Origin: Pseudanabaena sp. ABRG5-3
GTDB taxonomy: Bacteria > Cyanobacteriota > Cyanobacteriia > Pseudanabaenales > Pseudanabaenaceae
DNA: 64,000 nt
Direction: 5' to 3'
Assembly: GCF_003967015.1 (NCBI RefSeq)
Contig: NZ_AP017560.1
Location: forward strand, 4,338,048-4,402,047
Part shown: piece by piece, positions 1 through 64,000 of the stretch
Numbering within the stretch: the first letter of the stretch is position 1
How the letters are laid out: every line of letters starts with the position of its first letter
Program-made: the position numbers and the translations under genes
The notes under the pieces: generated by a model
What the model was told of the DNA's origin: nothing
The model's database searches: none
What the model saw: only the letters and a program-made list of their open reading frames with translations

Positions 1-2
1 CA

Positions 3-473
3 GATGGATATATTGCGACAGAACCTTTGATTGCAACAACGGCATATTTTCAGAGTTTGACAGCAGCAGGCATTGATTGGGGATTTTTTAGTGGGGCAAC
101 TAGAGCCTCGGCTAGCTATGTTTTGAAACGTTTAGAAATTATTGCTCCTGTTTTAGTGGCGATGGAGGATGCAGCAGGCAAGCCAGACCCCACAGGACTT
201 TTATTAGCTGTAAAGCAAATTGATAGTAAAAAAGAAAAACCTACAGAGGTAATTGTCTATGTCGGTGATACGGTTGCCGATATGATCACGGTGATTAAGG
301 CAAGGGACTATAACCCAAGTTACCAGTATGTTGGCGTTGGTGTAATTCCTCCCCATGTAACTGAGCGCGATCGCTACTCCGCATTGCTCAAAGAAAATGG
401 TGCAGACATTGTTTTAAATAGTGTGTTGGAACTAACACCGCAGCTTAATCTATCGCAAAGTCCTAGCCGTTGA
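3..473 (+). CDS. HAD-superfamily hydrolase, subfamily IA (5' truncated by window edge)
   Basis: The reading frame is open from base 3, so the gene starts outside the window; only the C-terminal part is seen. The visible part has GKPDP (motif III region) and VYVGDTVADM (motif IV, two acidic residues for Mg2+), the usual ending of HAD phosphatases of subfamily IA. It most resembles the cyanobacterial group catalogued as HAD-IA hypothetical protein 1. The nucleophile motif I (DxDGT) would lie upstream and cannot be checked. Substrate unknown. Confidence 0.75.
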   Translation, partial: DGYIATEPLIATTAYFQSLTAAGIDWGFFSGATRASASYVLKRLEIIAPVLVAMEDAAGKPDPTGLLLAVKQIDSKKEKPTEVIVYVGDTVADMITVIKARDYNPSYQYVGVGVIPPHVTERDRYSALLKENGADIVLNSVLELTPQLNLSQSPSR

Positions 474-539
474 ATTAGCGTTAACATAGATCTAGCTTTA
501 CAAGCTATCACTGTGTTAAGCATTTAAAAATCAACCTTT

Positions 540-881
540 ATGTCAGAGTCTAAGCAATATTATTTTGTGGCCGCTAGCCGTAAGTATTTGTGTGAAGACG
601 AAGGGAAACCTTTGGGTGAGACACTAGCGGAACGTCGTCGCAATTTTGAAGCTCGCAATCTAGAAGTTAACTTTTGGTTGATCGAGCAACCTGCTTTTTT
701 GGAAGCTCCTGAGTTAGCAAGTATCAAAAAGCAAATTCCTCAACCTGCGGCAGCAATTGTGACCACCGATCCCAACACAATGCGTTGGCTAAAGCTAAGA
801 CTTGAGTTTGTGGCAACGGGTGAATTTACTGCCCCTAGCACCTCTATCCCCGATCCTTTAGCATCTTTGGCGATCGCCTAA
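540..881 (+). CDS. ycf54: Ycf54, MgPME-cyclase complex protein (DUF2488)
   Basis: 113 residues, the usual length. It matches the Ycf54 family along its whole length: YYFVAASRKYL at the start, ERRRNFEARNLEVNFWLIEQPAFL in the middle, and LKLRLEFVATGEF then IPDPLASL at the end. Ycf54 binds the aerobic Mg-protoporphyrin IX monomethyl ester cyclase AcsF and is needed for its normal level and activity in making protochlorophyllide. acsF itself lies in this window at 34586-35665. ATG start; a hairpin terminator follows directly. Confidence 0.93.
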   Translation: MSESKQYYFVAASRKYLCEDEGKPLGETLAERRRNFEARNLEVNFWLIEQPAFLEAPELASIKKQIPQPAAAIVTTDPNTMRWLKLRLEFVATGEFTAPSTSIPDPLASLAIA

Positions 882-890
882 GAGCAACTA

Positions 891-922
891 ATAGAAAAGC
901 CGCCCTAGGGCGGCTTTTCTAT
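891..922 (+). terminator. Rho-independent terminator after ycf54
   Basis: A perfect 32-base palindrome: GAAAAGCCGCCC paired with GGGCGGCTTTTC plus two further A/T pairs on each side, ending in TTTTCTAT. It begins 10 bases after the ycf54 stop and ends 20 bases before the next gene. Being symmetrical it could end transcription in both directions. Confidence 0.85.
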
Positions 923-941
923 TGAGGATATGTGCTAAGGT

Positions 942-1883
942 GTGACCTTGAAATTGACGATTATCCCTAATATTGTGTCTAGCCTTTTTTGCAGAGATCC
1001 TTTGATTAGATTGCCTTCCCCATATGGGTATGCCAATTTTGGGTTTAAGGCGATCGCGTCAAATGGTCAGAGGTATAAATATGGCGATCGCAATTTATAT
1101 ACTGTCATCCCTAGATCCAAGCCGCAAAATGTAGAATCACAGCAGTTAGACTACAGGTTTGAACTAATTCAAAGTTTTTCCATCCAAAAGGCAGGTAATG
1201 CGATCGCTGAATGTGAAGATATTTGGCGTTATGCTCAAGGCGATCGGCAAATTTCCATCGCCCTGTCCGACGGCGCAACGGAATCTTCCTTTGCCAAGGA
1301 ATGGGCAAAGGAACTAGTAACTGCTTTTGTAAATCTTGATCACGGCTGTATACCCGAACAAAATCTCCAAAGTTGGCTCCAACCTGTACAACAAACTTGG
1401 CAGCAATGGTTAGGTAAGCAAAATTTGACTTGGTTTGCCAAACGCAAAGCAGGAGCAGGGGCTTTTGCAACTTTTTTGGGTTTAGAAATTTTGCCAGATT
1501 TGAGTTGGCAGGCTTTAGCAACGGGTGATTCTTGCTTATTTATAGTCCGTCAGCAGAAATCATGCCTCCAGTTTCCAATCCAAAACAGCGATGAATTTAA
1601 TCATCGTCCAAAATTGATTGGCACATATACCGAAGTTGCCAATATTCGGATGAATCAAGCCAATGGGGTTGCGGAATTGGGGGATCGCTTTTATCTCACT
1701 ACCGATGCGATCGCCTGTTGGATTTTCAAACAGATCGAAGCGAGTCAAGATCCTTGGGTAAAATTAGGTGAGATTAACTCACAAGATGAGTTTTCTCAAT
1801 GGGTGAATGAATTGCGCGATCGCCATGAAATCGCCAATGACGATACAACCTTGCTATGCCTAGAAATTCGTCGTGAGTCATGA
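942..1883 (+). CDS. PP2C-type protein phosphatase
   Basis: 313 residues. PP2C motifs are in order: ECEDIW (about 90-95, the family's N/E-D-A/W position), SDGATES (109-115) with metal-binding Asp-Gly, GAGAFATF (171-178), GDS (195-197) and ANDDTTLL (298-305) with the C-terminal metal-binding Asp. These enzymes remove phosphate from Ser/Thr with Mn2+ or Mg2+. GTG start; the first ~70 residues precede the recognisable domain and the true start is uncertain (no in-frame ATG before the catalytic motifs). It overlaps the following kinase-like gene by 4 bases (ATGA), so the two are translationally coupled and probably act on a common target. Confidence 0.8.
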   Translation: MTLKLTIIPNIVSSLFCRDPLIRLPSPYGYANFGFKAIASNGQRYKYGDRNLYTVIPRSKPQNVESQQLDYRFELIQSFSIQKAGNAIAECEDIWRYAQGDRQISIALSDGATESSFAKEWAKELVTAFVNLDHGCIPEQNLQSWLQPVQQTWQQWLGKQNLTWFAKRKAGAGAFATFLGLEILPDLSWQALATGDSCLFIVRQQKSCLQFPIQNSDEFNHRPKLIGTYTEVANIRMNQANGVAELGDRFYLTTDAIACWIFKQIEASQDPWVKLGEINSQDEFSQWVNELRDRHEIANDDTTLLCLEIRRES

Positions 1884-3814
1884 CCGATATCCAAACTTGG
1901 CCGTTAAATATTGACTTCACGATTGCGGTACAGAATCCGCAGCTTTGCTTTGCCGATCCCGAACTCAAGCAAGCTAGTACATCCAAGAATTCACGGGGTA
2001 GGGTTTTACTATGGTCAGGTAATTTTGCCACGGTGTATAAGCTTACCAAGGGCGATCGCTCTTGGGCAGTGCGGTGCTTTACGCGCATACCTCAAGCCGA
2101 TGTACAGGAACGCTATCAGTTAATTAGTGAATATCTCAGTCAACATCAGATTCCCTATTTAGTAGATTTTGAATTTTTGGCTCAGGGAATTTTGGTCAAG
2201 GGGCAATGGTATCCAATTCTCAAAATGGATTGGGTCGAGGGAACAGAGCTAGATCGCTATATTGGCGAGTATATTGACGATTCACAGGTATTACTGCGTT
2301 TAGAGCGACAGTTGCAACAACTCCAAAAAGATTTGCAACGGGTAGGTATTGCCCACGGGGATTTGCAGCATGGCAATATCATGGTGGACGATCATGGGGA
2401 ATTGAAACTGGTTGACTATGACGGGATGTATGTACCTGCGTTGCAGGGTTCACCGCCCCTTGAGGTCGGTCATCCCAACTATCAGCCTCCTAAGCGCTCA
2501 ACCAAAGATTTTGGAGATCGCCTTGATGAATTTTCCTTCGCTGTAATTTCTCTATCGCTGCGTGCCTTGGCAACTGAGCCACATCTTTGGGAAGCCTTTC
2601 ATGAGGACAATAAAAACTTAATTTTCCGTCAAAACGATTTTGAAGAGCCTGATGCCTCACCTGTATTTCAGGCGATCGCCAATATTCCCGATGATGAAAC
2701 TCGCGAGCTGTGCGATCGCTTAATCCGTCGCTGTCATGGCAAAGACCAAGAAGAACATGTTGCGCCCGAAGAGCCAAAATTCAAATTAGTTAAATCCCAT
2801 AAATTATTTTTACTAAGTGGATTAATCGGCATCGTTTTACTGGCTATTATCGGCAGTATTTTTGTATTTTTCAGAAAAAATCAAGCGCAATCTCAAATTA
2901 ACAAAACTCCTGAACCGATAGTTACAAATTTGCCTAAACCAACGATTAGCCAACCTCCTAATATTGCTATTACACCTCCCAAATTAACCCCCATCACTGT
3001 TGCCTCTTTACTAGAGCAATATGCAAAGGGACAGCGTGATTTTCAATATGTACAGCTAACGGGACTTCAGGGCGATCGCCTACAGGGTCAAAATTTAAAG
3101 GATATTAATCTGCGTGGTTCAGTCATCGAAGGGGGCAATTTGCGCCAAGTAATTCTCAAAAACGCCAACTTAAATAACACTAGATTTGTAAAAGTCGATC
3201 TCCGCAATGCTGATCTCAGTAATGCGACTCTTATCGATGCAAATCTAGCATTTTCTAATCTTTCAGGGGCAAATCTGACTCAGGCTAGTTTATTACGCGC
3301 AAACTTAGGGCAAGCAAAGCTAGGTACAGCAATTTTGTACAAAGCGGAATTAATGAAAAGTAATTTCAGTGAATCTGATCTGAACTCCGCCAATCTTGAT
3401 AGCGCCAATTTAGTGCTAGCCAATCTGCGTAAAACTAATCTCACTAAGGCAAATCTCCATGAGAGCAATTTGTCGGCAGCCAATCTCAGTGAGGCAATCT
3501 TAGAGGGATCTGATTTATCCTCCTCGGATTTGCGATCGGCGGAACTCCACCAAACAATTTTTACCAATGCTAATCTTAGTGCTGCCAACCTCACCGCCGC
3601 AAATCTCGTCTTAGTTGATTTGTCAGGGGCAAACCTGAATGGGGCAAATTTTCGGAATGCGATCGTGGAGAATATTGGCAGTATTGAATCCGCCGATTTT
3701 ACAAACGTTGTCAATCTTTCCAGTAATGTTCGCAAATATTTCTGCTCATCGGCTTCTGGCAATATTACCGAGACGGGCTTAACTACAAAATCAACTCTTA
3801 ACTGTTTGCCATAG
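1880..3814 (+). CDS. Kinase-like protein with one membrane helix and pentapeptide repeats
   Basis: 644 residues in three parts. Residues ~40-290 are protein-kinase-like: a glycine-poor loop WSGNFATVY, catalytic-loop HGDLQHGN (159-166) with Asp161, and VDYDG (178-182) where DFG is expected. The subdomain II lysine position reads WAVRCF, with Arg65 in place of Lys. A single membrane helix follows at about 309-331. The rest (~395-610) is a run of A(N/D)LxxA-type pentapeptide repeats, which fold as a right-handed beta helix and would lie on the other side of the membrane. It overlaps the PP2C gene by 4 bases. Activity as a kinase is inferred and the Arg65/DYD changes leave doubt. Confidence 0.8.
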   Translation: MTDIQTWPLNIDFTIAVQNPQLCFADPELKQASTSKNSRGRVLLWSGNFATVYKLTKGDRSWAVRCFTRIPQADVQERYQLISEYLSQHQIPYLVDFEFLAQGILVKGQWYPILKMDWVEGTELDRYIGEYIDDSQVLLRLERQLQQLQKDLQRVGIAHGDLQHGNIMVDDHGELKLVDYDGMYVPALQGSPPLEVGHPNYQPPKRSTKDFGDRLDEFSFAVISLSLRALATEPHLWEAFHEDNKNLIFRQNDFEEPDASPVFQAIANIPDDETRELCDRLIRRCHGKDQEEHVAPEEPKFKLVKSHKLFLLSGLIGIVLLAIIGSIFVFFRKNQAQSQINKTPEPIVTNLPKPTISQPPNIAITPPKLTPITVASLLEQYAKGQRDFQYVQLTGLQGDRLQGQNLKDINLRGSVIEGGNLRQVILKNANLNNTRFVKVDLRNADLSNATLIDANLAFSNLSGANLTQASLLRANLGQAKLGTAILYKAELMKSNFSESDLNSANLDSANLVLANLRKTNLTKANLHESNLSAANLSEAILEGSDLSSSDLRSAELHQTIFTNANLSAANLTAANLVLVDLSGANLNGANFRNAIVENIGSIESADFTNVVNLSSNVRKYFCSSASGNITETGLTTKSTLNCLP

Positions 3815-3828
3815 GGTAGTGCTAAATA

Positions 3829-3866
3829 GGTAAGGATGGGCGGCGCTTCGCGCGCCCATCCTTACC
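3829..3866. repeat. Intergenic hairpin with GCGCTTCGCG loop
   Basis: Arms of 14 bases (GGTAAGGATGGGCG and its complement) around GCGCTTCGCG. It is one member of a dispersed hairpin group in this window with a GC-rich core and individual outer arms. It begins 14 bases after the kinase-like gene stop and may serve as a terminator, though no T-run follows. Confidence 0.7.
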
Positions 3867-3944
3867 ATATAAATCCCTTCTTTTTTAGGTAGGACTACCT
3901 GCCATAGTTTATAGAGAGTGATGATTCCCTATTTAGGGTTATGA

Positions 3945-3993
3945 GAACCAATTTTTTGTGGTTCAGCTTTGCTGAACCACAAAAAATTGGTTC
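3945..3993. repeat. Long perfect intergenic hairpin
   Basis: Arms of 22 bases (starting GAACCAATTTTTTG) pair perfectly around CTTTG; the inner core AGC-TTT-GCT resembles other hairpins of the window. It lies between the convergent kinase-like and GNAT genes, so it may end both transcripts. The 3814-4014 gap holds only this and the preceding hairpin. Confidence 0.75.
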
Positions 3994-4013
3994 CTTGTTT
4001 TACTGTGCATCCC

Positions 4014-4520
4014 TTACACTTCATTAAATTCGGAGCGATATTTTACGGTTCCACTACAGCCATTCAATGCGCCATCTTGCAGTTCTAAAACCATAAATAC
4101 ATCATCTGGAACTGAATATTCGCATGTCAGTCCCTTTCTTTTTGACGAGATAAAGCCGAAACGTGCATAGAATTCGGGATATCCCAACACCATAACAGCT
4201 TTGTATCCTAAATAAGCACATTGCCCTAAACCATGTCGAATCAATAGTGAGCCGATGCCCTGTCGTTGATATTGAGGCAATACGGCTAATGGGGCTAGTC
4301 CAAGCATCCTTAAACTCTCAGGATATGCTCCGTCAACAATAACTGGACTAAAGAAAACATGCCCCACAATTTGCTGAGATTCTATAGCTACAAAGGAAAA
4401 TGTATCTGCAATGCCACGTAATTGATTAACTAAATGTGCTTCATTTGCACGCCCAAAAGCTGCGGTATTAACTACCTGAATAGCATTTAAATCTTCTGGT
4501 TGCTCAGCTCGAATTTCCAT
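4014..4520 (-). CDS. GNAT-family N-acetyltransferase
   Basis: 168 residues, single GNAT domain. The acetyl-CoA-binding motif A is visible as LAPLAVLPQYQRQGIGSLLIRHGL (about 75-98) with the Q-x-x-G-I-G pyrophosphate loop. A YARFGF motif (about 117-122) matches the YhbS-like branch. The acceptor substrate cannot be told from sequence. It stands alone between the kinase-like gene and grpE, transcribed the opposite way. Confidence 0.85.
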   Translation of the reverse strand: MEIRAEQPEDLNAIQVVNTAAFGRANEAHLVNQLRGIADTFSFVAIESQQIVGHVFFSPVIVDGAYPESLRMLGLAPLAVLPQYQRQGIGSLLIRHGLGQCAYLGYKAVMVLGYPEFYARFGFISSKRKGLTCEYSVPDDVFMVLELQDGALNGCSGTVKYRSEFNEV

Positions 4521-4740
4521 AGCTAATGGTTGACAGCGATCGCTTGTTATATTTTCTAAGAGATATCAAAAGGTAATCTCATAAAGCCTTATGTTTTTAT
4601 GCTAGCAATAGCTATACGTTGTCTCAGATAAAGAGTAAAATCGGATTAATTGGCAAAAATCGTCAAAACTAAACCCTCAAAAATATCAACTCTTAGCAAT
4701 TTACTGCTAGTCTGAAAAGCGCGAAAAGAGTATTACCGCA

Positions 4741-5517
4741 ATGATCGAAGAAGAAAACATATCCACCTCCGATGATCTCTCGGATGATCTCATCGATGAA
4801 GATGATGATGTTCTTGAGTCAAGGTTACAACAACTTGCAACTGAAGAATTGAATCAACTATCAAACAATGAAGAGCCAAAAGCAGAAAGTTCACAGACTC
4901 CTGCCACAAGTGAGGCTAAGCCTGCTGAAGCTAGTAAAGCTAGCGCTGCTGCTGCTGCAACCCTTGAGAAAATCAACGGTTTGATCGCTGAGTCCACTGC
5001 CCTTAAAGAGCAGCTAGACGAGCGCAAGCAACAGTACTTGCGTCTATATGCCGACTTCGAGAATTTTCGCAAACGCACCGAGCGCGATAAAGAAGAGCAA
5101 GAAGGCACAATTACATCAAAGATCCTCAAAAAAATCTTGCCTGTAGTTGATGACTTTGAACGGGCGCAGTTACAGATTTCGCCAAAAAATGATGGTGAAG
5201 CTGCTATTCATAAAAGTTATCAGTCGGTATATAAGCAATTACTGAAATGCCTTAAGGAAACAGGTGTAGCAAGAATGGAGGCAGTTGGTCAAGATTTTGA
5301 TCCTAACTTCCATGAAGCCATTATGCAGGAACCTTCGGCTGAATATGATGAGGGCATTATTACCGAAGAACTACGTCCAGGATACTTAGTCAGCGACGAT
5401 CGCGTTTTACGCCATGCCCTAGTTAAAGTATCTTCAGGTAAACTTGACGGTGCTAATGGTGCGGCTGAGAATGGATCGGAAAATTCGCAGAACAACGATT
5501 CTGGCGCATCTAATTAG
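4741..5517 (+). CDS. grpE: GrpE, nucleotide exchange factor of DnaK
   Basis: 258 residues. An acidic, low-complexity N-terminus (~1-75) leads into a coiled coil with LRLYADFENFRKRTERDKEE (about 99-118), the GrpE signature region, then a beta domain with DFDPNFHEAIMQEPS and PGYLVSDDRVLRHALVKVS. GrpE releases ADP from DnaK. The C-terminal tail (GANGAAENGSENSQNN) is disordered. It is followed by dnaK 127 bases downstream, the usual pairing. No CIRCE operator (TTAGCACTC-N9-GAGTGCTAA) is visible upstream. Confidence 0.95.
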   Translation: MIEEENISTSDDLSDDLIDEDDDVLESRLQQLATEELNQLSNNEEPKAESSQTPATSEAKPAEASKASAAAAATLEKINGLIAESTALKEQLDERKQQYLRLYADFENFRKRTERDKEEQEGTITSKILKKILPVVDDFERAQLQISPKNDGEAAIHKSYQSVYKQLLKCLKETGVARMEAVGQDFDPNFHEAIMQEPSAEYDEGIITEELRPGYLVSDDRVLRHALVKVSSGKLDGANGAAENGSENSQNNDSGASN

Positions 5518-5537
5518 ACTGCCTTAATTAATAAACC

Positions 5538-5569
5538 ATTCAAGATGCGATCGCAATTGCATCTTGAAT
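5538..5569. repeat. Inverted repeat between grpE and dnaK
   Basis: Arms ATTCAAGATGC and GCATCTTGAAT flank a HIP1-containing 10-base loop. No T-run follows, so it is more likely a partial terminator or processing structure in the grpE-dnaK transcript than a full stop. Confidence 0.55.
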
Positions 5570-5644
5570 CGCATTCTTAGGGTACATTATTCAGAAAATC
5601 ACTAAGCTAAACTTTTAGAAAAGCTTTTCACGGAACTGGCGATT

Positions 5645-7504
5645 ATGTCGAAAGTAATTGGGATTGACCTTGGGACGACAAACAGTTGTGTTTCAGTGTT
5701 AGAAGGTGGCAAACCTGTTGTCATCTCTAGTGCAGAAGGAGGACGTACCACACCGAGTATTGTCGCCTTTGTCAAGGATAGCAATGAGCGGATTGTTGGT
5801 CAGGTTGCTAAGCGCCAATCCGTTACTAACTCTGTGAATACGGTTTATAGTATCAAGCGTTTTATTGGTCGCGGCTGGGCAGAAACTGAGGACGAACGCC
5901 GCCGCGTTCCTTATACTGCTGTTAAGGGTAAAGATGACACCGTTGATGTGCAGATTGGGGATAGAGCCTATACGCCCCAAGAAATTTCCGCAATGATATT
6001 GCAAAAGCTGAAACAAGATGCGGAAAACTATCTAGGCGAAGAAGTAACTCAAGCGGTTATTACCGTACCTGCTTACTTTACTGATACACAACGCCAAGCA
6101 ACTAAGGATGCTGGGGCTATTTCGGGAATGGAGGTCTTGCGGATTGTCAATGAGCCAACGGCGGCGGCGCTTGCCTATGGCTTGGACAAGCAGGATCAAG
6201 ATCAGATTGTTCTAGTGTTTGACCTTGGTGGCGGTACATTCGATGTGTCCGTACTGCAACTAGGGGATGGTATTTTTGAAGTTAAGGCAACTTCAGGGAA
6301 TAATCACCTTGGGGGTGATGACTTTGACGCAGCGATCGTCGATTGGCTGATTGCTGACTTTAAGGAAAAAGAGGGTATTGATTTATCAACGGATAAGACG
6401 GCGATCCAGCGACTTAAAGAAGCTGCCGAAAAAGCTAAGATCGAGCTATCTAGCGCTCCTTCCACCTTAATTAGTTTGCCATTCATTGCGGCTAATGAGA
6501 CTGGACCTAAGACCATTGAGCTAGATTTTACCCGTTCTAAGTTTGACGAGATTACTGCACATCTAGTAAAAGCAACCCTTGAACCAACCGCCCAAGCGTT
6601 AAAAGATGCAGGGTTGCTGCCCAAGGAAATTAATCGCATTATTTTAGTTGGTGGCTCGACGCGGATTCCTTCAGTTCAGGAGGCAATTTCTAAGTTCTTT
6701 GACGGCAAAAAGCCAGATCAATCGGTTAATCCCGATGAAGCTGTAGCGATCGGTGCAGCCGTGCAAGCAGGAATTCTCGGTGGTGAGGTTAAAGATCTCT
6801 TGCTACTTGATGTTATTCCACTCTCCATTGGGCTAGAAACTCAAGGTGGCGTATTTACGAAAAATTTAGAACGCAACACCACGATCCCTACCAGCAAGTC
6901 ACAGATTTTCTCCACTGCCGTTGACAACCAATCGGCTGTAGAAATCCATGTCCTACAGGGTGAACGTGCTATGGCAAAGGATAATAAGAGCCTTGGCAAG
7001 TTTGAGCTAGAGGGTATACGTCCTGCTCCGCGAGGTATTCCTCAGATCGAAGTATCCTTTGATATTGATGCTAACGGCATTCTCAAGGTTTCAGCCCGTG
7101 ATGTGGATACTGGAGTTGAGCAAAGTATCAGTATTACCAATACAGGTGGCTTGAGTCCCAGTGAAATTGAAAGAATGCGGATGGAAGCCGAGGTCTATGC
7201 TGATGAGGACTCGGCTCGTCGCGAACTTGCCAACATGCGGAACCAAGCCTCGAATCTGATCCGCACCGTTGAAGAGATCCTTAAAGATAATGGTCCTACG
7301 GTAATCAGTCAGAGTATGCGTGAGACTCCTCTCAAAAATATGGAAATACTCAAGAAATTGTACGAATCAGAAGAAGCTACCTATGAGGATTTACAAATTG
7401 CCATCAAGCCATTACAGCAGTCTTTGTTTGAACTAACTCAAGCTGTAGAAAAATACTCTCAAGTTGAGCGTGTCAAGCAAAAGTCTAGCGATACTTTAGA
7501 ATAA
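5645..7504 (+). CDS. dnaK: DnaK (Hsp70) chaperone
   Basis: 619 residues. ATPase domain: [14 protein letters not shown] (phosphate 1), [45 protein letters not shown] (phosphate 2) and [10 protein letters not shown] (adenosine). The substrate-binding domain begins near [14 protein letters not shown]. The protein ends soon after the lid helices in [10 protein letters not shown]; the usual Gly-rich linker and acidic DDVIDAEF-like tail of bacterial DnaK is absent. Cyanobacteria have several DnaK paralogues and I cannot say which this is. Linked to grpE upstream; no dnaJ follows, accD does. Confidence 0.95.
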
Positions 7505-7506
7505 TC

Positions 7507-7531
7507 AAAAGGGGCAAATTGCCCCTTTTTT
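7507..7531 (+). terminator. Rho-independent terminator after dnaK
   Basis: AAAAGGGGC and GCCCCTTTT pair around AAATT and run straight into a T-tract, beginning 3 bases after the dnaK stop. It closes the grpE-dnaK unit before accD. Confidence 0.9.
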
Positions 7532-7696
7532 ACACTTTGGCTTTTACGTTTTGGCTTTCATGACGATACTTTTCTCTGAAGTCCAAAGCGCTGTATGATT
7601 ACAGAGTTATAGTTGTATTTTTGGTTACAGTTGTCTCCTACTAGCATTGACTAAGTATTGGCAACTGAAAGCCTATACTGTGAACCGTGAGCCGCT

Positions 7697-8671
7697 ATGT
7701 CACTGTTTGATTGGTTTGCTGAAACACGCTCTCGCGCTAGTGAAGCATATCGCCGCAAAACCCCTAATTTAAATCAAGACTCTCAAGAACGTGAAATTCC
7801 TGATGGTTTGTGGCACAAATGTTCGAGTTGTGGCGCTTTGACCTATGTCAAGGACTTGAAAACTAATTTGATGGTTTGTCCTGAATGTGGTCATCACAAT
7901 CAAGTTAATGCCTATGAGCGCATAGCCCAACTGATCGATGCAGGCACATGGGAAGAGATGGATGCAGATTTAACTTCCTGTGATCCGCTAGGTTTTAAAG
8001 ATCGCAAGCCCTATAGCGATCGCATCAAAGAATATCGGCAAAAAACAGGCTTAAGTGATGGGGTAATCACTGGAACTGGCAAGATTGATGGTTGTGACGC
8101 AGCCCTTGCGGTAATGGATTTCCGCTTTATGGGCGGCAGTATGGGATCGGTCGTCGGCGAAAAGATTACCCGTATGCTGGAAACTGCGACAGCAAAACGT
8201 TATCCTGCTTTAATTTTCTGTGCATCTGGTGGGGCGCGGATGCAGGAAGGGATTTTGAGCTTAATGCAAATGGCAAAGACTTCGGCAGCTTTGGAGCGCC
8301 ATCGTCAAGCTAATTTGCTATATATTCCCATTTTGACTAATCCGACAACGGGCGGTGTAACTGCAAGTTTTGCGATGCTTGGGGATCTTATCTTGGCAGA
8401 GCCAAAGGCATTAATCGGATTTACAGGTCGTCGTGTTATTGAGCAGACGCTTAAGCAAAAAATTCCTGATGGGTTCCAATCGTCGGAATATTTGCTCGAT
8501 CATGGGTTTGTGGATGCGGTTGTACCAAGAACTAAGCTCAAGCAAAGTCTTGCCATGATTTTAAAAATGCACCAACCTCAAACTGATATTGCTAGCGATC
8601 GCCATCTTAATGGTGCTGTTAAGTCGGGAATTGATATTGTGTCCGAGGCAAGCTTAGCCTCTGAGGTTTAG
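7697..8671 (+). CDS. accD: Acetyl-CoA carboxylase carboxyltransferase beta subunit
   Basis: 324 residues. The N-terminal zinc ribbon is clear: CSSC (about 42-45) and CPEC (about 61-64). The carboxyltransferase domain follows with [28 protein letters not shown] and [12 protein letters not shown] (oxyanion and CoA-binding regions). With AccA it moves the carboxyl group from biotin to acetyl-CoA to give malonyl-CoA, the first step of fatty acid synthesis. It meets nagA tail to tail with 5 bases between stops. Confidence 0.96.
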
Positions 8672-8676
8672 CTCTA

Positions 8677-9726
8677 TCAATTAACTTCACAAACCCAAGA
8701 AGTACGGACGGATTTAAAATTGGGTGGAGCAGGACAAGAGAACGAGTAACTGCACCAAGTGAGCCTCTGAGGCGCATTTTGATCGATTTCAAGATTTATG
8801 GCAAGGCGTGGAGCTTCGATCACTAATTTAATAGCATTTTCTGGCTCACAAACTCCCCACTCGATCAGATTATTGACTGCGTTGATTAAGGGCAGTGTCG
8901 TACCTGAGAGCGTGCCATCGGGTAATCGCGCAGTGCCATTTTTAATCGTAATTTGGCGATCGTCCCAAGGATAAGTGCCATCGGGCAAACCAAGGGGCGC
9001 AAGGGCATCACTGACCAGAAAAATTTGTTTTTTCATCTGATAGAGCAGTTTGATCATTTCGGGCGAAACATGAATTCCATCAGCGATTAATCCGCACCAA
9101 ACCCGATCGCTTAAAATTGCTTCGCCTAATAACCCCACATCGCGATGATGCAAACTTGGCATGGCATTAAAGGCATGAGTGACCATCGTTGCCCCTTGAG
9201 CGATCGCTGTTCTTGTTTGCTCTGCATTTGCCGTAGAGTGACCTAGACTAACGATGATATGGCGATCGCGTAAATATTGAATCGTTTCCCCTGATGGATC
9301 GAGTTCGGGTGCAAGAGTAACTAGTTTAATAATGTCAGTGTAATCACCTAGTACCCGTCGTAATGTATTGAAATTAAGACGTGATAATAGATATTCTTGC
9401 GGATGTGCTCCACGTTTAGCGGGATGCAAAAAAGGTCCTTCGAGATGGACTCCTAAAATTTTGGCTTCATGAGGATCGGGATGTTGCTTTTGATAGGCGA
9501 TCGCTTCAGCTAGGAAAGATAGCGATCGATGGAACTGCTCAATAGAAGTTGTAACGAGGGTAGGTAAAAAGCCATCTAGTCCTTGTTGATAGAGAAATCG
9601 ACAAATTTCTGGTAACTTAGCGGCGCGATCGCGATTTAAGTCATTAAAAGGAATTCCTAATGCTCCATTAATTTGGAGATCGATCGCTCCTTGAGTAGAA
9701 CAGATAATTGTGCGTAACCCTGTCAT
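8677..9726 (-). CDS. nagA: N-acetylglucosamine-6-phosphate deacetylase, N-terminally short
   Basis: 349 residues; family members usually have ~380. Recognisable: GAIDLQINGA (metal-site strand, with Gln-Asn where many have His-x-His), GVHLEGPFLHPAKRGAH (metal-binding Glu), VSLGHSTAN, VTHAFNAMPSLHHR (substrate His) and LVSDALAPLG with the catalytic Asp. It would remove acetyl from GlcNAc-6-P in peptidoglycan and amino-sugar recycling. The ORF begins only 12 residues before IDLQING, so the first beta strands of the usual N-terminal sandwich are lacking; the frame upstream is open for ~16 codons without a start. The C-terminus is also unusual (three Cys in the last 30 residues). Confidence 0.85.
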   Translation of the reverse strand: MTGLRTIICSTQGAIDLQINGALGIPFNDLNRDRAAKLPEICRFLYQQGLDGFLPTLVTTSIEQFHRSLSFLAEAIAYQKQHPDPHEAKILGVHLEGPFLHPAKRGAHPQEYLLSRLNFNTLRRVLGDYTDIIKLVTLAPELDPSGETIQYLRDRHIIVSLGHSTANAEQTRTAIAQGATMVTHAFNAMPSLHHRDVGLLGEAILSDRVWCGLIADGIHVSPEMIKLLYQMKKQIFLVSDALAPLGLPDGTYPWDDRQITIKNGTARLPDGTLSGTTLPLINAVNNLIEWGVCEPENAIKLVIEAPRLAINLEIDQNAPQRLTWCSYSFSCPAPPNFKSVRTSWVCEVN

Positions 9727-9841
9727 GATTTGGCGATCGCTAAGTATGTTTGGGGAATGCCATAAATTTAATTTTCATTGAATTTATGGGCTGAGCTATG
9801 ATGATCGTAAATATCACTCCAACCTACCTAATTCTAAGCTT

Positions 9842-10426
9842 ATGACAGTTCAATTGCTTACGCAAAACCAGAATAAGTTGGCGAATAAGTTCCTATTGAC
9901 GACCCAGCAATATCATCTCATGCACGAAGCTGGGGTTTTCCAAGAGGGCGATCGCATTGAGCTAATTAACGGAGAAATTACAACCATGTCCCCAATTGGT
10001 AGAAAACACGCTACTTGTGTTGCTCGACTGAATGCAATATTTACTAATCGTCTTTTTGGCAAAGCTATCATCTGGCCACAAAACTCAATTCGTCTACATG
10101 AAAACTCTGAGCCACAACCAGATATTGCCATCTTGAAATTTCGCGATGACTTTTATGAAGAGGGCTTACCAACAGCAGATGATATTTTGTTAATCATTGA
10201 GGTTGCTGATAGTTCCATTGATTATGATCGCGAAGTAAAAGCACCTCTGTATGCGGTGGCGGGAATTCCTGAGATGTGGTTGTTTGATGTGAATAAAAAA
10301 GCGATCGAGGGATATTCGCAACCATCGGCAAATGGATATAAGTTAATTAGGCGTTACGATGAGAATGATACTCTATCAATTCTTGCTTTTCCTGATGTGA
10401 CTTTCAATTGGAATGAATTATTTTAA
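9842..10426 (+). CDS. Uma2-family (DUF820) putative endonuclease
   Basis: 194 residues. It has the restriction-endonuclease-like fold signature of the Uma2 family: RIELINGEI near 38-46, PQPDIAIL (metal-binding Asp, ~94-101), ILLIIEVADSS (Glu, ~117-127) and Y..REVKAPLYA (Lys, ~133-139). Cyanobacteria carry dozens of these, with no settled role. ATG start; divergent from nagA and convergent with the next small gene. Confidence 0.85.
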   Translation: MTVQLLTQNQNKLANKFLLTTQQYHLMHEAGVFQEGDRIELINGEITTMSPIGRKHATCVARLNAIFTNRLFGKAIIWPQNSIRLHENSEPQPDIAILKFRDDFYEEGLPTADDILLIIEVADSSIDYDREVKAPLYAVAGIPEMWLFDVNKKAIEGYSQPSANGYKLIRRYDENDTLSILAFPDVTFNWNELF

Positions 10427-10484
10427 AGTTTAGTAAGAATCTCGCTGACTAATTTTCTAAGTTTAGAGAAGACATATCTCTTAC

Positions 10485-10832
10485 TCATTGCCCCTGCTGT
10501 AGCTTAATTAGGGCTTGAGTTTTGGCAAGGCGTACTAGATGCTCGATAAATTCATAATGCTCCCATAGTAAGCGATCACTTTCATTAAAGCCTTGAGTAC
10601 GATTTTTTTCTAATAGATTATCAATTTCCTGCTGTGCGTCTGGCGCAAGGCGTAAATTCAATACTTCTTGAGGAGATGGAAGTTTGGCTAAAAAGTGCAA
10701 GATTTCTGTCAATCCAGAAAAGCCATTGTTGGGATTAGCATTCATTTCTCGCAACCCTAGCGCCAATATTTGTGGCAGATTATCTTGCACAGTGGTGGCG
10801 ATATCGTCTGGTATGTCTAGGATGATTTGCAT
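10485..10832 (-). CDS. Conserved cyanobacterial protein, antitoxin-like
   Basis: 115 residues, no named domain that I can assign. It begins with an amphipathic IILDIPDDIATTVQ segment and has a conserved-looking C-terminal half (LLEKNRTQGFNESDRLLWEHYEFIEHLVRLAKTQA) of a kind often seen beside mobile or toxin genes in cyanobacteria. No toxin-like ORF is directly adjacent here. Function unknown. Confidence 0.7.
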   Translation of the reverse strand: MQIILDIPDDIATTVQDNLPQILALGLREMNANPNNGFSGLTEILHFLAKLPSPQEVLNLRLAPDAQQEIDNLLEKNRTQGFNESDRLLWEHYEFIEHLVRLAKTQALIKLQQGQ

Positions 10833-11032
10833 GGTTTAGTGATTGGCTATTAATGAATATGATATTCCATTAACAATTATTCCAAGAGAGTGTAAAGGTC
10901 ATTTCAAAAAATTGAATCAATCCTGCTCCTTCTAAAATGAAAAAACTTGCTATTTTGAGTGAGTGTTGTAACAAAATCAATGCGTTCTCAAAATCGTTAC
11001 ATCCACCGAATATCGTCTTCTATTATTTAATT

Positions 11033-11085
11033 TTTCAAACTACTTACTATTTTCAAACTACTTACTATTTTTGAAATCCTTACTG
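11033..11085. repeat. Tandem 18-bp repeats upstream of the nuclease-like gene
   Basis: The unit TTTCAAACTACTTACTAT occurs twice head to tail (11033-11050, 11051-11068) and a third degenerate copy follows (about 11069-11085, TTTTGAAATCCTTACTGA). The array lies 66 bases before the next start codon in an AT-rich 319-base gap. It could be an operator or protein-binding array. Nothing else is seen in the gap. Confidence 0.7.
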
Positions 11086-11150
11086 AGTAAGCCATGAAAT
11101 AATATAAGATAAATATATTATAATTATTAGATATTTACCAAAAAAATTAA

Positions 11151-12401
11151 ATGCAACCTCTATTTAACGGCTATCCACTAACTATATTTCTAAATAATCG
11201 ATATACAGATTTACAAAACCACATTGACTCGCTAACTCCATTAGTGCTTGAAAGAGGACTATCCGTCCTACTAGAAGAGATCGAAAATAAATTTTTCTTG
11301 CAAGTTCCTTTATTAAAAGAAAATGAAATACACGCGGATCATAATGAAGTTTCTGTCATGCAAACTAACTTTGGGCGTTCTACAGCAGATAAAGCAACAA
11401 AATTCACTTTTTTTATACCATTTTTGGGAAATGTAGAATTATTGCAGCATGAACCTTCTTGCACTAATTCACTTAAACTAGAGATTGAAAGAATTGAGCA
11501 AGGTCAAATTATTATTTCAATTACTAAAGCTAATACTCAGTCAAAAGAGATTAAGGAAGAATTAGAGCGAGCGATAAAAAATATTAAGACTTTTTTATCA
11601 TACGTTGAGGATAACGTACAAGGTTTTTATCCGAACAAGCCAGAAATTGAGAGTCATGGGATGCCAGTTACAGGATTTAATTCCGTAGTCTCTGCTACTG
11701 CTAGATATGAGTTGGAGAAAAGGCAAACCAAACTTCAAAAAGATGAAGATATTTTCAAAAATTTAGGTTATCCACTAAAACGAAAAGAATCAACTTTTCC
11801 AGATTATACTGCTGTTCCTTTACAACGAAAAATCCAAAGTATTTCTTTACAGCAGCAGCAATCTGAACCTTCACTTAGTGATGACGACTATGAGGACATA
11901 CTTTTCCTTTTGTCAAATATGTCATTAGTTATAGAAAGATGTCCTGAAGCTTTTATTAAGCTTAACGAAGAATCCCTTAGAATGCACTTTCTTGTTCAGT
12001 TAAACGGTTTATATGAAGGTCAAGCTACTGGAGAAACATTTAACGCAGAAGGCAGAACTGACATTTTAGTTAGAGTCAACAATAAAACTATTTTTATTGC
12101 AGAATGTAAGTTTTGGGATGGAGAAAAAACTGTGACCAACGCTATTAATCAACTATTGAGCTATCTCTGTTGGAGAGATACAAAAGCTGCATTAATTATA
12201 TTTAATAGAAAGTATAACTTCTCCTCTGTGCTCAAAAAAATACCACCAGTTGTTGAAAAGCATCCTAACTATAAAAGTACTATCAAGCTTGAATCAGAAT
12301 CATCTTTTCAATTTATACTTCATCAGAATAATGATATTGAGCGTGAGATAAAATTGGCAGTTTTAGCTTTTAATGTTCCAGTTGTGGCAAACAGTAAGTA
12401 G
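11151..12401 (+). CDS. Putative PD-(D/E)XK nuclease-domain protein, defence-like
   Basis: 416 residues, markedly AT-rich compared with the flanking housekeeping genes. The C-terminal part has a restriction-nuclease-like core: GRTDILVRV (Asp, ~303-311) followed by IFIAECKFWDG (Glu-x-Lys, ~316-326), then an alpha-helical NAINQLLSYLCWRDTKAALIIFN. A middle segment is coiled-coil-like and rich in Glu/Lys. I do not recognise the N-terminal half. The pattern D...E-x-K fits an active nuclease. It is flanked by 18-bp repeats upstream and an IS insertion 20 bases downstream. Role in phage or plasmid defence is inference. Confidence 0.65.
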   Translation: MQPLFNGYPLTIFLNNRYTDLQNHIDSLTPLVLERGLSVLLEEIENKFFLQVPLLKENEIHADHNEVSVMQTNFGRSTADKATKFTFFIPFLGNVELLQHEPSCTNSLKLEIERIEQGQIIISITKANTQSKEIKEELERAIKNIKTFLSYVEDNVQGFYPNKPEIESHGMPVTGFNSVVSATARYELEKRQTKLQKDEDIFKNLGYPLKRKESTFPDYTAVPLQRKIQSISLQQQQSEPSLSDDDYEDILFLLSNMSLVIERCPEAFIKLNEESLRMHFLVQLNGLYEGQATGETFNAEGRTDILVRVNNKTIFIAECKFWDGEKTVTNAINQLLSYLCWRDTKAALIIFNRKYNFSSVLKKIPPVVEKHPNYKSTIKLESESSFQFILHQNNDIEREIKLAVLAFNVPVVANSK

Positions 12402-12421
12402 AGCAATGATATAGCTTACTT

Positions 12422-13483
12422 CTAAGTACAGGACAAAAATTTAATGGAGTTAAAGAAGGCTTGGGAATTGAGATGTAAGTCAAAGATGAAGTGACGCAGG
12501 AAATCAAAACCAAGACGAAAAATACTTTTAGGTAAGCGACCATGTTTTTTAGGTTTGAGGGGATTGATTTGAGCAAGCCAAAGCCCAGAAGAAAAAGCCC
12601 AACATAAAGCCAGAGTTAGTAAAGCAATAAGTTTAGAAAGGCGTTCAGGGTGTTGAATGTGAGTAGCCTCCAAACAAAAGCCACGAGATTTAAAACACCC
12701 AAATAAAGTCTCAATCGCCCAACGCTTAGCATAGTCAGCAATAGCCCTATTATGGTCATGAGCAGTGGCAACAATTAACAAATCACCATCATCAAGACGC
12801 ATAGCCGCAATATAAAGCCAATGTTGCCAAACTAGTCTGGGCTTGGACAATACTTTTGATTGACCAACTTGGAGATCTTGGAAACAAACATCAGCCCGTA
12901 GTTGTTTCTGCCCATCATCAAGCAAGGTGTTTTTGCGAATACGGATACGAAAACGGGTAGATGGGTCACAAAGCAAGTAATCAAACCATTCTTCCCCCAC
13001 AAATTCACGGTCTGCGGTCAAAAAGTCGATTTTGCCGTCTCCAAATATTTCCAGAAATCGATTACACAATTCACATCGTTCACGGGTGTTCGAGTTACCT
13101 TTTTTGTCCAGCATCATCCATACCAACGGGAAGGCGATACCGTGATGCACTACTCCCAAGGTCAGCACATTAAACACCATCTTGCCGAATTTCCAATCGG
13201 TGCGGTCGATGGAAATTACCCATGGTTCGGGTATTTTCATCACTTTGACGACCATTAAAGCGATGCTTTCATAGTCCACTTCAAACTCTCGAAAAAATCT
13301 CTGTAACCGCTTATAGTGCGATTCGACTTTGGCTTTACCACTAAATCCTGTAGCGATTTCGGTTAGGTTTACTGTCTTTACTCGCATTAGTGCAATCAAG
13401 AACATCGATACAAATGCTAGTCTTGCTCCATTCCATTGCAGATGCTCATGCAACTTTTCGCGAAATAGGTTAATCTCTTTCAC
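12422..13483 (-). CDS. IS4-family transposase (copy 1)
   Basis: 353 residues, GTG start. DDE transposase: first Asp in SIDRTDW (~91-97), second Asp in LTADREFVG (~158-166), and the IS4-type YREK signature Y-x2-R-x3-E-x6-K in YAKRWAIETLFGCFK. Nothing is truncated, so it is probably active. The stop codon TAG is the final three bases of the element, inside the terminal repeat; the last residues SCT are coded by TCCTGTACT of that repeat. Confidence 0.95.
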   Translation of the reverse strand: MKEINLFREKLHEHLQWNGARLAFVSMFLIALMRVKTVNLTEIATGFSGKAKVESHYKRLQRFFREFEVDYESIALMVVKVMKIPEPWVISIDRTDWKFGKMVFNVLTLGVVHHGIAFPLVWMMLDKKGNSNTRERCELCNRFLEIFGDGKIDFLTADREFVGEEWFDYLLCDPSTRFRIRIRKNTLLDDGQKQLRADVCFQDLQVGQSKVLSKPRLVWQHWLYIAAMRLDDGDLLIVATAHDHNRAIADYAKRWAIETLFGCFKSRGFCLEATHIQHPERLSKLIALLTLALCWAFSSGLWLAQINPLKPKKHGRLPKSIFRLGFDFLRHFIFDLHLNSQAFFNSIKFLSCT

Positions 13484-13562
13484 AGGGGTTTTATTTGTGA
13501 TGTGGTTATCTTTTATAAAACCCCTTCCTCTCTACTTTTGCAACTTTTTGTCCTGTACTAAG
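12422..13562 (-). mobile_element. IS4-type insertion sequence, copy 1 (1141 bp)
   Basis: The terminal inverted repeats begin CTTAGTACAGGACAAAAA at the transposase 5' side (13562) and CTAAGTACAGGACAAAAA at the other end (12422), one mismatch in 18. One transposase gene fills the element. A second full copy with the same length lies at 45320-46460 in the opposite orientation, and the encoded proteins are identical, so the copies separated recently. Confidence 0.95.
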
Positions 13563-13588
13563 AGCTTACTTATAAAAGTTTTACATGT

Positions 13589-13618
13589 GGCTAGCTGATT
13601 TTATAAAAAAGGCGATCA
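13589..13618. repeat. Short dispersed repeat, copy 1 of 3
   Basis: GGCTAGCTGATTTTAT, a spacer of As, then GGCGATC. Similar copies are at 14416-14452 and 14969-15005. All three lie at borders of the small accessory genes between 13.6 and 15 kb. Confidence 0.6.
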
Positions 13619-13620
13619 CA

Positions 13621-14073
13621 TTATGTTTCAATCGGATCAAGTGATGGCGGATGTAGCCCTGTTTGAATCCAAAATTGCCTTGTACTGCGGATCGAATCAC
13701 CTTCAGGGTAACGCATATCATTTAGATCAAAGCGATCGCAAGTAGCCCTTCCGATTGGTGTCACACCTTTAATTACAGTTCCGCCAGCAGTCCAAATAAA
13801 ATGTTCAGCCCAATCTTGTTTTCGCGGATTGAAAACGGGGACAATTTGTTGTGTTTCTACATCAAACCCAGCTACAAAGTTATATCGCCTCTCATTGCAA
13901 CGACGGCAAGCAAGCGCAAGATTATCAATATCATCAGATCCACCTAGCGAAGCAGGAATGACATGATCAATCGTAAATCGAGATGCACTGAGTCTTTCAG
14001 ATGAGTGACAGTATTCACAAAGAAACCCTGCTCTTTCCCGAATAATTTGTCTAGTTGAATCAGGGATTGGCAT
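13621..14073 (-). CDS. HNH endonuclease
   Basis: About 150 residues. HNH/beta-beta-alpha-metal fold: zinc-ribbon half CEYC (~19-22) and CRRC (~56-59), with the catalytic IDHVIPASLGGSDDIDNLALACRRCNERR between and across them. Such enzymes cut or nick DNA; the biological role here is unknown. Of two possible starts, the ATG at 14073 is favoured over a TTG at 14082. It overlaps the upstream small gene by 14 bases, so the pair is coupled. Pairs of this kind are frequent in cyanobacterial genomes. Confidence 0.85.
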   Translation of the reverse strand: MPIPDSTRQIIRERAGFLCEYCHSSERLSASRFTIDHVIPASLGGSDDIDNLALACRRCNERRYNFVAGFDVETQQIVPVFNPRKQDWAEHFIWTAGGTVIKGVTPIGRATCDRFDLNDMRYPEGDSIRSTRQFWIQTGLHPPSLDPIET

Positions 14074-14302
14074 TTTGAGCAATTAGCATCGCATTCATAT
14101 GTGTAAATATCCGATCTAACTCACCGATCGCTTCTAGTTCCGCAATTTCTTCTAATGCAAGTTCATCTGCTTTCTTTTTGTCTAAAAGTAGTTCCATTCG
14201 ATCTTGTAAGCGATCGCTAAACTTAAACAGACTGAGATCACCAGTTTTCCTAACAGTGATCTCATGGAGAAATAGCGAAGGCTTACTAAGAGTTGTAACC
14301 AT
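14060..14302 (-). CDS. Small partner protein of the HNH endonuclease
   Basis: 80 residues, acidic and helical (KKKADELALEEIAELEAIGELDRIFTHMNAML). No named domain. It is coupled by overlap to the HNH gene; its position upstream suggests an accessory or antitoxin-like partner, which is inference. Confidence 0.65.
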   Translation of the reverse strand: MVTTLSKPSLFLHEITVRKTGDLSLFKFSDRLQDRMELLLDKKKADELALEEIAELEAIGELDRIFTHMNAMLIAQNANP

Positions 14303-14415
14303 AGAATTTCTATAATAGCCTAATATGCAAGTATCATAACATCTGGCATCCGAAAGTATTTATGAGCAAATATCAAAAAGATACTCATCTTTTAGCTACA
14401 AAATTAGGCGATCGC

Positions 14416-14452
14416 GCTTTTAGCTAGCTGATTTTATGTGATAGGCGATCGC
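14416..14452. repeat. Short dispersed repeat, copy 2 of 3
   Basis: GCTTTTAGCTAGCTGATT followed by TTATGTGATAGGCGATCGC. It overlaps the 3' end of the next gene: the stop codon and the last codons of the antitoxin-like protein (SPIT) are read from the repeat on the minus strand. Confidence 0.6.
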
Positions 14453-14679
14453 GCTGGTGGGTAAGGCATCGATTCTATTAATGCTCTTAGAACTTTGTTG
14501 ACTGCTTCTGGAGTAGTGAAAACCTGAGCCACATCCTCATCTAAAACGACAAATCTTAAACTTTGTACTTCACTACGACTAGCAAAGCGATTAGGTTTTG
14601 CCTTCTGATAATCAAAGCTATACTCAGTCAGAAGTTCATCATCAGAATTATTTTTATTTTCAAAGGGAGTTTCGTTCAT
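14434..14679 (-). CDS. Antitoxin-like partner of BrnT
   Basis: About 81 residues (ATG at 14679; a GTG lies three codons upstream). The conserved part is FASRSEVQSLRFVVLDEDVAQVFTTPEAVNKVLRAL. It is not a canonical BrnA by motif but holds that position, overlapping the 3' end of the toxin gene by 20 bases. Its C-terminal residues come from a dispersed repeat, so the end may have been replaced. Confidence 0.7.
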   Translation of the reverse strand: MNETPFENKNNSDDELLTEYSFDYQKAKPNRFASRSEVQSLRFVVLDEDVAQVFTTPEAVNKVLRALIESMPYPPARSPIT

Positions 14680-14938
14680 AGTCTTCACGTTCTTTTCGAG
14701 TAGCTGGACGAGCGCTAATGATACGAATACTATTGGAGCGCTCAGTAAAAGAAATTATTAATAAACGACTTTGGAGCGAGTGACCAATTATGATTTCTCG
14801 ATACTCATTTATGGAATGAGCTGCATCATCAAAGATGACTGCTAGAGGATTATCAAACACAGTCTTGGCTTCCTCAAAGCTAACACCATGCTTTTTAAAA
14901 TTGGCGATCGCTTTTGAATTATCCCACTCAAACTTCAT
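14660..14938 (-). CDS. BrnT-family ribonuclease toxin
   Basis: About 92 residues, ATG at 14938 (TTG two codons upstream). Family marks: FEWDNSKAIANFKKHGVSFEEAKTVFDNP at the N-terminus, then REIIIGHS and LLIISFTERSNSIRIISARPATRKERE. BrnT is a RelE-fold RNase that blocks translation; the antitoxin usually binds it and represses the operon. Toxin-first order and overlap with the following gene fit this group. Confidence 0.85.
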   Translation of the reverse strand: MKFEWDNSKAIANFKKHGVSFEEAKTVFDNPLAVIFDDAAHSINEYREIIIGHSLQSRLLIISFTERSNSIRIISARPATRKEREDYERNSL

Positions 14939-14968
14939 ATTCAAATTATATCTGATTTTTTCATTGTC

Positions 14969-15005
14969 GCTTTTAGTTAGCTAATTCTACGAGAAAGGCG
15001 ATCGC
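14969..15005. repeat. Short dispersed repeat, copy 3 of 3
   Basis: GCTTTTAGTTAGCTAATTCT, then ACGAGAAAGGCGATCGC, upstream of the toxin gene. Its end also forms one arm of an inverted repeat AAAGGCGATCGCT (14994-15006) with AGCGATCGCCTTT (15028-15040). Confidence 0.55.
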
Positions 15006-15091
15006 TTTGAATTTTTAGAAAACTCATAGCGATCGCCTTTATAGTTGATTGACTTTGCTAATTTGCTGACGAGAACTTAAGCAAATATTGA

Positions 15092-15844
15092 TTACACAAC
15101 TGCTTGACTTGCAACATTGCTATCAATTGACTCTCTGAGAGAGCGAACAGTCGCAATCATCGAAACAACATCATTCAATTGGTTAACTGCGGAACCAACA
15201 CCAACACCAGATGCTCCAGCAGCGATCGCCATTGGTGCAGTGATATTGCTCAAACCAGAAGCACACATTACGGGGATGGAAACTGCGCGACTAATGGCAT
15301 GGGCAGCAGCAAGGGTAGGCGATGCCTTTTCGATCGCACCAAGGACACCTGCATGGGTTGGAGCCGAGCTTGTACCACCTTCGGTTTGGATGATGTCTGC
15401 ACCGATCGCTTCGAGTTTCTCAGCGAGGGTAACTTGCTCATCGAGAGGCAAGGTGTGAGGAACGGTGACGGAAATTGCAGTGTGGGGTAGTAATGCTCTG
15501 GTTTCTGCGGTCAAAGCAATGATTTCGGCGGCAGTAAATACACGACCTTGAGCATAGAAACTATCGTAGTTACCGATTTCGACGAGATCAGCACCATTAG
15601 CCACAGCCTCAGCCAACTTGTAAGCTTCGACTGCCGATACACAAATGGGCAAAGAGCAATTAGCCTTAGCGATTGCAATGAGTTCCGCATCAGCCGCAAT
15701 ATCGACAAATGTTGCGCCACCGCGATCTGCGGCTTGCACGACCATTTTCACGGAGTTGCGATCAAAGTTGTGAAGCCCGCTAATAATCTTGAGAGCGCTG
15801 CGGCGGCTAAAGGCGGTTGCTAAGGTAAGGGGTAAACGGGACAT
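15092..15844 (-). CDS. ycf23: DUF561 / Ycf23-like TIM-barrel protein
   Basis: 250 residues. A TIM-barrel-type protein matching the DUF561/Ycf23 family found in cyanobacteria and some plastids: LKIISGLHNFD near the start, GATFVDIAADAELI, LPICVSAVEAYKLAEAVANGADLVEIGNYDSFY and IPVMCASGLSNITAPMAIAAGASGVGVGSAVN (phosphate-binding-loop-like end). Biochemical function is unknown. Monocistronic, facing away from gap1. Confidence 0.88.
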   Translation of the reverse strand: MSRLPLTLATAFSRRSALKIISGLHNFDRNSVKMVVQAADRGGATFVDIAADAELIAIAKANCSLPICVSAVEAYKLAEAVANGADLVEIGNYDSFYAQGRVFTAAEIIALTAETRALLPHTAISVTVPHTLPLDEQVTLAEKLEAIGADIIQTEGGTSSAPTHAGVLGAIEKASPTLAAAHAISRAVSIPVMCASGLSNITAPMAIAAGASGVGVGSAVNQLNDVVSMIATVRSLRESIDSNVASQAVV

Positions 15845-15946
15845 AGTTGTTGTAATCCTAGTTAATTAATTTACTTTATTGCAAATTTTTAGAGCTTGCA
15901 CTCTGTTTCAGCCTATTTTGGATATTTTGACATGGTTGAGAGCTTT

Positions 15947-16054
15947 AATAAGTAGCTGGTCATAATTAAAAACCAGAGCAATAACCTGTGACGCACGCTG
16001 CGCGTGCGTCACAGGTTATTAGGTTTTATATTTAATTGCACCCAGCTACTTATT
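15947..16054. mobile_element. MITE-like element with nested hairpin, family A copy 1
   Basis: 108 bases. Perfect 13-base ends AATAAGTAGCTGG / CCAGCTACTTATT; inside them AATTAAAAACC faces GGTTTTATATTTAATT; in the centre 15980-16020 is a perfect 19-base-arm hairpin around TGC. The outer sequence recurs at 27992 (inverted) and 56259. No coding capacity. It occupies the 440-base gap between the Ycf23-like gene and gap1. Confidence 0.8.
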
Positions 16055-16247
16055 CAAAAAACTTAACTCAACATAGAGAGTAATGAATAAGTATTTTTAG
16101 ACTCCTCAGAGGGACTTGGATCAACACCAGCATATTTTTGGGAAAGAGAATCAAATTTAAAGTTTAAAATTAATCAGCTTTTTATATTCAATCCCTGACA
16201 TATCAAGGGTTTCAAGACATTAGCCCTTAAAACTTAGGCTAGCATGA

Positions 16248-17309
<1,062 letters not shown>

Positions 17310-17380
17310 TTTGCTGATTTTGTAGAAAGTGCCACAAATTAACACAAAGTGATACTTTCTACAAAAATCTCTCTCTGATT

Positions 17381-18979
17381 TTAGCTATGTGTAATTCGAT
17401 GTCTGGCATAAATTGCAACACTAGTAATGCAGAGTAAAGGCGTTAACCAATCCCCCCACAGGACATATAAAGTTTTGGTATCGCGCAAATAAACCGTTTC
17501 TAAATGGGTTTCATAGGTATTCACATCCGATAGCCAAACCGTGCGCCCATTGGGATCGACAAAGCCTGAATAGCCTGTATTAGTCGCTCTCACTGCCCAG
17601 CGATCGCTTTCGATCGCTCTTGCCACATCTTGAGCATGGTGTTGTGCCGACATATAGGAAGCAAAGTGAGCATTATTAGACGCTGAGAGGATTAAGCGAC
17701 CACCTGCGGCAGTTTGAAAACGGAAGGTAGCAGGATAAGCAGATTCGTAACAAATGCCAACGATGAACCGTCCCCAAGGTGTATCGACCAGTTGTTCGCT
17801 AGAACCTGCTTCCACTTCACCGCGCAATGGTGACAAACGCTTGATTAAATTTCCTAAAATTGGTTTAAAGGGAATATATTCTCCCACAGGAACAAGCCTT
17901 ACCTTGTCATATTGACCGAGAATTTTATTGGAACCATCAATTAAAAAGAGACTATTGGTGTAATTATTCGGGTCTTCAGTATTAGGATTGCGAGTTTTGC
18001 CAAAGCCGCCCAACCAAACGGGAACGCGGTATTTCTCGACTACTTGATCGAAGGGTTCGCGTCTAGCATCGTAATTGGGATAGAGAAAAGAAATCGCTGT
18101 TTCAGGGGTGACGATCATTTCTGCGCCTGACTGCGATAGCTTCTCATAGCCTTTCGTGTAATTATTAACGGCGATTTCCCATCCTTTCGGCTTTACCGTT
18201 AGCGCATTAGGGAAATTCCCTTGAATGATACCTGCTTTAATGGCTTGACCATTAGTGCTGATCATGCGATCACTTTGCATTTCCCATGCACCATAGCCTG
18301 CCATTGCTAATAAAATCACAATTGCGGCGATCGCATAGCGCCATTGCTTAGCCCAATTTAGTAAAACTATAGACTGCTTTTGTTGGTTCCATAGGGGTTG
18401 GCGATCGCGCCAAGGTTTATGTAATAGGGTTTCTGCTAATAATCCATTAATTATCACAATTGCGGAAGTCATCGTCTGTTGTCCAGAGAGGCGACTAATT
18501 TGCAACAACAGCAAGTCATGGGGACTCTGGGTATAGCCCAAGGCTGTCCAATAAAGTGGTCCCCAACTCCAAACAATTTCCAATCCACTAAAGATCGCGC
18601 AAGCAATAATGATCCGACTGGGAACATTAAGCTTATGCGTCAGTAAAGACATCCCGCCTGCCCATAGTCCTGATAATACGGCTCCCCATCCTGTAATCAA
18701 TATCCAAACTAATGTCGCAATCCAAAAGCTAGTCCACCAAGGTACACCCATCCATTCCATCGGATGCACTGATGTAATCCAAAATAACGCCATGCCGTGA
18801 TAGCAAAATCCCCATACTGCTCCCATGGCGATCGCGCTTTTGACCTTTAGCTTCTGAGCCAGCATCCAGAGAGGAACGAGGGCAATCCATGCTAGCCACC
18901 ATTGACTGAAGGGATCGGGTGTTAGTCCCATGAGTACACCACCAAAAGCGGCAAACAGAAGATTTTGCAAATTTCTCAT
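17381..18979 (-). CDS. lnt: Apolipoprotein N-acyltransferase
   Basis: 532 residues. N-terminal ~220 residues form five or six membrane helices; the C-terminal nitrilase domain shows the catalytic triad in order: Glu in VTPETAISF, Lys in YDKVRLVPVGEYIPF and Cys in VGICYESAYP. It adds the third acyl chain to bacterial lipoproteins at the membrane outer face. A lipoprotein gene of this window is at 44843. Ends in one last helix. ATG start. Confidence 0.95.
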   Translation of the reverse strand: MRNLQNLLFAAFGGVLMGLTPDPFSQWWLAWIALVPLWMLAQKLKVKSAIAMGAVWGFCYHGMALFWITSVHPMEWMGVPWWTSFWIATLVWILITGWGAVLSGLWAGGMSLLTHKLNVPSRIIIACAIFSGLEIVWSWGPLYWTALGYTQSPHDLLLLQISRLSGQQTMTSAIVIINGLLAETLLHKPWRDRQPLWNQQKQSIVLLNWAKQWRYAIAAIVILLAMAGYGAWEMQSDRMISTNGQAIKAGIIQGNFPNALTVKPKGWEIAVNNYTKGYEKLSQSGAEMIVTPETAISFLYPNYDARREPFDQVVEKYRVPVWLGGFGKTRNPNTEDPNNYTNSLFLIDGSNKILGQYDKVRLVPVGEYIPFKPILGNLIKRLSPLRGEVEAGSSEQLVDTPWGRFIVGICYESAYPATFRFQTAAGGRLILSASNNAHFASYMSAQHHAQDVARAIESDRWAVRATNTGYSGFVDPNGRTVWLSDVNTYETHLETVYLRDTKTLYVLWGDWLTPLLCITSVAIYARHRITHS

Positions 18980-19135
18980 AGGAACTAGTTTTCGGTGTGG
19001 AAGTATTTACTGGGAGGATGTTGTCAGAGAGCGGTTTCAGGATTTAGGCGATCGCTTACAATTTATACCAATCTTGCCTTAGGGATTTAGTCTAATCATC
19101 TAAATACAAATATTCGCTTCATGTTCAGGGGCGTT

Positions 19136-20995
19136 TTATTCCTTTTTAGGACTTATAGTGATTTTTAATAAGGCTTTACTATCTGGTGATGAATTAACCG
19201 CATTCAAGTTAACTGAATTTATAGATGGGACAATGTTTAATCGTTGTTGAGAAATTTGCCACTTCGATCCTAAATAAGTAGCGATCGCCTGAAAGCGAGA
19301 TTTCTTTAAATCGTTATTTTCAAGATTTCTTAAATTAATGGCAACAGATAAATTTAGTTGTGGATAAAGTTGTAGCAATTTTCCCAACTGATCAAGATTA
19401 TCATTAGCACTTGTAGGAATTGTGGCAGTATTCTCATCGAATAAAATTTCACTAACTCCTGTACTGATGTGGTCTAAACTGACCTTGGCATTACCGACTC
19501 TTAGACGTTTCTGGATGTCCTGTATGACCAATATTTGAGCATCTTCACTGAGTGCGCGATCGCTCAAGTAGACGATATTAACTAGCAAAGCTTGCGAATT
19601 ACTAATGCTGACTGCATAATCCACTAACTGCGTATTGGGTGGTAAAGATACATCTGCGATCGCCTTATTGAGAGCTTGTAAAAGATTTACCTGTAATTCA
19701 TTGAGGCTAGGAGGTGTGGGAATAGTTGGCTGACTTATTTCTTCCTTTTTAGCCAAAATTTCATTGGAAGCTGTAGGAATTTCCGTCAAAGTGAACTGAA
19801 TTTGTTGAGGATCTTTGTCTAATTTGTTCGCAAGCTCTTGGACATATTGCTCTTTTTCGGCATCGGAATAGATTTTACTGGTGAAAACATGTAATTTGAC
19901 TGTGATCAATTTGTCTTTTTCACTAATGGATAACCTTTCGATAGATGAACGTATCTGTTTATTAGGGAAATTACTAAATTGATCTTGCCAAATGCTAATG
20001 GCATTGCGGCGTAGAGTATTTTGCTGTTGTTTGAGAGATATTTCTTCGCCTAATTTAGCAAAAGAACTACTAAGAGGAACTAGAAGTGCCAATATTGATA
20101 CAAATCCCACTAGTAGGCGGCTGGGTAAGCTACCAATTGGGCGCAACTTTTGTAAAAAATTATATCTTCCTAAAAAGTTCTGTACGGCTAAACTTTCGCG
20201 ATCGCTAGATTCCCATAACTTCACTCTTGTTCGGACAGTTTCTGTATCAATATTTAGTCCTAGAAATACTAATGTTGAAGCAAAGGCGATCGCCACAAGG
20301 TTAGTCAGAAATAATAAGCCGCCACCTCTAGAAATCTGCAATCCTTCAGCTAAACTGAGGCTAAATCCCATGCCGATACCAAAGCCGACTACGCATAGTG
20401 GGGGCATCAGGGCTACAGCGATCGATACTCCTGGAATAGAGGTAATTACGCCCTTGATTGGTCGGCAAGTTGCGATCGCGCCAATGGCTCCTGAGAATAA
20501 AGCAACTGCTAAATCCAAAGTATTAGGAGTTGTTCTCGCCAAAATCTCGCTTGTGGCTTCCTTAAAGGGTAGGGTAAAAATTAGTAAGATGGCAAAACTA
20601 ATGGCAACCGAACAGCTAATCGTGAGATTGGCGATCGCCCTAACTAGAAGTACAAAGTCACCAGCCGCTAGAGCTAAGCCCAATGATAGAATCGGTCCCA
20701 TCAGGGGCGAAATCAACATTGCACCGATAATTACCGCAGGACTACTTAATACCAAACCAATTGTGGCAATCCCAGCCGCAAAAATCAACTGAAACCAATA
20801 GGCTGCATCCGCTAGCGTCGCCGCTTGGGAGATCTCTAGGTAGACCTCAGTTTTGCGCTCTTCATCTATGCCCATTTGCGTGGCAAGCCAATCTCGATAG
20901 ATGTGCCAGTTGTCGTTATTCTTGGGCATGTTGGTGAATAGTACTATGGTATTGAGGCATTCGTGGCGTAAATCGAGTCCCATCCTTAACATCAT
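19136..20995 (-). CDS. DUF389 membrane protein with periplasmic OmpA-like end
   Basis: 619 residues. DUF389 helices run through about 60-270, with AVIIGAMLISPLMGPILSLGLALA and SGAIGAIATCRP-VKGVITSIPGVSIAVALMPPLCVVG-type segments. One more helix (LLVGFVSILALLVPLS, ~290-305) leads to a long soluble part whose end (EILFDENTATIPTSANDNLDQLGKLLQLYPQLNLSVAIN) resembles an OmpA-type peptidoglycan-binding domain. Transport role unknown. Start uncertain: ATG at 20995 is the longest, but MPKNNDN at 20929 is also plausible. Confidence 0.8.
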   Translation of the reverse strand: MMLRMGLDLRHECLNTIVLFTNMPKNNDNWHIYRDWLATQMGIDEERKTEVYLEISQAATLADAAYWFQLIFAAGIATIGLVLSSPAVIIGAMLISPLMGPILSLGLALAAGDFVLLVRAIANLTISCSVAISFAILLIFTLPFKEATSEILARTTPNTLDLAVALFSGAIGAIATCRPIKGVITSIPGVSIAVALMPPLCVVGFGIGMGFSLSLAEGLQISRGGGLLFLTNLVAIAFASTLVFLGLNIDTETVRTRVKLWESSDRESLAVQNFLGRYNFLQKLRPIGSLPSRLLVGFVSILALLVPLSSSFAKLGEEISLKQQQNTLRRNAISIWQDQFSNFPNKQIRSSIERLSISEKDKLITVKLHVFTSKIYSDAEKEQYVQELANKLDKDPQQIQFTLTEIPTASNEILAKKEEISQPTIPTPPSLNELQVNLLQALNKAIADVSLPPNTQLVDYAVSISNSQALLVNIVYLSDRALSEDAQILVIQDIQKRLRVGNAKVSLDHISTGVSEILFDENTATIPTSANDNLDQLGKLLQLYPQLNLSVAINLRNLENNDLKKSRFQAIATYLGSKWQISQQRLNIVPSINSVNLNAVNSSPDSKALLKITISPKKE

Positions 20996-21059
20996 AAATC
21001 TAGGACTATCTAACTTCCCCTAGTAGAGTGATGCTAGGGTTTAGTCACAATGCGATCGC

Positions 21060-21707
21060 TCACAATCCATACAAATCCTTAAACCATGTCACAAATTTCT
21101 GAGCATTGGGATGTTGTGGATCAAGAATTTTCTCCATCACAGCTTGGTGTAACTGTCGTCCTGGGGGATTTTGCCAAGCAAGCCAAGTGTAAATATTCGC
21201 TTTGTCGATCTGAAATTCTGTAAATTTCGCCCCTTGGTTTGTAGCTTCTTCAACTGATGATTGTGCAAACTGCCATAGCATCTCAGTTTCATTGGGAACC
21301 ATACAGGCTAAAAATGTTTCGAGCATACCTCTCTTTGTATTGTCTGGCATCATCCAAATACCAAACTTAATTCCGTTAGGAGCATCACAAATTAAACCAT
21401 TGTCTGGTAATTCTGGTGGTAAATCAGGAACGCTCTTATGACAGGCGTTTCTGATACTTTGCCAACGATCTAATGGTTTCTCATCTGCATCCAACAAAAT
21501 GCCAAGGGCATTACGTCCCGACTCTTGTAACTCGGTTGCAATCAGATCGGGATCGCTTAAATTTGAGTAACCAACATTATCGCGAATGTAAACAATAGGA
21601 TTCTTCTTGGTTCCCCAATCTATACCATTTGCCTCGATTAGTTCTGGAATGACGCGAACTTCTTGTACGCCTTCTACGAGTAGAACATTCTTATGAATTA
21701 AAGCCAT
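21060..21707 (-). CDS. DUF3226 TOPRIM-like protein
   Basis: 215 residues. TOPRIM signatures: VLLVEGVQE (Glu12, ~8-16) and GILLDADEKP (Asp73-x-Asp75), as in OLD-family nucleases and RloB/DUF4435 proteins. It begins 2 bases after the stop of the ATPase gene, so both are coupled. ATPase plus separate TOPRIM protein is the architecture of split OLD-like defence systems such as PARIS or AbiL, though DUF3226 itself has not been shown to be the effector in any system I can name. Confidence 0.82.
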   Translation of the reverse strand: MALIHKNVLLVEGVQEVRVIPELIEANGIDWGTKKNPIVYIRDNVGYSNLSDPDLIATELQESGRNALGILLDADEKPLDRWQSIRNACHKSVPDLPPELPDNGLICDAPNGIKFGIWMMPDNTKRGMLETFLACMVPNETEMLWQFAQSSVEEATNQGAKFTEFQIDKANIYTWLAWQNPPGRQLHQAVMEKILDPQHPNAQKFVTWFKDLYGL

Positions 21708-21709
21708 TT

Positions 21710-22786
21710 CTACCGCACCTCAATATTACGCTCAGCAGCGATCGCAATTTGTCGCTCAGTGAAAACAATACTGTGTGGCTTGCCTTTTTCTATCCTATGA
21801 ATCGTAATCCCATCTTCACTAGGATTTTCAGCATTAGCAATATCCGCTAAACTCGTCCAGCAGTCATTGCTATGAGTAGTCGCAAAAATCTGTACATTAA
21901 GGCGCTTTGCAGTTTCCCAGAGCATTTTCCACATGTCAGACATTACTGTAAAGTGTAGTCCTGTATCAATTTCATCAACAAGTAAAACTCCATCTTTTGC
22001 ATTAACAAGAGCTAAAGCAAGCCCCAAAATTCGCCACATTCCGTCGCCCATACTGCCAATTGGTATGCGGGGATTTTCAGGTGTTTGGACAATAAAACTA
22101 CCGCGTGTACCTTTATACGCATTCTTGCCAATAAGGGATGCAATTCGTTTTATGCGAGGTTCAATAATCTGTAAAGCTTGAATAACGAGATCTTCTTCTG
22201 GTGTAAGTACCATATCTTCAAATAAATCAAGTGCTTTTTCAGCAGTCAATGATGATGAATTGACAAACTGGATATTTGACTTGCTGTGATTCAAAGTGTT
22301 GATTGCAGATCTTAGTATTTTGATGGATAGCATTCCTTCTGAAGAAAGTTTCAATGGTGTTTCAACTTCCATTAAGCTTATTAATCTTTTGAGACATAAG
22401 AATAGTGATTCTTGATCTACTAAATCCGTATGTGTTTTTATGTTTTTAATAGAAACGATTAGCTCTGCTTGTCTGTCATCCAGACTTTCTCCACTAATCG
22501 TAAATTTACTATCAATGTCAAGATGGTGTTTATAAAAAAGATGCCGAACTATCAAGTTTTTGTCTTGATATTCATCACCTATAACATACTCACTTCTATT
22601 GGTAATTATTTCCTCTAGTATTTCAAAATCTGAAGTAAATGTTGCATTAAGAAGTAATTGCAGTGCTTCTAAAATAGAAGTTTTGCCACTGTTGTTAGTA
22701 CCAACAATGAGATTTAACCTTCCTATTTGTCCCATCTCAAAGGATGGGAAGCAGCGAAAATTTTCGATTTTTAGGGATTTCAACAT
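21710..22786 (-). CDS. SMC/OLD-like AAA ATPase
   Basis: About 358 residues (ATG at 22786 preferred to an upstream TTG). Walker A GTNNSGKTS (31-39 counting from the TTG), signature-like IGSMGDGMWR (245-254), Walker B VLLVDEIDTGLHF (269-281) with the catalytic Glu, and a His switch TTHSND (305-310). This is the AAA_15/AAA_21 type, ABC-like with a short insert instead of long coiled coils. It precedes the TOPRIM-like gene by 2 bases. Likely a sensor or clamp ATPase in a two-gene anti-phage or DNA-repair unit. Confidence 0.85.
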   Translation of the reverse strand: MLKSLKIENFRCFPSFEMGQIGRLNLIVGTNNSGKTSILEALQLLLNATFTSDFEILEEIITNRSEYVIGDEYQDKNLIVRHLFYKHHLDIDSKFTISGESLDDRQAELIVSIKNIKTHTDLVDQESLFLCLKRLISLMEVETPLKLSSEGMLSIKILRSAINTLNHSKSNIQFVNSSSLTAEKALDLFEDMVLTPEEDLVIQALQIIEPRIKRIASLIGKNAYKGTRGSFIVQTPENPRIPIGSMGDGMWRILGLALALVNAKDGVLLVDEIDTGLHFTVMSDMWKMLWETAKRLNVQIFATTHSNDCWTSLADIANAENPSEDGITIHRIEKGKPHSIVFTERQIAIAAERNIEVR

Positions 22787-22831
22787 AATCAATTAAGCAT
22801 TAATTTAGATAAATAAAATCTGGTTTTACGA

Positions 22832-23086
22832 TTATTTTTTGCGAAATATAAATCTTAATATGTCAGCCAAATATGTTAAGAAGAAAATCGTCAAAGCTAA
22901 AAGCAGAATAATTCCACACAGTGCGACTAATGAAAGATCTGTGAGTGCGTACTGAACTTCATGAGGGGCTTTCCGAGACACCTTATCAACTTTATCAATA
23001 GCAGATCCCCATTCTTCGATGTTAATCAGTACAAGACAAGTTAGCAAAGAACCGATCATTATTCTTGCTACAGAAAAATCTGACAT
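22832..23086 (-). CDS. Small two-helix membrane protein
   Basis: 84 residues. Helix 1 ~8-24 (RIMIGSLLTCLVLINI), a polar loop with EEWGSAIDKVDKVSRK, then helix 2 ~52-75 (LVALCGIILLLALTIFFLTYL), ending in FIFRKK. No family recognised. It lies 45 bases upstream of the ATPase on the same strand, so it may be the first gene of that unit. Confidence 0.55.
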   Translation of the reverse strand: MSDFSVARIMIGSLLTCLVLINIEEWGSAIDKVDKVSRKAPHEVQYALTDLSLVALCGIILLLALTIFFLTYLADILRFIFRKK

Positions 23087-23140
23087 ATGTCTATAACTCT
23101 TACACGACTTCGTACTGAAATAACAACCTAAGTAATTATA

Positions 23141-23216
23141 TGTAGGATGGGTTAGCGATCGCGTAACCCATGATCTTTAACTATATATGCGTTACGTTAC
23201 ACTAACACATCCTACT
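23141..23216. repeat. Cyanobacterial intergenic inverted repeat (GTAGGATGxGTTAG type)
   Basis: GTAGGATGGGTTAGCG at 23141 faces CTAACACATCCTAC ending at 23216. Internally it holds GTTACGTTACACT and a HIP1 site. Repeats of this GTAGGATG(T/G)GTTAG kind are common between cyanobacterial genes. It lies just after metH and before the two-helix gene, 3' of the first and 5' of the second. Confidence 0.7.
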
Positions 23217-23226
23217 TTTAATCCAT

Positions 23227-26200
23227 TTAAGCGCTGAAATACTTAGCTATAGGATGATGCACAATCAAAGCAGTTGTTGACTGTTCTGGATAAAGCTGTT
23301 CGCTCTCATCCATGACTAGATCCACTCGCTTCGCATCGAGCAGATCGAGCAGCTTGTACTGATCCTGCATATTTGGACAAGCGGGATAGCCAAAACTATA
23401 GCGAGAGCCATGATAGCGCTGGGCGAGAATATCGCGGATATTGTCGGGGTCTTCACCACCAAAGCCGAGTTCATAGCGAATGCGTGTATGTGTCCATTCC
23501 GCCACTGCCTCCGCCATCTGCACTGCTAAGCCGTGAAAATAGAGGTAATCAGTGTATTGATTTGCCTTGAATAGTCCTTGAGCAAACTCAGTGGCAATAT
23601 GCCCAACGGTGACAGCTTGCAAGGGCAAGACATCAACGATTCCCGAATCCTTGGGAGAGAAGAAATCGGCAATACAGAGGCGACGCTGGGACTTTTGGCG
23701 AGGGAACACAAAGGAATTGATTGGCTCAGCGTTCTTGATGTTGTCGATGTCTTGGGGATTGTAAACATAGACCGTATTTCCTTCCGCTAGGACAGGGAAA
23801 TAGCCATAGACTGATGTAGGCGCTAGTAGCTTTTCATTGATGATCCGTTCTTTCCATGTATGTAGAATTGGATAGACAGTTTCTTGCAAGAATAGATCGT
23901 ACTCCTCGCGAGATTGACCTTGGGGCTTGCGGAATTGCCATTGCCCTGCAAAGAGCGCTTGCAAATCAAGATTCCAGAATAGTTCCTCAATGGGAATATC
24001 TGCACCTTGCAAGAGCTTCGTTCCCCAGAAAGGAGGTGTGGGACGGGGGATATCGGTAGCGATCGCCTCCGATCTCACAATATCTAAATACCGTTCGGCA
24101 AGAGCCGCCTCTTTTTTCGCCTTATCCTCAGCCGCAGTGGTTGTACTTTCAGCAGTATCCACTACCTCATCAAGGGCTAAGTTCTCATCTAAGAAGCCTT
24201 TACCATCTTCCCATTTACCCTCAGCCTTAGCGGGCATATATTTGTCCATGAAGTTGAGGTCAGAGAAGGCATCTTTACCATAGATGACTTTACCGTTATA
24301 GACATTCTGACAGTCGTTGTAGACAAATTTAGGGGTGAGTGCTGCGCCGCCGAGAATGACGGGAACAGTGATGCCGCGATTGTTAAATTCCTGCAAATTA
24401 TCTTTCATGAAGGCTGTGGATTTGACCAATAATCCGCTCATGGCAATGCAATCCGCTTTACATTCTTCGTAGGCTTGAATGATATTCTCCACCGATTGCT
24501 TAATGCCGATATTGACGACCTTGTAGCCGTTGTTGGAGAGAATGATATCGACAAGATTTTTGCCGATATCATGGACATCGCCCTTGACCGTGGCAATTAA
24601 GAACACCCCTTTATTTGCACCCTCTTCCTTCTCCATAAACTTCTCTAGGAATGCAACTGCCGACTTCATGGTTTCGGCGGATTGCAACACAAAGGGAAGT
24701 TGCATTTGTCCTGAACCGAACAGATCGCCTACCACTTTCATGCCATCAAGTAGGAATTGATTGATGATCGTGAGCGGTTCGTAGGTTTTGAGAGCTTCGG
24801 TGAGCGCATCATCTAAACCAATGCGATCGCCATCGATAATATGATTTTTAAGTTTCTCCTCAATCGTGAGATTATCATCAACAACCTTAATACGCTTTGC
24901 CGAAACTCCTTCAAAGAGCTTCGTAAATTCACCAAGGGGATCGTAGGTGCAGATATCGCCATCGAATTGACGCTGATCGAAGATCAGTTGACGCGCTACT
25001 TCTAATTCTTTTTCAGGAATGCGATTGAGCGGCACGATCTTACTAGCATGGACAATCGACGAATCCATACCGACCTTCATCGCTTCATACAAGAATACGG
25101 AGTTAAGGACAATCCGTGAAGCAGGATTTAAACCAAAGGAAACATTAGAAACCCCAAGTAAGATGTGGGTTTCGGGCATTGCTTCTTTAATGCGACGAAT
25201 GGATTCAATGGTAGCGGCAGCATTTTGACGATCCTCTTCGATCCCTGTAGAAATCGGCAAAGCAAGGGTATCAAAGAAGATTTCACTAGGAGGCATTCCT
25301 AATTCTTCCGTTGCCTGTTTATAAGCGCGGCAAGCAATTTGGAACTTTTTGTCCGCAGTTCTTGCCATGCCCTCTTCATCAATTGTACCAATGACGATCC
25401 CTGCTCCATATTGCTTAGCGAGACTCACGACTTTACAGAAGCGTTCTTCGCCATCCTCATAGTTAGTGGAGTTGAGAATACATTTACCACCCGCAACTTT
25501 TAGCCCTGCTTCCATCTTTTCCCATTCGGTAGAATCGAGCATCAGAGGCAAAGTGACGTTAGTGACGAGGCGCGATACTAGTTCGTGCATATCGCGCACG
25601 CCATCGCGTCCCACATAGTCCACGTTTACATCGAGGACATGTGCGCCTTCTTTTACCTGCGATCGCGCGATCGCTACTAGCCCATCCCAATCCTCAGCAT
25701 TAAGCAAATCGCGAGTTTTCTTAGAACCGCTAGCATTTAATCTCTCTCCAACGATGAGGAACGAATTGTCTTGAATATAGGGCTGGGAGCTATAAATGGA
25801 AGCTGCTGACGGAACGACTAGGGGTTCTCGCTTTTTCGGTTTGAGAGTCTTCGCGGCATCGGCTAAAGCCTTGATGTGGGAGGGTCTTGTGCCACAGCAA
25901 CCGCCGATAATCTGTACACCTAAATCTTCGACAAAGTGGGCTAGATGTCCTTTGAGATCATCGGGAGTGAGGCGATAAAAAGCTTGTCCACCAACATTTT
26001 CAGGTAACCCTGCATTGGGTACACAGGACACCACAAAGGGCGAATGAGCGCTCAAATACTGCATGTGCTCCTTCATCAGATCGGGACCTGTCGCGCAGTT
26101 CAGCCCTAAGATATCGATGGGATAGGGTTCGAGAATGGTCACAACGGCGGAAATATCGGAACCGACCAGCATTGTGCCTGTGGTTTCCATCGTTACCGAA

Positions 26201-26790
26201 ACCATTACAGGGATGCGTGGCTTGCCTTCGGCAGTTTTTTTATCAAAAAATTCAGCGATCGCATTAAGCGCGACCTTAATTTGCAGCACATCCTGACAGG
26301 TTTCAATTAAGAGTAAGTCTGCACCGCCATCATACAGCCCTTCAATCTGCTCGATAAAGGACTGCTTCATCGTATCGAAATCAATATGCAGCAGAGTCGG
26401 TAACTTAGTCGTTGGACCGATCGATCCCGCTACAAAGCGGGGTTTCTCAGGCGTAGAAAATTCGGCTGCGACCGACTTAGCTAATTCTGTCGCCTTTTTG
26501 CTAAGCTCATAGGCAAGATGCCCCAGATTATATTCATTCAAGACGATCGATGTACCGCCAAAGGTATCCGTCTCGATCACATCAGCCCCTGCTTCTAAAA
26601 AGTCACGATGCACTTTAGCGACTGCTTCAGGTTTCGTCATCACTAAATACTCGTTGCAACCCTCGTACTCCGTGCCACCAAAGTCTTCGGCGGTAAGGTT
26701 TTGGACTTGCAAGTTTGTACCCATCGCACCATCAAAAACAATGACAGGGCGATCGCTGCTATGAAGACGTTCCAGAAACAGACTGGTCAT
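23227..26790 (-). CDS. metH: Cobalamin-dependent methionine synthase
   Basis: 1187 residues, full length. Domain order: homocysteine-binding barrel ~1-320 with zinc ligands in LNCATGPD and IGGCCGTRP; pterin-binding barrel ~340-620 ([19 protein letters not shown]); cobalamin cap ~640-730; B12-binding domain with [12 protein letters not shown] (the His that ligates cobalt); activation (SAM-binding) domain ~880-1187 with [13 protein letters not shown] and [11 protein letters not shown]. It methylates homocysteine from methyl-THF. No cobalamin riboswitch pattern is evident in the 220 bases upstream. Confidence 0.97.
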
Positions 26791-27013
26791 GTGATGTATA
26801 CCCTAGGCTAATGAAGCTACTCTACCAAAAAAACATGTAGTGATTTTGCGGGGAGGTGGGACTTCGTACCATCTACTCCAAAATTAGATCGTTTTGCCCC
26901 TAACTCTACCTACGGTCAGATATAGCAATTGCTAATATCGCTTACCAAAAGATGTCACCAAATATCTGTTAGATTTATATATGTTTACAAACTTATTTTA
27001 ATAAAAAAATTTT

Positions 27014-27967
27014 ATGAGCTTACTGATCGTAGGTGCGACAGGTACACTAGGTCGTCAAATAACCCGTCATGCACTGGATCGGGGGCTAAAAGTTAAATGT
27101 TTTGTGCGTTATCCTAAGAAAGCAGGCTTCCTCAGGGAATGGGGTGCAGAGCTAGTTGCAGGTAATCTCATGCAGCCTGAAAGCATTGATGACGCATTAG
27201 AGGGAGTCACTGAGATTATTGATGCGGCTACAACTAGGGCAACTGGATCTCTCAGAATTAGAGATGTTGACTGGCAAGGAAAAGTGTCACTGATCCAAGC
27301 GGCTGAACGCGCCAATATTGAACGCTTTGTATTTTTCTCGATTCTTAATGCTGAAAAATATCCCAATGTGCCATTAATGGACATCAAGAACTGTACAGAA
27401 AAGTTTCTTGCCTCTACTGATCTTAACTACACTATCCTCAAGCCCTGTGGATTTTTCCAAAACTTGATTGGTGAATATGCGATTCCCATCCTCGAAAATC
27501 AAACTATCTGGATTGGTGGCGAATCTTCCCCGATCGCCTATATGAATACTCAAGATATTGCCAAGTTTGCCGTTCGGGCGCTAGAAGTTAAAGAAACTGA
27601 GCGTCAATCCTTCGCGATCGCAGGTCCTAAAGCATGGCAACCTAGCGAAATTATCAAACTCTGCGAAAGAATGTCGGGTCGTACCCGCAGAACTGCCAAT
27701 ATGCCCCTTGGTTTATTACGCTTTGCCCGTAAAGTTGCCCTTGGCTTTGAATGGGGTTGGAGCTTTGCTGAGCGCATGACCTATGCCGAAGTTCTTGCTA
27801 GTGGGATTCCCCTTGATGCAGATATGACCGAAACTTACAAAATTTTTGGTTTGCAAGAGGAAGATATGACTACCCTTGAATCCTATATGCAGGAATACTT
27901 TAGTCGCATTCTCAAAAAGCTGAAGGAGTTAGACTATAAAGAGCCAAAAATTAAAGCTCCTTTCTAA
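27014..27967 (+). CDS. ycf39: Ycf39 (HCF244-like) photosystem II assembly factor
   Basis: 317 residues. Atypical short-chain dehydrogenase: LIVGATGTLGRQITRHALDRG (NADP-binding GxxGxxG), FVRYPKKAGFLREWGAELVAGNL, LNYTILKPCGFFQNLIGEYAIPIL and AYMNTQDIAKFAVRAL. The whole length fits Ycf39, which with HliD carries chlorophyll to newly made D1 during photosystem II assembly. It connects in role to psbB/psbT in this window. Confidence 0.93.
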   Translation: MSLLIVGATGTLGRQITRHALDRGLKVKCFVRYPKKAGFLREWGAELVAGNLMQPESIDDALEGVTEIIDAATTRATGSLRIRDVDWQGKVSLIQAAERANIERFVFFSILNAEKYPNVPLMDIKNCTEKFLASTDLNYTILKPCGFFQNLIGEYAIPILENQTIWIGGESSPIAYMNTQDIAKFAVRALEVKETERQSFAIAGPKAWQPSEIIKLCERMSGRTRRTANMPLGLLRFARKVALGFEWGWSFAERMTYAEVLASGIPLDADMTETYKIFGLQEEDMTTLESYMQEYFSRILKKLKELDYKEPKIKAPF

Positions 27968-28108
27968 ATTATAGAAGCTTTAATTTTGCCGTAAGTATCT
28001 GGATGCAATTAAATATAAAACCCCAAAACCTGTAGCGTGCGCTACAGGTTTTGGTTCTGGTTTTTAATTATGCCAAGCTACTTAGGCAAAGTTAAAGCTT
28101 CTATAATT
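27967..28108. mobile_element. MITE-like element with nested hairpin, family A copy 2
   Basis: 142 bases of nested inverted repeats. The outermost 17 bases AATTATAGAAGCTTTAA (27967) pair perfectly with 28092-28108. Inside, TAAGTATCTGGATGCAATTA (from 27992) matches the reverse complement of the right half of copy 1 at 16022-16052. The centre 28023-28054 is a 14-base-arm hairpin with loop GTGC. It begins at the ycf39 stop codon and could supply its terminator. Confidence 0.78.
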
Positions 28109-28262
28109 ATTGTGTGTTTACCACACCTTCTAATTCCTGACTTTGTTGCTATATTCTTTAGATGGCAATTAGAGAAACAGCTTACAAGCAACTTTTGATT
28201 GACCAGTGGGAACTATTAACTAAATCTAATCCCTAATAATTTAGATCCAATCATTAACATTT

Positions 28263-28562
28263 ATGAGCAAATCACCATTAGACGCTTTCTTTATTGGTAG
28301 AGCCACTGCTGAAGCTGTGATCGATCGCATTGAAGAAACCGTAACCGATGCCCTCAGTGCCTTGGGCAAATTCGATGCTGAACAAAAGGAGCAGATCCGC
28401 CTCTTTGTGGAAACGGTTCTTGAAAGAGCTGAGCAGCAAAAGGGAAATGTGACTACTGAAGATAGCGATATTGCTCCCGATGAACTGCAAGAAACTATTG
28501 ATAATCTTCGTGCTGAAATTGCCCACTTAAAATCGGAACTCCAGCAATATCGCGATCGCTAA
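28263..28562 (+). CDS. DUF6825 thylakoid-associated protein (Slr0729-like)
   Basis: 99 residues. It matches a cyanobacterial family found with thylakoid membranes: N-terminal SPLDAFFIGRATAEAVIDRIEETVTDALSALGKFDAEQKEQIRLFVETVLERA, an acidic linker, then a coiled coil LQETIDNLRAEIAHLKSELQQY. No enzymatic motif. Followed by a strong terminator. Confidence 0.82.
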   Translation: MSKSPLDAFFIGRATAEAVIDRIEETVTDALSALGKFDAEQKEQIRLFVETVLERAEQQKGNVTTEDSDIAPDELQETIDNLRAEIAHLKSELQQYRDR

Positions 28563-28569
28563 AAATCCT

Positions 28570-28604
28570 AACTAAAAAGCCTCGCAAAGCGAGGCTTTTT
28601 AGTT
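28570..28604. terminator. Bidirectional terminator
   Basis: Arms of 16 bases (AACTAAAAAGCCTCGC and its complement) with loop AAA, between convergent genes: the upstream stop is at 28562 and the transporter stop codon begins at 28605. T-tracts occur on both strands. Confidence 0.9.
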
Positions 28605-30203
28605 TTAGCGTAATGAAGGTGACACTTTTGGAGAAAAAGTAGGTGAAACTGAAGGACTAGCACTACTCGGAGTCGTAGGAGATGCACTAGGTGAAGCGCT
28701 AGGTGAAATAGTAGGAGATATTGTAGCCGCAGGCTTAGTTTGTGCTGGATCAGCTTTTTTCTTCTCTCCCAAAATACTAGGACTGCCATCGTCAAACACC
28801 CCTGCAATACAAGCAATCATCATCGTTGCCAATGTGCCGACAAATAGAGCCTTCCAGCCCAAATCAGAAATATCACGACGACGCGATGGGATCAAGGCAA
28901 TCGTGCCACCTACGAAAATACCCACAGAAGCAAGGTGAGCAAATCCCGATAGGGCGTAGCTGACAATAATCACAGTGCGATCGCTAATTAGCCCATCTTT
29001 CGATGCTTGAGCCAAAGCCTGATAAGGCGGGATCGCTGTCTCTAACAAACGCCGACCAATAATTACCGAAGCTGTCCAAGAATCATCTAAAGATACTCCA
29101 GTAAGCAAAGTCAAAGGATAAAACAAAGCCCCTTGAATATTTGGGAGATTAATTATCTTGAAAATATCGCTGACAGTAGTGAGCGAAGCAAAAATTTGGT
29201 TGATCAAATCGACTAAGCCAACGATCAAAATCAAAATTGCAGCGATCGAAGCTGCCATCTTCAAACCATCCAACGCGCCAATAATCGTGGCATCCATCGG
29301 ACTCATCCGCTTCATGGTTTCGCCGCCAGCATTTTCTAGTTCGCCATCATCCTTTGGCTTAGCTGACTTATCTTCCTTAGGAATCCCACCCATAGTTAAG
29401 GGGACTTCTGTTTCTGGTACAAGGATTTTAGACAAGACAAAACAGGCGGGGATCGCAATAATCGATGCTGAAACTAAGTGACCGAGAATATTTGGGAAAA
29501 CTGGTTTTAAAAAACTCGTATAAATTGCCAAGGTCGAAGAAGCCGCCGTCCCAAAGCAACAAGCCAAAATCGCACATAACTCACTGCGGGTCATTTTGGC
29601 TAAATAAGGCTTAACCACGATCGCGGCTTCAATACCCACAAAAATATTTGCCGAGCCGCTTAGAGCCTCTGCACCACTCAAACGCATCGTCCAGAAAAAT
29701 ATCTTGGCAAATACATTCACAATGATTTGGATAACTCCAATATTTTCCAGCAGTGCCATGAAACCTGAGAAAAAGATCACTGCAGGTAAAGCCCGAAAAG
29801 CAAATACATAGGACAAACGATTCGTCGTGCAGTACTTCGCCGCAGCATTGGCTGCACTGGTGAGATCATCGAGCAGAACTTGTCCGGGGGCGCAAGTGCC
29901 ATCAGGCTTCACAGGCAGCAGTGCATATGGCTCCTGTCCTGTCGGTGGTACAAACAAGCGTCCAAAGACAAATCTTGCCCCAGTATCTGCCGAGTCAAAT
30001 AAAGCATTTAGCAAATCGCTAAATCTCTGCAACAGATCTCTAGTTGCAGGTAGCTGAAACACAAAAAAGCCTAAAACTAATTGCAAGCCGATGCCCCAGA
30101 TAATGACGCGCCAAGGGATGACCCGCCGATCCTCAGAAAAGATCCAAGCCACAAAGCACAAGCCAAAAATGCCGAAAAAAGAAACAAAATTCAGATAGGT
30201 CAT
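28605..30203 (-). CDS. CNT/NupC-family nucleoside transporter
   Basis: 532 residues, ten or so membrane helices. Hallmarks of concentrative nucleoside transporters: LSGAEALSGSANIFVGIEAAI (gate/N4-like region), TRSELCAILACCFGTAASSTLAIY and LSGFAHLASVGIFVGGTIALIP near the end. A large loop of ~50 residues separates helices 3 and 4. The last ~50 residues are a Ser/Pro/Thr-rich tail (SPSASPSASPTTPSSAS), which is unusual for the family. Moves nucleosides with Na+ or H+. Confidence 0.88.
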   Translation of the reverse strand: MTYLNFVSFFGIFGLCFVAWIFSEDRRVIPWRVIIWGIGLQLVLGFFVFQLPATRDLLQRFSDLLNALFDSADTGARFVFGRLFVPPTGQEPYALLPVKPDGTCAPGQVLLDDLTSAANAAAKYCTTNRLSYVFAFRALPAVIFFSGFMALLENIGVIQIIVNVFAKIFFWTMRLSGAEALSGSANIFVGIEAAIVVKPYLAKMTRSELCAILACCFGTAASSTLAIYTSFLKPVFPNILGHLVSASIIAIPACFVLSKILVPETEVPLTMGGIPKEDKSAKPKDDGELENAGGETMKRMSPMDATIIGALDGLKMAASIAAILILIVGLVDLINQIFASLTTVSDIFKIINLPNIQGALFYPLTLLTGVSLDDSWTASVIIGRRLLETAIPPYQALAQASKDGLISDRTVIIVSYALSGFAHLASVGIFVGGTIALIPSRRRDISDLGWKALFVGTLATMMIACIAGVFDDGSPSILGEKKKADPAQTKPAATISPTISPSASPSASPTTPSSASPSVSPTFSPKVSPSLR

Positions 30204-30327
30204 TGGCGTTTGAGGAAGAGATTAGTCAAAGATTAAAAAGTAAATTGGTTTTATACTTGCAAAATCTAATCAAAATGTTACGATGATAAATGCTTTAAAC
30301 CATGTCATTTCGTTAAAGGAATAAACT

Positions 30328-30621
30328 GTGGCAAATATCAAGTCCGCAAAAAAGCGCATTCAGATCGCTGAGCGCAACCGTCTGCATAATAGATCATATA
30401 AGTCAGCCGTCAAGACCCTAATTAAAAGCTATTTAGAAGCGGTCGATACCTATAAGGCAAATCCTACGCCTGAGGCTTTAGAAGCAGTGAATGCAAAACA
30501 GTCTCTTGCCTATAGCAAAATAGATCGTGCTGTCAAGCGTGGCGTGTTACATGGCAACACAGGTGCACGTCGCAAAGCAAAACTCGCAGTTGCCTATAAT
30601 AAAGCTACTGCTGCCAAGTAA
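30328..30621 (+). CDS. rpsT: 30S ribosomal protein S20
   Basis: 97 residues: [35 protein letters not shown] with the conserved basic helix. GTG start, set by AAAGGA 8 bases before it. S20 binds 16S rRNA and starts 30S assembly. Stands alone. The 313 bases after it hold no further gene or clear structure. Confidence 0.96.
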
Positions 30622-30934
30622 GTCCCATTGTCTTAATCAGCATTAAGCACTAATGTTGCCTGATCATGAGCATTCGCAATTAATCACTGGTGGAAACGCA
30701 GTATTAAATTGTATTTGAGTAGTCTAGATTACTAGCTTCTTAATATGAATTTGCTATGATTAATTTGGTAATGATTTGAGATTGATCAACTTAGATGATG
30801 GTCTGATAACATTTTGTTGATGACCTGCGTATTCGGGCAGGTTGCAGAATAATCGCTTTTCCCCACATCTGCATCCGTCTGCGATCTTGAGATCTTCTCA
30901 GCCTGTCCCGCTTACACCTATTGGCTAAACGCCC

Positions 30935-31168
30935 ATGTCTAATATTGACAAAGATCGGTTTTTAAACCCTATACCTAGTTATAGAGGCGAATTTTCCCCA
31001 GAGAATTTAGCTTTTAACGCTAATCTACAAGAATTTACGAATCGCGTCTCAATCATATGTGCCTTGGAAACTGGTGGTAAGATATCACCAAGCGAAGCGT
31101 ACAAACAGATTAAAGATCTGTGGACAGAATTAGATCAATCTAAAAAAAATCTCTTAGCTGATGACTGA
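30935..31168 (+). CDS. DUF7219-type small cyanobacterial protein
   Basis: 77 residues: FLNPIPSYRGEFSPENLAFNANLQEFTNRVSIICALETGGKISPSEAYKQIKDLWTELDQSKKNL. The FTPENLxFNANLQEF and GKIS.EEAYKxIKxLW pattern marks a small soluble family widespread in cyanobacteria. Function unknown. Confidence 0.78.
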   Translation: MSNIDKDRFLNPIPSYRGEFSPENLAFNANLQEFTNRVSIICALETGGKISPSEAYKQIKDLWTELDQSKKNLLADD

Positions 31169-31222
31169 TTCTCGATTGAAAGTCATCCCTATTGGAGACA
31201 ATAGTCCCCAATCAACCCTTAC

Positions 31223-31279
31223 CATAGGTATAAATCCTCGAAAAGATTGTTTACAATCTTTAACATAGGTTTATACTAG
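31223..31279. other. Helicase leader region with a hairpin between direct repeats
   Basis: CATAGGTATAAAT (31223) and CATAGGTTTATAC (31265) flank AAAGATTG-TTTA-CAATCTTT (31242-31261). It lies about 220-270 bases before the RNA helicase start, in a 330-base gap with no other gene. It may be part of a long 5' leader, as is common for cold-induced helicases; this is inference. Confidence 0.45.
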
Positions 31280-31499
31280 AAACAAGTAACTTCATTTTGC
31301 TGATTTCTCCCATTGCATGACTATCCAAAGCAATCTAATCTTTGGAAGCTGAAGTTTTCATAAAAAAGCTCTTTTTAAACCGCTTAAAATTTAGGGCAGA
31401 GATGTCCTTCGGCTTTGTTATTGATTGTTTATCGTGTGCGATTGGCAGAATAGGCGAACTGTTCTTAGAACAAATTTGCTGCAAATCTTAGGATCATCA

Positions 31500-33038
31500 A
31501 TGCCCTCATCTTTTATTTCTCTCGGTATTTCAGAAGCGCGAGTTGCTAAGCTCGAATCCATTGGCTTTACAGAGCCTACAGCTATTCAAGAACAAGCAAT
31601 TCCCCAATTACTCGCAGGCGCAGATGTACTTGGTCAAGCCCAGACTGGTACTGGTAAAACTGCTGCTTTTGCTTTGCCAATTTTGGAACGGTTGGATCTC
31701 AATGACGACTCTTTACAAGCCCTGATTTTGACACCCACTCGCGAATTGGCGATTCAAGTCGGACAGGCTTTGCGTAGCTTTAATACAAAGCCTGGCGCAA
31801 AAATTCTCACTGTATATGGCGGCTCTGCAATTGATCGCCAAATGATCCAATTGGATCGTGGCGTGCATGTTGTTGTCGGGACTCCTGGTCGCGTAATCGA
31901 CTTGATGGAACGTGGCAAGCTAAAACTAGACAAACTAGCTTGGTTCGTTTTAGATGAAGCTGATGAAATGCTCAATATGGGCTTCATTCAAGATGTCGAA
32001 AGAATCTTGGTAACAACTCCTTCAACTAAGCAAAGCACTTTCTTCTCGGCAACGATGCCTCCTGCGGTCAAGCGTTTGGTGAAGAATTTCTTGAAATCAC
32101 CTGTGACCGTGAAGGTGGAGACTCAGGATTCTACTCCTACTCGCATTGACCAACAAATTTATCTTGTTCCTTATCACTTGACTAAGGAAGAGGCTTTATT
32201 ACCTGTATTGGAATACGAAGCTCCAACTTCGGCAATTATCTTTGTGCGTACTAAGGATTCCGCAAGTCGCTTAACTGAGATTCTGCAATCCTCTGGACAT
32301 AGCGTTGATGAATATCACGGTAATCTTTCGCAGTCTCAGCGTGAAAATCTCTTACGTCGCTTCCGTAATCAACAGGTGCGTTGGGTTGTTGCGACTGATA
32401 TTGCGGCGCGTGGTTTGGATATTGATGGTTTGACCCACGTATTTAACCTTGATATTCCCGATGATCCTGAGCGCTATGTTCACCGTATTGGTCGGACTGG
32501 TCGCGCTGGCAAAAAAGGTATCGCAATTACCTTGATTTCTGGAAAAGAGCGCTACAAGTTGCGTCAATTGGAACAGCAAGTTGGTATGCCGCTTCCTCCA
32601 CAGCCATTGCCTAACGTTGCTCAGATTCAAGAACGCCGCATTGGTCGGTTCACTGAGCAAATCCTCGAAGCTTTGACTGGTGAGCGTTTAGCTTCATTCT
32701 TACCTTTGGTATCGCAATTGGTTGAGGATTATGATCCTCAAGCGATCGCTGCTGCTGCCTTGCAACTCGCCTATACCCAATTGCAATCCGACAAGGCTGA
32801 GCAAGCCGCATTGCAAGTTTTGGCGAAACAGCCTCACAGTCCTTCTGGACGCGATCGCGATCGTGATGGTGGTTCTTACAACAGTGGTAGACCCATCAAA
32901 CGTGGTCAAAGCGGTTATCGCGGTGATGGCGGTGGTCGTTCAGGTGGAAATCGTGATGGCGGTGGTCGTGATGGTGGCTATGATTCCCGTCGCCCTTCTC
33001 GTGATCGTGATCGTTCTTCAGCTCCAGTTAAATACTAG
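31500..33038 (+). CDS. crhR: DEAD-box RNA helicase, CrhR-like
   Basis: About 512 residues from ATG 31500 (AGGA 9 bases upstream); an open frame to 31425 lacks a good start. Motifs: AQTGTGKT (I), PTRELA (Ia), VLDEADEML (II), FSATMP (III), IIFVRTKDSASRL (IV), VATDIAARGLD (V) and HRIGRTGRAG (VI). After the helicase core it shares EALTGERLASFLPLVSQLVEDYDPQAIAAAALQ with the redox- and cold-regulated CrhR of cyanobacteria, and ends in an Arg/Gly-rich RNA-binding tail. Confidence 0.92.
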   Translation: MPSSFISLGISEARVAKLESIGFTEPTAIQEQAIPQLLAGADVLGQAQTGTGKTAAFALPILERLDLNDDSLQALILTPTRELAIQVGQALRSFNTKPGAKILTVYGGSAIDRQMIQLDRGVHVVVGTPGRVIDLMERGKLKLDKLAWFVLDEADEMLNMGFIQDVERILVTTPSTKQSTFFSATMPPAVKRLVKNFLKSPVTVKVETQDSTPTRIDQQIYLVPYHLTKEEALLPVLEYEAPTSAIIFVRTKDSASRLTEILQSSGHSVDEYHGNLSQSQRENLLRRFRNQQVRWVVATDIAARGLDIDGLTHVFNLDIPDDPERYVHRIGRTGRAGKKGIAITLISGKERYKLRQLEQQVGMPLPPQPLPNVAQIQERRIGRFTEQILEALTGERLASFLPLVSQLVEDYDPQAIAAAALQLAYTQLQSDKAEQAALQVLAKQPHSPSGRDRDRDGGSYNSGRPIKRGQSGYRGDGGGRSGGNRDGGGRDGGYDSRRPSRDRDRSSAPVKY

Positions 33039-33042
33039 AAAT

Positions 33043-33077
33043 CAATTACAAGCTTTGCTAAACAAAGCTTGTAATTG
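33043..33077. terminator. Hairpin after the RNA helicase
   Basis: Perfect 15-base arms CAATTACAAGCTTTG around CTAAA, 4 bases after the stop. No long T-run, so termination strength is uncertain. Confidence 0.65.
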
Positions 33078-33244
33078 GGAAGCAATTCACCCTATCGCTT
33101 GATATTTTTTATCTGGAACTTAAGAGATAATCCTAAGTACCAAATCTTAGCCCAAGCTGTTTGTAGAAGCTCTTTTCAAATAGAGTCATTACAAATTGCT
33201 TGGGTTCTATATTTTTGTGATCATTGAATGATCATCTTGAGAAC

Positions 33245-34498
33245 ATGCAGTCCTTAAATACCTTTTCCAAACTTGACACTGACCTTCGCAAAAATCTGAC
33301 TGCGGTTTTTTTGGCAGGACTGTTTTTCTGGTCAAGTATGGCATCCCAGTTGCCAACTATTCCTTTATATATTCGCACTTTAACGCAGTCCTATGACCAA
33401 ATTGGCATTGTTATGGGTTCCTTTGCGATCGGTTTACTCGTTTGTCGATCCTATCTAGGGAGACTAGCTGATCGTAAAGGCAGAGTCTACACCATGCGAG
33501 TGGGTTTAATTGTGGCAGCCGTAGTTCCCCTATGCTATGCCTTGTTACCTTCTATCCCTTTGTTGATTTTCTTTCGGGCAGTGCATGGCATTAGCATTGC
33601 TGCTTTTGCAGCCAGTTATAGCGCCTTAGTTGCCGATCTCGCCCCCGTTGAGAATCGTGGTGAAATCATTGGTTACATGAGCTTAGTTAATCCACTCGGA
33701 TTAGCTATTGGACCAGCCATGGGTGGTTTAATGCAGGAAGCTTGGGGATATCAACCACTCTTTGTAACAGCTTCACTGTTGGCATTAGCAGGATTATTGC
33801 TGACAATGCAGATTAGGAAAGAGGGCGATCGCCAAGGTAACTCCAGATCAATGAATAAAGCAGGATTTTGGCAGACTTTTCTTAATCCCAGAGTGAGAGT
33901 TCCTTCTACGGTTCTGTTACTAGTTGGACTAGCCTTTGGAACCCTCAGTTCTTTTATGCCTCTACTAATGCAACAAAAGCAAATTCCGCTTAATGCGGGT
34001 CTGTTTTACATGGCTGCGGCTTTGTCGGGCTTTATCATTCGTTTTCCTGTGGGGCGGCTTAGCGATGAATGGGGACGAGGAATCTTCATCTCCATTGGCA
34101 TCTTATTTTATGCACTGTCAATGGCGTTGATCTATTTTGCTACGCAAAGTTATGAGTTCCTGTTATCAGGAATTGCCGAAGGTATCGGTTCAGGCATTGT
34201 GGTTCCTGCGATTGTGGCTTTGCTCGCCGATCGCACAGTTCCCCAAGAGCGTGGCTATGTATTTGGCATGACATGGATTGGCTTTGACGTTGGGATTGCA
34301 GTTGCAGGACCTATTATGGGCAAACTGATTGCATTTGTGGGGATTACGAATATCTTTGGAATCGCTACAGGCTTGTGTGTATTAGGATTCTTTATTTTTG
34401 CAACACAGTCTAATCAAACCGTTGCTGAGTCTTTTAAGTTCGCGATTGGACAGACTCGCGATCGCTATGCCATCAAGGGCGTAGTATCTCATGCCTAA
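33245..34498 (+). CDS. MFS transporter (DHA-type)
   Basis: About 417 residues from ATG 33245; an upstream TTG at 33224 extends it by 7 codons but is less likely. Twelve membrane helices. The MFS signature GRLADRKGRVYTMRVG between helices 2 and 3 and GRLSDEWGRGIF between 8 and 9 are seen, with NPLGLAIGPAMGGLMQEAWGY in helix 5 as in drug/H+ antiporters. Substrate unknown. Confidence 0.88.
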   Translation: MQSLNTFSKLDTDLRKNLTAVFLAGLFFWSSMASQLPTIPLYIRTLTQSYDQIGIVMGSFAIGLLVCRSYLGRLADRKGRVYTMRVGLIVAAVVPLCYALLPSIPLLIFFRAVHGISIAAFAASYSALVADLAPVENRGEIIGYMSLVNPLGLAIGPAMGGLMQEAWGYQPLFVTASLLALAGLLLTMQIRKEGDRQGNSRSMNKAGFWQTFLNPRVRVPSTVLLLVGLAFGTLSSFMPLLMQQKQIPLNAGLFYMAAALSGFIIRFPVGRLSDEWGRGIFISIGILFYALSMALIYFATQSYEFLLSGIAEGIGSGIVVPAIVALLADRTVPQERGYVFGMTWIGFDVGIAVAGPIMGKLIAFVGITNIFGIATGLCVLGFFIFATQSNQTVAESFKFAIGQTRDRYAIKGVVSHA

Positions 34499-34513
34499 AA
34501 AATAATCTCAAAA

Positions 34514-34583
34514 ATAATGCACCACGCAAAGCATGGTGCATTATCAAAAAAAAGAGGTGATGCAAAGCATTGCCTCTCTTTTT
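34514..34583. terminator. Double hairpin between convergent MFS and acsF genes
   Basis: Two hairpins: 34514-34544 (ATAATGCACCACGC arms, one mismatch, loop AAA) and 34553-34577 (AGAGGTGATGC / GCATTGCCTCT, loop AAA) followed by CTTTTTG. Both have the loop AAA and the core GC-AAA-GC. They separate genes whose stops are 34498 and 34586. Confidence 0.8.
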
Positions 34584-34585
34584 GA

Positions 34586-35665
34586 TTAGAGAACTACTCC
34601 CTTTGGCGCAGGAATAGAAGGTTGTAGGTACATGGTCAAGAACTGAAGCCCATTGTTAGCAAGATATGGTAGTTTTTGAATCTTCTTCATCCATTCTGGT
34701 GCATTGGATTCATCAATCTTTGTGAGCTTGGCGTTGTTCTCTTCGCACTTCTTGAGACAAGTCCAGAATTTAGGATTGTCCAAATCCATAATTACAGGGA
34801 ATGCCTTAGCTGCATCACGGTTGGTTTCGCGGAGAACTTCATCGACATACTTTCTAGTATCCATGCCGATGGACTCGTAGAATTCATTACGCACGCAAAT
34901 ATCATTCAGATACATGGTGGCAAATACTGATAGTAAGAAGAACTTACTCCAAAGATTGGCTCTAATACCTTTGATATTATTCTTTTCACTGCGGAGCAAC
35001 AAGCTACAGAAATCACCGTGGCGGCTTTCATCTTGACACCAATTTTCAAAGAAATTGAAGATGGGGTAGATGCGATATTCAGGATGAGCGAGGAAATGCT
35101 GGTGAATTTTGATATAGCGCCAGTAGCCAATCTTCTCAGATAAATAGGTAGCGTAGAAAATGAACTTTGGTGCAAAGTAAACGTATTTCTTGGTTTTCGA
35201 TAGGGTCGAAAGGTCAAGTTGCAGATCAAAGTCTGGCATCGCCTTATTCAAGAAACCAGCATGACGTGCCTCATCACGGCTCATCAGGCTAAAAATTTCT
35301 GCCATCAGAGGATTCTTGTCCTTGATTTTGACTGCAATTTCTTTATATAGCAAAAATCCTGAAAATTCAGAGGTGCAAGAACCTTCGAGGAAGACACGGA
35401 AATGCTCTCTTACCTTAGGATCAATGTGATCCCAGTTTTGGTTGAAGTCAGAAGTACGGACAAAGTGACGACGGTTATAGTCAAATTTGAACTCTTCGAG
35501 GATCGCTTCATAGTCTGGCTTGAGGTCGAAGATGTCCATATTTGCCATCGCTTCAAAGTCAGTGGTGTAGAAGCGTGGTGTGAGGATTGTTTCGCGTCGG
35601 CCAGTCCCGTTAACCTTTTGTTGGGTTGACTGGCTTACATCGGGTTTAGAAGGAGTAGCTACCAT
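34586..35665 (-). CDS. acsF: Aerobic Mg-protoporphyrin IX monomethyl ester cyclase
   Basis: 359 residues. Diiron carboxylate enzyme: ligands lie in the two E-x-x-H-type helices, SRDEARHAGFLNKAMPDFDL and NWCQDESRHGDFCSLLLRSE, plus LEGSCTSEFSGFLLYKE. It forms ring E of chlorophyll with O2 and NADPH and needs Ycf54 (gene at 540-881). Many cyanobacteria have a high-oxygen and a low-oxygen form; which this is cannot be told here. ATG start. Confidence 0.96.
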   Translation of the reverse strand: MVATPSKPDVSQSTQQKVNGTGRRETILTPRFYTTDFEAMANMDIFDLKPDYEAILEEFKFDYNRRHFVRTSDFNQNWDHIDPKVREHFRVFLEGSCTSEFSGFLLYKEIAVKIKDKNPLMAEIFSLMSRDEARHAGFLNKAMPDFDLQLDLSTLSKTKKYVYFAPKFIFYATYLSEKIGYWRYIKIHQHFLAHPEYRIYPIFNFFENWCQDESRHGDFCSLLLRSEKNNIKGIRANLWSKFFLLSVFATMYLNDICVRNEFYESIGMDTRKYVDEVLRETNRDAAKAFPVIMDLDNPKFWTCLKKCEENNAKLTKIDESNAPEWMKKIQKLPYLANNGLQFLTMYLQPSIPAPKGVVL

Positions 35666-35858
35666 AGTTCGTGCGTTTTCTTAAAATTCTGCTAGAAGAT
35701 TTTGCTGATAAATTGCAGTTTATATACCTATATAACTGCCTATTTTACGACTAGTGTTTAGTTTATGGGTAGTTATATCTAGAAATAAGGTTTGCTTGTT
35801 AAGAAGCGTTAAGCAAGATTCCTTGTCAGGTTATTTGAGCATAACTTTATCTGGTAGT

Positions 35859-35975
35859 TATAGCCGTAGCCGCCTGTATTAGGACAAAATCAAAACCCAA
35901 GAAGAGAATGGCGGCGCTTCGCGCCGCCATTCTCTTCTTGGGTTTTATGTCCCAATACACTTAGCGACAGCTATA
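35859..35975. mobile_element. MITE-like element with nested hairpin, family B
   Basis: 117 bases. Outer ends TATAGCCGTAGCCGCCTGTA (35859) and the complement of GTGTATTGGGACATAAAA match imperfectly (about 15 of the first 22). The centre 35892-35946 is a perfect hairpin with 26-base arms, core GGCGGCGC-TTC-GCGCCGCC. It lies in the 408-base gap between acsF and a hydrolase gene; no gene is seen there. A related left end occurs at 41393. Confidence 0.75.
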
Positions 35976-36072
35976 CAAACCCCAAAATGACGTTTTTAAA
36001 GCGATCGCCTGATTAGTTTGGCACTGTCAAATATGCAGACAAGTTAAGTGCTAAGTACAAAATTGTTCATGC

Positions 36073-36735
36073 TTATAATGCTGCAATTACATCATCAGCA
36101 TGAGCAGTCCAGCCGATGATGCCACCTTGGGCGCGGAGCATTTCGATAGTTGAAGATTTGAATTCGGGGAAATAACTGGCGGTTCCATCTTCGATTAATA
36201 GACATTCGTAGCCGCGATCATTGGCTTCGCGCATAGTGGTTTGCACACAAACCTCAGTAGTAACGCCTGTAAACAGAAGATGTGTAATATTTTCTTTTTG
36301 CAAAATCTCTTCTAAATTAGTGCGACAAAAAGCTCCTTTCCCCGGCTTCACAATCACAATTTCATTCTCTAAGGGTGCCAGTTCAGGAATAATATTATTC
36401 CCATCTTCACCGACGATTAAGATTCTGCCCATAGAGCCTTTGTCTCCGATTTTGAGACCTCCTTTGCCGCGATTGAGCTTAGAGGGAGGGCAATCGGATA
36501 GATCGACAGCATGAGCCTCGATGGTATGAATGACAGGGTAATTTAGTGATCGGAAGGTCTCCAATAGTTTTTTGACAGTTGGGACGATGCTTTGTAATTG
36601 GGTGACATCATTTCCTAGCGCATCACCAAAGCCCCCATGCTCTAGGAAATCCCTTTGCATATCAATGATGACAAGGGCTAATTTGCTATCTTGCGGCAAT
36701 TCATAATCGTAGGGCTGAGCAGCGATCGCAGACAT
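36073..36735 (-). CDS. Cysteine hydrolase, isochorismatase-like (biuret/triuret hydrolase-like paralogue)
   Basis: 220 residues. Catalytic triad of the family: Asp25 in VIIDMQRDF, Lys130 in VKPGKGAF and Cys163 in [22 protein letters not shown]. It is a diverged paralogue of the BiuH-like protein at 38867-39550 in the same operon-like array. In some proteobacteria biuret hydrolase pairs with a triuret hydrolase of this same superfamily, which makes that a candidate activity; a carbamoyl or ureido compound is the likely substrate class. Confidence 0.78.
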
Positions 36736-36788
36736 GATTTTCTCCTAATAGATTTTTTAGGTGTGGCACTTAATCTGACAATTTAAAG

Positions 36789-37142
36789 TTATTCGTTAAT
36801 AATTACAGGCTTTTCCCAAACAATTAAGACTACACAGCCTTCTTCGCTAGAGACTTGATGACTAGTATTGGGAGAATTAATGATTACAGAACCTTTGGGA
36901 TATTTCCCATTAGCATCGGATTGGGAGCCTGATAGCACAAATATATGCTCATATCCTGAATGGTCATGGTGGGGAACTTTCGCACCTGCTTCATAGCGTA
37001 GCAATGCGGCACTAGCGCCCAGATCATCTTTATATAAAGGATAAATCTCGACTCCTTTGCGAAAGGGTTCCCAAGGTAAATCGTCGTAATGCTCACGAGT
37101 AAGAAGTTCAGGGAAGACCCGAACTTGTTGATTAATAATCAT
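36789..37142 (-). CDS. Cupin-domain protein (ChrR-like)
   Basis: 117 residues, one cupin barrel. Metal-ligand motif VPHHDHSGYEHIFVLSGS (HxH...E) and second motif NSPNTSHQVSSEEGCVV with the fourth His. Similar small cupins accompany hydrolases of nitrogen compounds. Could be an isomerase, a hydrolase helper or a sensor; ATG start, 53 bases before the hydrolase gene. Confidence 0.8.
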   Translation of the reverse strand: MIINQQVRVFPELLTREHYDDLPWEPFRKGVEIYPLYKDDLGASAALLRYEAGAKVPHHDHSGYEHIFVLSGSQSDANGKYPKGSVIINSPNTSHQVSSEEGCVVLIVWEKPVIINE

Positions 37143-37191
37143 CGTTTTTTATAGTTATTTTTACGGGTGCGAAGTTCCCGCAAAAAGTGAA

Positions 37192-38832
37192 TTAATGTCC
37201 TGCCATTTTCTGACCAATCTCGGCAAGATCAGCATTAGCACTGGTGCTTTCATAGACAAACTTACCATCACTCATCACCAAAATGCGATCGCTAAGGGTC
37301 AAAATCTCATCGAGATCTTCACTCACTAGTAACACAGCAACACCACGATTACGGGCTTCTACAATTTGATTGTGAATATATTCGACGGCCGCAAAATCTA
37401 GACCGAAGACAGGATTTGCGACGATGAGAAGTTTGATTTGTTCTGCTGAAAGTTCCCTAGCAAGGACAGTACGTTGCACATTTCCACCTGAGAGATTGCC
37501 TACAGGTGTCTCAGGCGAAGGAGTTTTAATCGAGAAAACTTTTATCAAATTCTTGGCAGTTTCGCGAATTGCCTTAAATAAGAGCAGAACCCCACCTTTA
37601 GCTTGAGGCGGACGATCAAAGGTGCGTAACGCTAAATTCTCAGCAACGCTCATATGGGGAACACAGGCATTGCGTAGAGGCTCTTCAGGCAGTGAAAAGA
37701 CTTGATGGCTATACATTTCCTTGCGGGTTGCATAGTAGCGATCGCCATTGACAAAAACTTCACCAGATGTCGGAGTTCTTTGTCCAGAGAGGACTTCTAC
37801 AAATTCGCGTTGTCCATTGCCTGAGACACCTGCAATCCCAACAATTTCACCACTCTTGATTTGTAAGTCTACACCTGCGACAGCTTCTAGACCATTGTCT
37901 TTGTCCGCATGAATATTCCGCACATCAAGAACTATATTTTCCGCAGTAACTTCTGTCTTGGCAACTTGACGTGCTTCTTTAGCTTCACCAAGCATCATCG
38001 CCGCCATATCCGCAACTGATAGTTCTTTAGTGGAACCAGTACCTGCAAATTTGCCCTTACGCAGAACGGTAACATCATCGGCAAAAGCTGTAATCTCGCG
38101 GAATTTGTGACTGATCATCAAGACACTCAAACGTCCTGCGGTTACTTCTTCCCGCAAAAGTCCCAGCACTTCATCAGCTTCCTGAGGCGTTAATACAGAA
38201 GTTGGTTCATCGAGAATGAGAATCCGACTCTTGAGATAAAGCTGTTTGAGAATTTCTAATTTCTGTTTTTGTCCAGCCGCTAGTTGGGAAATAGGAGTAT
38301 TTAAATCAATTTTGAATGGAGCAGATGCCATGAAGGCATCTAATTTTTCGTATTCCTCTTTCCAATTAATGATCGTGGGGGTGTCAGGTCGGACTAGTAA
38401 AAGGTTTTCGGCAACGGTCATCGCTGGTACGACCGTAAAGTGCTGATACACCATCCCAATCCCATAGCCATAGGCATCACGAGGACTGTTAATATCTCGC
38501 GATCGCTTATTAATCAAAATATCACCATGGGTCGCCGCATGAAATCCCATGATGCATTTGACCAAAGTACTTTTACCTGCGCCATTTTCACCGAGTAGCG
38601 CGTGAAAAGTTCCTGGGGCAAGTTTTAGCGATACGTTATCTACTGCGGTAAAAGAGCCAAATTTCTTGGAAATATTTACTAGCTCTAATTCTGGTGGTAA
38701 ATGCGATCGCAAAGCGTCAGCCGAAACACTAGATGGAATAGTCACGGGTGGAATCGACTCTTTCATAGATTCTTCTACAACCAGATTATCAGTAAGATCA
38801 CTTTCAAGATCATCAGGCATCGGTTTTTCCAT
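37192..38832 (-). CDS. ABC transporter ATPase with two nucleotide-binding domains (nucleoside/BMP type)
   Basis: 546 residues, two ABC domains. Domain 1: LLGENGAGKSTLVK (Walker A), SQLAAGQKQKLEILK (signature-like), ILILDEPTSVLTP (Walker B). Domain 2: GIAGVSGNGQREF (degenerate Walker A without Lys-Thr, normal in this class), NLSGGNVQRTVLAREL and LLIVANPVFGLD. This arrangement belongs to importers of sugars or nucleosides/nucleobases. No permease or binding-protein gene is adjacent in the window, so its partners must be elsewhere. It lies between the two cysteine hydrolases. Confidence 0.85.
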   Translation of the reverse strand: MEKPMPDDLESDLTDNLVVEESMKESIPPVTIPSSVSADALRSHLPPELELVNISKKFGSFTAVDNVSLKLAPGTFHALLGENGAGKSTLVKCIMGFHAATHGDILINKRSRDINSPRDAYGYGIGMVYQHFTVVPAMTVAENLLLVRPDTPTIINWKEEYEKLDAFMASAPFKIDLNTPISQLAAGQKQKLEILKQLYLKSRILILDEPTSVLTPQEADEVLGLLREEVTAGRLSVLMISHKFREITAFADDVTVLRKGKFAGTGSTKELSVADMAAMMLGEAKEARQVAKTEVTAENIVLDVRNIHADKDNGLEAVAGVDLQIKSGEIVGIAGVSGNGQREFVEVLSGQRTPTSGEVFVNGDRYYATRKEMYSHQVFSLPEEPLRNACVPHMSVAENLALRTFDRPPQAKGGVLLLFKAIRETAKNLIKVFSIKTPSPETPVGNLSGGNVQRTVLARELSAEQIKLLIVANPVFGLDFAAVEYIHNQIVEARNRGVAVLLVSEDLDEILTLSDRILVMSDGKFVYESTSANADLAEIGQKMAGH

Positions 38833-38866
38833 AGCGGCGCGTATTTAGCACATTTTTTTAATTCAA

Positions 38867-39550
38867 CTAGAAATTTTGTTTAATTGCTGTAGTTAATGCT
38901 TCAGAATCACTAACTGCACCAAAGACACCACCCTGCATTTCGATCATTTTTAGAGCTGCTAAATGATTTCCATAATCAGTTGCCCCAGTACAATCTGATA
39001 GTAGTAGACATTCATAGCCGCGATCGTTGGCATCCCGCATCGTCGTATGTACGCAGACATCGGTGGTAATGCCAGACAAAATAATATTTTGAATACCTTT
39101 GCGTTTTAACAGCAAATCAAGATCGGTGGCATAAAACGAGCCTTTCCCAGGTTTATCGATAATTGGCTCATCGGGCAATGGGTAAAGCTCAGGAATGATA
39201 TCCCACCCTGCTTCGCCTCGCACTAAAATCTTGCCACATGGCCCCTCATCACCGATCCCCGCTCCGATTCTTTGCGATCGCCAGCGCTTGTTTTCTGGCA
39301 AATCCGATAAATCGGGGCGATGACCTTCGCGGGTATGAATAATATGAAAGCCCTTTTCACGAAATAGGGTTAAAACTTTTTTGATTGGCTCAATGGGTGC
39401 TCTGGTTAGTGATAGGTCATAACCCATCTTGTCTACATAACCACCAATACCGCAAAAGTCAGTCTGCATATCAATGATGATCAGTACGGTATTGTCTGGT
39501 CGGAGATCGCCATTATAAGGATAGGGGTAGGGAGTTGCGTTAACGTACAT
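38867..39550 (-). CDS. biuH: Biuret amidohydrolase-like cysteine hydrolase
   Basis: 227 residues. Strikingly like the biuret hydrolase of Rhizobium in phrases throughout: [124 protein letters not shown]. Catalytic Asp27, Lys133 and Cys166, and Gln206, sit where the known enzyme has them. It would turn biuret into allophanate plus ammonia. The allophanate hydrolase needed next is not in this window. Confidence 0.82.
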
Positions 39551-39571
39551 AAATAATTTATGAACTTTCTA

Positions 39572-39676
39572 AATAATTAGTACCAAGAATTACTTATAGT
39601 AGTGAATGTGTTTCTCCGCCGAAGGCGGAGAAACACACCTGAAAAGCACTTTTAGTAATTCTTGCTGCTAATTATT
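39572..39676. mobile_element. MITE-like element with nested hairpin, family C
   Basis: 105 bases. Ends AATAATTAG-N4-AAGAATTACT pair with their complement at 39654-39676 (about 20 of 23). The centre 39607-39637 is a perfect 14-base-arm hairpin (TGTGTTTCTCCGCC, loop GAA). It fills the gap between rca and biuH. A shared TGAAAAGCACT motif also follows the hairpin at 46471. Confidence 0.72.
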
Positions 39677-39711
39677 ACGGATATGGCTAGACGGGACTGT
39701 TACTCAGAAAC

Positions 39712-40605
39712 TTATCGCAGTACCTTGCCCACTGGCATATATTCCTCAACAAGATTACGCTGACTAACCCGATCGCCTTCTGCTAACAAGCGATCGCCTG
39801 CTTCCTTAAGAGTTCTGAGATCGAAACTTGGTGGACGAAATTCAGGTAAAGCTTCGGTGCTATTAACTAAACGCAGTGATAGACGCTCTAAGCCAATTTC
39901 ATATACAAACTTGCGTACCTGCTCATCATAGAGACTTGAGCGCAATGAACCAAAGAAATCAATTGAGCGATCGGGATACATATCCACAAGGCGCTCAATT
40001 TCCCACTGCGGGATATTATCTGGCGCAAAAATGCCACTGACAATCCCAATGCGATCGCTGCGATCTGGTTTCCAATAAAACTTTTCCATGCGACCATCGC
40101 GTACCAACGGCGCATACAAAGTCGAAAAATCATTCCCCGTCACAATAATCGGCACACGCCTGATCGGATTGCTGTCATAGCTACCCGGAAGCTGCACATT
40201 AGTAGGATTATCCGCAATATTCATTAATGTGGCATTAACTAATTGCGTATTCACCGTATATTGCGTTGTACTATCGACCCGTCCAGCCCCTGCATCAATG
40301 TCATTAATCAAGAGCGCACACATTTTGCCCCGCACCTTCACTAACTCGGCAGCTTCTCGATAGCGCATTCTAATTAATCGCGCAGGATCACCCGCATCAG
40401 GGCTTTCCAACTCACCCCCCGACATTCTAATCGGTTCAATACCTAGTTTCTCGAAAGCTAATTCACATTGAAATGACTTACCTTCACCTTTGCCCCCATG
40501 AATACCTAAAATTAGCGGCACATTCACATTTGGCAACTTCATAAAATTCTTGGCAAGATGTACAGCCAATTTATCCAAGAAGCGTGGTGAAATGTAATAA
40601 GACAT
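39712..40605 (-). CDS. rca: Rubisco activase, short form without SSUL domain
   Basis: 297 residues. AAA+ core typical of cyanobacterial Rca: ILGIHGGKGEGKSFQCE (Walker A), MSGGELESPDAGDPARLIR, LINDIDAGAGR (Walker B), VNTQLVNATLMNIADNPTNVQLPGSY and VPIIVTGNDFSTLYAPLVRDGRMEKFYW. Rca remodels inhibited Rubisco with ATP. Most cyanobacterial activases carry a C-terminal Rubisco-small-subunit-like domain for carboxysome targeting; here the protein stops right after the AAA+ part (VEEYMPVGKVLR). Confidence 0.93.
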   Translation of the reverse strand: MSYYISPRFLDKLAVHLAKNFMKLPNVNVPLILGIHGGKGEGKSFQCELAFEKLGIEPIRMSGGELESPDAGDPARLIRMRYREAAELVKVRGKMCALLINDIDAGAGRVDSTTQYTVNTQLVNATLMNIADNPTNVQLPGSYDSNPIRRVPIIVTGNDFSTLYAPLVRDGRMEKFYWKPDRSDRIGIVSGIFAPDNIPQWEIERLVDMYPDRSIDFFGSLRSSLYDEQVRKFVYEIGLERLSLRLVNSTEALPEFRPPSFDLRTLKEAGDRLLAEGDRVSQRNLVEEYMPVGKVLR

Positions 40606-40699
40606 ACAGATTATTTTTGAGAGCTATTAGCAATTTACCTTATCTCAAGGCTATCTTGGAATCTCATTTCTTGATAATCCGTTGACGTAGTTCTGAAGT

Positions 40700-41383
40700 T
40701 CATATTTGTAAAGGGTTTCGAGGATTCGCCCAAAATTCTTGAATTGATTGAACCACTCTAGGATGAGTCCGCAGATCGGAGTGATTTACTCCATTCAAGC
40801 AAACAAAATGAGCGTGTTTGATCTTAGTAGACTCAACCGTAACTATTAGATCCCAGCCGCCGATAATATGCCCTGCGACAACTAATGTCGGAACTACCGC
40901 CGCAATTTTTTCGGCTAAGTATCGTCTATCTTCACTCAGATGTTTAGCCATGCCAATACGAAATCCCCAAGCACTCATAATTTTGGCAACATCTGCACCA
41001 CCAATGGGAGAGCCTAAAAGGATTAAAGATTCAATACGATTCCACCATTCAGGATGGCGAGATAAGACTTCTACCCAAATGACTCCACCAAGTGATGTAG
41101 CAATAATCCGAGCAGGTATATATGGATAATCTTGAAACGTTTGTTCGGCAGATTTAGCTACTTTTTGAATAAGCGGGGCGATCGCAAAATGAGTTTCAAT
41201 AGAAAATCTAAATCTATCTGGTACAAAGGATGGCAAAGAGCCTAGATAAGGGGCAATGATTTTAGATTCTGGGGGAGCAACTTTTTTGGCTAAAGACTCC
41301 ATAGCATAATTGCCGTCACTCATACCATGCTGAGAAAATACGATGAGTTTTGGGTATTGACCTTCCATAGGTGAAATTTCCAT
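40700..41383 (-). CDS. Alpha/beta hydrolase
   Basis: About 227 residues from ATG 41383. Signs of the fold: LIVFSQHGMSDG at the first strand, IIATSLGGVIWVEVLSRHP with nucleophile elbow S-L-G-G (a variant of GxSxG), LILLGSPIGGADV, and HFVCLNGVNHSDLRTHP with the catalytic His. The longer ORF to 41443 adds ~20 residues (ATPFLVLVLIHLVIAIST) that are coded by the adjacent hairpin repeat; a start there is unlikely. Substrate unknown. Confidence 0.78.
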   Translation of the reverse strand: MEISPMEGQYPKLIVFSQHGMSDGNYAMESLAKKVAPPESKIIAPYLGSLPSFVPDRFRFSIETHFAIAPLIQKVAKSAEQTFQDYPYIPARIIATSLGGVIWVEVLSRHPEWWNRIESLILLGSPIGGADVAKIMSAWGFRIGMAKHLSEDRRYLAEKIAAVVPTLVVAGHIIGGWDLIVTVESTKIKHAHFVCLNGVNHSDLRTHPRVVQSIQEFWANPRNPLQI

Positions 41384-41392
41384 TTTTGTAGA

Positions 41393-41520
41393 TATAGCGA
41401 TCACCAAGTGTATTAATACCAAAACTAAAAATGGCGTAGCCATTTTTAGTTTTCAAAACCCAGAATTAAGATTGGCGGCACGAAGCGCCGCCAATCTTAA
41501 TTCTGGGTTTTGATAGTGAC
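41393..41520. repeat. Two adjacent hairpins, half of a family B MITE-like element
   Basis: The left part TATAGCGATCACCAAGTGTA resembles one end of the element at 35859-35975. Then come hairpin 41421-41453 (15-base arms AAAACTAAAAATGGC, loop GTA) and hairpin 41454-41512 (26-base arms, core GGCGGC...GCCGCC with ACGAAGC loop). No matching right end is found. The block runs up to the psbT terminator. Confidence 0.7.
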
Positions 41521-41524
41521 TTCT

Positions 41525-41558
41525 AATAAAAAAGCCCGCCTAGGCGGGCTTTTTTATT
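41525..41558 (-). terminator. Terminator after psbB-psbT
   Basis: A perfect 34-base palindrome, AAAAAAGCCCGCC and complement with flanking A/T, overlapping the psbT stop codon at its right end. T-tracts on both strands. Confidence 0.9.
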
Positions 41559-41671
41559 TACTTCTTATCCTTAGAGCTAGTGGGAACCTTAGGTGGTTCG
41601 CGGAAGAAGATTGCAAAGAAGAACAAACCAATCAAACAAGCGAAAATAAAAGTATAAGTGAGTGCTTCCAT
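41558..41671 (-). CDS. psbT: Photosystem II protein PsbT
   Basis: 37 residues, translated by hand from the minus strand: [18 protein letters not shown] then [15 protein letters not shown] and KDKK. One membrane helix (~3-23) and the conserved FREPPKVP end. PsbT sits at the dimer interface of photosystem II near CP47. It starts 6 bases after the psbB stop, so both are cotranscribed, as is usual. Too short for ordinary ORF lists. Confidence 0.96.
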
Positions 41672-41677
41672 TGAATT

Positions 41678-43207
41678 TTATGCCTCAACAGCGCGAGTAG
41701 TTTTGTCACCAACCTTTTGGAATGCGCCCCATTCAACTTGCTCTTCGCTAAGTTCTGGGTCAACACCAGCAAACACATCGCGGAACAAGGTACGAGCACC
41801 ATGCCAAATGTGACCAAAGAAGAAGAACAATGCAAATACTGCATGTCCAAAGGTAAACCAACCACGAGGACTAGTACGGAATACACCGTCAGAATTATTC
41901 TTTTCTTGATCGAATTCAAAGATTTCGCCTAGCTGAGCTTGACGAGCATATTTCTTCACAGAAGGTGCATCGGTGAAGGTTTTGCCATTTAACTGACCAC
42001 CGAAGAAGGAGACAGTTACACCAGTTTGCTCAACACTGTACTTAGATTCAGCACGACGGAAAGGAATGTCAGCTCTGACAACGCCATCTTGGTCTTGGAG
42101 AACTACAGGGAAGGTTTCAAAGAAGTTAGGCAAACGACGAACACTGAGTTCACGACCTTCCTTGTCTTTGAAAATGGGATGTCCTTGCCAGCTTTGAGCA
42201 ATACCATCACCATTGTTCATTGGTCCAACGCGGAACAAACCACCTTTAGCAGGGCTGTTACCAACGTAGTCATAGAAAGCAAGTTTGTCGGGGATGGTTG
42301 CCCAAGCTTCTTGCTCACTCAAGCCAGAGTTAACACCAGCTTGGACGCGGCGAGAGATTTCTTGTTGGAAGGCGTTAGTATCCCACTGATAGCGGGTTGG
42401 TCCATATAACTCGATAGGGGTAGCTGCAGAGCCATACCACATGGTTCCAGCAACAACGAATGCTGCAAAGAATACAGCCGCAATACTGCTAGATAGTACG
42501 GTTTCGATGTTACCCATACGCAGCGCTTTGTAAAGACGCTCTGGTGGACGCACGGTCAAGTGGAATAGACCTGCAATGATGCCCACGATACCTGCGGCAA
42601 TGTGGTGAGCAGCGATACCACCAGCATTGAAGGGGTTAAATCCATTGGGTCCCCATTCAGGAGCAACAGGAGCAACATGACCATTCAAGCCATAGGCATC
42701 AGATACCCAGATTCCAGGACCAAATAGTCCTGTTACGTGAAATGCACCGAAGCCAAAGCAGAGTAAACCAGACAAGAAGAGGTGAATACCGAACATTTTA
42801 GGCAAGTCTAAAGCAGGCTCACCTGTGCGAGGATCTCTGAATAGTTCGAGATCCCAGTTTACCCAATGCCAAATAGCAGCTAGGAAGAGTAAACCAGAGA
42901 GGACGATGTGTGCAAGTGCAACACCTTCAAAAGACCAGAAGCCGGGGTCAGCCGTTGAGCCACCTGTGATTGTCCAGCCGCCCCAAGAATTGGTAATACC
43001 AATACGGGTCATGAAAGGCATGACAAACAAACCTTGCCGCCACATGGGGTTGAGGACGGGGTCACTGGGGTCAAAAATTGCTAGCTCGTAAAGTGCCATC
43101 GAGCCTGCCCACCCTGCTACAAGAGCAGTGTGCATCAGGTGCGTGGCAATCAGTCTTCCTGGATCGTTCAGGAGAACTGTATGCACTCGATACCAGGGTA
43201 ATCCCAT
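41678..43207 (-). CDS. psbB: Photosystem II CP47 chlorophyll protein
   Basis: 509 residues, full length. It begins [19 protein letters not shown] and has the six helices with chlorophyll-binding His pairs (for example [68 protein letters not shown]). The large lumenal loop lies at ~255-450. CP47 feeds excitation into the photosystem II core. Followed by psbT. The ~265 bases upstream hold its promoter region; no other gene is seen there. Confidence 0.98.
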
Positions 43208-43471
43208 TGCAAATGTTCCTTAATCTATGTAGTGAATAAGATCTTAACGATTCTTAATTTTAATTTATGATAATTGATCCTGACTTAGGCGATTACTCAA
43301 ATACTTAAAAGTAATTTAAGCAAATACCTCGATCAGGAAGGTGAAGTCAGTTTGGTTATTTTATTCGTAACACAATAATAAACTATTCCTTCCGATTGAT
43401 TGCTCGATCGCTATATTAAAAATCAGCAAAATTCCAATTTGCGCTGCATCAATGTTGGATTTAGGTTGGAT

Positions 43472-44632
43472 TTAGGGACGATAAATGCGTTTTGGTAGGT
43501 GCGATCGCGATATTTCGATCGCTAAATCAACGGGTGGATGGGCTCTATTTATATGATCACCATTTATGAAATTTATTGGATCTCCTAAAAGGCGATCGCT
43601 TGTTTTGTGGTCTCCAAGCAGGCGGGGCAAAAACAGTTCAGGATGTAGCGCCTTCCAGAAATATTCGACAAATTGGGTAATTTCGCGATCGCTCATGCCT
43701 GTTTTGCCAGATGCAATTAATTTATGTTCGGCTTCCAGTCGCCATTGCAAGCTGTATTGGTAATCTTCAGGGACAAGCACAATTAAGCTATCGAGATAAT
43801 CCCAGAGAGGCAGGTAGTTGTATAAGTTGGCGTTACATTCAAGGGCAAATTCGCGATCGCTCTCCGATAAAATGGGCGGGACAAAATTGCGAAATGCTGA
43901 AATTGGCAAGGGGCGCATCCCCACAAACCAACCCTCAAACAAGACAATATCTGCACCATAGGAAATTTCAGAATCAATGCGATCGCCTGCACCATTGTGC
44001 AAAGACTTGTCAAAACGGGGGATAGCAATTGGTTGAGGCTGGTCTGGATGGCGATCGCGCAATTGCTGCAAAACCTGAAGCCCTAGATCCACATCATGGG
44101 TATTGGGGGGACCACGCCAAATTAGATCGGGACGACGCTCTCGTAATTTTTGGCGATCGGCATAGGTTTTATATAAATCATCAAGAGAAATACTTAACAA
44201 GGTTTTGTCAAGATGCTTTAGCAGGATATTTAAGATTAGTCCTAAAGTTGTTTTGCCTGTACCCTGACCTCCTAGTAAACCTTGAATCAATGGTCTTCCT
44301 AGTTTTTGTTGCTGAATGCCAAGATTTTGAGCAAGAGGAATCCAGTAATGCCAAAGCAGAGTAAATACATCCGAGGGATGATCTAGCTGGATATTTTTCC
44401 CTGTAATAACCTGTGAAATTTCTGAGTAAGCTCGATGTAATAGGCGTGATCGCTGATTAATAATCGTGTCAATTTCACTAGCTGTTAACCTGACTAAATT
44501 ATTGCTATCTATGGCTTGTAGGCGATTATTAGTTTCCAGTAAATCCTGTTTGAGCAAATTAAAATCCTGCTCAGATAGGCGATCGCCATGCCCAATTAGT
44601 TCAATAATTCTTATAAGTTGATTTTCAATCAT
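43472..44632 (-). CDS. glyK: D-glycerate 3-kinase
   Basis: About 386 residues from ATG 44632 (a TTG four codons upstream is less likely). P-loop kinase: QGLLGGQGTGKTTLGLIL (Walker A, ~111-128), ISLDDLYKTYADRQKLRERRPDLIWRGPPNTHDVDLG, IPRFDKSLHNGAGDR, ADIVLFEGWFVGMRPLP and LEAEHKL. It is the plant/cyanobacterial GLYK that turns glycerate into 3-phosphoglycerate, the last step of photorespiration. Rca nearby serves the same pathway. Confidence 0.93.
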   Translation of the reverse strand: MIENQLIRIIELIGHGDRLSEQDFNLLKQDLLETNNRLQAIDSNNLVRLTASEIDTIINQRSRLLHRAYSEISQVITGKNIQLDHPSDVFTLLWHYWIPLAQNLGIQQQKLGRPLIQGLLGGQGTGKTTLGLILNILLKHLDKTLLSISLDDLYKTYADRQKLRERRPDLIWRGPPNTHDVDLGLQVLQQLRDRHPDQPQPIAIPRFDKSLHNGAGDRIDSEISYGADIVLFEGWFVGMRPLPISAFRNFVPPILSESDREFALECNANLYNYLPLWDYLDSLIVLVPEDYQYSLQWRLEAEHKLIASGKTGMSDREITQFVEYFWKALHPELFLPRLLGDHKTSDRLLGDPINFINGDHINRAHPPVDLAIEISRSHLPKRIYRP

Positions 44633-44842
44633 TTCCTTATCCAATCAGGCATCTGCATGATTTACGACTTAGTACGGCTATACAGATTACAAATTTACAA
44701 AAATTAAGCTGTTAATTAACAATTATTTAACATAGAATATTATCGTGAGTAATTATACGCAGGCTCCTCCACAAAAACTACATATAATTACTGACAATCC
44801 AACACTAGTTAGATACATTACTAAACAGAAAAAATTACGACT

Positions 44843-45247
44843 ATGAATTTGAAAGCTCTTTTGATCGTTGCAAGCCTTGGCTTATCTGCTGGTCTAGTTT
44901 CTTGTGCTTCTGAAACTCCTGCTCCTACTTCTACCCCAGCAGCTACAACTGCTCCTACTGCAAAGCCCGCAGCGACAACTCCTGCTGCTGATGCTACCAA
45001 GGACAAGGCTAAGGATGCTAAGCCTGCTGATGCAACCAAGACCGATGCTAAGCCTGCTGATGCAACTAAGACTGATGCTACCAAGTCTGATGCTAAGCCT
45101 GCTGATAAGGATAAGGCTGATGCAACTAAGACTGACGCTACCAAGACCGATGCTAAGCCTGCTGATGCTACCAAGTCTGATGCTAAGCCTGCTGACGCTA
45201 CCAAGACCGATGCTAAGCCTGCTGACGCTACCAAAAAGCCTCAATAG
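44843..45247 (+). CDS. Repetitive Ala/Lys/Asp/Thr-rich lipoprotein
   Basis: 134 residues. Signal peptide with lipobox LVSC (Cys21), so a lipid-anchored protein processed by Lgt, Lsp and Lnt (lnt at 17381). The rest is low complexity: an Ala/Thr/Pro stretch, then many copies of DAKPADATKT-like decapeptides alternating with KSDAKPAD. The DNA is correspondingly repetitive, so copy number may vary. No domain is recognised. ATG chosen because it gives the signal peptide. Confidence 0.75.
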   Translation: MNLKALLIVASLGLSAGLVSCASETPAPTSTPAATTAPTAKPAATTPAADATKDKAKDAKPADATKTDAKPADATKTDATKSDAKPADKDKADATKTDATKTDAKPADATKSDAKPADATKTDAKPADATKKPQ

Positions 45248-45272
45248 TTTTTAGTTCATTTAATTTAACTAA

Positions 45273-45303
45273 ATGAAAAAGGGCGCTAAGCGCCCTTTTT
45301 CAT
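45273..45303 (+). terminator. Terminator after the lipoprotein gene
   Basis: Arms ATGAAAAAGGGCGC and GCGCCCTTTTTCAT with loop TAA, 25 bases past the stop. The second IS copy is inserted 16 bases further on. Confidence 0.88.
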
Positions 45304-45319
45304 GTTTTATGGATTTTAT

Positions 45320-46460
45320 CTTAGTACAGGACAAAAAGTTGCAAAAGTAGAGAGGAAGGGGTTTTATAAAAGATAACCACATCACAAATAAAACCCCTGT
45401 GAAAGAGATTAACCTATTTCGCGAAAAGTTGCATGAGCATCTGCAATGGAATGGAGCAAGACTAGCATTTGTATCGATGTTCTTGATTGCACTAATGCGA
45501 GTAAAGACAGTAAACCTAACCGAAATCGCTACAGGATTTAGTGGTAAAGCCAAAGTCGAATCGCACTATAAGCGGTTACAGAGATTTTTTCGAGAGTTTG
45601 AAGTGGACTATGAAAGCATCGCTTTAATGGTCGTCAAAGTGATGAAAATACCCGAACCATGGGTAATTTCCATCGACCGCACCGATTGGAAATTCGGCAA
45701 GATGGTGTTTAATGTGCTGACCTTGGGAGTAGTGCATCACGGTATCGCCTTCCCGTTGGTATGGATGATGCTGGACAAAAAAGGTAACTCGAACACCCGT
45801 GAACGATGTGAATTGTGTAATCGATTTCTGGAAATATTTGGAGACGGCAAAATCGACTTTTTGACCGCAGACCGTGAATTTGTGGGGGAAGAATGGTTTG
45901 ATTACTTGCTTTGTGACCCATCTACCCGTTTTCGTATCCGTATTCGCAAAAACACCTTGCTTGATGATGGGCAGAAACAACTACGGGCTGATGTTTGTTT
46001 CCAAGATCTCCAAGTTGGTCAATCAAAAGTATTGTCCAAGCCCAGACTAGTTTGGCAACATTGGCTTTATATTGCGGCTATGCGTCTTGATGATGGTGAT
46101 TTGTTAATTGTTGCCACTGCTCATGACCATAATAGGGCTATTGCTGACTATGCTAAGCGTTGGGCGATTGAGACTTTATTTGGGTGTTTTAAATCTCGTG
46201 GCTTTTGTTTGGAGGCTACTCACATTCAACACCCTGAACGCCTTTCTAAACTTATTGCTTTACTAACTCTGGCTTTATGTTGGGCTTTTTCTTCTGGGCT
46301 TTGGCTTGCTCAAATCAATCCCCTCAAACCTAAAAAACATGGTCGCTTACCTAAAAGTATTTTTCGTCTTGGTTTTGATTTCCTGCGTCACTTCATCTTT
46401 GACTTACATCTCAATTCCCAAGCCTTCTTTAACTCCATTAAATTTTTGTCCTGTACTTAG
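45320..46460 (+). mobile_element. IS4-type insertion sequence, copy 2 (1141 bp)
   Basis: Same ends (CTTAGTACAGG ... CCTGTACTTAG) and the same 1141-base length as copy 1 at 12422-13562, but opposite orientation. The two are ~32 kb apart as inverted copies. Confidence 0.95.
45399..46460 (+). CDS. IS4-family transposase (copy 2)
   Basis: 353 residues, identical in protein sequence to copy 1. GTG start; DDE residues and the Y-x2-R-x3-E-x6-K signature intact; the stop TAG is the last three bases of the element. Confidence 0.95.
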   Translation: MKEINLFREKLHEHLQWNGARLAFVSMFLIALMRVKTVNLTEIATGFSGKAKVESHYKRLQRFFREFEVDYESIALMVVKVMKIPEPWVISIDRTDWKFGKMVFNVLTLGVVHHGIAFPLVWMMLDKKGNSNTRERCELCNRFLEIFGDGKIDFLTADREFVGEEWFDYLLCDPSTRFRIRIRKNTLLDDGQKQLRADVCFQDLQVGQSKVLSKPRLVWQHWLYIAAMRLDDGDLLIVATAHDHNRAIADYAKRWAIETLFGCFKSRGFCLEATHIQHPERLSKLIALLTLALCWAFSSGLWLAQINPLKPKKHGRLPKSIFRLGFDFLRHFIFDLHLNSQAFFNSIKFLSCT

Positions 46461-46470
46461 GGATTTTATT

Positions 46471-46527
46471 TGAAATACAGGGAGTTGTGTCCCCGCCGAA
46501 TGCGGGGACACAACTCCCTGTATTTCA
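46471..46527. repeat. Long perfect hairpin next to IS copy 2
   Basis: Arms of 26 bases (TGAAATACAGGGAGTTGTGT..., ending CCCCGC) pair perfectly around CGAAT. It begins 2 bases after the right target duplication. TGAAAAGCACT follows at about 46534, as in the element at 39572-39676. Confidence 0.75.
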
Positions 46528-46625
46528 CTAGATTGAAAAGCACTATAAAATAATGATTTGTTCGATATAGCCATGTGCGTTATGCTTCGGACAGCGCACA
46601 TGGCGGAAAATATTAAGGAATGTCT

Positions 46626-47216
46626 ATGCGATCGCCTGTTATGCCAAAGCAAGCCTTACCTACGAAAATCTTTCACTGGGTAAGTTTAGTGAGTTTGTTT
46701 CTGATGATGACTAGCGGTTTACAGATCTACAATGCCAATCCTGTCTTTGGTGGGAGAGCTGGTCTTCACATGCCACCTATTTTTGGATTAGGAGGGTGGC
46801 TTGCAGGGGGAAGGCATTGGCACTTTGCGATGATGTGGATCTTTGTGATGAATTTATTGTGGTATGGCGTTTATGTTTTGCTGACACGCCGTTGGCAACA
46901 TCGCTATGTCAGTGGCAAAGATGTCAAGGCGCTACTGGTTAGTCAAAATGTCAAACGCAAAAACTATGCTTGGCATCGGGTGGTTTATACCTTACTCATC
47001 CCCATTTTATTGCTATCGATCTTTACGGGTGTGGGGATGTATAAGCCTGCTCAGTTTTATTGGATTGTTGATAGCTTTGGCGGATGGGAGGCTTTGCGAA
47101 TTACGCACTTTATGGCAGTACCTAGCACATTGATTTTAGGATTCCTCCATTCACAGTTGGGGCGCAAGGTCGGTGGCGATCGCTTATTAGATTCCATGTT
47201 TTGGAGGAATAATTAA
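46626..47216 (+). CDS. Cytochrome b561-like membrane subunit
   Basis: About 196 residues. Four membrane helices with candidate heme b His ligands: KIFHWVSLVSLFLMM, RHWHFAMMWIFVMNL, YAWHRVVYTLLIPI and LRITHFMAVPSTLILGFLHSQ. AAGGA directly before the first ATG (46620) is too close for it but well placed for the ATG at 46626, so that start is chosen. The stop overlaps the next start by one base (TAATG). Likely the electron donor to, or membrane anchor of, the molybdopterin enzyme that follows. Confidence 0.82.
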   Translation: MRSPVMPKQALPTKIFHWVSLVSLFLMMTSGLQIYNANPVFGGRAGLHMPPIFGLGGWLAGGRHWHFAMMWIFVMNLLWYGVYVLLTRRWQHRYVSGKDVKALLVSQNVKRKNYAWHRVVYTLLIPILLLSIFTGVGMYKPAQFYWIVDSFGGWEALRITHFMAVPSTLILGFLHSQLGRKVGGDRLLDSMFWRNN

Positions 47217-47962
47217 TGACCCAAGAACCTGAACAAAAATCTCCAAATACCGAACTAGAGATTGATGATGGTACTGATACTATTCCTCGTCGCCGCTTTT
47301 TGAATTTAGCAGGTGCGGGTTTGCTCACTATTGGATTTGGTAGCCTCGCGGAAGGTGTTGTGGGTGGAATATCAGAGCCGCTCAACCAACAAGTTGAGTC
47401 ATTAATTTTTCAGCCACAGCAACCAATACCAGAGTTTCCCATTACGGCGATTGAACCCGATAAGTTAATTGTTAATAGTTTTCGGGGGACACCAACGATT
47501 AATCCTGATGCTTATCGGCTGATCATTGATGGTGAAGTCAATAATCCTATTAGCCTGAGTATGAGCGATTTGCAAAAATTGCCATTTGTCTCAATGGTGA
47601 TTCGCCATGTATGTGTCGAGGGATGGGCAGCGATCGTGCAGTGGGGTGGAGTAAGGTTAAGAGATCTCTTAGCGATCGCGAAGCCATTACCTGAAACTAA
47701 ATATGTCTATTTCTATTCGGCAGATGGCTACTACGAAAGTTGGGATCTTGACTCGGTGTTACATCCTCAAACCTTGATGGCATATCAAAAAAATGGACAG
47801 CACCTAGCACCAGAAAATGGTGCGCCGTTGCGTCTTGCTTCACCCGTCAAGCTTGGCTATAAGCTCAGTAAATGGGTAACGCGAATTCAGCTTACGAGCG
47901 AGCTAGGCGAAAAACGGGGCTATTGGGAAGATTTGGGCTATGAATGGTACGCAGGCTTGTAA
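47216..47962 (+). CDS. Sulfite-oxidase-like molybdopterin oxidoreductase
   Basis: 248 residues. N-terminal Tat signal PRRRFLNLAGAGLL (~24-37) sends the folded enzyme across the membrane. The core shows YRLIIDGEVNNPISLSMSDLQKLP, then VIRHVCVEGWAAIVQWGGVRLRDLL, in which the Cys ligates molybdenum, and GAPLRLASPVKLGYKLSKWVTRI. It is close in plan to YedY/MsrP-like enzymes, which reduce oxidised methionine or similar S- or N-oxides; the substrate here is unknown. Coupled to the cytochrome b gene. Confidence 0.88.
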   Translation: MTQEPEQKSPNTELEIDDGTDTIPRRRFLNLAGAGLLTIGFGSLAEGVVGGISEPLNQQVESLIFQPQQPIPEFPITAIEPDKLIVNSFRGTPTINPDAYRLIIDGEVNNPISLSMSDLQKLPFVSMVIRHVCVEGWAAIVQWGGVRLRDLLAIAKPLPETKYVYFYSADGYYESWDLDSVLHPQTLMAYQKNGQHLAPENGAPLRLASPVKLGYKLSKWVTRIQLTSELGEKRGYWEDLGYEWYAGL

Positions 47963-47973
47963 ACGCAAATACA

Positions 47974-48080
47974 TTACAGCGCTTTGCGCTCAAAACCAAA
48001 CCAAGAAAAACCTTAAAAACGTTGCTTCGCAACGTTTTTAAGGTTTTTCTTGTGGTTCGTTTGATCGGAAATTGCTGTAA
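47974..48080. mobile_element. MITE-like element with nested hairpin, family D
   Basis: Ends TTACAGC / GCTGTAA lead into an imperfect inverted repeat (TCAAAACCAAACC opposite GGTTCGTTTGA). The centre 48002-48052 is a perfect hairpin with 24-base arms (CAAGAAAAACCTTAAAAACG..., loop TTC between GTTGC and GCAAC). Starts 12 bases after the oxidoreductase stop. Confidence 0.72.
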
Positions 48081-48113
48081 ATAAAATGATGGGCAATGCC
48101 CATCATTTTATTT
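48079..48113 (+). terminator. Terminator-like hairpin
   Basis: Perfect 16-base arms AAATAAAATGATGGGC with loop AAT. It follows the preceding element at once and probably ends the cytochrome/molybdopterin transcript. Confidence 0.7.
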
Positions 48114-48183
48114 ATATTAACTTTTATTACGAGTTTCATGATATGTTCAGCCTATAGCGCTCTGCGTAAGTTAGGTAACATCC

Positions 48184-48378
48184 ATGCGTTTAATTTTCAC
48201 AACTAGTTTTAATAAATTTCAATCTATCAATGCGACTCAAGCTTGGTCGCTGTTCTTAACTGGCTGTAAAAAAGATGATTCCCTTGGCAAAAATCCGATG
48301 ATTGGTAAATATCTAACAGTTGCGATCTTAGGTGCAGTCATTGCCCAAATATTAGAAGCAATTTTAATGTCTTCCTAA
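48184..48378 (+). CDS. Hypothetical small protein with C-terminal membrane helix
   Basis: 64 residues: a polar N-terminal part (LIFTTSFNKFQSINATQAWSLFLTGCKKDDSLGK) and one hydrophobic stretch ~43-62 (YLTVAILGAVIAQILEAILM). No family recognised, no strong ribosome-binding site. It may be a real small membrane protein or chance. Confidence 0.35.
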   Translation: MRLIFTTSFNKFQSINATQAWSLFLTGCKKDDSLGKNPMIGKYLTVAILGAVIAQILEAILMSS

Positions 48379-48428
48379 AAATATCTTCCAAAAAGAGAAT
48401 AAACATCTGGCAAATCTAGATATTTATA

Positions 48429-48471
48429 CACACAAAGAGAGGCGGCGCTAAGCGCCGCCTCTCTTTGTGTG
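48429..48471. repeat. Hairpin with GGCGGCGC core
   Basis: Perfect 20-base arms (CACACAAAGAGAGGCGGCGC) with loop TAA, lying 9 bases beyond the glnB stop. Same core as at 35892 and 58089, different outer arms. Confidence 0.75.
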
Positions 48472-48480
48472 AGCATAGAC

Positions 48481-48846
<366 letters not shown>

Positions 48847-48875
48847 TTAATACACTTGAATCGATACCCAAATTT

Positions 48876-48889
48876 GTAGCCTAGCATAC
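48876..48889 (-). promoter_or_regulatory. NtcA-binding site of glnB
   Basis: GTATGCTAGGCTAC on the minus strand: the exact GTA-N8-TAC palindrome of NtcA. A TATTAA -10-like box lies 23 bases downstream of it, the spacing of NtcA-activated promoters, and the glnB ATG is 56 bases from the site. NtcA would raise glnB expression under nitrogen shortage. Confidence 0.8.
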
Positions 48890-48904
48890 TATTCGGGATT
48901 GTCG

Positions 48905-51706
48905 TCAGGATTGACGTTGCCACAGCCACCAACGAATTACCAATTTCTCCAATTCTATCCAAACAAACATTAAGGCGCTAAAACCAAAGCAAACTGCTAA
49001 TTCGGTGGGGGTGATTAAGTATGTACCAAAGAAAATACGAAACGGTTCCACATAAATTAGCACTAATTGCAAAACTGTGGTCATAATCACCGATCCCCAT
49101 ACAAAAGGATTGGTCATCGGGTTTAGCTCAATGGTGAGCTGGGTGTTGGAGCGAATGGCGATCGCATGTCCCATTTGGGCAATACAAAGGGTTGTAAATA
49201 CCATTGTTTCCCAGCGATTTGGTAAATAAACATCATTGAAATTGGCAGTGGTATAGCCATGCGCCCAGACCATGAGGGAAATTGTGATAATCGATAGGAC
49301 AATCCCAATTCTCACCATGTATGCCCCCATGCCTCTAGCAAAAATATTTTCACGGGGATCGACAGGTGGGCGTTTCATGACATTTGGTTCGGCTGGTTCA
49401 ACGGCAAGGGCAAGGGCAGGTAAACCATCGGTAACGAGATTCATCCACAAAATTTGCAGAGGAATTAAAGGAACTGAGAAATTCAACATTGGCGCGATCG
49501 CGATCGTGATTACTTCGCCAATGTTGCTGCCAAGAATATATTTGATGAAGCGGCGAATATTCGTATAAACGACACGACCTTCTTCGGTAGCAGCGACAAT
49601 GGTGGCGAAGTTATCATCCAATAGGATCATGTCGCTAGCTTCTTTCGATACATCTGTACCTGTAATACCCATCGCGATTCCGATATCGGCCTGTTTAAGA
49701 GCAGGAGCATCATTTACTCCGTCCCCTGTCATCGCCACAAAGTGATGTTGCCTTTGCAATGCTTGGACAATGCGTAATTTATGCTCAGGAGAGACACGGG
49801 CATAGACACTAACCTGATTAACATGATGCTCTAGGTCAGATTGGCTCATTATTTCTAGTTCTTTACCTGTAATCACTTGATCGCCTTTGTAAGCAATACC
49901 CAAATCTTCAGCGATCGCCTTAGCAGTGAGTTGATGATCACCCGTAATCATTACAGGACGAATGCCAGCTTCACGACAACGCTTCACAGCTTCGCGAACT
50001 TCTGGACGTGGGGCATCAAGCATTCCTACTAATCCCACCCAAACTAAATTACTTTCATCTTTTTCGGTAATGCCTCCTGCGGGTACTTCGGAGAAAGTGC
50101 GGTAGGCAAAACCAAGGACGCGCAAGCCACGACTAGCAAGCTCATTATTTTGAGCAAGTACATGTTGCCTTTGAAAATCAGCGATCGCATGAATCTGATC
50201 GCCAATTTGAATATGGGTGCAACATTCTAGGGTTAATTCAGGGGAGCCTTTGCAAAAAAGCACATTGCCACCCTGTTCCCCCTGCACCAATACACTCATG
50301 CGCTTCCTCTCAGAGGAGAAGGGAACTTCAAACACACGAGGCATCCGATGCTGCCATTCTGAAAAATCACATCCACCTTTACTGGCAAGTACTAACAATG
50401 CGCCTTCAGTCGGATCGCCAATGATAATCCATTCGCCATCTTTTTGTTGCAGAATTGAATCGTTACAGAAGACACAAGCCATTAACAACTGCTGAACTTC
50501 AGGAATATTGTTAACGGTTAGATGTGAATCCTCTGGAGGGCTTCCTAAGATCGTAAATTCACCAGTTGGCGCATATCCATCACCTGAGACTTGGAGGGAA
50601 TGCTGTCCTGTGCGGATACCCTGCACCACCATTTTATTTTGAGTGAGTGTTCCTGTTTTGTCAGAACAAATTGTCGTGACAGAACCCAGAGTTTCTACGG
50701 CGGGTAAACGACGAATCAGTGCATTTCTCCTCACCATGCGTTGTGTGCCTAAGGCGAGTGTGACTGTGACTACCGCAGGCAAACCTTCAGGAACTACGGC
50801 TACTGCCATACTAAGGGAGGTTTCGAGAAGATCGCCAAAAGCACTAAACCCCTTATTTAATACACCAATGAGGACGACGAGAGCGACCAATGCCAAGGAG
50901 CCACTGACTAGCACATTTCCCAACTGGCTCATCCGTTGTTGTAGGGGTGTATCTTCAGTTTCTACATCTTGCAGTAGGGTTGCTATTTTCCCTAACTCAG
51001 TTTGCATCCCCGTTTTTGTGACTAAGACCTTTGCCCGACCCTGTACAACTTCAGTTCCTTGATATACACAATTTAGGCGATCACCTAAACTCACATCAGC
51101 ATCTAAGACTAATTTTGCTTCTTTGCTAACCGCTTCTGCTTCCCCCGTCAAAGCTGATTCCCGCACTTGGAGGTTCTGCTCTTCTAAGATTCTTCCATCA
51201 GCCGCAATCTGTACCCCTGCGTCTAAAAGCATGATGTCTCCGGGGACAAGTTCTTTGCCATTGATTTCAAAGATTTCACCATGACGAATTACTCTTACTT
51301 TGGGTGAAGACATCCGTTTCAGTGCTGCCAAAGCTTTTTCCGCATTGGTTTCCTGCATATACCCGAGAATGCCATTAAGTAAAACAATCGAGAAAATGGC
51401 AACTGCATCCTTAGGAAATTGTGGTACGGGTTTATTTAGGGATAAGAATGCTGAGACTACAGCCACAGCCATCAACATGACCAGCATGATATTCGTGAAC
51501 TGATCAATGAAAATTTTGAGTGGTGATCGCCCAACTTTTTCGATTAGTTCATTGGCTCCATAGCGTTCAAATCTAGATGCAACTTCTTGACGAGTAATAC
51601 CCTGCTGGGGATCACTTTGGAGTAATTCTAGAGCTTCATTGGCAGTAAGAGTATGCCACTGAGTACTGGGAGGGTCAGTAGTAAGATCTTGGATCTCAAG
51701 CGCCAT
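48905..51706 (-). CDS. pacL: P-type Ca2+-transporting ATPase (PacL-like)
   Basis: 933 residues. P2A-type: N-terminal cation-ATPase domain (~15-85), actuator loop with [10 protein letters not shown], phosphorylation site [27 protein letters not shown] in the nucleotide domain, [22 protein letters not shown] hinge, and ten helices. [19 protein letters not shown] (M4) and NIGEVITI / [16 protein letters not shown] (M5-M6) carry Ca2+ ligands. Exports Ca2+ or a like ion. Confidence 0.92.
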
Positions 51707-51736
51707 TGATATTTACAGGTAAACAGTTATGACTAT

Positions 51737-51757
51737 AGTACTAAAAAATAGTACTAG
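51737..51757. promoter_or_regulatory. Paired TAGTACTA palindromes, possible operator
   Basis: The self-complementary octamer TAGTACTA occurs at 51737-51744 and 51750-51757, 13 bases apart start to start, in the 79-base space between the divergent P-type ATPase and the ATPase-mutL genes. The arrangement resembles a binding site for a dimeric repressor; no regulator is identified. Confidence 0.5.
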
Positions 51758-51785
51758 TTGTTTTCATGTACGATACAATTACACA

Positions 51786-52886
51786 ATGAGTAACAATCCA
51801 TTTTTGCCCCAGAGATTGGTAGGCAGACAAACAGAACTAGAGCAGATCAGTCAAATTTTGCTAGCAGATGGTGATTTGCTGATCGCGGGTGTCGCAGGCA
51901 GTGGTCGCAGAACTCTGGTTAAATGGGCGGCGAAAAATGTAGGTGCAAGGGTAATTACTTTAGACTGTTTGCGGGCAACCGATGGCGATCGCTTTTTGAA
52001 ATTACTAGCTGCAAGTTTGCTGAATGTCTTTGATCGTCCTGAAGAGTTGCTAATGTTGCAAAAGTTACTCAAGGATCAGCCTGTTACTTTTGAAATGACA
52101 GACCAATCTAAGCCTCGGATAGTTTGGAAACTGACCACAGCAGGTATTTGGAATTTATTTCAAAATTTATTGAGCATTCCCCAGCAGATGGCCGAATGGC
52201 TGGATTGTCGGGTAGCGATCGTGCTGCATAATTTCACCCATATTCGCTCATGGGATCGCAAAGGGGAATGGGAAGAATATTTGCGGCGGGAAATTCAACT
52301 CCAAAGTCGAGTGAGTTATATACTGATTGCCACAGTTCCTGAACCTTGGATGCACAAACTGAGTATTCATGTGGTGGAATTGCCTCCACTTAGCAATACT
52401 GAGCTTTGTGAATGGCTAGAAGCAACGATGCAGTCCAAGGGATTAAAATTTGCTGATTCCCAAACCCTACAGTTATTCACTGACTACATTCAAGGGAATC
52501 TGAGCGATGCGATCGCTTTGACTAGAAGAATTTGGCAAAACTATCTCACGCAAACGAATTTCCCGACCCATAGCGAATTTTTGATTCAGTCCCATCATGT
52601 CCATCAGAATATGCTGGAGCTAATTGAAGATCTTGCCCCCACCTTTGAATCTTTAATCATGCTCTTACCACCAACACAGGTCAGGGTATTAGAGAGCTTA
52701 GCGATCGATCCGACAGTCAGTCCCCATAGTCGCGAATATATCCAAAAGCATCAACTTTCTAAGGGGGGTAGCTTGCAAGGAGCGCTAGATAGTTTGGAGC
52801 AGAAGGGACTAGTTTATGGGGCAAAATATGGCTATCGGATTGCGCTCCCCACTTTACAGTTTTGGCTGAAGCAGCGCTTAGGATAA
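51786..52886 (+). CDS. STAND-like ATPase with degenerate P-loop
   Basis: About 366 residues from ATG 51786 (the longer frame from 51729 runs through the operator region). An archaeal-ATPase/AAA-like module starts with NPFLPQRLVGRQTELEQI; the P-loop reads GVAGSGRRT, with Arg in place of the Walker A Lys. VAIVLHNFTHI fits Walker B without clear acidic pair, and LIATVPEP fits sensor 1. The end (ARVLESLAIDP...LDSLEQKGLVYG) is a winged-helix. It stops 3 bases before mutL, so the two are cotranscribed. Role unknown. Confidence 0.7.
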   Translation: MSNNPFLPQRLVGRQTELEQISQILLADGDLLIAGVAGSGRRTLVKWAAKNVGARVITLDCLRATDGDRFLKLLAASLLNVFDRPEELLMLQKLLKDQPVTFEMTDQSKPRIVWKLTTAGIWNLFQNLLSIPQQMAEWLDCRVAIVLHNFTHIRSWDRKGEWEEYLRREIQLQSRVSYILIATVPEPWMHKLSIHVVELPPLSNTELCEWLEATMQSKGLKFADSQTLQLFTDYIQGNLSDAIALTRRIWQNYLTQTNFPTHSEFLIQSHHVHQNMLELIEDLAPTFESLIMLLPPTQVRVLESLAIDPTVSPHSREYIQKHQLSKGGSLQGALDSLEQKGLVYGAKYGYRIALPTLQFWLKQRLG

Positions 52887-52889
52887 GCA

Positions 52890-54548
52890 ATGCAAAATAT
52901 CCACACTCTGCCTATTGAAGTTGTGCATCTGATCGCCGCAGGTGAGGTAATTGATTCCTTGGCGGCGGTAGTGAGAGAACTTGCAGAAAATGCGATCGAT
53001 TCCCAAGCAACTAGGATTGTGATTTCGATTTGGATGGATACCTTATCGGTACAAGTAAGTGATAATGGCGTTGGTATGGCGATCACCGATTTATCTCAGG
53101 CTGCAACACCCCATACAACTAGCAAAATTAATAATGCCGAAGATTTACGTCAAATCCATAGTTTAGGATTTCGGGGAGAGGCGCTGTATAGTCTGGCGCA
53201 ACTTGCTGATTTGAGTATTTGTAGTCGTCCCATACTAGAGCCAGTGGGCTATCAGACTAATTACGATGAGCATGGCAATTTGCAATCTCCGCCTAAAGTA
53301 GTGGCGATCGCAACGGGGACAGTTGTAACCGTTCGCAATTTATTTGCTCGCTATCCCAATCGGTTGCAATCCTTGCCTAGTAATTCGCAACAGATTCGCA
53401 AGGTGCAGTTACAAATTCAGCAGATGGCGATCTCCAATCCCCAGATGAATTGGCAAGTAAATTTAGACAATCGCGAATGGTTCACGATTTGGGCGGGGGA
53501 AAATGCGAGTGAGATTTTGCCGCAAATTATTAATTCGATTCAGTCCTATGACTTAGCTTATAAAGAATTTACCCTCACCCCCAGCCCATCTTCTGCGGGA
53601 GAGGAAGGCAAGATCTCGATCACCCTCGGACTACCCGATCGCCTATCACGTCGTCGTCCCGATTGGGTAAAAGTTATTCTCAATGGTCGGGTGATAAATT
53701 TTCCAGAAATAGAGCAAACTATTCTTTCAAGTTTGGAGAGAACTTTGCCACGCAACCGTTTTCCTGTTTGTATTGTGGATCTTAATTTAGCCTGCGATCG
53801 CATTGATTGGAATCGTCATCCTGCTAAAGCTGAAGCCTACATTCAGAATTTAGGTGATATCCAAGCTCAAATTAAAGATGGGATTACGGAAGTACTAAAA
53901 GCACCTGAAAGCAATGCTCAGACTAGTTATGGTAGTGCTGCAAATGATCTATTACGAGCTGCGGAACGGAAAACCTCCTATTTGATCCCAACAAAGCGCG
54001 AGAACTTTAATCAGCCCAATTCTTCTCTCAAAGCGATCGCTCAAGTGCTTGACACCTATATTCTTGCCGAACATTCGGGCGGACTATGGCTAGTAGAGCA
54101 GCATGTTGCCCATGAACGAATAATCTTTGAAAGAATTGCAACGCAGTGGCAAATCGTCCCCATTGAGCAACCGATTCTATTACAAAAAATTAATGTCGAT
54201 GGCATTGAGAGACTGCAAGCCTTGGGTTTAGAAATTGAAGCCTTTGGTAATGAACTATGGGCAGTGCGATCGCTACCAGAAATTCTCATCGGTCACCAAG
54301 ACTGTGCGGTAATTTTGCAAGAAATGGCTCAACAGGATGATCCAACGATGGCGAGGGCGACGGCGGCTTGTCGCAGTGCGATTCGTAACGGTACAAAGCT
54401 AGATTTAACCACGATTCGCGACTTGCTCTGGCAATGGCAACAAACCCGCAATCCTCATACTTGCCCTCACGGTCGCCCGATCTGCTTAGCGATCGATGAG
54501 TCCGATCTAGCAAGGTTTTTCCGTCGTAATTGGATTGTCTCAAAATAG
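52890..54548 (+). CDS. mutL: DNA mismatch repair protein MutL
   Basis: 552 residues. GHKL ATPase: VVRELAENAIDSQATRI, DNGVGM, TPHTTSKI and LGFRGEALYSL. C-terminal dimer and nuclease domain: VEQHVAHERIIFERI, a variant of DQHA(x)2E(x)4E with Glu for the first Asp; ATAACRSAIRNG; and CPHGRPICLAI. So it probably nicks DNA as other non-Dam MutL proteins do. GTP/ATP-driven matchmaker between MutS and nuclease steps. Coupled to the ATPase gene upstream. Confidence 0.94.
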   Translation: MQNIHTLPIEVVHLIAAGEVIDSLAAVVRELAENAIDSQATRIVISIWMDTLSVQVSDNGVGMAITDLSQAATPHTTSKINNAEDLRQIHSLGFRGEALYSLAQLADLSICSRPILEPVGYQTNYDEHGNLQSPPKVVAIATGTVVTVRNLFARYPNRLQSLPSNSQQIRKVQLQIQQMAISNPQMNWQVNLDNREWFTIWAGENASEILPQIINSIQSYDLAYKEFTLTPSPSSAGEEGKISITLGLPDRLSRRRPDWVKVILNGRVINFPEIEQTILSSLERTLPRNRFPVCIVDLNLACDRIDWNRHPAKAEAYIQNLGDIQAQIKDGITEVLKAPESNAQTSYGSAANDLLRAAERKTSYLIPTKRENFNQPNSSLKAIAQVLDTYILAEHSGGLWLVEQHVAHERIIFERIATQWQIVPIEQPILLQKINVDGIERLQALGLEIEAFGNELWAVRSLPEILIGHQDCAVILQEMAQQDDPTMARATAACRSAIRNGTKLDLTTIRDLLWQWQQTRNPHTCPHGRPICLAIDESDLARFFRRNWIVSK

Positions 54549-54588
54549 TTAAGACTATTTTTCGTCATTTACGCCATGCTTTATACCA

Positions 54589-54658
54589 CACAGGCTGAGC
54601 CTGTGCATAAGTCCAAAATACAAGTAGCGGCGCTTTGCGCCGCTACTTGTATTTTGGA
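54589..54658. repeat. Two intergenic hairpins after mutL
   Basis: Hairpin 54589-54605 (CACAGGC-TGA-GCCTGTG) and hairpin 54612-54658 with 22-base perfect arms TCCAAAATACAAGTAGCGGC plus GC, loop TTT. The second has the CGGCGC-TTT-GCGCCG core. The 217-base gap holds nothing else evident. Confidence 0.75.
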
Positions 54659-54764
54659 TTGCTATAAGTATCCATAGCTTTTGATACTGCGGTAACTTGA
54701 AACACATAATTAGATCCAAACCTGAGTCTCAATTAGAGAAGCTCTAAACTATGCTGATCTCCTA

Positions 54765-56228
54765 ATGCCTGAGTCACTTAATTCAAATAGACTTCTATTT
54801 GATTTGCATCAAATTGCTCAGATTGCCCAAACATTTTCTGGATGTTTAGAGCCAGAAGTGATTGCCCATCATTTAACAGAGGGGTTAATCCAGAAGTTTG
54901 GCATAGCCTTAGCACGGGTTTGGTTACTAGAAGAAAACGAACAATTTCTAAAATTAGTGGCTTCATCGGGTATGTATAGCCATACGAATGGTGGGTTTAG
55001 TAGAGTGCCTCTAGGAGCCTATAAAGTTGGCAAAATTGCTCAAAATCGCATTTCCTTTTTAAGTAATAATCTTGCTGAGGAGTCTTGGGTTGGCAATCGA
55101 GAATGGGCGATCGCCAATCATATTCGTGGATTTGTCGGTTATCCTTTGATGATTAGAGGTAGAGTTTTAGGAGTTCTTGCTAACTTTAGTCGCGAACCTT
55201 TAGCACCTGAGTTTTTAGAGATTCTCCAAACGCTCTGTACGATGACCAGTCTTGCTTTAGATGCTGCCCTGCAATATCAGCAGGAAAAGCAAGTATGGTC
55301 ATCTTCGTCACTATTTCCAGCCTTTAGCCGATTGCCTCTATCGGAGCAATTAGCAACTATTTTGAGTTCAACTCGTCTTACCTTAGTCGGAGCTGAGCGA
55401 TCGCTTTCACTGCCAATTACTTATGTGTTTCTTCAAACTGCGGAGATTTTAAATCAATTTGGATGTGCTTACTGTTGTCTCAGCTATCAGAGAGATAATG
55501 TTAGTTTAGAAGCAATTGTGCCAACAAATGCTCTTGCTGTTCCATCTCAAGTTAAACCTCAAACTCAACATATTGATTCTATATTTGGTGAGTTATTCCC
55601 CATTGTTTCTTGTTTGGGAGGAATAATCAGTAAGCAATTTCTGGATACCCAACGCAGCGTTCAGCTATCCCTATCAATTCCCTATACTAGCGTTAAGAAC
55701 TCTCAAACTATCTGTATTAAATGTAAATTACCCATTTTACAAACGGCTTTTACCCATCTGGCATTTTTAGCAGGATTAACTGTAAGCAATAATTTAGAAG
55801 TTTTGGGAAACATAGAGAATCCTGATGCTCAAATCCCTCTTCTTACAGACGATATTAGTGCTGTTCATGGGGCTAAGTATGTAATTTGGATCCAGCAAGC
55901 CAATCATCCTACGCCATCAGGAGTGCAGGCAAAGATCGATCTGGCGATCACGCCCGAACAGTTATGTGAAGTTGTAAATGCAGTGATGCGAGGAGAATCT
56001 TGGGGACTTGAAGCTAATAAAGATTTGCTGCCGTTGCTTTCAGAACGCGAGTTAGAAATTATGCAGTTATTGGCAAAGGGTTTGCGCGATCGCGCGATCG
56101 CCAAACAACTAGTGATCAGCGAAAGCACGGTTAAATTTCATATCAACAATATTCTTGCGAAACTTAAGGCGAAAACTCGATTACAAGCACTGCATATAGC
56201 AATAGTAAATGACTGGATTCTATTGTGA
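54765..56228 (+). CDS. GAF-domain transcription regulator with LuxR-type HTH
   Basis: 487 residues. GAF domain ~20-170 (GLIQKFGIALARVWLLEENEQFLKLVASSG ... GFVGYPLMIRGRVLGVLANFSREPL). A second, unassigned sensory region spans ~190-340. C-terminal LuxR HTH ~425-480: SERELEIMQLLAKGLRDRAIAKQLVISESTVKFHINNILAKLKAKTRLQAL. Ligand unknown; GAF domains of this sort bind small molecules or sense redox. No two-component receiver domain is present. Confidence 0.85.
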   Translation: MPESLNSNRLLFDLHQIAQIAQTFSGCLEPEVIAHHLTEGLIQKFGIALARVWLLEENEQFLKLVASSGMYSHTNGGFSRVPLGAYKVGKIAQNRISFLSNNLAEESWVGNREWAIANHIRGFVGYPLMIRGRVLGVLANFSREPLAPEFLEILQTLCTMTSLALDAALQYQQEKQVWSSSSLFPAFSRLPLSEQLATILSSTRLTLVGAERSLSLPITYVFLQTAEILNQFGCAYCCLSYQRDNVSLEAIVPTNALAVPSQVKPQTQHIDSIFGELFPIVSCLGGIISKQFLDTQRSVQLSLSIPYTSVKNSQTICIKCKLPILQTAFTHLAFLAGLTVSNNLEVLGNIENPDAQIPLLTDDISAVHGAKYVIWIQQANHPTPSGVQAKIDLAITPEQLCEVVNAVMRGESWGLEANKDLLPLLSERELEIMQLLAKGLRDRAIAKQLVISESTVKFHINNILAKLKAKTRLQALHIAIVNDWILL

Positions 56229-56258
56229 AGGTGATGACAGCACTTGGTCAGGTTTTTG

Positions 56259-56296
56259 GGTTTTATATTTAATTGCGCTCAGCTAATTAAGCAAAG
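56259..56296. repeat. Half copy of MITE-like family A
   Basis: GGTTTTATATTTAATTGC then GCTCAGCTAATTAAGCAAAG matches the right half of copy 1 (16022-16054): the first 18 bases are identical. No left half or central hairpin is seen, so it is a remnant. Confidence 0.7.
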
Positions 56297-56414
56297 TCGG
56301 CATTGATATAGAATAGAAAAAATCAAGGTTGTTAAGAATTTTGCGAAGTACAATTGAGACGCATCAGTTTGTCACTTATCAAATTTATCGCCCAGCGATA
56401 TTTAAAATGCAACT

Positions 56415-57515
56415 ATGCTAAAACTCTTTAATTCATCTCAGACAAAGCTCGCGCAGGCAGTTACGTCTCTCAGTCGCTATGAAATTGGCGATCGCGAACA
56501 AGAGCATTTTCTTAATTTCCTCCAAAATCCTGATAGTCGATCGCTTTATCACACCAATCCACGCCTAGTTGCTGATCAATTACAGATCTCAGAGCGTGAC
56601 ACCTTGAAATTGTTAGTAGTTGCTCTGAAAGAAGGGATTATGACCCTAAATTGGGATATTCAATGTCCTATGTGTCAAGGTGTTGATTTTGCGGCAACAC
56701 AATTAGGCAAGTTGAGAACATTCCATATCTGTCCAGTCTGTCACCACAAGCATGAATCCGATGCCGATCATCAGGTAAGAGTCACATTTAGCATTGACGA
56801 AAGATTGCGATCGCTACCCAAGGAAGCCAACGATCCTGAGTTTCGGAAACAGATTGATGCCAAATATGGTGTAGTTTCAGGACATCGCCTCCTAACCTTA
56901 CAGATATTTCGCGAACTATTTCCCCGTGAAACTATCCCACCGAATGAGAGCTTACTAATTCGCCAAGTCACGATTTTATTTACGGATTTAGCTGGCTCGA
57001 CCGCTCTCTATAGTCAAAGGGGTGATTCCCAAGCCTATAGTTTAGTCCGTCAACATTTCAACCTTCTCTTTCAAATCGTTGATCAGCATAATGGAGCTGT
57101 GATCAAAACTATTGGGGATGCGATTATGGCAAGTTTTACCTCACCTGATGATGGGTTGAAAGCAGCGATCACGATGCAAGAAGCCATGCAGTATTTCAAT
57201 CAACAATTTGACTCAACAGATCCGCAACTCATTCTCAAAATTGGTATTCATGCGGGGGCTTGCATTAGCGTTAACCTCAATGAGCGCTCTGATTATTTCG
57301 GCACAACGGTAAATACCGCTGCCAGAGTGGAAGGACTCAGTCAAGGCAATGACATTGTATTTACTGAATCATTACTGAGTCACGCGCAGGCGATCGCTAA
57401 TGCAGGCAATTACTATTTCCAAAAGAGTTCGGTAAATTTAAAAGGATTAAGCGAACCTCTCACTGTCTTTCATATGAATATTTCTTCCATCGCGCATCCA
57501 TTGCCAAGCAACTAG
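56415..57515 (+). CDS. Class III adenylate cyclase with DUF5939-type zinc-ribbon N-terminus
   Basis: 366 residues. An N-terminal helical part and a zinc ribbon (CPMC 84-87, CPVC 106-109) precede the cyclase domain (~184-350). Metal-binding Asp191 in LFTDLAGST and Asp235 in KTIGDAIMASF, substrate Lys231, and N300/R304 in TVNTAARVE are all present. The second base-recognition position is Thr297 in FGTTVN instead of Asp; that Lys/Thr pair marks the class IIIb, bicarbonate-responsive cyclases. Makes cAMP, inferred. The GAF-LuxR gene lies 186 bases upstream on the same strand. Confidence 0.88.
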   Translation: MLKLFNSSQTKLAQAVTSLSRYEIGDREQEHFLNFLQNPDSRSLYHTNPRLVADQLQISERDTLKLLVVALKEGIMTLNWDIQCPMCQGVDFAATQLGKLRTFHICPVCHHKHESDADHQVRVTFSIDERLRSLPKEANDPEFRKQIDAKYGVVSGHRLLTLQIFRELFPRETIPPNESLLIRQVTILFTDLAGSTALYSQRGDSQAYSLVRQHFNLLFQIVDQHNGAVIKTIGDAIMASFTSPDDGLKAAITMQEAMQYFNQQFDSTDPQLILKIGIHAGACISVNLNERSDYFGTTVNTAARVEGLSQGNDIVFTESLLSHAQAIANAGNYYFQKSSVNLKGLSEPLTVFHMNISSIAHPLPSN

Positions 57516-57887
57516 ATTAATCAATAGTCCAATGATAAATAGAATCAACATCAGCATGATTTGATACCAGATAATTGGCTGCACCATCAGATCCGCAATC
57601 AAATGCGATAAATTCAGTAATGTGTATAGCGCTGTAAACCAGAAATGAATGGTGCGAAATCGTCTGGCATGGGTCATCACCGTGCCAACAATTGCCGCCA
57701 TTGGTAACGCAAAAAAGGCGAGCATTAACCACATCACTGGAGCGATCGCTTCCATATTTTGAGCCTGAGATACAACCACATTCAGCCCATGAAATAATGG
57801 CATCAATCCTAGCTGGGTATGGAAAAGTAAACCGAGCAGAAAAACGCTCCAGAGGGAGACAATTTTTTCTTGATAATTATGTGCCAT
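57447..57887 (-). CDS. Membrane protein with four helices, unknown function
   Basis: About 146 residues from ATG 57887, where a complete AGGAGGT lies 9 bases upstream; a longer frame to 57917 has no such site. Helices near 15-33, 50-70, 83-100 and 108-130, with several His (LFHTQLGL, RRFRTIHFW, LLNLSHLIADLM). Its 3' end overlaps the cyclase gene's 3' end by 69 bases on the opposite strand. No family recognised. Confidence 0.7.
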   Translation of the reverse strand: MAHNYQEKIVSLWSVFLLGLLFHTQLGLMPLFHGLNVVVSQAQNMEAIAPVMWLMLAFFALPMAAIVGTVMTHARRFRTIHFWFTALYTLLNLSHLIADLMVQPIIWYQIMLMLILFIIGLLINLVAWQWMRDGRNIHMKDSERFA

Positions 57888-57896
57888 AAGATTCTT

Positions 57897-57903
57897 ACCT
57901 CCT
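57897..57903 (-). promoter_or_regulatory. Strong ribosome-binding site fixing the membrane-protein start
   Basis: AGGAGGT on the minus strand, 9 bases before ATG 57887. Near-perfect anti-SD complement, unusual among the weak sites of this window. Confidence 0.75.
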
Positions 57904-58088
57904 AAGCTCAAAATCAATTCTAGTAAAAGTTTTGAGTTTTCATTTTGTCGTAGGCAAAATGAAAACTGCTATATCTACGAAAAAACGAACAATGCAAATC
58001 TCTACTAAAGTTGATTCGTGATTTTTTGCAGGAGCATTGTAGAAATATATCTATCTCAATTGTAAGCTATTTGACTTGCAGTCTGATC

Positions 58089-58107
58089 GGCGGCGCTCCG
58101 CGCCGCC
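58089..58107. repeat. Hairpin with GGCGGCGC core next to adhE
   Basis: GGCGGCGC-TCC-GCGCCGCC followed by TTTTAT, 8 bases beyond the adhE stop. The T-run follows in the plus direction only. It has the bare core without long outer arms. Confidence 0.75.
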
Positions 58108-58115
58108 TTTTATCT

Positions 58116-60707
58116 CTAGCCGTAATATGCCTGTACCATCAATTGCTTGAGATCAGCAATCAAGGGATAACGAGGATTTGCCCCTGTGCATTGATCATCA
58201 AAAGCTCGGTCTGCCATGTCTTCGACATGGGACATAAAGAACTCTTCACCGATACCTTGCTCAATCAAAGTATCTTTAATCGTGGCAGGAATTTCCACTT
58301 GCCGCTTGAGATCTTCCACTGCTGCGATCAGATTTACCACTTTTTCCTCTTCCGTCTCACCACCTAAATTGAGATAGTCGGCAATCCTTGCATAGCGCCA
58401 CTTGCTATTAGGATATTTATTCTGCGAGAAAATCGCTTGCTTGAAGGGTACATCGGTCGCATTGTAGCGAATCACATGGGAAATCATCAGGGCATTGGCT
58501 AAACCGTGGGGAATATGGCAAGTACCGCCCAACTGGTGCGCGATCGAGTGACATACCCCTAAGAAGGCGTTAGCAAAGGCAAGTCCTGCGATCGTGGCGG
58601 CATAATGCACTTTTTCCCGTGCCTTGGGATCGTTAGCGCCATTGTGATAAGCACTTGGCAAATATTTGAACAATAAGCGAATTGCTTCAAGGGCTAAGCC
58701 ATTGGTATATTCCGAAGCGAGGACGGATACATAGGCTTCAAGGGCATGGGTGAGCGCATCAATACCACCATAGGCGGTAAGGCGTTTAGGAATATTCAGA
58801 GTCAGGGAGGGATCGACGATCGCCATATTCGGTGTCAGCGCATAGTCTGCGAGAGGATACTTGATCCCCGTTTTCTCATCGGTGACAACGGCAAAGGGAG
58901 TTACTTCTGAACCTGTTCCCGATGTGGTGGGAATGGAGACCATAATTGCTTTTACGCCCAAGGGTGGCAATTCATAAACGCGCTTGCGAATGTCCATGAA
59001 GCGCATGGCTAAACCTTCAAACTCAATCTCTGGATGTTCGTACATCAACCACATCACCTTGGCAGCATCCATCGGCGAACCTCCACCAAAGGCAATAATC
59101 ACATCGGGATTGAAGCTCTTGCAAATAGCTAGACCCTTATTGACGGTGGCTAGAGAAGGATCGGGTTCGACATCGTAGAAGGTATAGTGGGCGATGCCAA
59201 TTTCTTCTAAACTGTCGGTCACTTCTTTGGTTAAGCCCAATTCAAACAAAGGGCGATCGGTGACAATGAGAGCGCGTTTGCGATCCTTGAGATCGCGCAG
59301 AGCCACAGGCAAGCAACCAGATTTGAAATAAATTTTTGGCGGAATGCGGAACCAGAGCATATTCTCACGACGCTCGGCGGCAGTTTTGACATTGAGTAAA
59401 TGATGGGGGGTGACGTTTGCCGAAACCGAGTTACCGCCCCAACTACCGCAACCAAGAGTCAGCGAAGGATCGAGGCGGAAGTTGTAGAGATCACCGATCG
59501 CACCTTGAGATGATGGCGTATTAATCAATACCCGCGAAGTTTCTAACTTATGCTCGAAATAGCGAATATGCTCTTGGTTATTGGGAGCCGTGTACAGCAC
59601 CGAAGTATGTCCATGTCCACCAAATAGAACCAATGCTTCCGCCTTATCCACGGCATCATGGAAGTCCTTAGCACGGTACATGGCAAGGATTGGCGATAGC
59701 TTCTCATAGGCAAAGGGTTCATCTTTATTAATTGCCTCGACTTCCCCAATTAAAACCCTTGTATTGTCAGGGATTTCAAATCCTGCGATTTGGGCGATCG
59801 CCGCAACCGACTGACCAACGATCGCCGCATTCAGACGACCTTCAGTAAGAATGACCTGACGGACTTGATCCCGTTCTTGCTCATTGAGGAAATAAGCACC
59901 ACGCTTGATAAATTCTTCTCGAACTGCGTCATAAATAGCATCGACGACAACAACCGACTGTTCCGAAGCGCAAATCGTACCATTGTCAAAGGTTTTACTA
60001 ATAATGATCGAACTAACTGCCATTTGAATATGGGCGGTTTCATCAATAATGGCAGGCGTATTACCTGCACCCACACCAATAGAAGGATGCCCCGAAGAAT
60101 AGGCTGCTTTGACCATGCCAGGCCCACCCGTCGCCAAAATCAGCTTGATGTCATGGTGCTGCATTAATGACTGCGACAATGGCACGGTCGGTTCATCAAT
60201 CCAACCAATAATATCGGGAGGTGCGCCCGCCGCGATCGCTGCCTCAAGGACAATTTTTGCCGCCGCGATCGTGCATTCCTTGGCATGGGGATGGGGCGAG
60301 AAGATGATCCCATTACGGGTTTTCAGCGCAATCAAGGACTTGAAAATTGTGGTCGAGGTGGGATTGGTGACAGGGACGATCCCCGCTAAAATCCCCACGG
60401 GTTCGGCGATGCGTTCATAACCAAAATGCTTGTCCGACTCGATAACACCGCAGGTTTTATCATTCTTATACTTGTTGTAAATCATTTCCGAAGCAAAGTG
60501 ATTCTTAATCGCCTTGTCTTCAATGACACCCATACCCGATTCCTTCACTGCTGCCTTAGCAAGGGGAATCCGCGCCGCATTTGCTGCGAGAGCCGCCTGT
60601 TTAAAAATGCGATCAATCTGTTCCTGCGTAAAATTAGCAAATTCCGCTTGGGCAATCTTTACCCTCTGAATCAACAGTTCTAATTCTTCAACATTCGTAA
60701 CTTTCAT
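58116..60707 (-). CDS. adhE: Bifunctional acetaldehyde-CoA / alcohol dehydrogenase
   Basis: 863 residues, full length. N-terminal aldehyde dehydrogenase ~1-440 with catalytic Cys in FDNGTICASEQSVVV; a linker; C-terminal iron alcohol dehydrogenase ~450-863 with FGGGSPMDAAKVMW, ATTSGTGSEVTPFAV-like NAD motif (SIPTTSGTGSEVTPFA), and metal His in HALEAYVS, CHSIAHQLGGTCHIPHGLANA. Turns acetyl-CoA into ethanol and reoxidises two NADH. Follows pflA on the same strand. Confidence 0.97.
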   Translation of the reverse strand: MKVTNVEELELLIQRVKIAQAEFANFTQEQIDRIFKQAALAANAARIPLAKAAVKESGMGVIEDKAIKNHFASEMIYNKYKNDKTCGVIESDKHFGYERIAEPVGILAGIVPVTNPTSTTIFKSLIALKTRNGIIFSPHPHAKECTIAAAKIVLEAAIAAGAPPDIIGWIDEPTVPLSQSLMQHHDIKLILATGGPGMVKAAYSSGHPSIGVGAGNTPAIIDETAHIQMAVSSIIISKTFDNGTICASEQSVVVVDAIYDAVREEFIKRGAYFLNEQERDQVRQVILTEGRLNAAIVGQSVAAIAQIAGFEIPDNTRVLIGEVEAINKDEPFAYEKLSPILAMYRAKDFHDAVDKAEALVLFGGHGHTSVLYTAPNNQEHIRYFEHKLETSRVLINTPSSQGAIGDLYNFRLDPSLTLGCGSWGGNSVSANVTPHHLLNVKTAAERRENMLWFRIPPKIYFKSGCLPVALRDLKDRKRALIVTDRPLFELGLTKEVTDSLEEIGIAHYTFYDVEPDPSLATVNKGLAICKSFNPDVIIAFGGGSPMDAAKVMWLMYEHPEIEFEGLAMRFMDIRKRVYELPPLGVKAIMVSIPTTSGTGSEVTPFAVVTDEKTGIKYPLADYALTPNMAIVDPSLTLNIPKRLTAYGGIDALTHALEAYVSVLASEYTNGLALEAIRLLFKYLPSAYHNGANDPKAREKVHYAATIAGLAFANAFLGVCHSIAHQLGGTCHIPHGLANALMISHVIRYNATDVPFKQAIFSQNKYPNSKWRYARIADYLNLGGETEEEKVVNLIAAVEDLKRQVEIPATIKDTLIEQGIGEEFFMSHVEDMADRAFDDQCTGANPRYPLIADLKQLMVQAYYG

Positions 60708-60735
60708 CTGTGAATACTCCTCAATTCAAATTATG

Positions 60736-60787
60736 AATTACGAATTACAAATTACGAATGTTAATTCGTAATTTGTAATTCGTAATT
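60736..60787. repeat. Perfect 24-base-arm hairpin between pflA and adhE
   Basis: Both arms consist of AATTACG/AATTACA-like heptamers repeated in tandem, loop GTTA. The composition resembles short tandemly repeated repetitive sequences of cyanobacteria. It overlaps neither gene and could reduce read-through from pflA to adhE. Confidence 0.8.
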
Positions 60788-60788
60788 G

Positions 60789-61529
60789 TTAAATCCCTAC
60801 CGCCCCAAGGGCATTGATCCCGCGATCGCGGAATATATCAACCGTTTGCTGCACTAGTTCGGGTGGTGCTGGTGGCGTGTCTTTGAGGGAATAGGGCAAG
60901 CCTAGTTGCTCCCATTTGTATTCCCCCATTTTGTGGAATGGTAAAACTTCCAATCGTTCGATATTGGTTAAGGTAGCGATAAAATCGGCAAGTTGATTAA
61001 CATTAGCAATGTTATCGGTGAGATGTGGTACTAAAACGAACCGAATCCAGACAGGTTTCTTGATCTCGCTGAGATATCTTGCCATTGCTAGGGTTGGCTC
61101 GATGGAAACACTGGTAACTTTGTAATAGAGTTCGGGAATATAGGATTTAATATCCAGCAATACCAAGTCGGTTTCGGCGAGAACGGGTTGCGCCACTTCC
61201 AAGGCACAATAGCCCGATGTATCAAGGGCTGTGTGTAAGCCCAGTTCATGACAACGCTTAAAGATTTCTCTAGTAAACTCTGGCTGCATCAGGGGTTCGC
61301 CACCACTGACGGTTACACCACCTTTGCGAATAAAAGATTTACATTTTTTGATCTCATCAATCAGATAGTCAACGGTAACTTCTTTCCCATCATGGGCATT
61401 GCGACAGTCTGGGTTATGACAATAGAGGCAACGGAGGGGACAGCCCTGTGTAAACACAATAAATCTGATCCCCGGCCCGTCTACCGTACCAAAAGTTTCG
61501 ATCGAATGAATGCGTCCAATTCCAGACAT
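60789..61529 (-). CDS. pflA: Pyruvate formate-lyase activating enzyme
   Basis: 246 residues. Radical SAM enzyme: FTQGCPLRCLYCHNPD gives the CxxxCxxC 4Fe-4S motif, VTVSGGEPLMQPEF binds SAM, and EVLPFHKMGEYKWEQLG is typical of PflA. It makes the glycyl radical on PflB under anoxia. Lies 53 bases after pflB with a hairpin in between. Confidence 0.95.
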   Translation of the reverse strand: MSGIGRIHSIETFGTVDGPGIRFIVFTQGCPLRCLYCHNPDCRNAHDGKEVTVDYLIDEIKKCKSFIRKGGVTVSGGEPLMQPEFTREIFKRCHELGLHTALDTSGYCALEVAQPVLAETDLVLLDIKSYIPELYYKVTSVSIEPTLAMARYLSEIKKPVWIRFVLVPHLTDNIANVNQLADFIATLTNIERLEVLPFHKMGEYKWEQLGLPYSLKDTPPAPPELVQQTVDIFRDRGINALGAVGI

Positions 61530-61545
61530 AGAATCTCCTATTTAT

Positions 61546-61581
61546 TTTAAAAAAGTGCCGCTTACGGCACTTTTTTAAAAA
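61546..61581 (-). terminator. Terminator-like hairpin between pflB and pflA
   Basis: Perfect 16-base arms TTTTAAAAAAGTGCCG around four bases, T-rich on both strands. On the minus strand it follows the pflB stop at once. It may lower pflA relative to pflB, which fits the low amount of activase needed. Confidence 0.85.
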
Positions 61582-63810
61582 CTATACTCGTTCATGGAAT
61601 GTGCGTTTAATCACATCCAGTTGCTGCTCGCGGGTGAGTTTGATGAAGTTCACGGCATAGCCCGAAACTCGGATTGTCAACTGTGGATAGTTTTCAGGAT
61701 GTTCCATCGCATCCAGTAAAGTATTGCGATCGAGGGCATTCACATTAATGTGATGCCCGCCATCGTGGAAATAGCCATCAAGCAAACCAACGAGGTTATT
61801 CGTGCGATCGCTTTCCTGTCTACCCAAAGCACTTGGCATAATCGAGAAGGTATTCGAGATACCATCCTGACAATCGCTGTAGGGCAGCTTGGCAACCGAT
61901 GAGAGCGAGGCGATCGCACCGCAACAGTCGCGTCCATGCATAGGATTTGCTCCAGGGGCAAAGGGTTCACCAGCCCTCCGTCCATCGGGGGTGTTACCTG
62001 TTTTCTTGCCATAGACCACGTTGGAAGTAATCGTAAGTACCGATTGCGTCGGTACAGCATGGCGATAGGCAGGATGTTTGCGGATCTCATTCATGAACCT
62101 TGCGACGAGGTCAACAGCGATATTATCGACGCGATCGTCGTTATTACCATACTTAGGATATTCGCCTTCGGTTTCATAATCTACCGCCAAGCCTTGCTCG
62201 TTGCGAATCACCTTCACCTTGGCATATTTAATCGCCGAGAGCGAGTCAGTAACTACGGATAAACCCGCAATACCACAAGCCATAGTTCGATAGACATCGC
62301 GATCGTGTAATGCCATTTCAATGCGCTCGTAGCAATACTTATCGTGCATGTAGTGAATGACATTCAACGTATTGATATATGCCTTCGCCAGCCATGCCAT
62401 CATTTGCTGCAAGCGATCGTTAACTTCTTGATAATCCAGATATTCACTGGTAATTGGTGCAAAGTTAGGCGCAACTTGATCCCCAGACTTCTCATCCTTA
62501 CCACCATTGATCGCATAGAGCAGCGTCTTGGCAAGGTTGACCCTCGCACCGAAGAACTGCATCTGTTTACCAATTCGCATCACTGATACACAACAGGCGA
62601 TCGCATAGTCATCGCCATAGGTGGGACGCATCAGGTCGTCATTTTCGTACTGAATGGAACTGGTATCGCTGGATACCTTCGCGCAGAACTGTTTGAAGTT
62701 TTCGGGTAAATGTTCTGACCATAAAACCGTCAAGTTAGGTTCTGGAGCTGCTCCCAGATTGACCAATGTATGCAGGAATCGGAAACTGTTTTTGGTAACT
62801 AAAGTGCGACCATCGGCACTCATACCACCGATCGCTTCTGTCACCCATGTGGGATCGCCTGAGAACAAATCATTGTAGTCAGGGGTACGCAAAAAACGCA
62901 CCATGCGTAACTTCATCACAAAATGATCGATTAACTCTTGCAATTCTGTTTCGGAAATCTGACCATTTTGCAAATCACGCTCAAAATAGATGTCTAGAAA
63001 CGTCGAAACACGACCGAGGGACATGGCAGCCCCATTTTGTTCCTTGACTGCCCCTAGGTAGCCAAAATACAGCCATTGCACAGCTTCTTTGGCGGTCATG
63101 GCAGGACGACCAATATCAAAGCCGTACTTCGCCGCCATTTCCTTGAGTTCAAACAGTGCCCGAATTTGTTCCGATAGCTCTTCCCGCAGACGAATAGTTT
63201 CTTCGTCCATCACATCAACGTCAAGGGAATCCTTTTGGGTCTTCTTGTCATCGATGAGGCGATCGACTCCATAGAGCGCTACCCGACGATAATCGCCAAT
63301 AATCCGTCCCCGTCCATAGGCATCGGGCAAGCCTGTAATGATCCCCGATTTCCTTGCCTTCCGCATTTCCGTGGTATAGGCATCAAATACGCCATCATTA
63401 TGGGTTTTGCGATATTTAGTAAAAACTTCTTCTGTAGCGGGATCGAGTTGATAGCCATAGGCTTCTAGCCCCGCTTTCACGACGCGGATACCGCCATAGG
63501 GCATGATGGCGCGTTTGAGGGGCTTATCTGTCTGTAAGCCAACAATTTGTTCTAGTTCACGATTAATATATCCTGCATCATGGGCTGTGATCCCAGCAGG
63601 AACCTTCGTATCAACATCCAAAATTCCCTTTTGGTGTTCTAGTTTCATCAGTTCTAGTACTTCACTCCAAAGCTGCTGGGTTCTAGTGGTCGGTGCAACC
63701 AGAAACTCAGCAGTTCCTTCGTAGGGTGTGTAATTCTTTTGGATAAAATCTCTAACGTTAATCTCTTTTGTCCAACTGCCTTCTGTAAAGCCCTGCCATT
63801 CTACATACAT
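61582..63810 (-). CDS. pflB: Pyruvate formate-lyase (formate C-acetyltransferase)
   Basis: About 742 residues. Catalytic Cys-Cys in [12 protein letters not shown] and the glycyl radical site RVSGYAVNF near the C-terminus are present. Splits pyruvate plus CoA into acetyl-CoA and formate without making NADH. Start: GGAGGT lies 8 bases before the ATG at 63810; an upstream TTG at 63825 would put it inside the ORF. First gene of pflB-pflA-adhE. Confidence 0.97.
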
Positions 63811-63833
63811 TGCTTTAACCTCCAATGTTGTGT

Positions 63834-63863
63834 CTGAAAGATAAAAGTGTCTTTATCTTTCAG
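63834..63863 (-). promoter_or_regulatory. Leader hairpin upstream of pflB
   Basis: Arms CTGAAAGATAAA and TTTATCTTTCAG with a 6-base loop, 24 bases before the pflB start. In the transcript it would sit just ahead of the ribosome-binding site. No FNR-like site (TTGAT-N4-ATCAA) is seen in the 190 bases to the window end. Confidence 0.55.
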
Positions 63864-64000
63864 TTCTATTATAGGTTTATCCATTAATCTCTTAAGGGAA
63901 TAGCAGCAATCTTATTACAAAAGTTAACCCGCAAAATCTAATCCTATCAGGGGATGTAAACTCGAAAAAGGCTATTTTAGCAAGCTTTTCTCTATGCTTA

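Follow-up and report, generated by a model that had tools for sequence, protein, structure and literature searches.

A probable domesticated, membrane-tethered TerY-P kinase and phosphatase pair in Pseudanabaena

Two overlapping genes of Pseudanabaena sp. ABRG5-3 code for a PP2C-type phosphatase and a DYD-type kinase. The pair probably represents the phosphatase and the kinase of a TerY-P module that lost its operon arrangement in a single cyanobacterial family and is now fixed as a core chromosomal signalling system. A domesticated, membrane-tethered TerY-P switch is the most likely description.

TerY-P denotes a triad of the TerY VWA protein, a PP2C phosphatase, and a kinase (Anantharaman 2012 and Gao 2020, as cited in PMC11090510, PMC4978471, and PMC7699616). 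A metal-linked phosphorylation switch has been proposed for it. Anti-phage activity has been reported for modules of the OB type, and TerY-P protects from T7-like phages (PMC7699616, PMC11090510). These modules have so far been known as operons, in anti-phage and stress-response settings.

The novelty lies in a combination: the TerY-P genes are scattered but co-retained, the kinase has a pentapeptide tail, and the system has core status. With genes that are scattered yet co-retained, genetics can probe the partnership free of polar effects. In addition, the pair includes a member of the DYD kinases, a family whose catalytic status is doubtful, in a role that is fixed, conserved, and probably one of housekeeping. 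A literature search found no paper on this gene in Pseudanabaena.

The gene pair

The window is the whole stretch of 64,000 nucleotides that was analysed. The neighbouring genes ycf54, grpE, dnaK, and accD, as well as named relatives, likewise assign it to Pseudanabaena. The pair and the elements around it are located in it as follows.

890..923, no strand assigned: GC-rich perfect hairpin with a 15-pair stem, terminator-like, between ycf54 and the PP2C gene
942..1883, plus strand: PP2C-type Ser/Thr phosphatase, 313 amino acids, GTG start (Pfam PP2C_2, PADLOC PDLC02222)
1880..3814, plus strand: protein consisting of DYD-type kinase, transmembrane helix, and pentapeptide repeats, 644 amino acids, ATG start (open reading frame, Pfam, PADLOC, AlphaFold2)
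1880..2749, plus strand: kinase domain, residues 1-290, with Arg65 (beta3), HGDLQHGN 159-166, DYD 179-181, and alphaF Asp216 (PADLOC, AlphaFold2, Foldseek, VIA-align)
2804..2878, plus strand: single transmembrane helix, residues 309-333 (hydropathy, AlphaFold2 helix)
3050..3667, plus strand: 42 unbroken pentapeptide repeats, residues 391-596, predicted extracytoplasmic (Pfam Pentapeptide 7.6e-39, model)
3743..3805, plus strand: C-terminal cap with the invariant cysteine pair C622/C642
3946..3992, plus strand: terminator-like hairpin 3' of the kinase gene

The original prediction described a phosphatase and a kinase sharing four bases, and the reading frames 942-1883 and 1880-3814 do overlap by ATGA. 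Of the 16 named genus genomes with a PP2C reading frame ahead of the kinase, 12 retain this overlap; in three of the remaining four, the two are spaced by 3-10 bases. Because the overlap is retained in relatives and the dN/dS of the kinase is 0.03-0.06, the layout is not due to chance.

The terminator-like hairpins at 890-923 and 3946-3992 flank the pair. The first of these sets it apart from ycf54, and relatives carry similar hairpins at the same place. A search for RNA elements gave no Rfam match near the pair, and a promoter scan gave matches no more numerous than in shuffles. A gene for a GNAT acetyltransferase (window 4014-4520), which only part of the genus has, lies between the pair and grpE.

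The phosphatase

The first gene product matches Pfam PP2C_2 (2e-05) and the PADLOC profile for TerY-P-type PP2C, PDLC02222 (7.6e-34). The latter profile found no match in any of 14 control genomes. The acidic metal-site residues of PP2C (D93, D110-G111, G195-D196, D255, and N299-D300-D301) are kept in 66-69 of 69 homologues.

The true start of this gene may be the GTG at 975 (codon 12) instead of that at 942, since three relatives have no open frame 5' of that point. Several relatives conserve the stretch around the annotated start (ATGTGCTAAGGTGTGACCTTG; window 942-975), which may have a regulatory role. In Pseudanabaena UBA1465 (L076:4592-6001), the PP2C frame stops about 470 bases short of the kinase; a broken gene or an assembly error may be the cause.

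The kinase domain

The product of 1880-3814 matches Pfam Pkinase (3e-10) and Pfam APH (1.8e-07). Residues 13-272 match STK_OB, the PADLOC profile for TerY-P-type STK (PDLC02223, 1.2e-77), and this match stops at position 269 of the 562 in the profile. Canonical Hanks-type kinases (PknB/PASTA) have a VAIK lysine and DFG; here Arg65 and DYD stand in their place, and NCBIfam PknB_PASTA reaches 20.4 bits against a cut-off of 450. Structure prediction, a check proposed along with the original prediction, gives a kinase domain with a pLDDT of 94.8 in the AlphaFold2 model, for which both Foldseek and VIA-align (Z 16.5, 3.1 A over 227 residues) indicate a protein-kinase fold.

Conservation was followed in 84 homologous kinases from cyanobacteria, planctomycetes, chloroflexi, acidobacteria, firmicutes, myxobacteria, and others. 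They were fetched by the patterns HGDLQHGN and (Y/F)P(I/V)LKM(D/E/A)W, so that neither Arg65 nor DYD was selected for. DYD (D179-Y180-D181) is present in all 84. The same is true of H159, D161, and N166, although the conservation of HGDLQHGN and of the second pattern is partly built in because both were used for the fetch. Position 65 is Arg in 67 kinases and Lys in 17. The helix at 75-89 has no conserved Glu, while R78 and Y79 occur in 83 of the 84. The motifs are also invariant in 29 copies taken from the genus and from sister genera.

Arg65, an HGDLxxGN loop, and DYD had been read from the sequence originally, and H159-G160-D161...N166 and D179-Y180-D181 are found where they were placed. 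The accompanying concern, that homologues with Lys and DFG might be the rule and this copy decayed, fails, since DYD is universal among the 84 and Arg65 is the majority state. Decay is likewise ruled out by this invariance together with the dN/dS of 0.03-0.06.

A 2025 review describes a DYD family of bacterial Ser/Thr kinases with a beta3 Arg, DYD, and no C-helix Glu (PMC12599244). In an AlphaFold3 model of this family, the Arg forms a salt bridge with the second Asp of DYD (PMC12599244). Judging by the aligned kinases, the Arg65/DYD combination is a family rule that matches this published signature, and not a product of decay.

A kinase of this kind might nevertheless be a pseudokinase, which binds nucleotide or nothing and serves as a scaffold bringing PP2C or TerY to the membrane. 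The beta3 Arg and the lack of a conserved C-helix Glu would fit such a role, and a pseudokinase annotation applies to about 60% of the DYD family (PMC12599244). However, Asp161, Asn166, and the metal-binding Asp179 are invariant in 84 of 84 kinases, and the only substitute for Arg65 is Lys (17 of 84), by which the positive charge is retained. The kinase is also the most constrained part of the pair (dN/dS 0.03-0.06), and the adjoining PP2C is retained with all its metal-site residues. A pseudokinase scaffold is therefore rather unlikely.

It is very improbable that the domain phosphorylates a small molecule instead of proteins, as APH or choline kinases do. HGDL..GN is similar to the catalytic loop of those enzymes, and Pfam APH does match. 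Pkinase outscores APH, however, and the best fold matches are protein kinases. Furthermore, Asp216-x-Phe218 of alphaF is found in all 84 kinases, with an APE-like YQxPxR stretch ahead of it, and a cognate PP2C is retained. The preferred reading is that of a Ser/Thr kinase that is active or at least depends on nucleotide, and in which ATP would be bound with the help of a salt bridge between Arg65 of beta3 and Asp181 of DYD, replacing the Lys-Glu pair.

Some related proteins contain two tandem DYD kinase domains each (L133:3878-6001, L148:3152-5083, and L151:1699-3633). They belong to genomes of the Obscuribacterales/Melainabacteria type, and some have no TerY or PP2C nearby.

Membrane helix and pentapeptide tail

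The sole hydrophobic segment of the kinase protein peaks at residues 311-329 (Kyte-Doolittle 2.7). In the full-length AlphaFold2 model, a helix occupies residues 309-333 and a repeat solenoid begins at about 391. The solenoid corresponds to 42 consecutive pentapeptides with a hydrophobic centre (391-596) and is modelled with a pLDDT of about 90-98; its nearest solved structures are pentapeptide proteins. A single membrane helix leading to a long pentapeptide-repeat domain had been predicted, and both are borne out.

The repeat domain probably lies beyond the membrane, outside the cytosol, as would follow from a topology of a cytosolic kinase and one helix. The charges that flank the helix are nearly even, with 4 basic residues on one side and 3 on the other. 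C622 and C642 are the only cysteines past the helix. They were considered as proof of export but dropped, since another pentapeptide protein encoded in this genome (L006) ends in the same cap but shows no evident signal sequence.

A survey for the fused architecture, also proposed with the original prediction, found the combination of kinase, membrane helix, and pentapeptide tail only in the copies of this cyanobacterial family (L076-L094); the other fetched kinases all lack it. Many of them have a hydrophobic segment C-terminal to the kinase domain and a different tail, such as a WD40 domain (L048). By this comparison of tails, the relatives are commonly attached to the membrane, and the repeats are a replacement specific to this lineage. 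One kinase-repeat reading frame (L025:751-2433, G022) codes for only 560 amino acids and is missing the last repeats and the Cys cap.

TerY-P membership and the remote TerY gene

Their profile matches show that the phosphatase and the kinase belong to the component families of TerY-P. The order TerY-PP2C-kinase is found in two sister genera (G028 and G032), in a cyanobacterium of a different family (G044), and in the second copy that the Pseudanabaena genome G005 carries. The same order is seen in most non-Pseudanabaena loci among the 80 loci fetched. A search of plasmids found only two triads, both distant. The second triad of G005 (L048:5203-9020) is complete, and its kinase ends in a WD40 propeller.

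The three genes are contiguous in G028 and G032, but not in Pseudanabaena. Here an orthologous TerY gene is located at G000:C1:3206302-3207189, 1.13 Mb from the pair in a genome of 5.66 Mb. Its product matches PADLOC PDLC02224 (4.3e-95) and is 79% identical to TerY of the G032 triad. Because of this distance, the pair is a derivative of TerY-P and not a TerY-P operon. At the C-terminus of the kinase, a membrane helix and pentapeptide repeats take the place of a zinc ribbon or OB fold. Since the tail is neither of these, a function in common with anti-phage TerY-P cannot be assumed. The idea of a membrane signalling pair holds in so far as a membrane kinase and a phosphatase are linked and intact, but it is incomplete, as the pair makes up two thirds of TerY-P and TerY is elsewhere.

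In its own neighbourhood (G000:C1:3201000-3213000, L163), TerY is arranged divergently to genes that encode a GAF-adenylate cyclase, another VWA protein, and a protein with a double zinc ribbon and an FHA domain. The same set adjoins TerY in genera g1 and g7. As parts of the system, these neighbours amount to a hint only, because the VWA gene is widespread in genomes without TerY.

One could also propose that the phosphatase and the kinase are a standalone two-gene pair, and that TerY has moved to another job in the VWA, zinc-ribbon-FHA, and cyclase cluster. TerY is indeed 1.13 Mb distant, beside genes found in many cyanobacteria without it. On the other hand, TerY is present in 25 of 26 genus genomes (the exception, G009, is a fragmented assembly of 750 contigs) and is absent jointly with the pair in three other genera, which makes this proposal unlikely.

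Distribution and selection

Since TerY is unlinked, evidence for its cooperation with the pair is provided by the phylogenetic profile. TerY, PP2C, and kinase are all present in five of the family's eight genera (g1, g4, g6, g7, and g8) and all absent from the other three (g2, g3, and g5). They are contiguous in g4 and g8, divided into the pair and a remote TerY in g1, and found on three different contigs in g6 and g7, as in genomes G030 and G031. The g6 and g7 genomes are drafts; however, TerY of G431 lies well within a 40 kb contig that has neither of the other two genes. As the three proteins are present all or none despite the broken linkage, they appear to stay together for function rather than by linkage.

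The family's kinase copies form one clade and so do its TerY copies, with the second G005 triad outside. The eight genera are not independent points. In an AccD tree, meant to count losses, the genera that lack the system fall at two or more positions, and support is weak.

In the genus, the kinase is found in 26 of 26 genomes, and the pair is surrounded by ycf54 and grpE-dnaK-accD in all genomes in which the flanks are covered. Relative to five relatives, dN/dS is 0.03-0.06 for the kinase, 0.10-0.17 for the repeats, 0.13-0.23 for PP2C, and, where measurable, 0.37-0.53 for the linker. The pair is under strong purifying selection, and its role is apparently a housekeeping one.

This bears on the possibility that the system is still an anti-phage system like OB-type TerY-P, now chromosomally fixed. 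Both proteins match PADLOC defence models, and TerY-P has the reported activity against T7-like phages. However, presence in every genus genome at one locus among core genes, without patchiness within the genus, is a core, single-locus distribution unlike that of a patchy defence island. There are no adjoining defence genes, no nuclease or DNA-processing partners are near the pair, and the operon is scattered. A retained defence function is thus quite improbable, and a core signalling role is preferred.

Proposed mechanism

In the scheme that homology makes likeliest, the kinase and PP2C would act against each other on TerY, or on a TerY-bound target, at the membrane. The kinase would face the cytosol from the cytoplasmic or the thylakoid membrane, and PP2C would undo its phosphorylation. 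TerY, a protein with a VWA metal site, may be the shared adaptor or substrate that both enzymes switch. The pentapeptide solenoid, which would lie outside the cytosol and occupies the place of the zinc ribbon, OB fold, or WD40 tail of other TerY-P kinases, might anchor the kinase or connect it with some component of the periplasm or lumen. The zinc-ribbon-FHA protein beside TerY is an attractive candidate for a reader of the phosphorylation switch, although there is only a hint of this.

A more speculative and less likely extension is that a defence or stress module was recruited to the core regulation of a photosynthetic lineage. The long solenoid of the transmembrane DYD kinase would then, in line with the sensor role suggested by the original prediction, sense something in the periplasm or thylakoid lumen. 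Together with PP2C and the unlinked TerY, the kinase would drive a switch read by the zinc-ribbon-FHA protein.

Comparison with known systems

The system shares with TerY-P the homologous PP2C, kinase, and TerY, as well as the order of PP2C and kinase. In contrast to TerY-P, its TerY is unlinked, its kinase ends in a membrane helix and pentapeptides rather than a zinc ribbon or OB fold, and the pair resides at a fixed core locus instead of a mobile or defence setting.

Neighbouring genes for a VWA protein, a PP2C, and a kinase are also found in E. coli (YegL, PphC (YegK), and YegI). These are very remote, with an E-value of 0.0019 for the kinase profile, 0.0016 for the TerY profile, and no match for PP2C. 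Unlike the Pseudanabaena kinase, YegI keeps the Lys and has no DYD.

The kinase resembles the DYD family in its beta3 Arg in place of Lys, DYD in place of DFG, the absent C-helix Glu, and its membrane association (PMC12599244). The description of that family covers actinobacteria and firmicutes, whereas the kinase presented here is cyanobacterial and has a pentapeptide tail.

Finally, SpkB (slr1697) and other cyanobacterial kinases have C-terminal pentapeptide repeats (PMC2176072), as does the Pseudanabaena protein. SpkB, however, is of an ordinary type, cyanobacterial STK family II. Because the Pseudanabaena protein belongs to the DYD kinases and has a membrane helix separating kinase and repeats, its fusion probably arose independently of the SpkB type.
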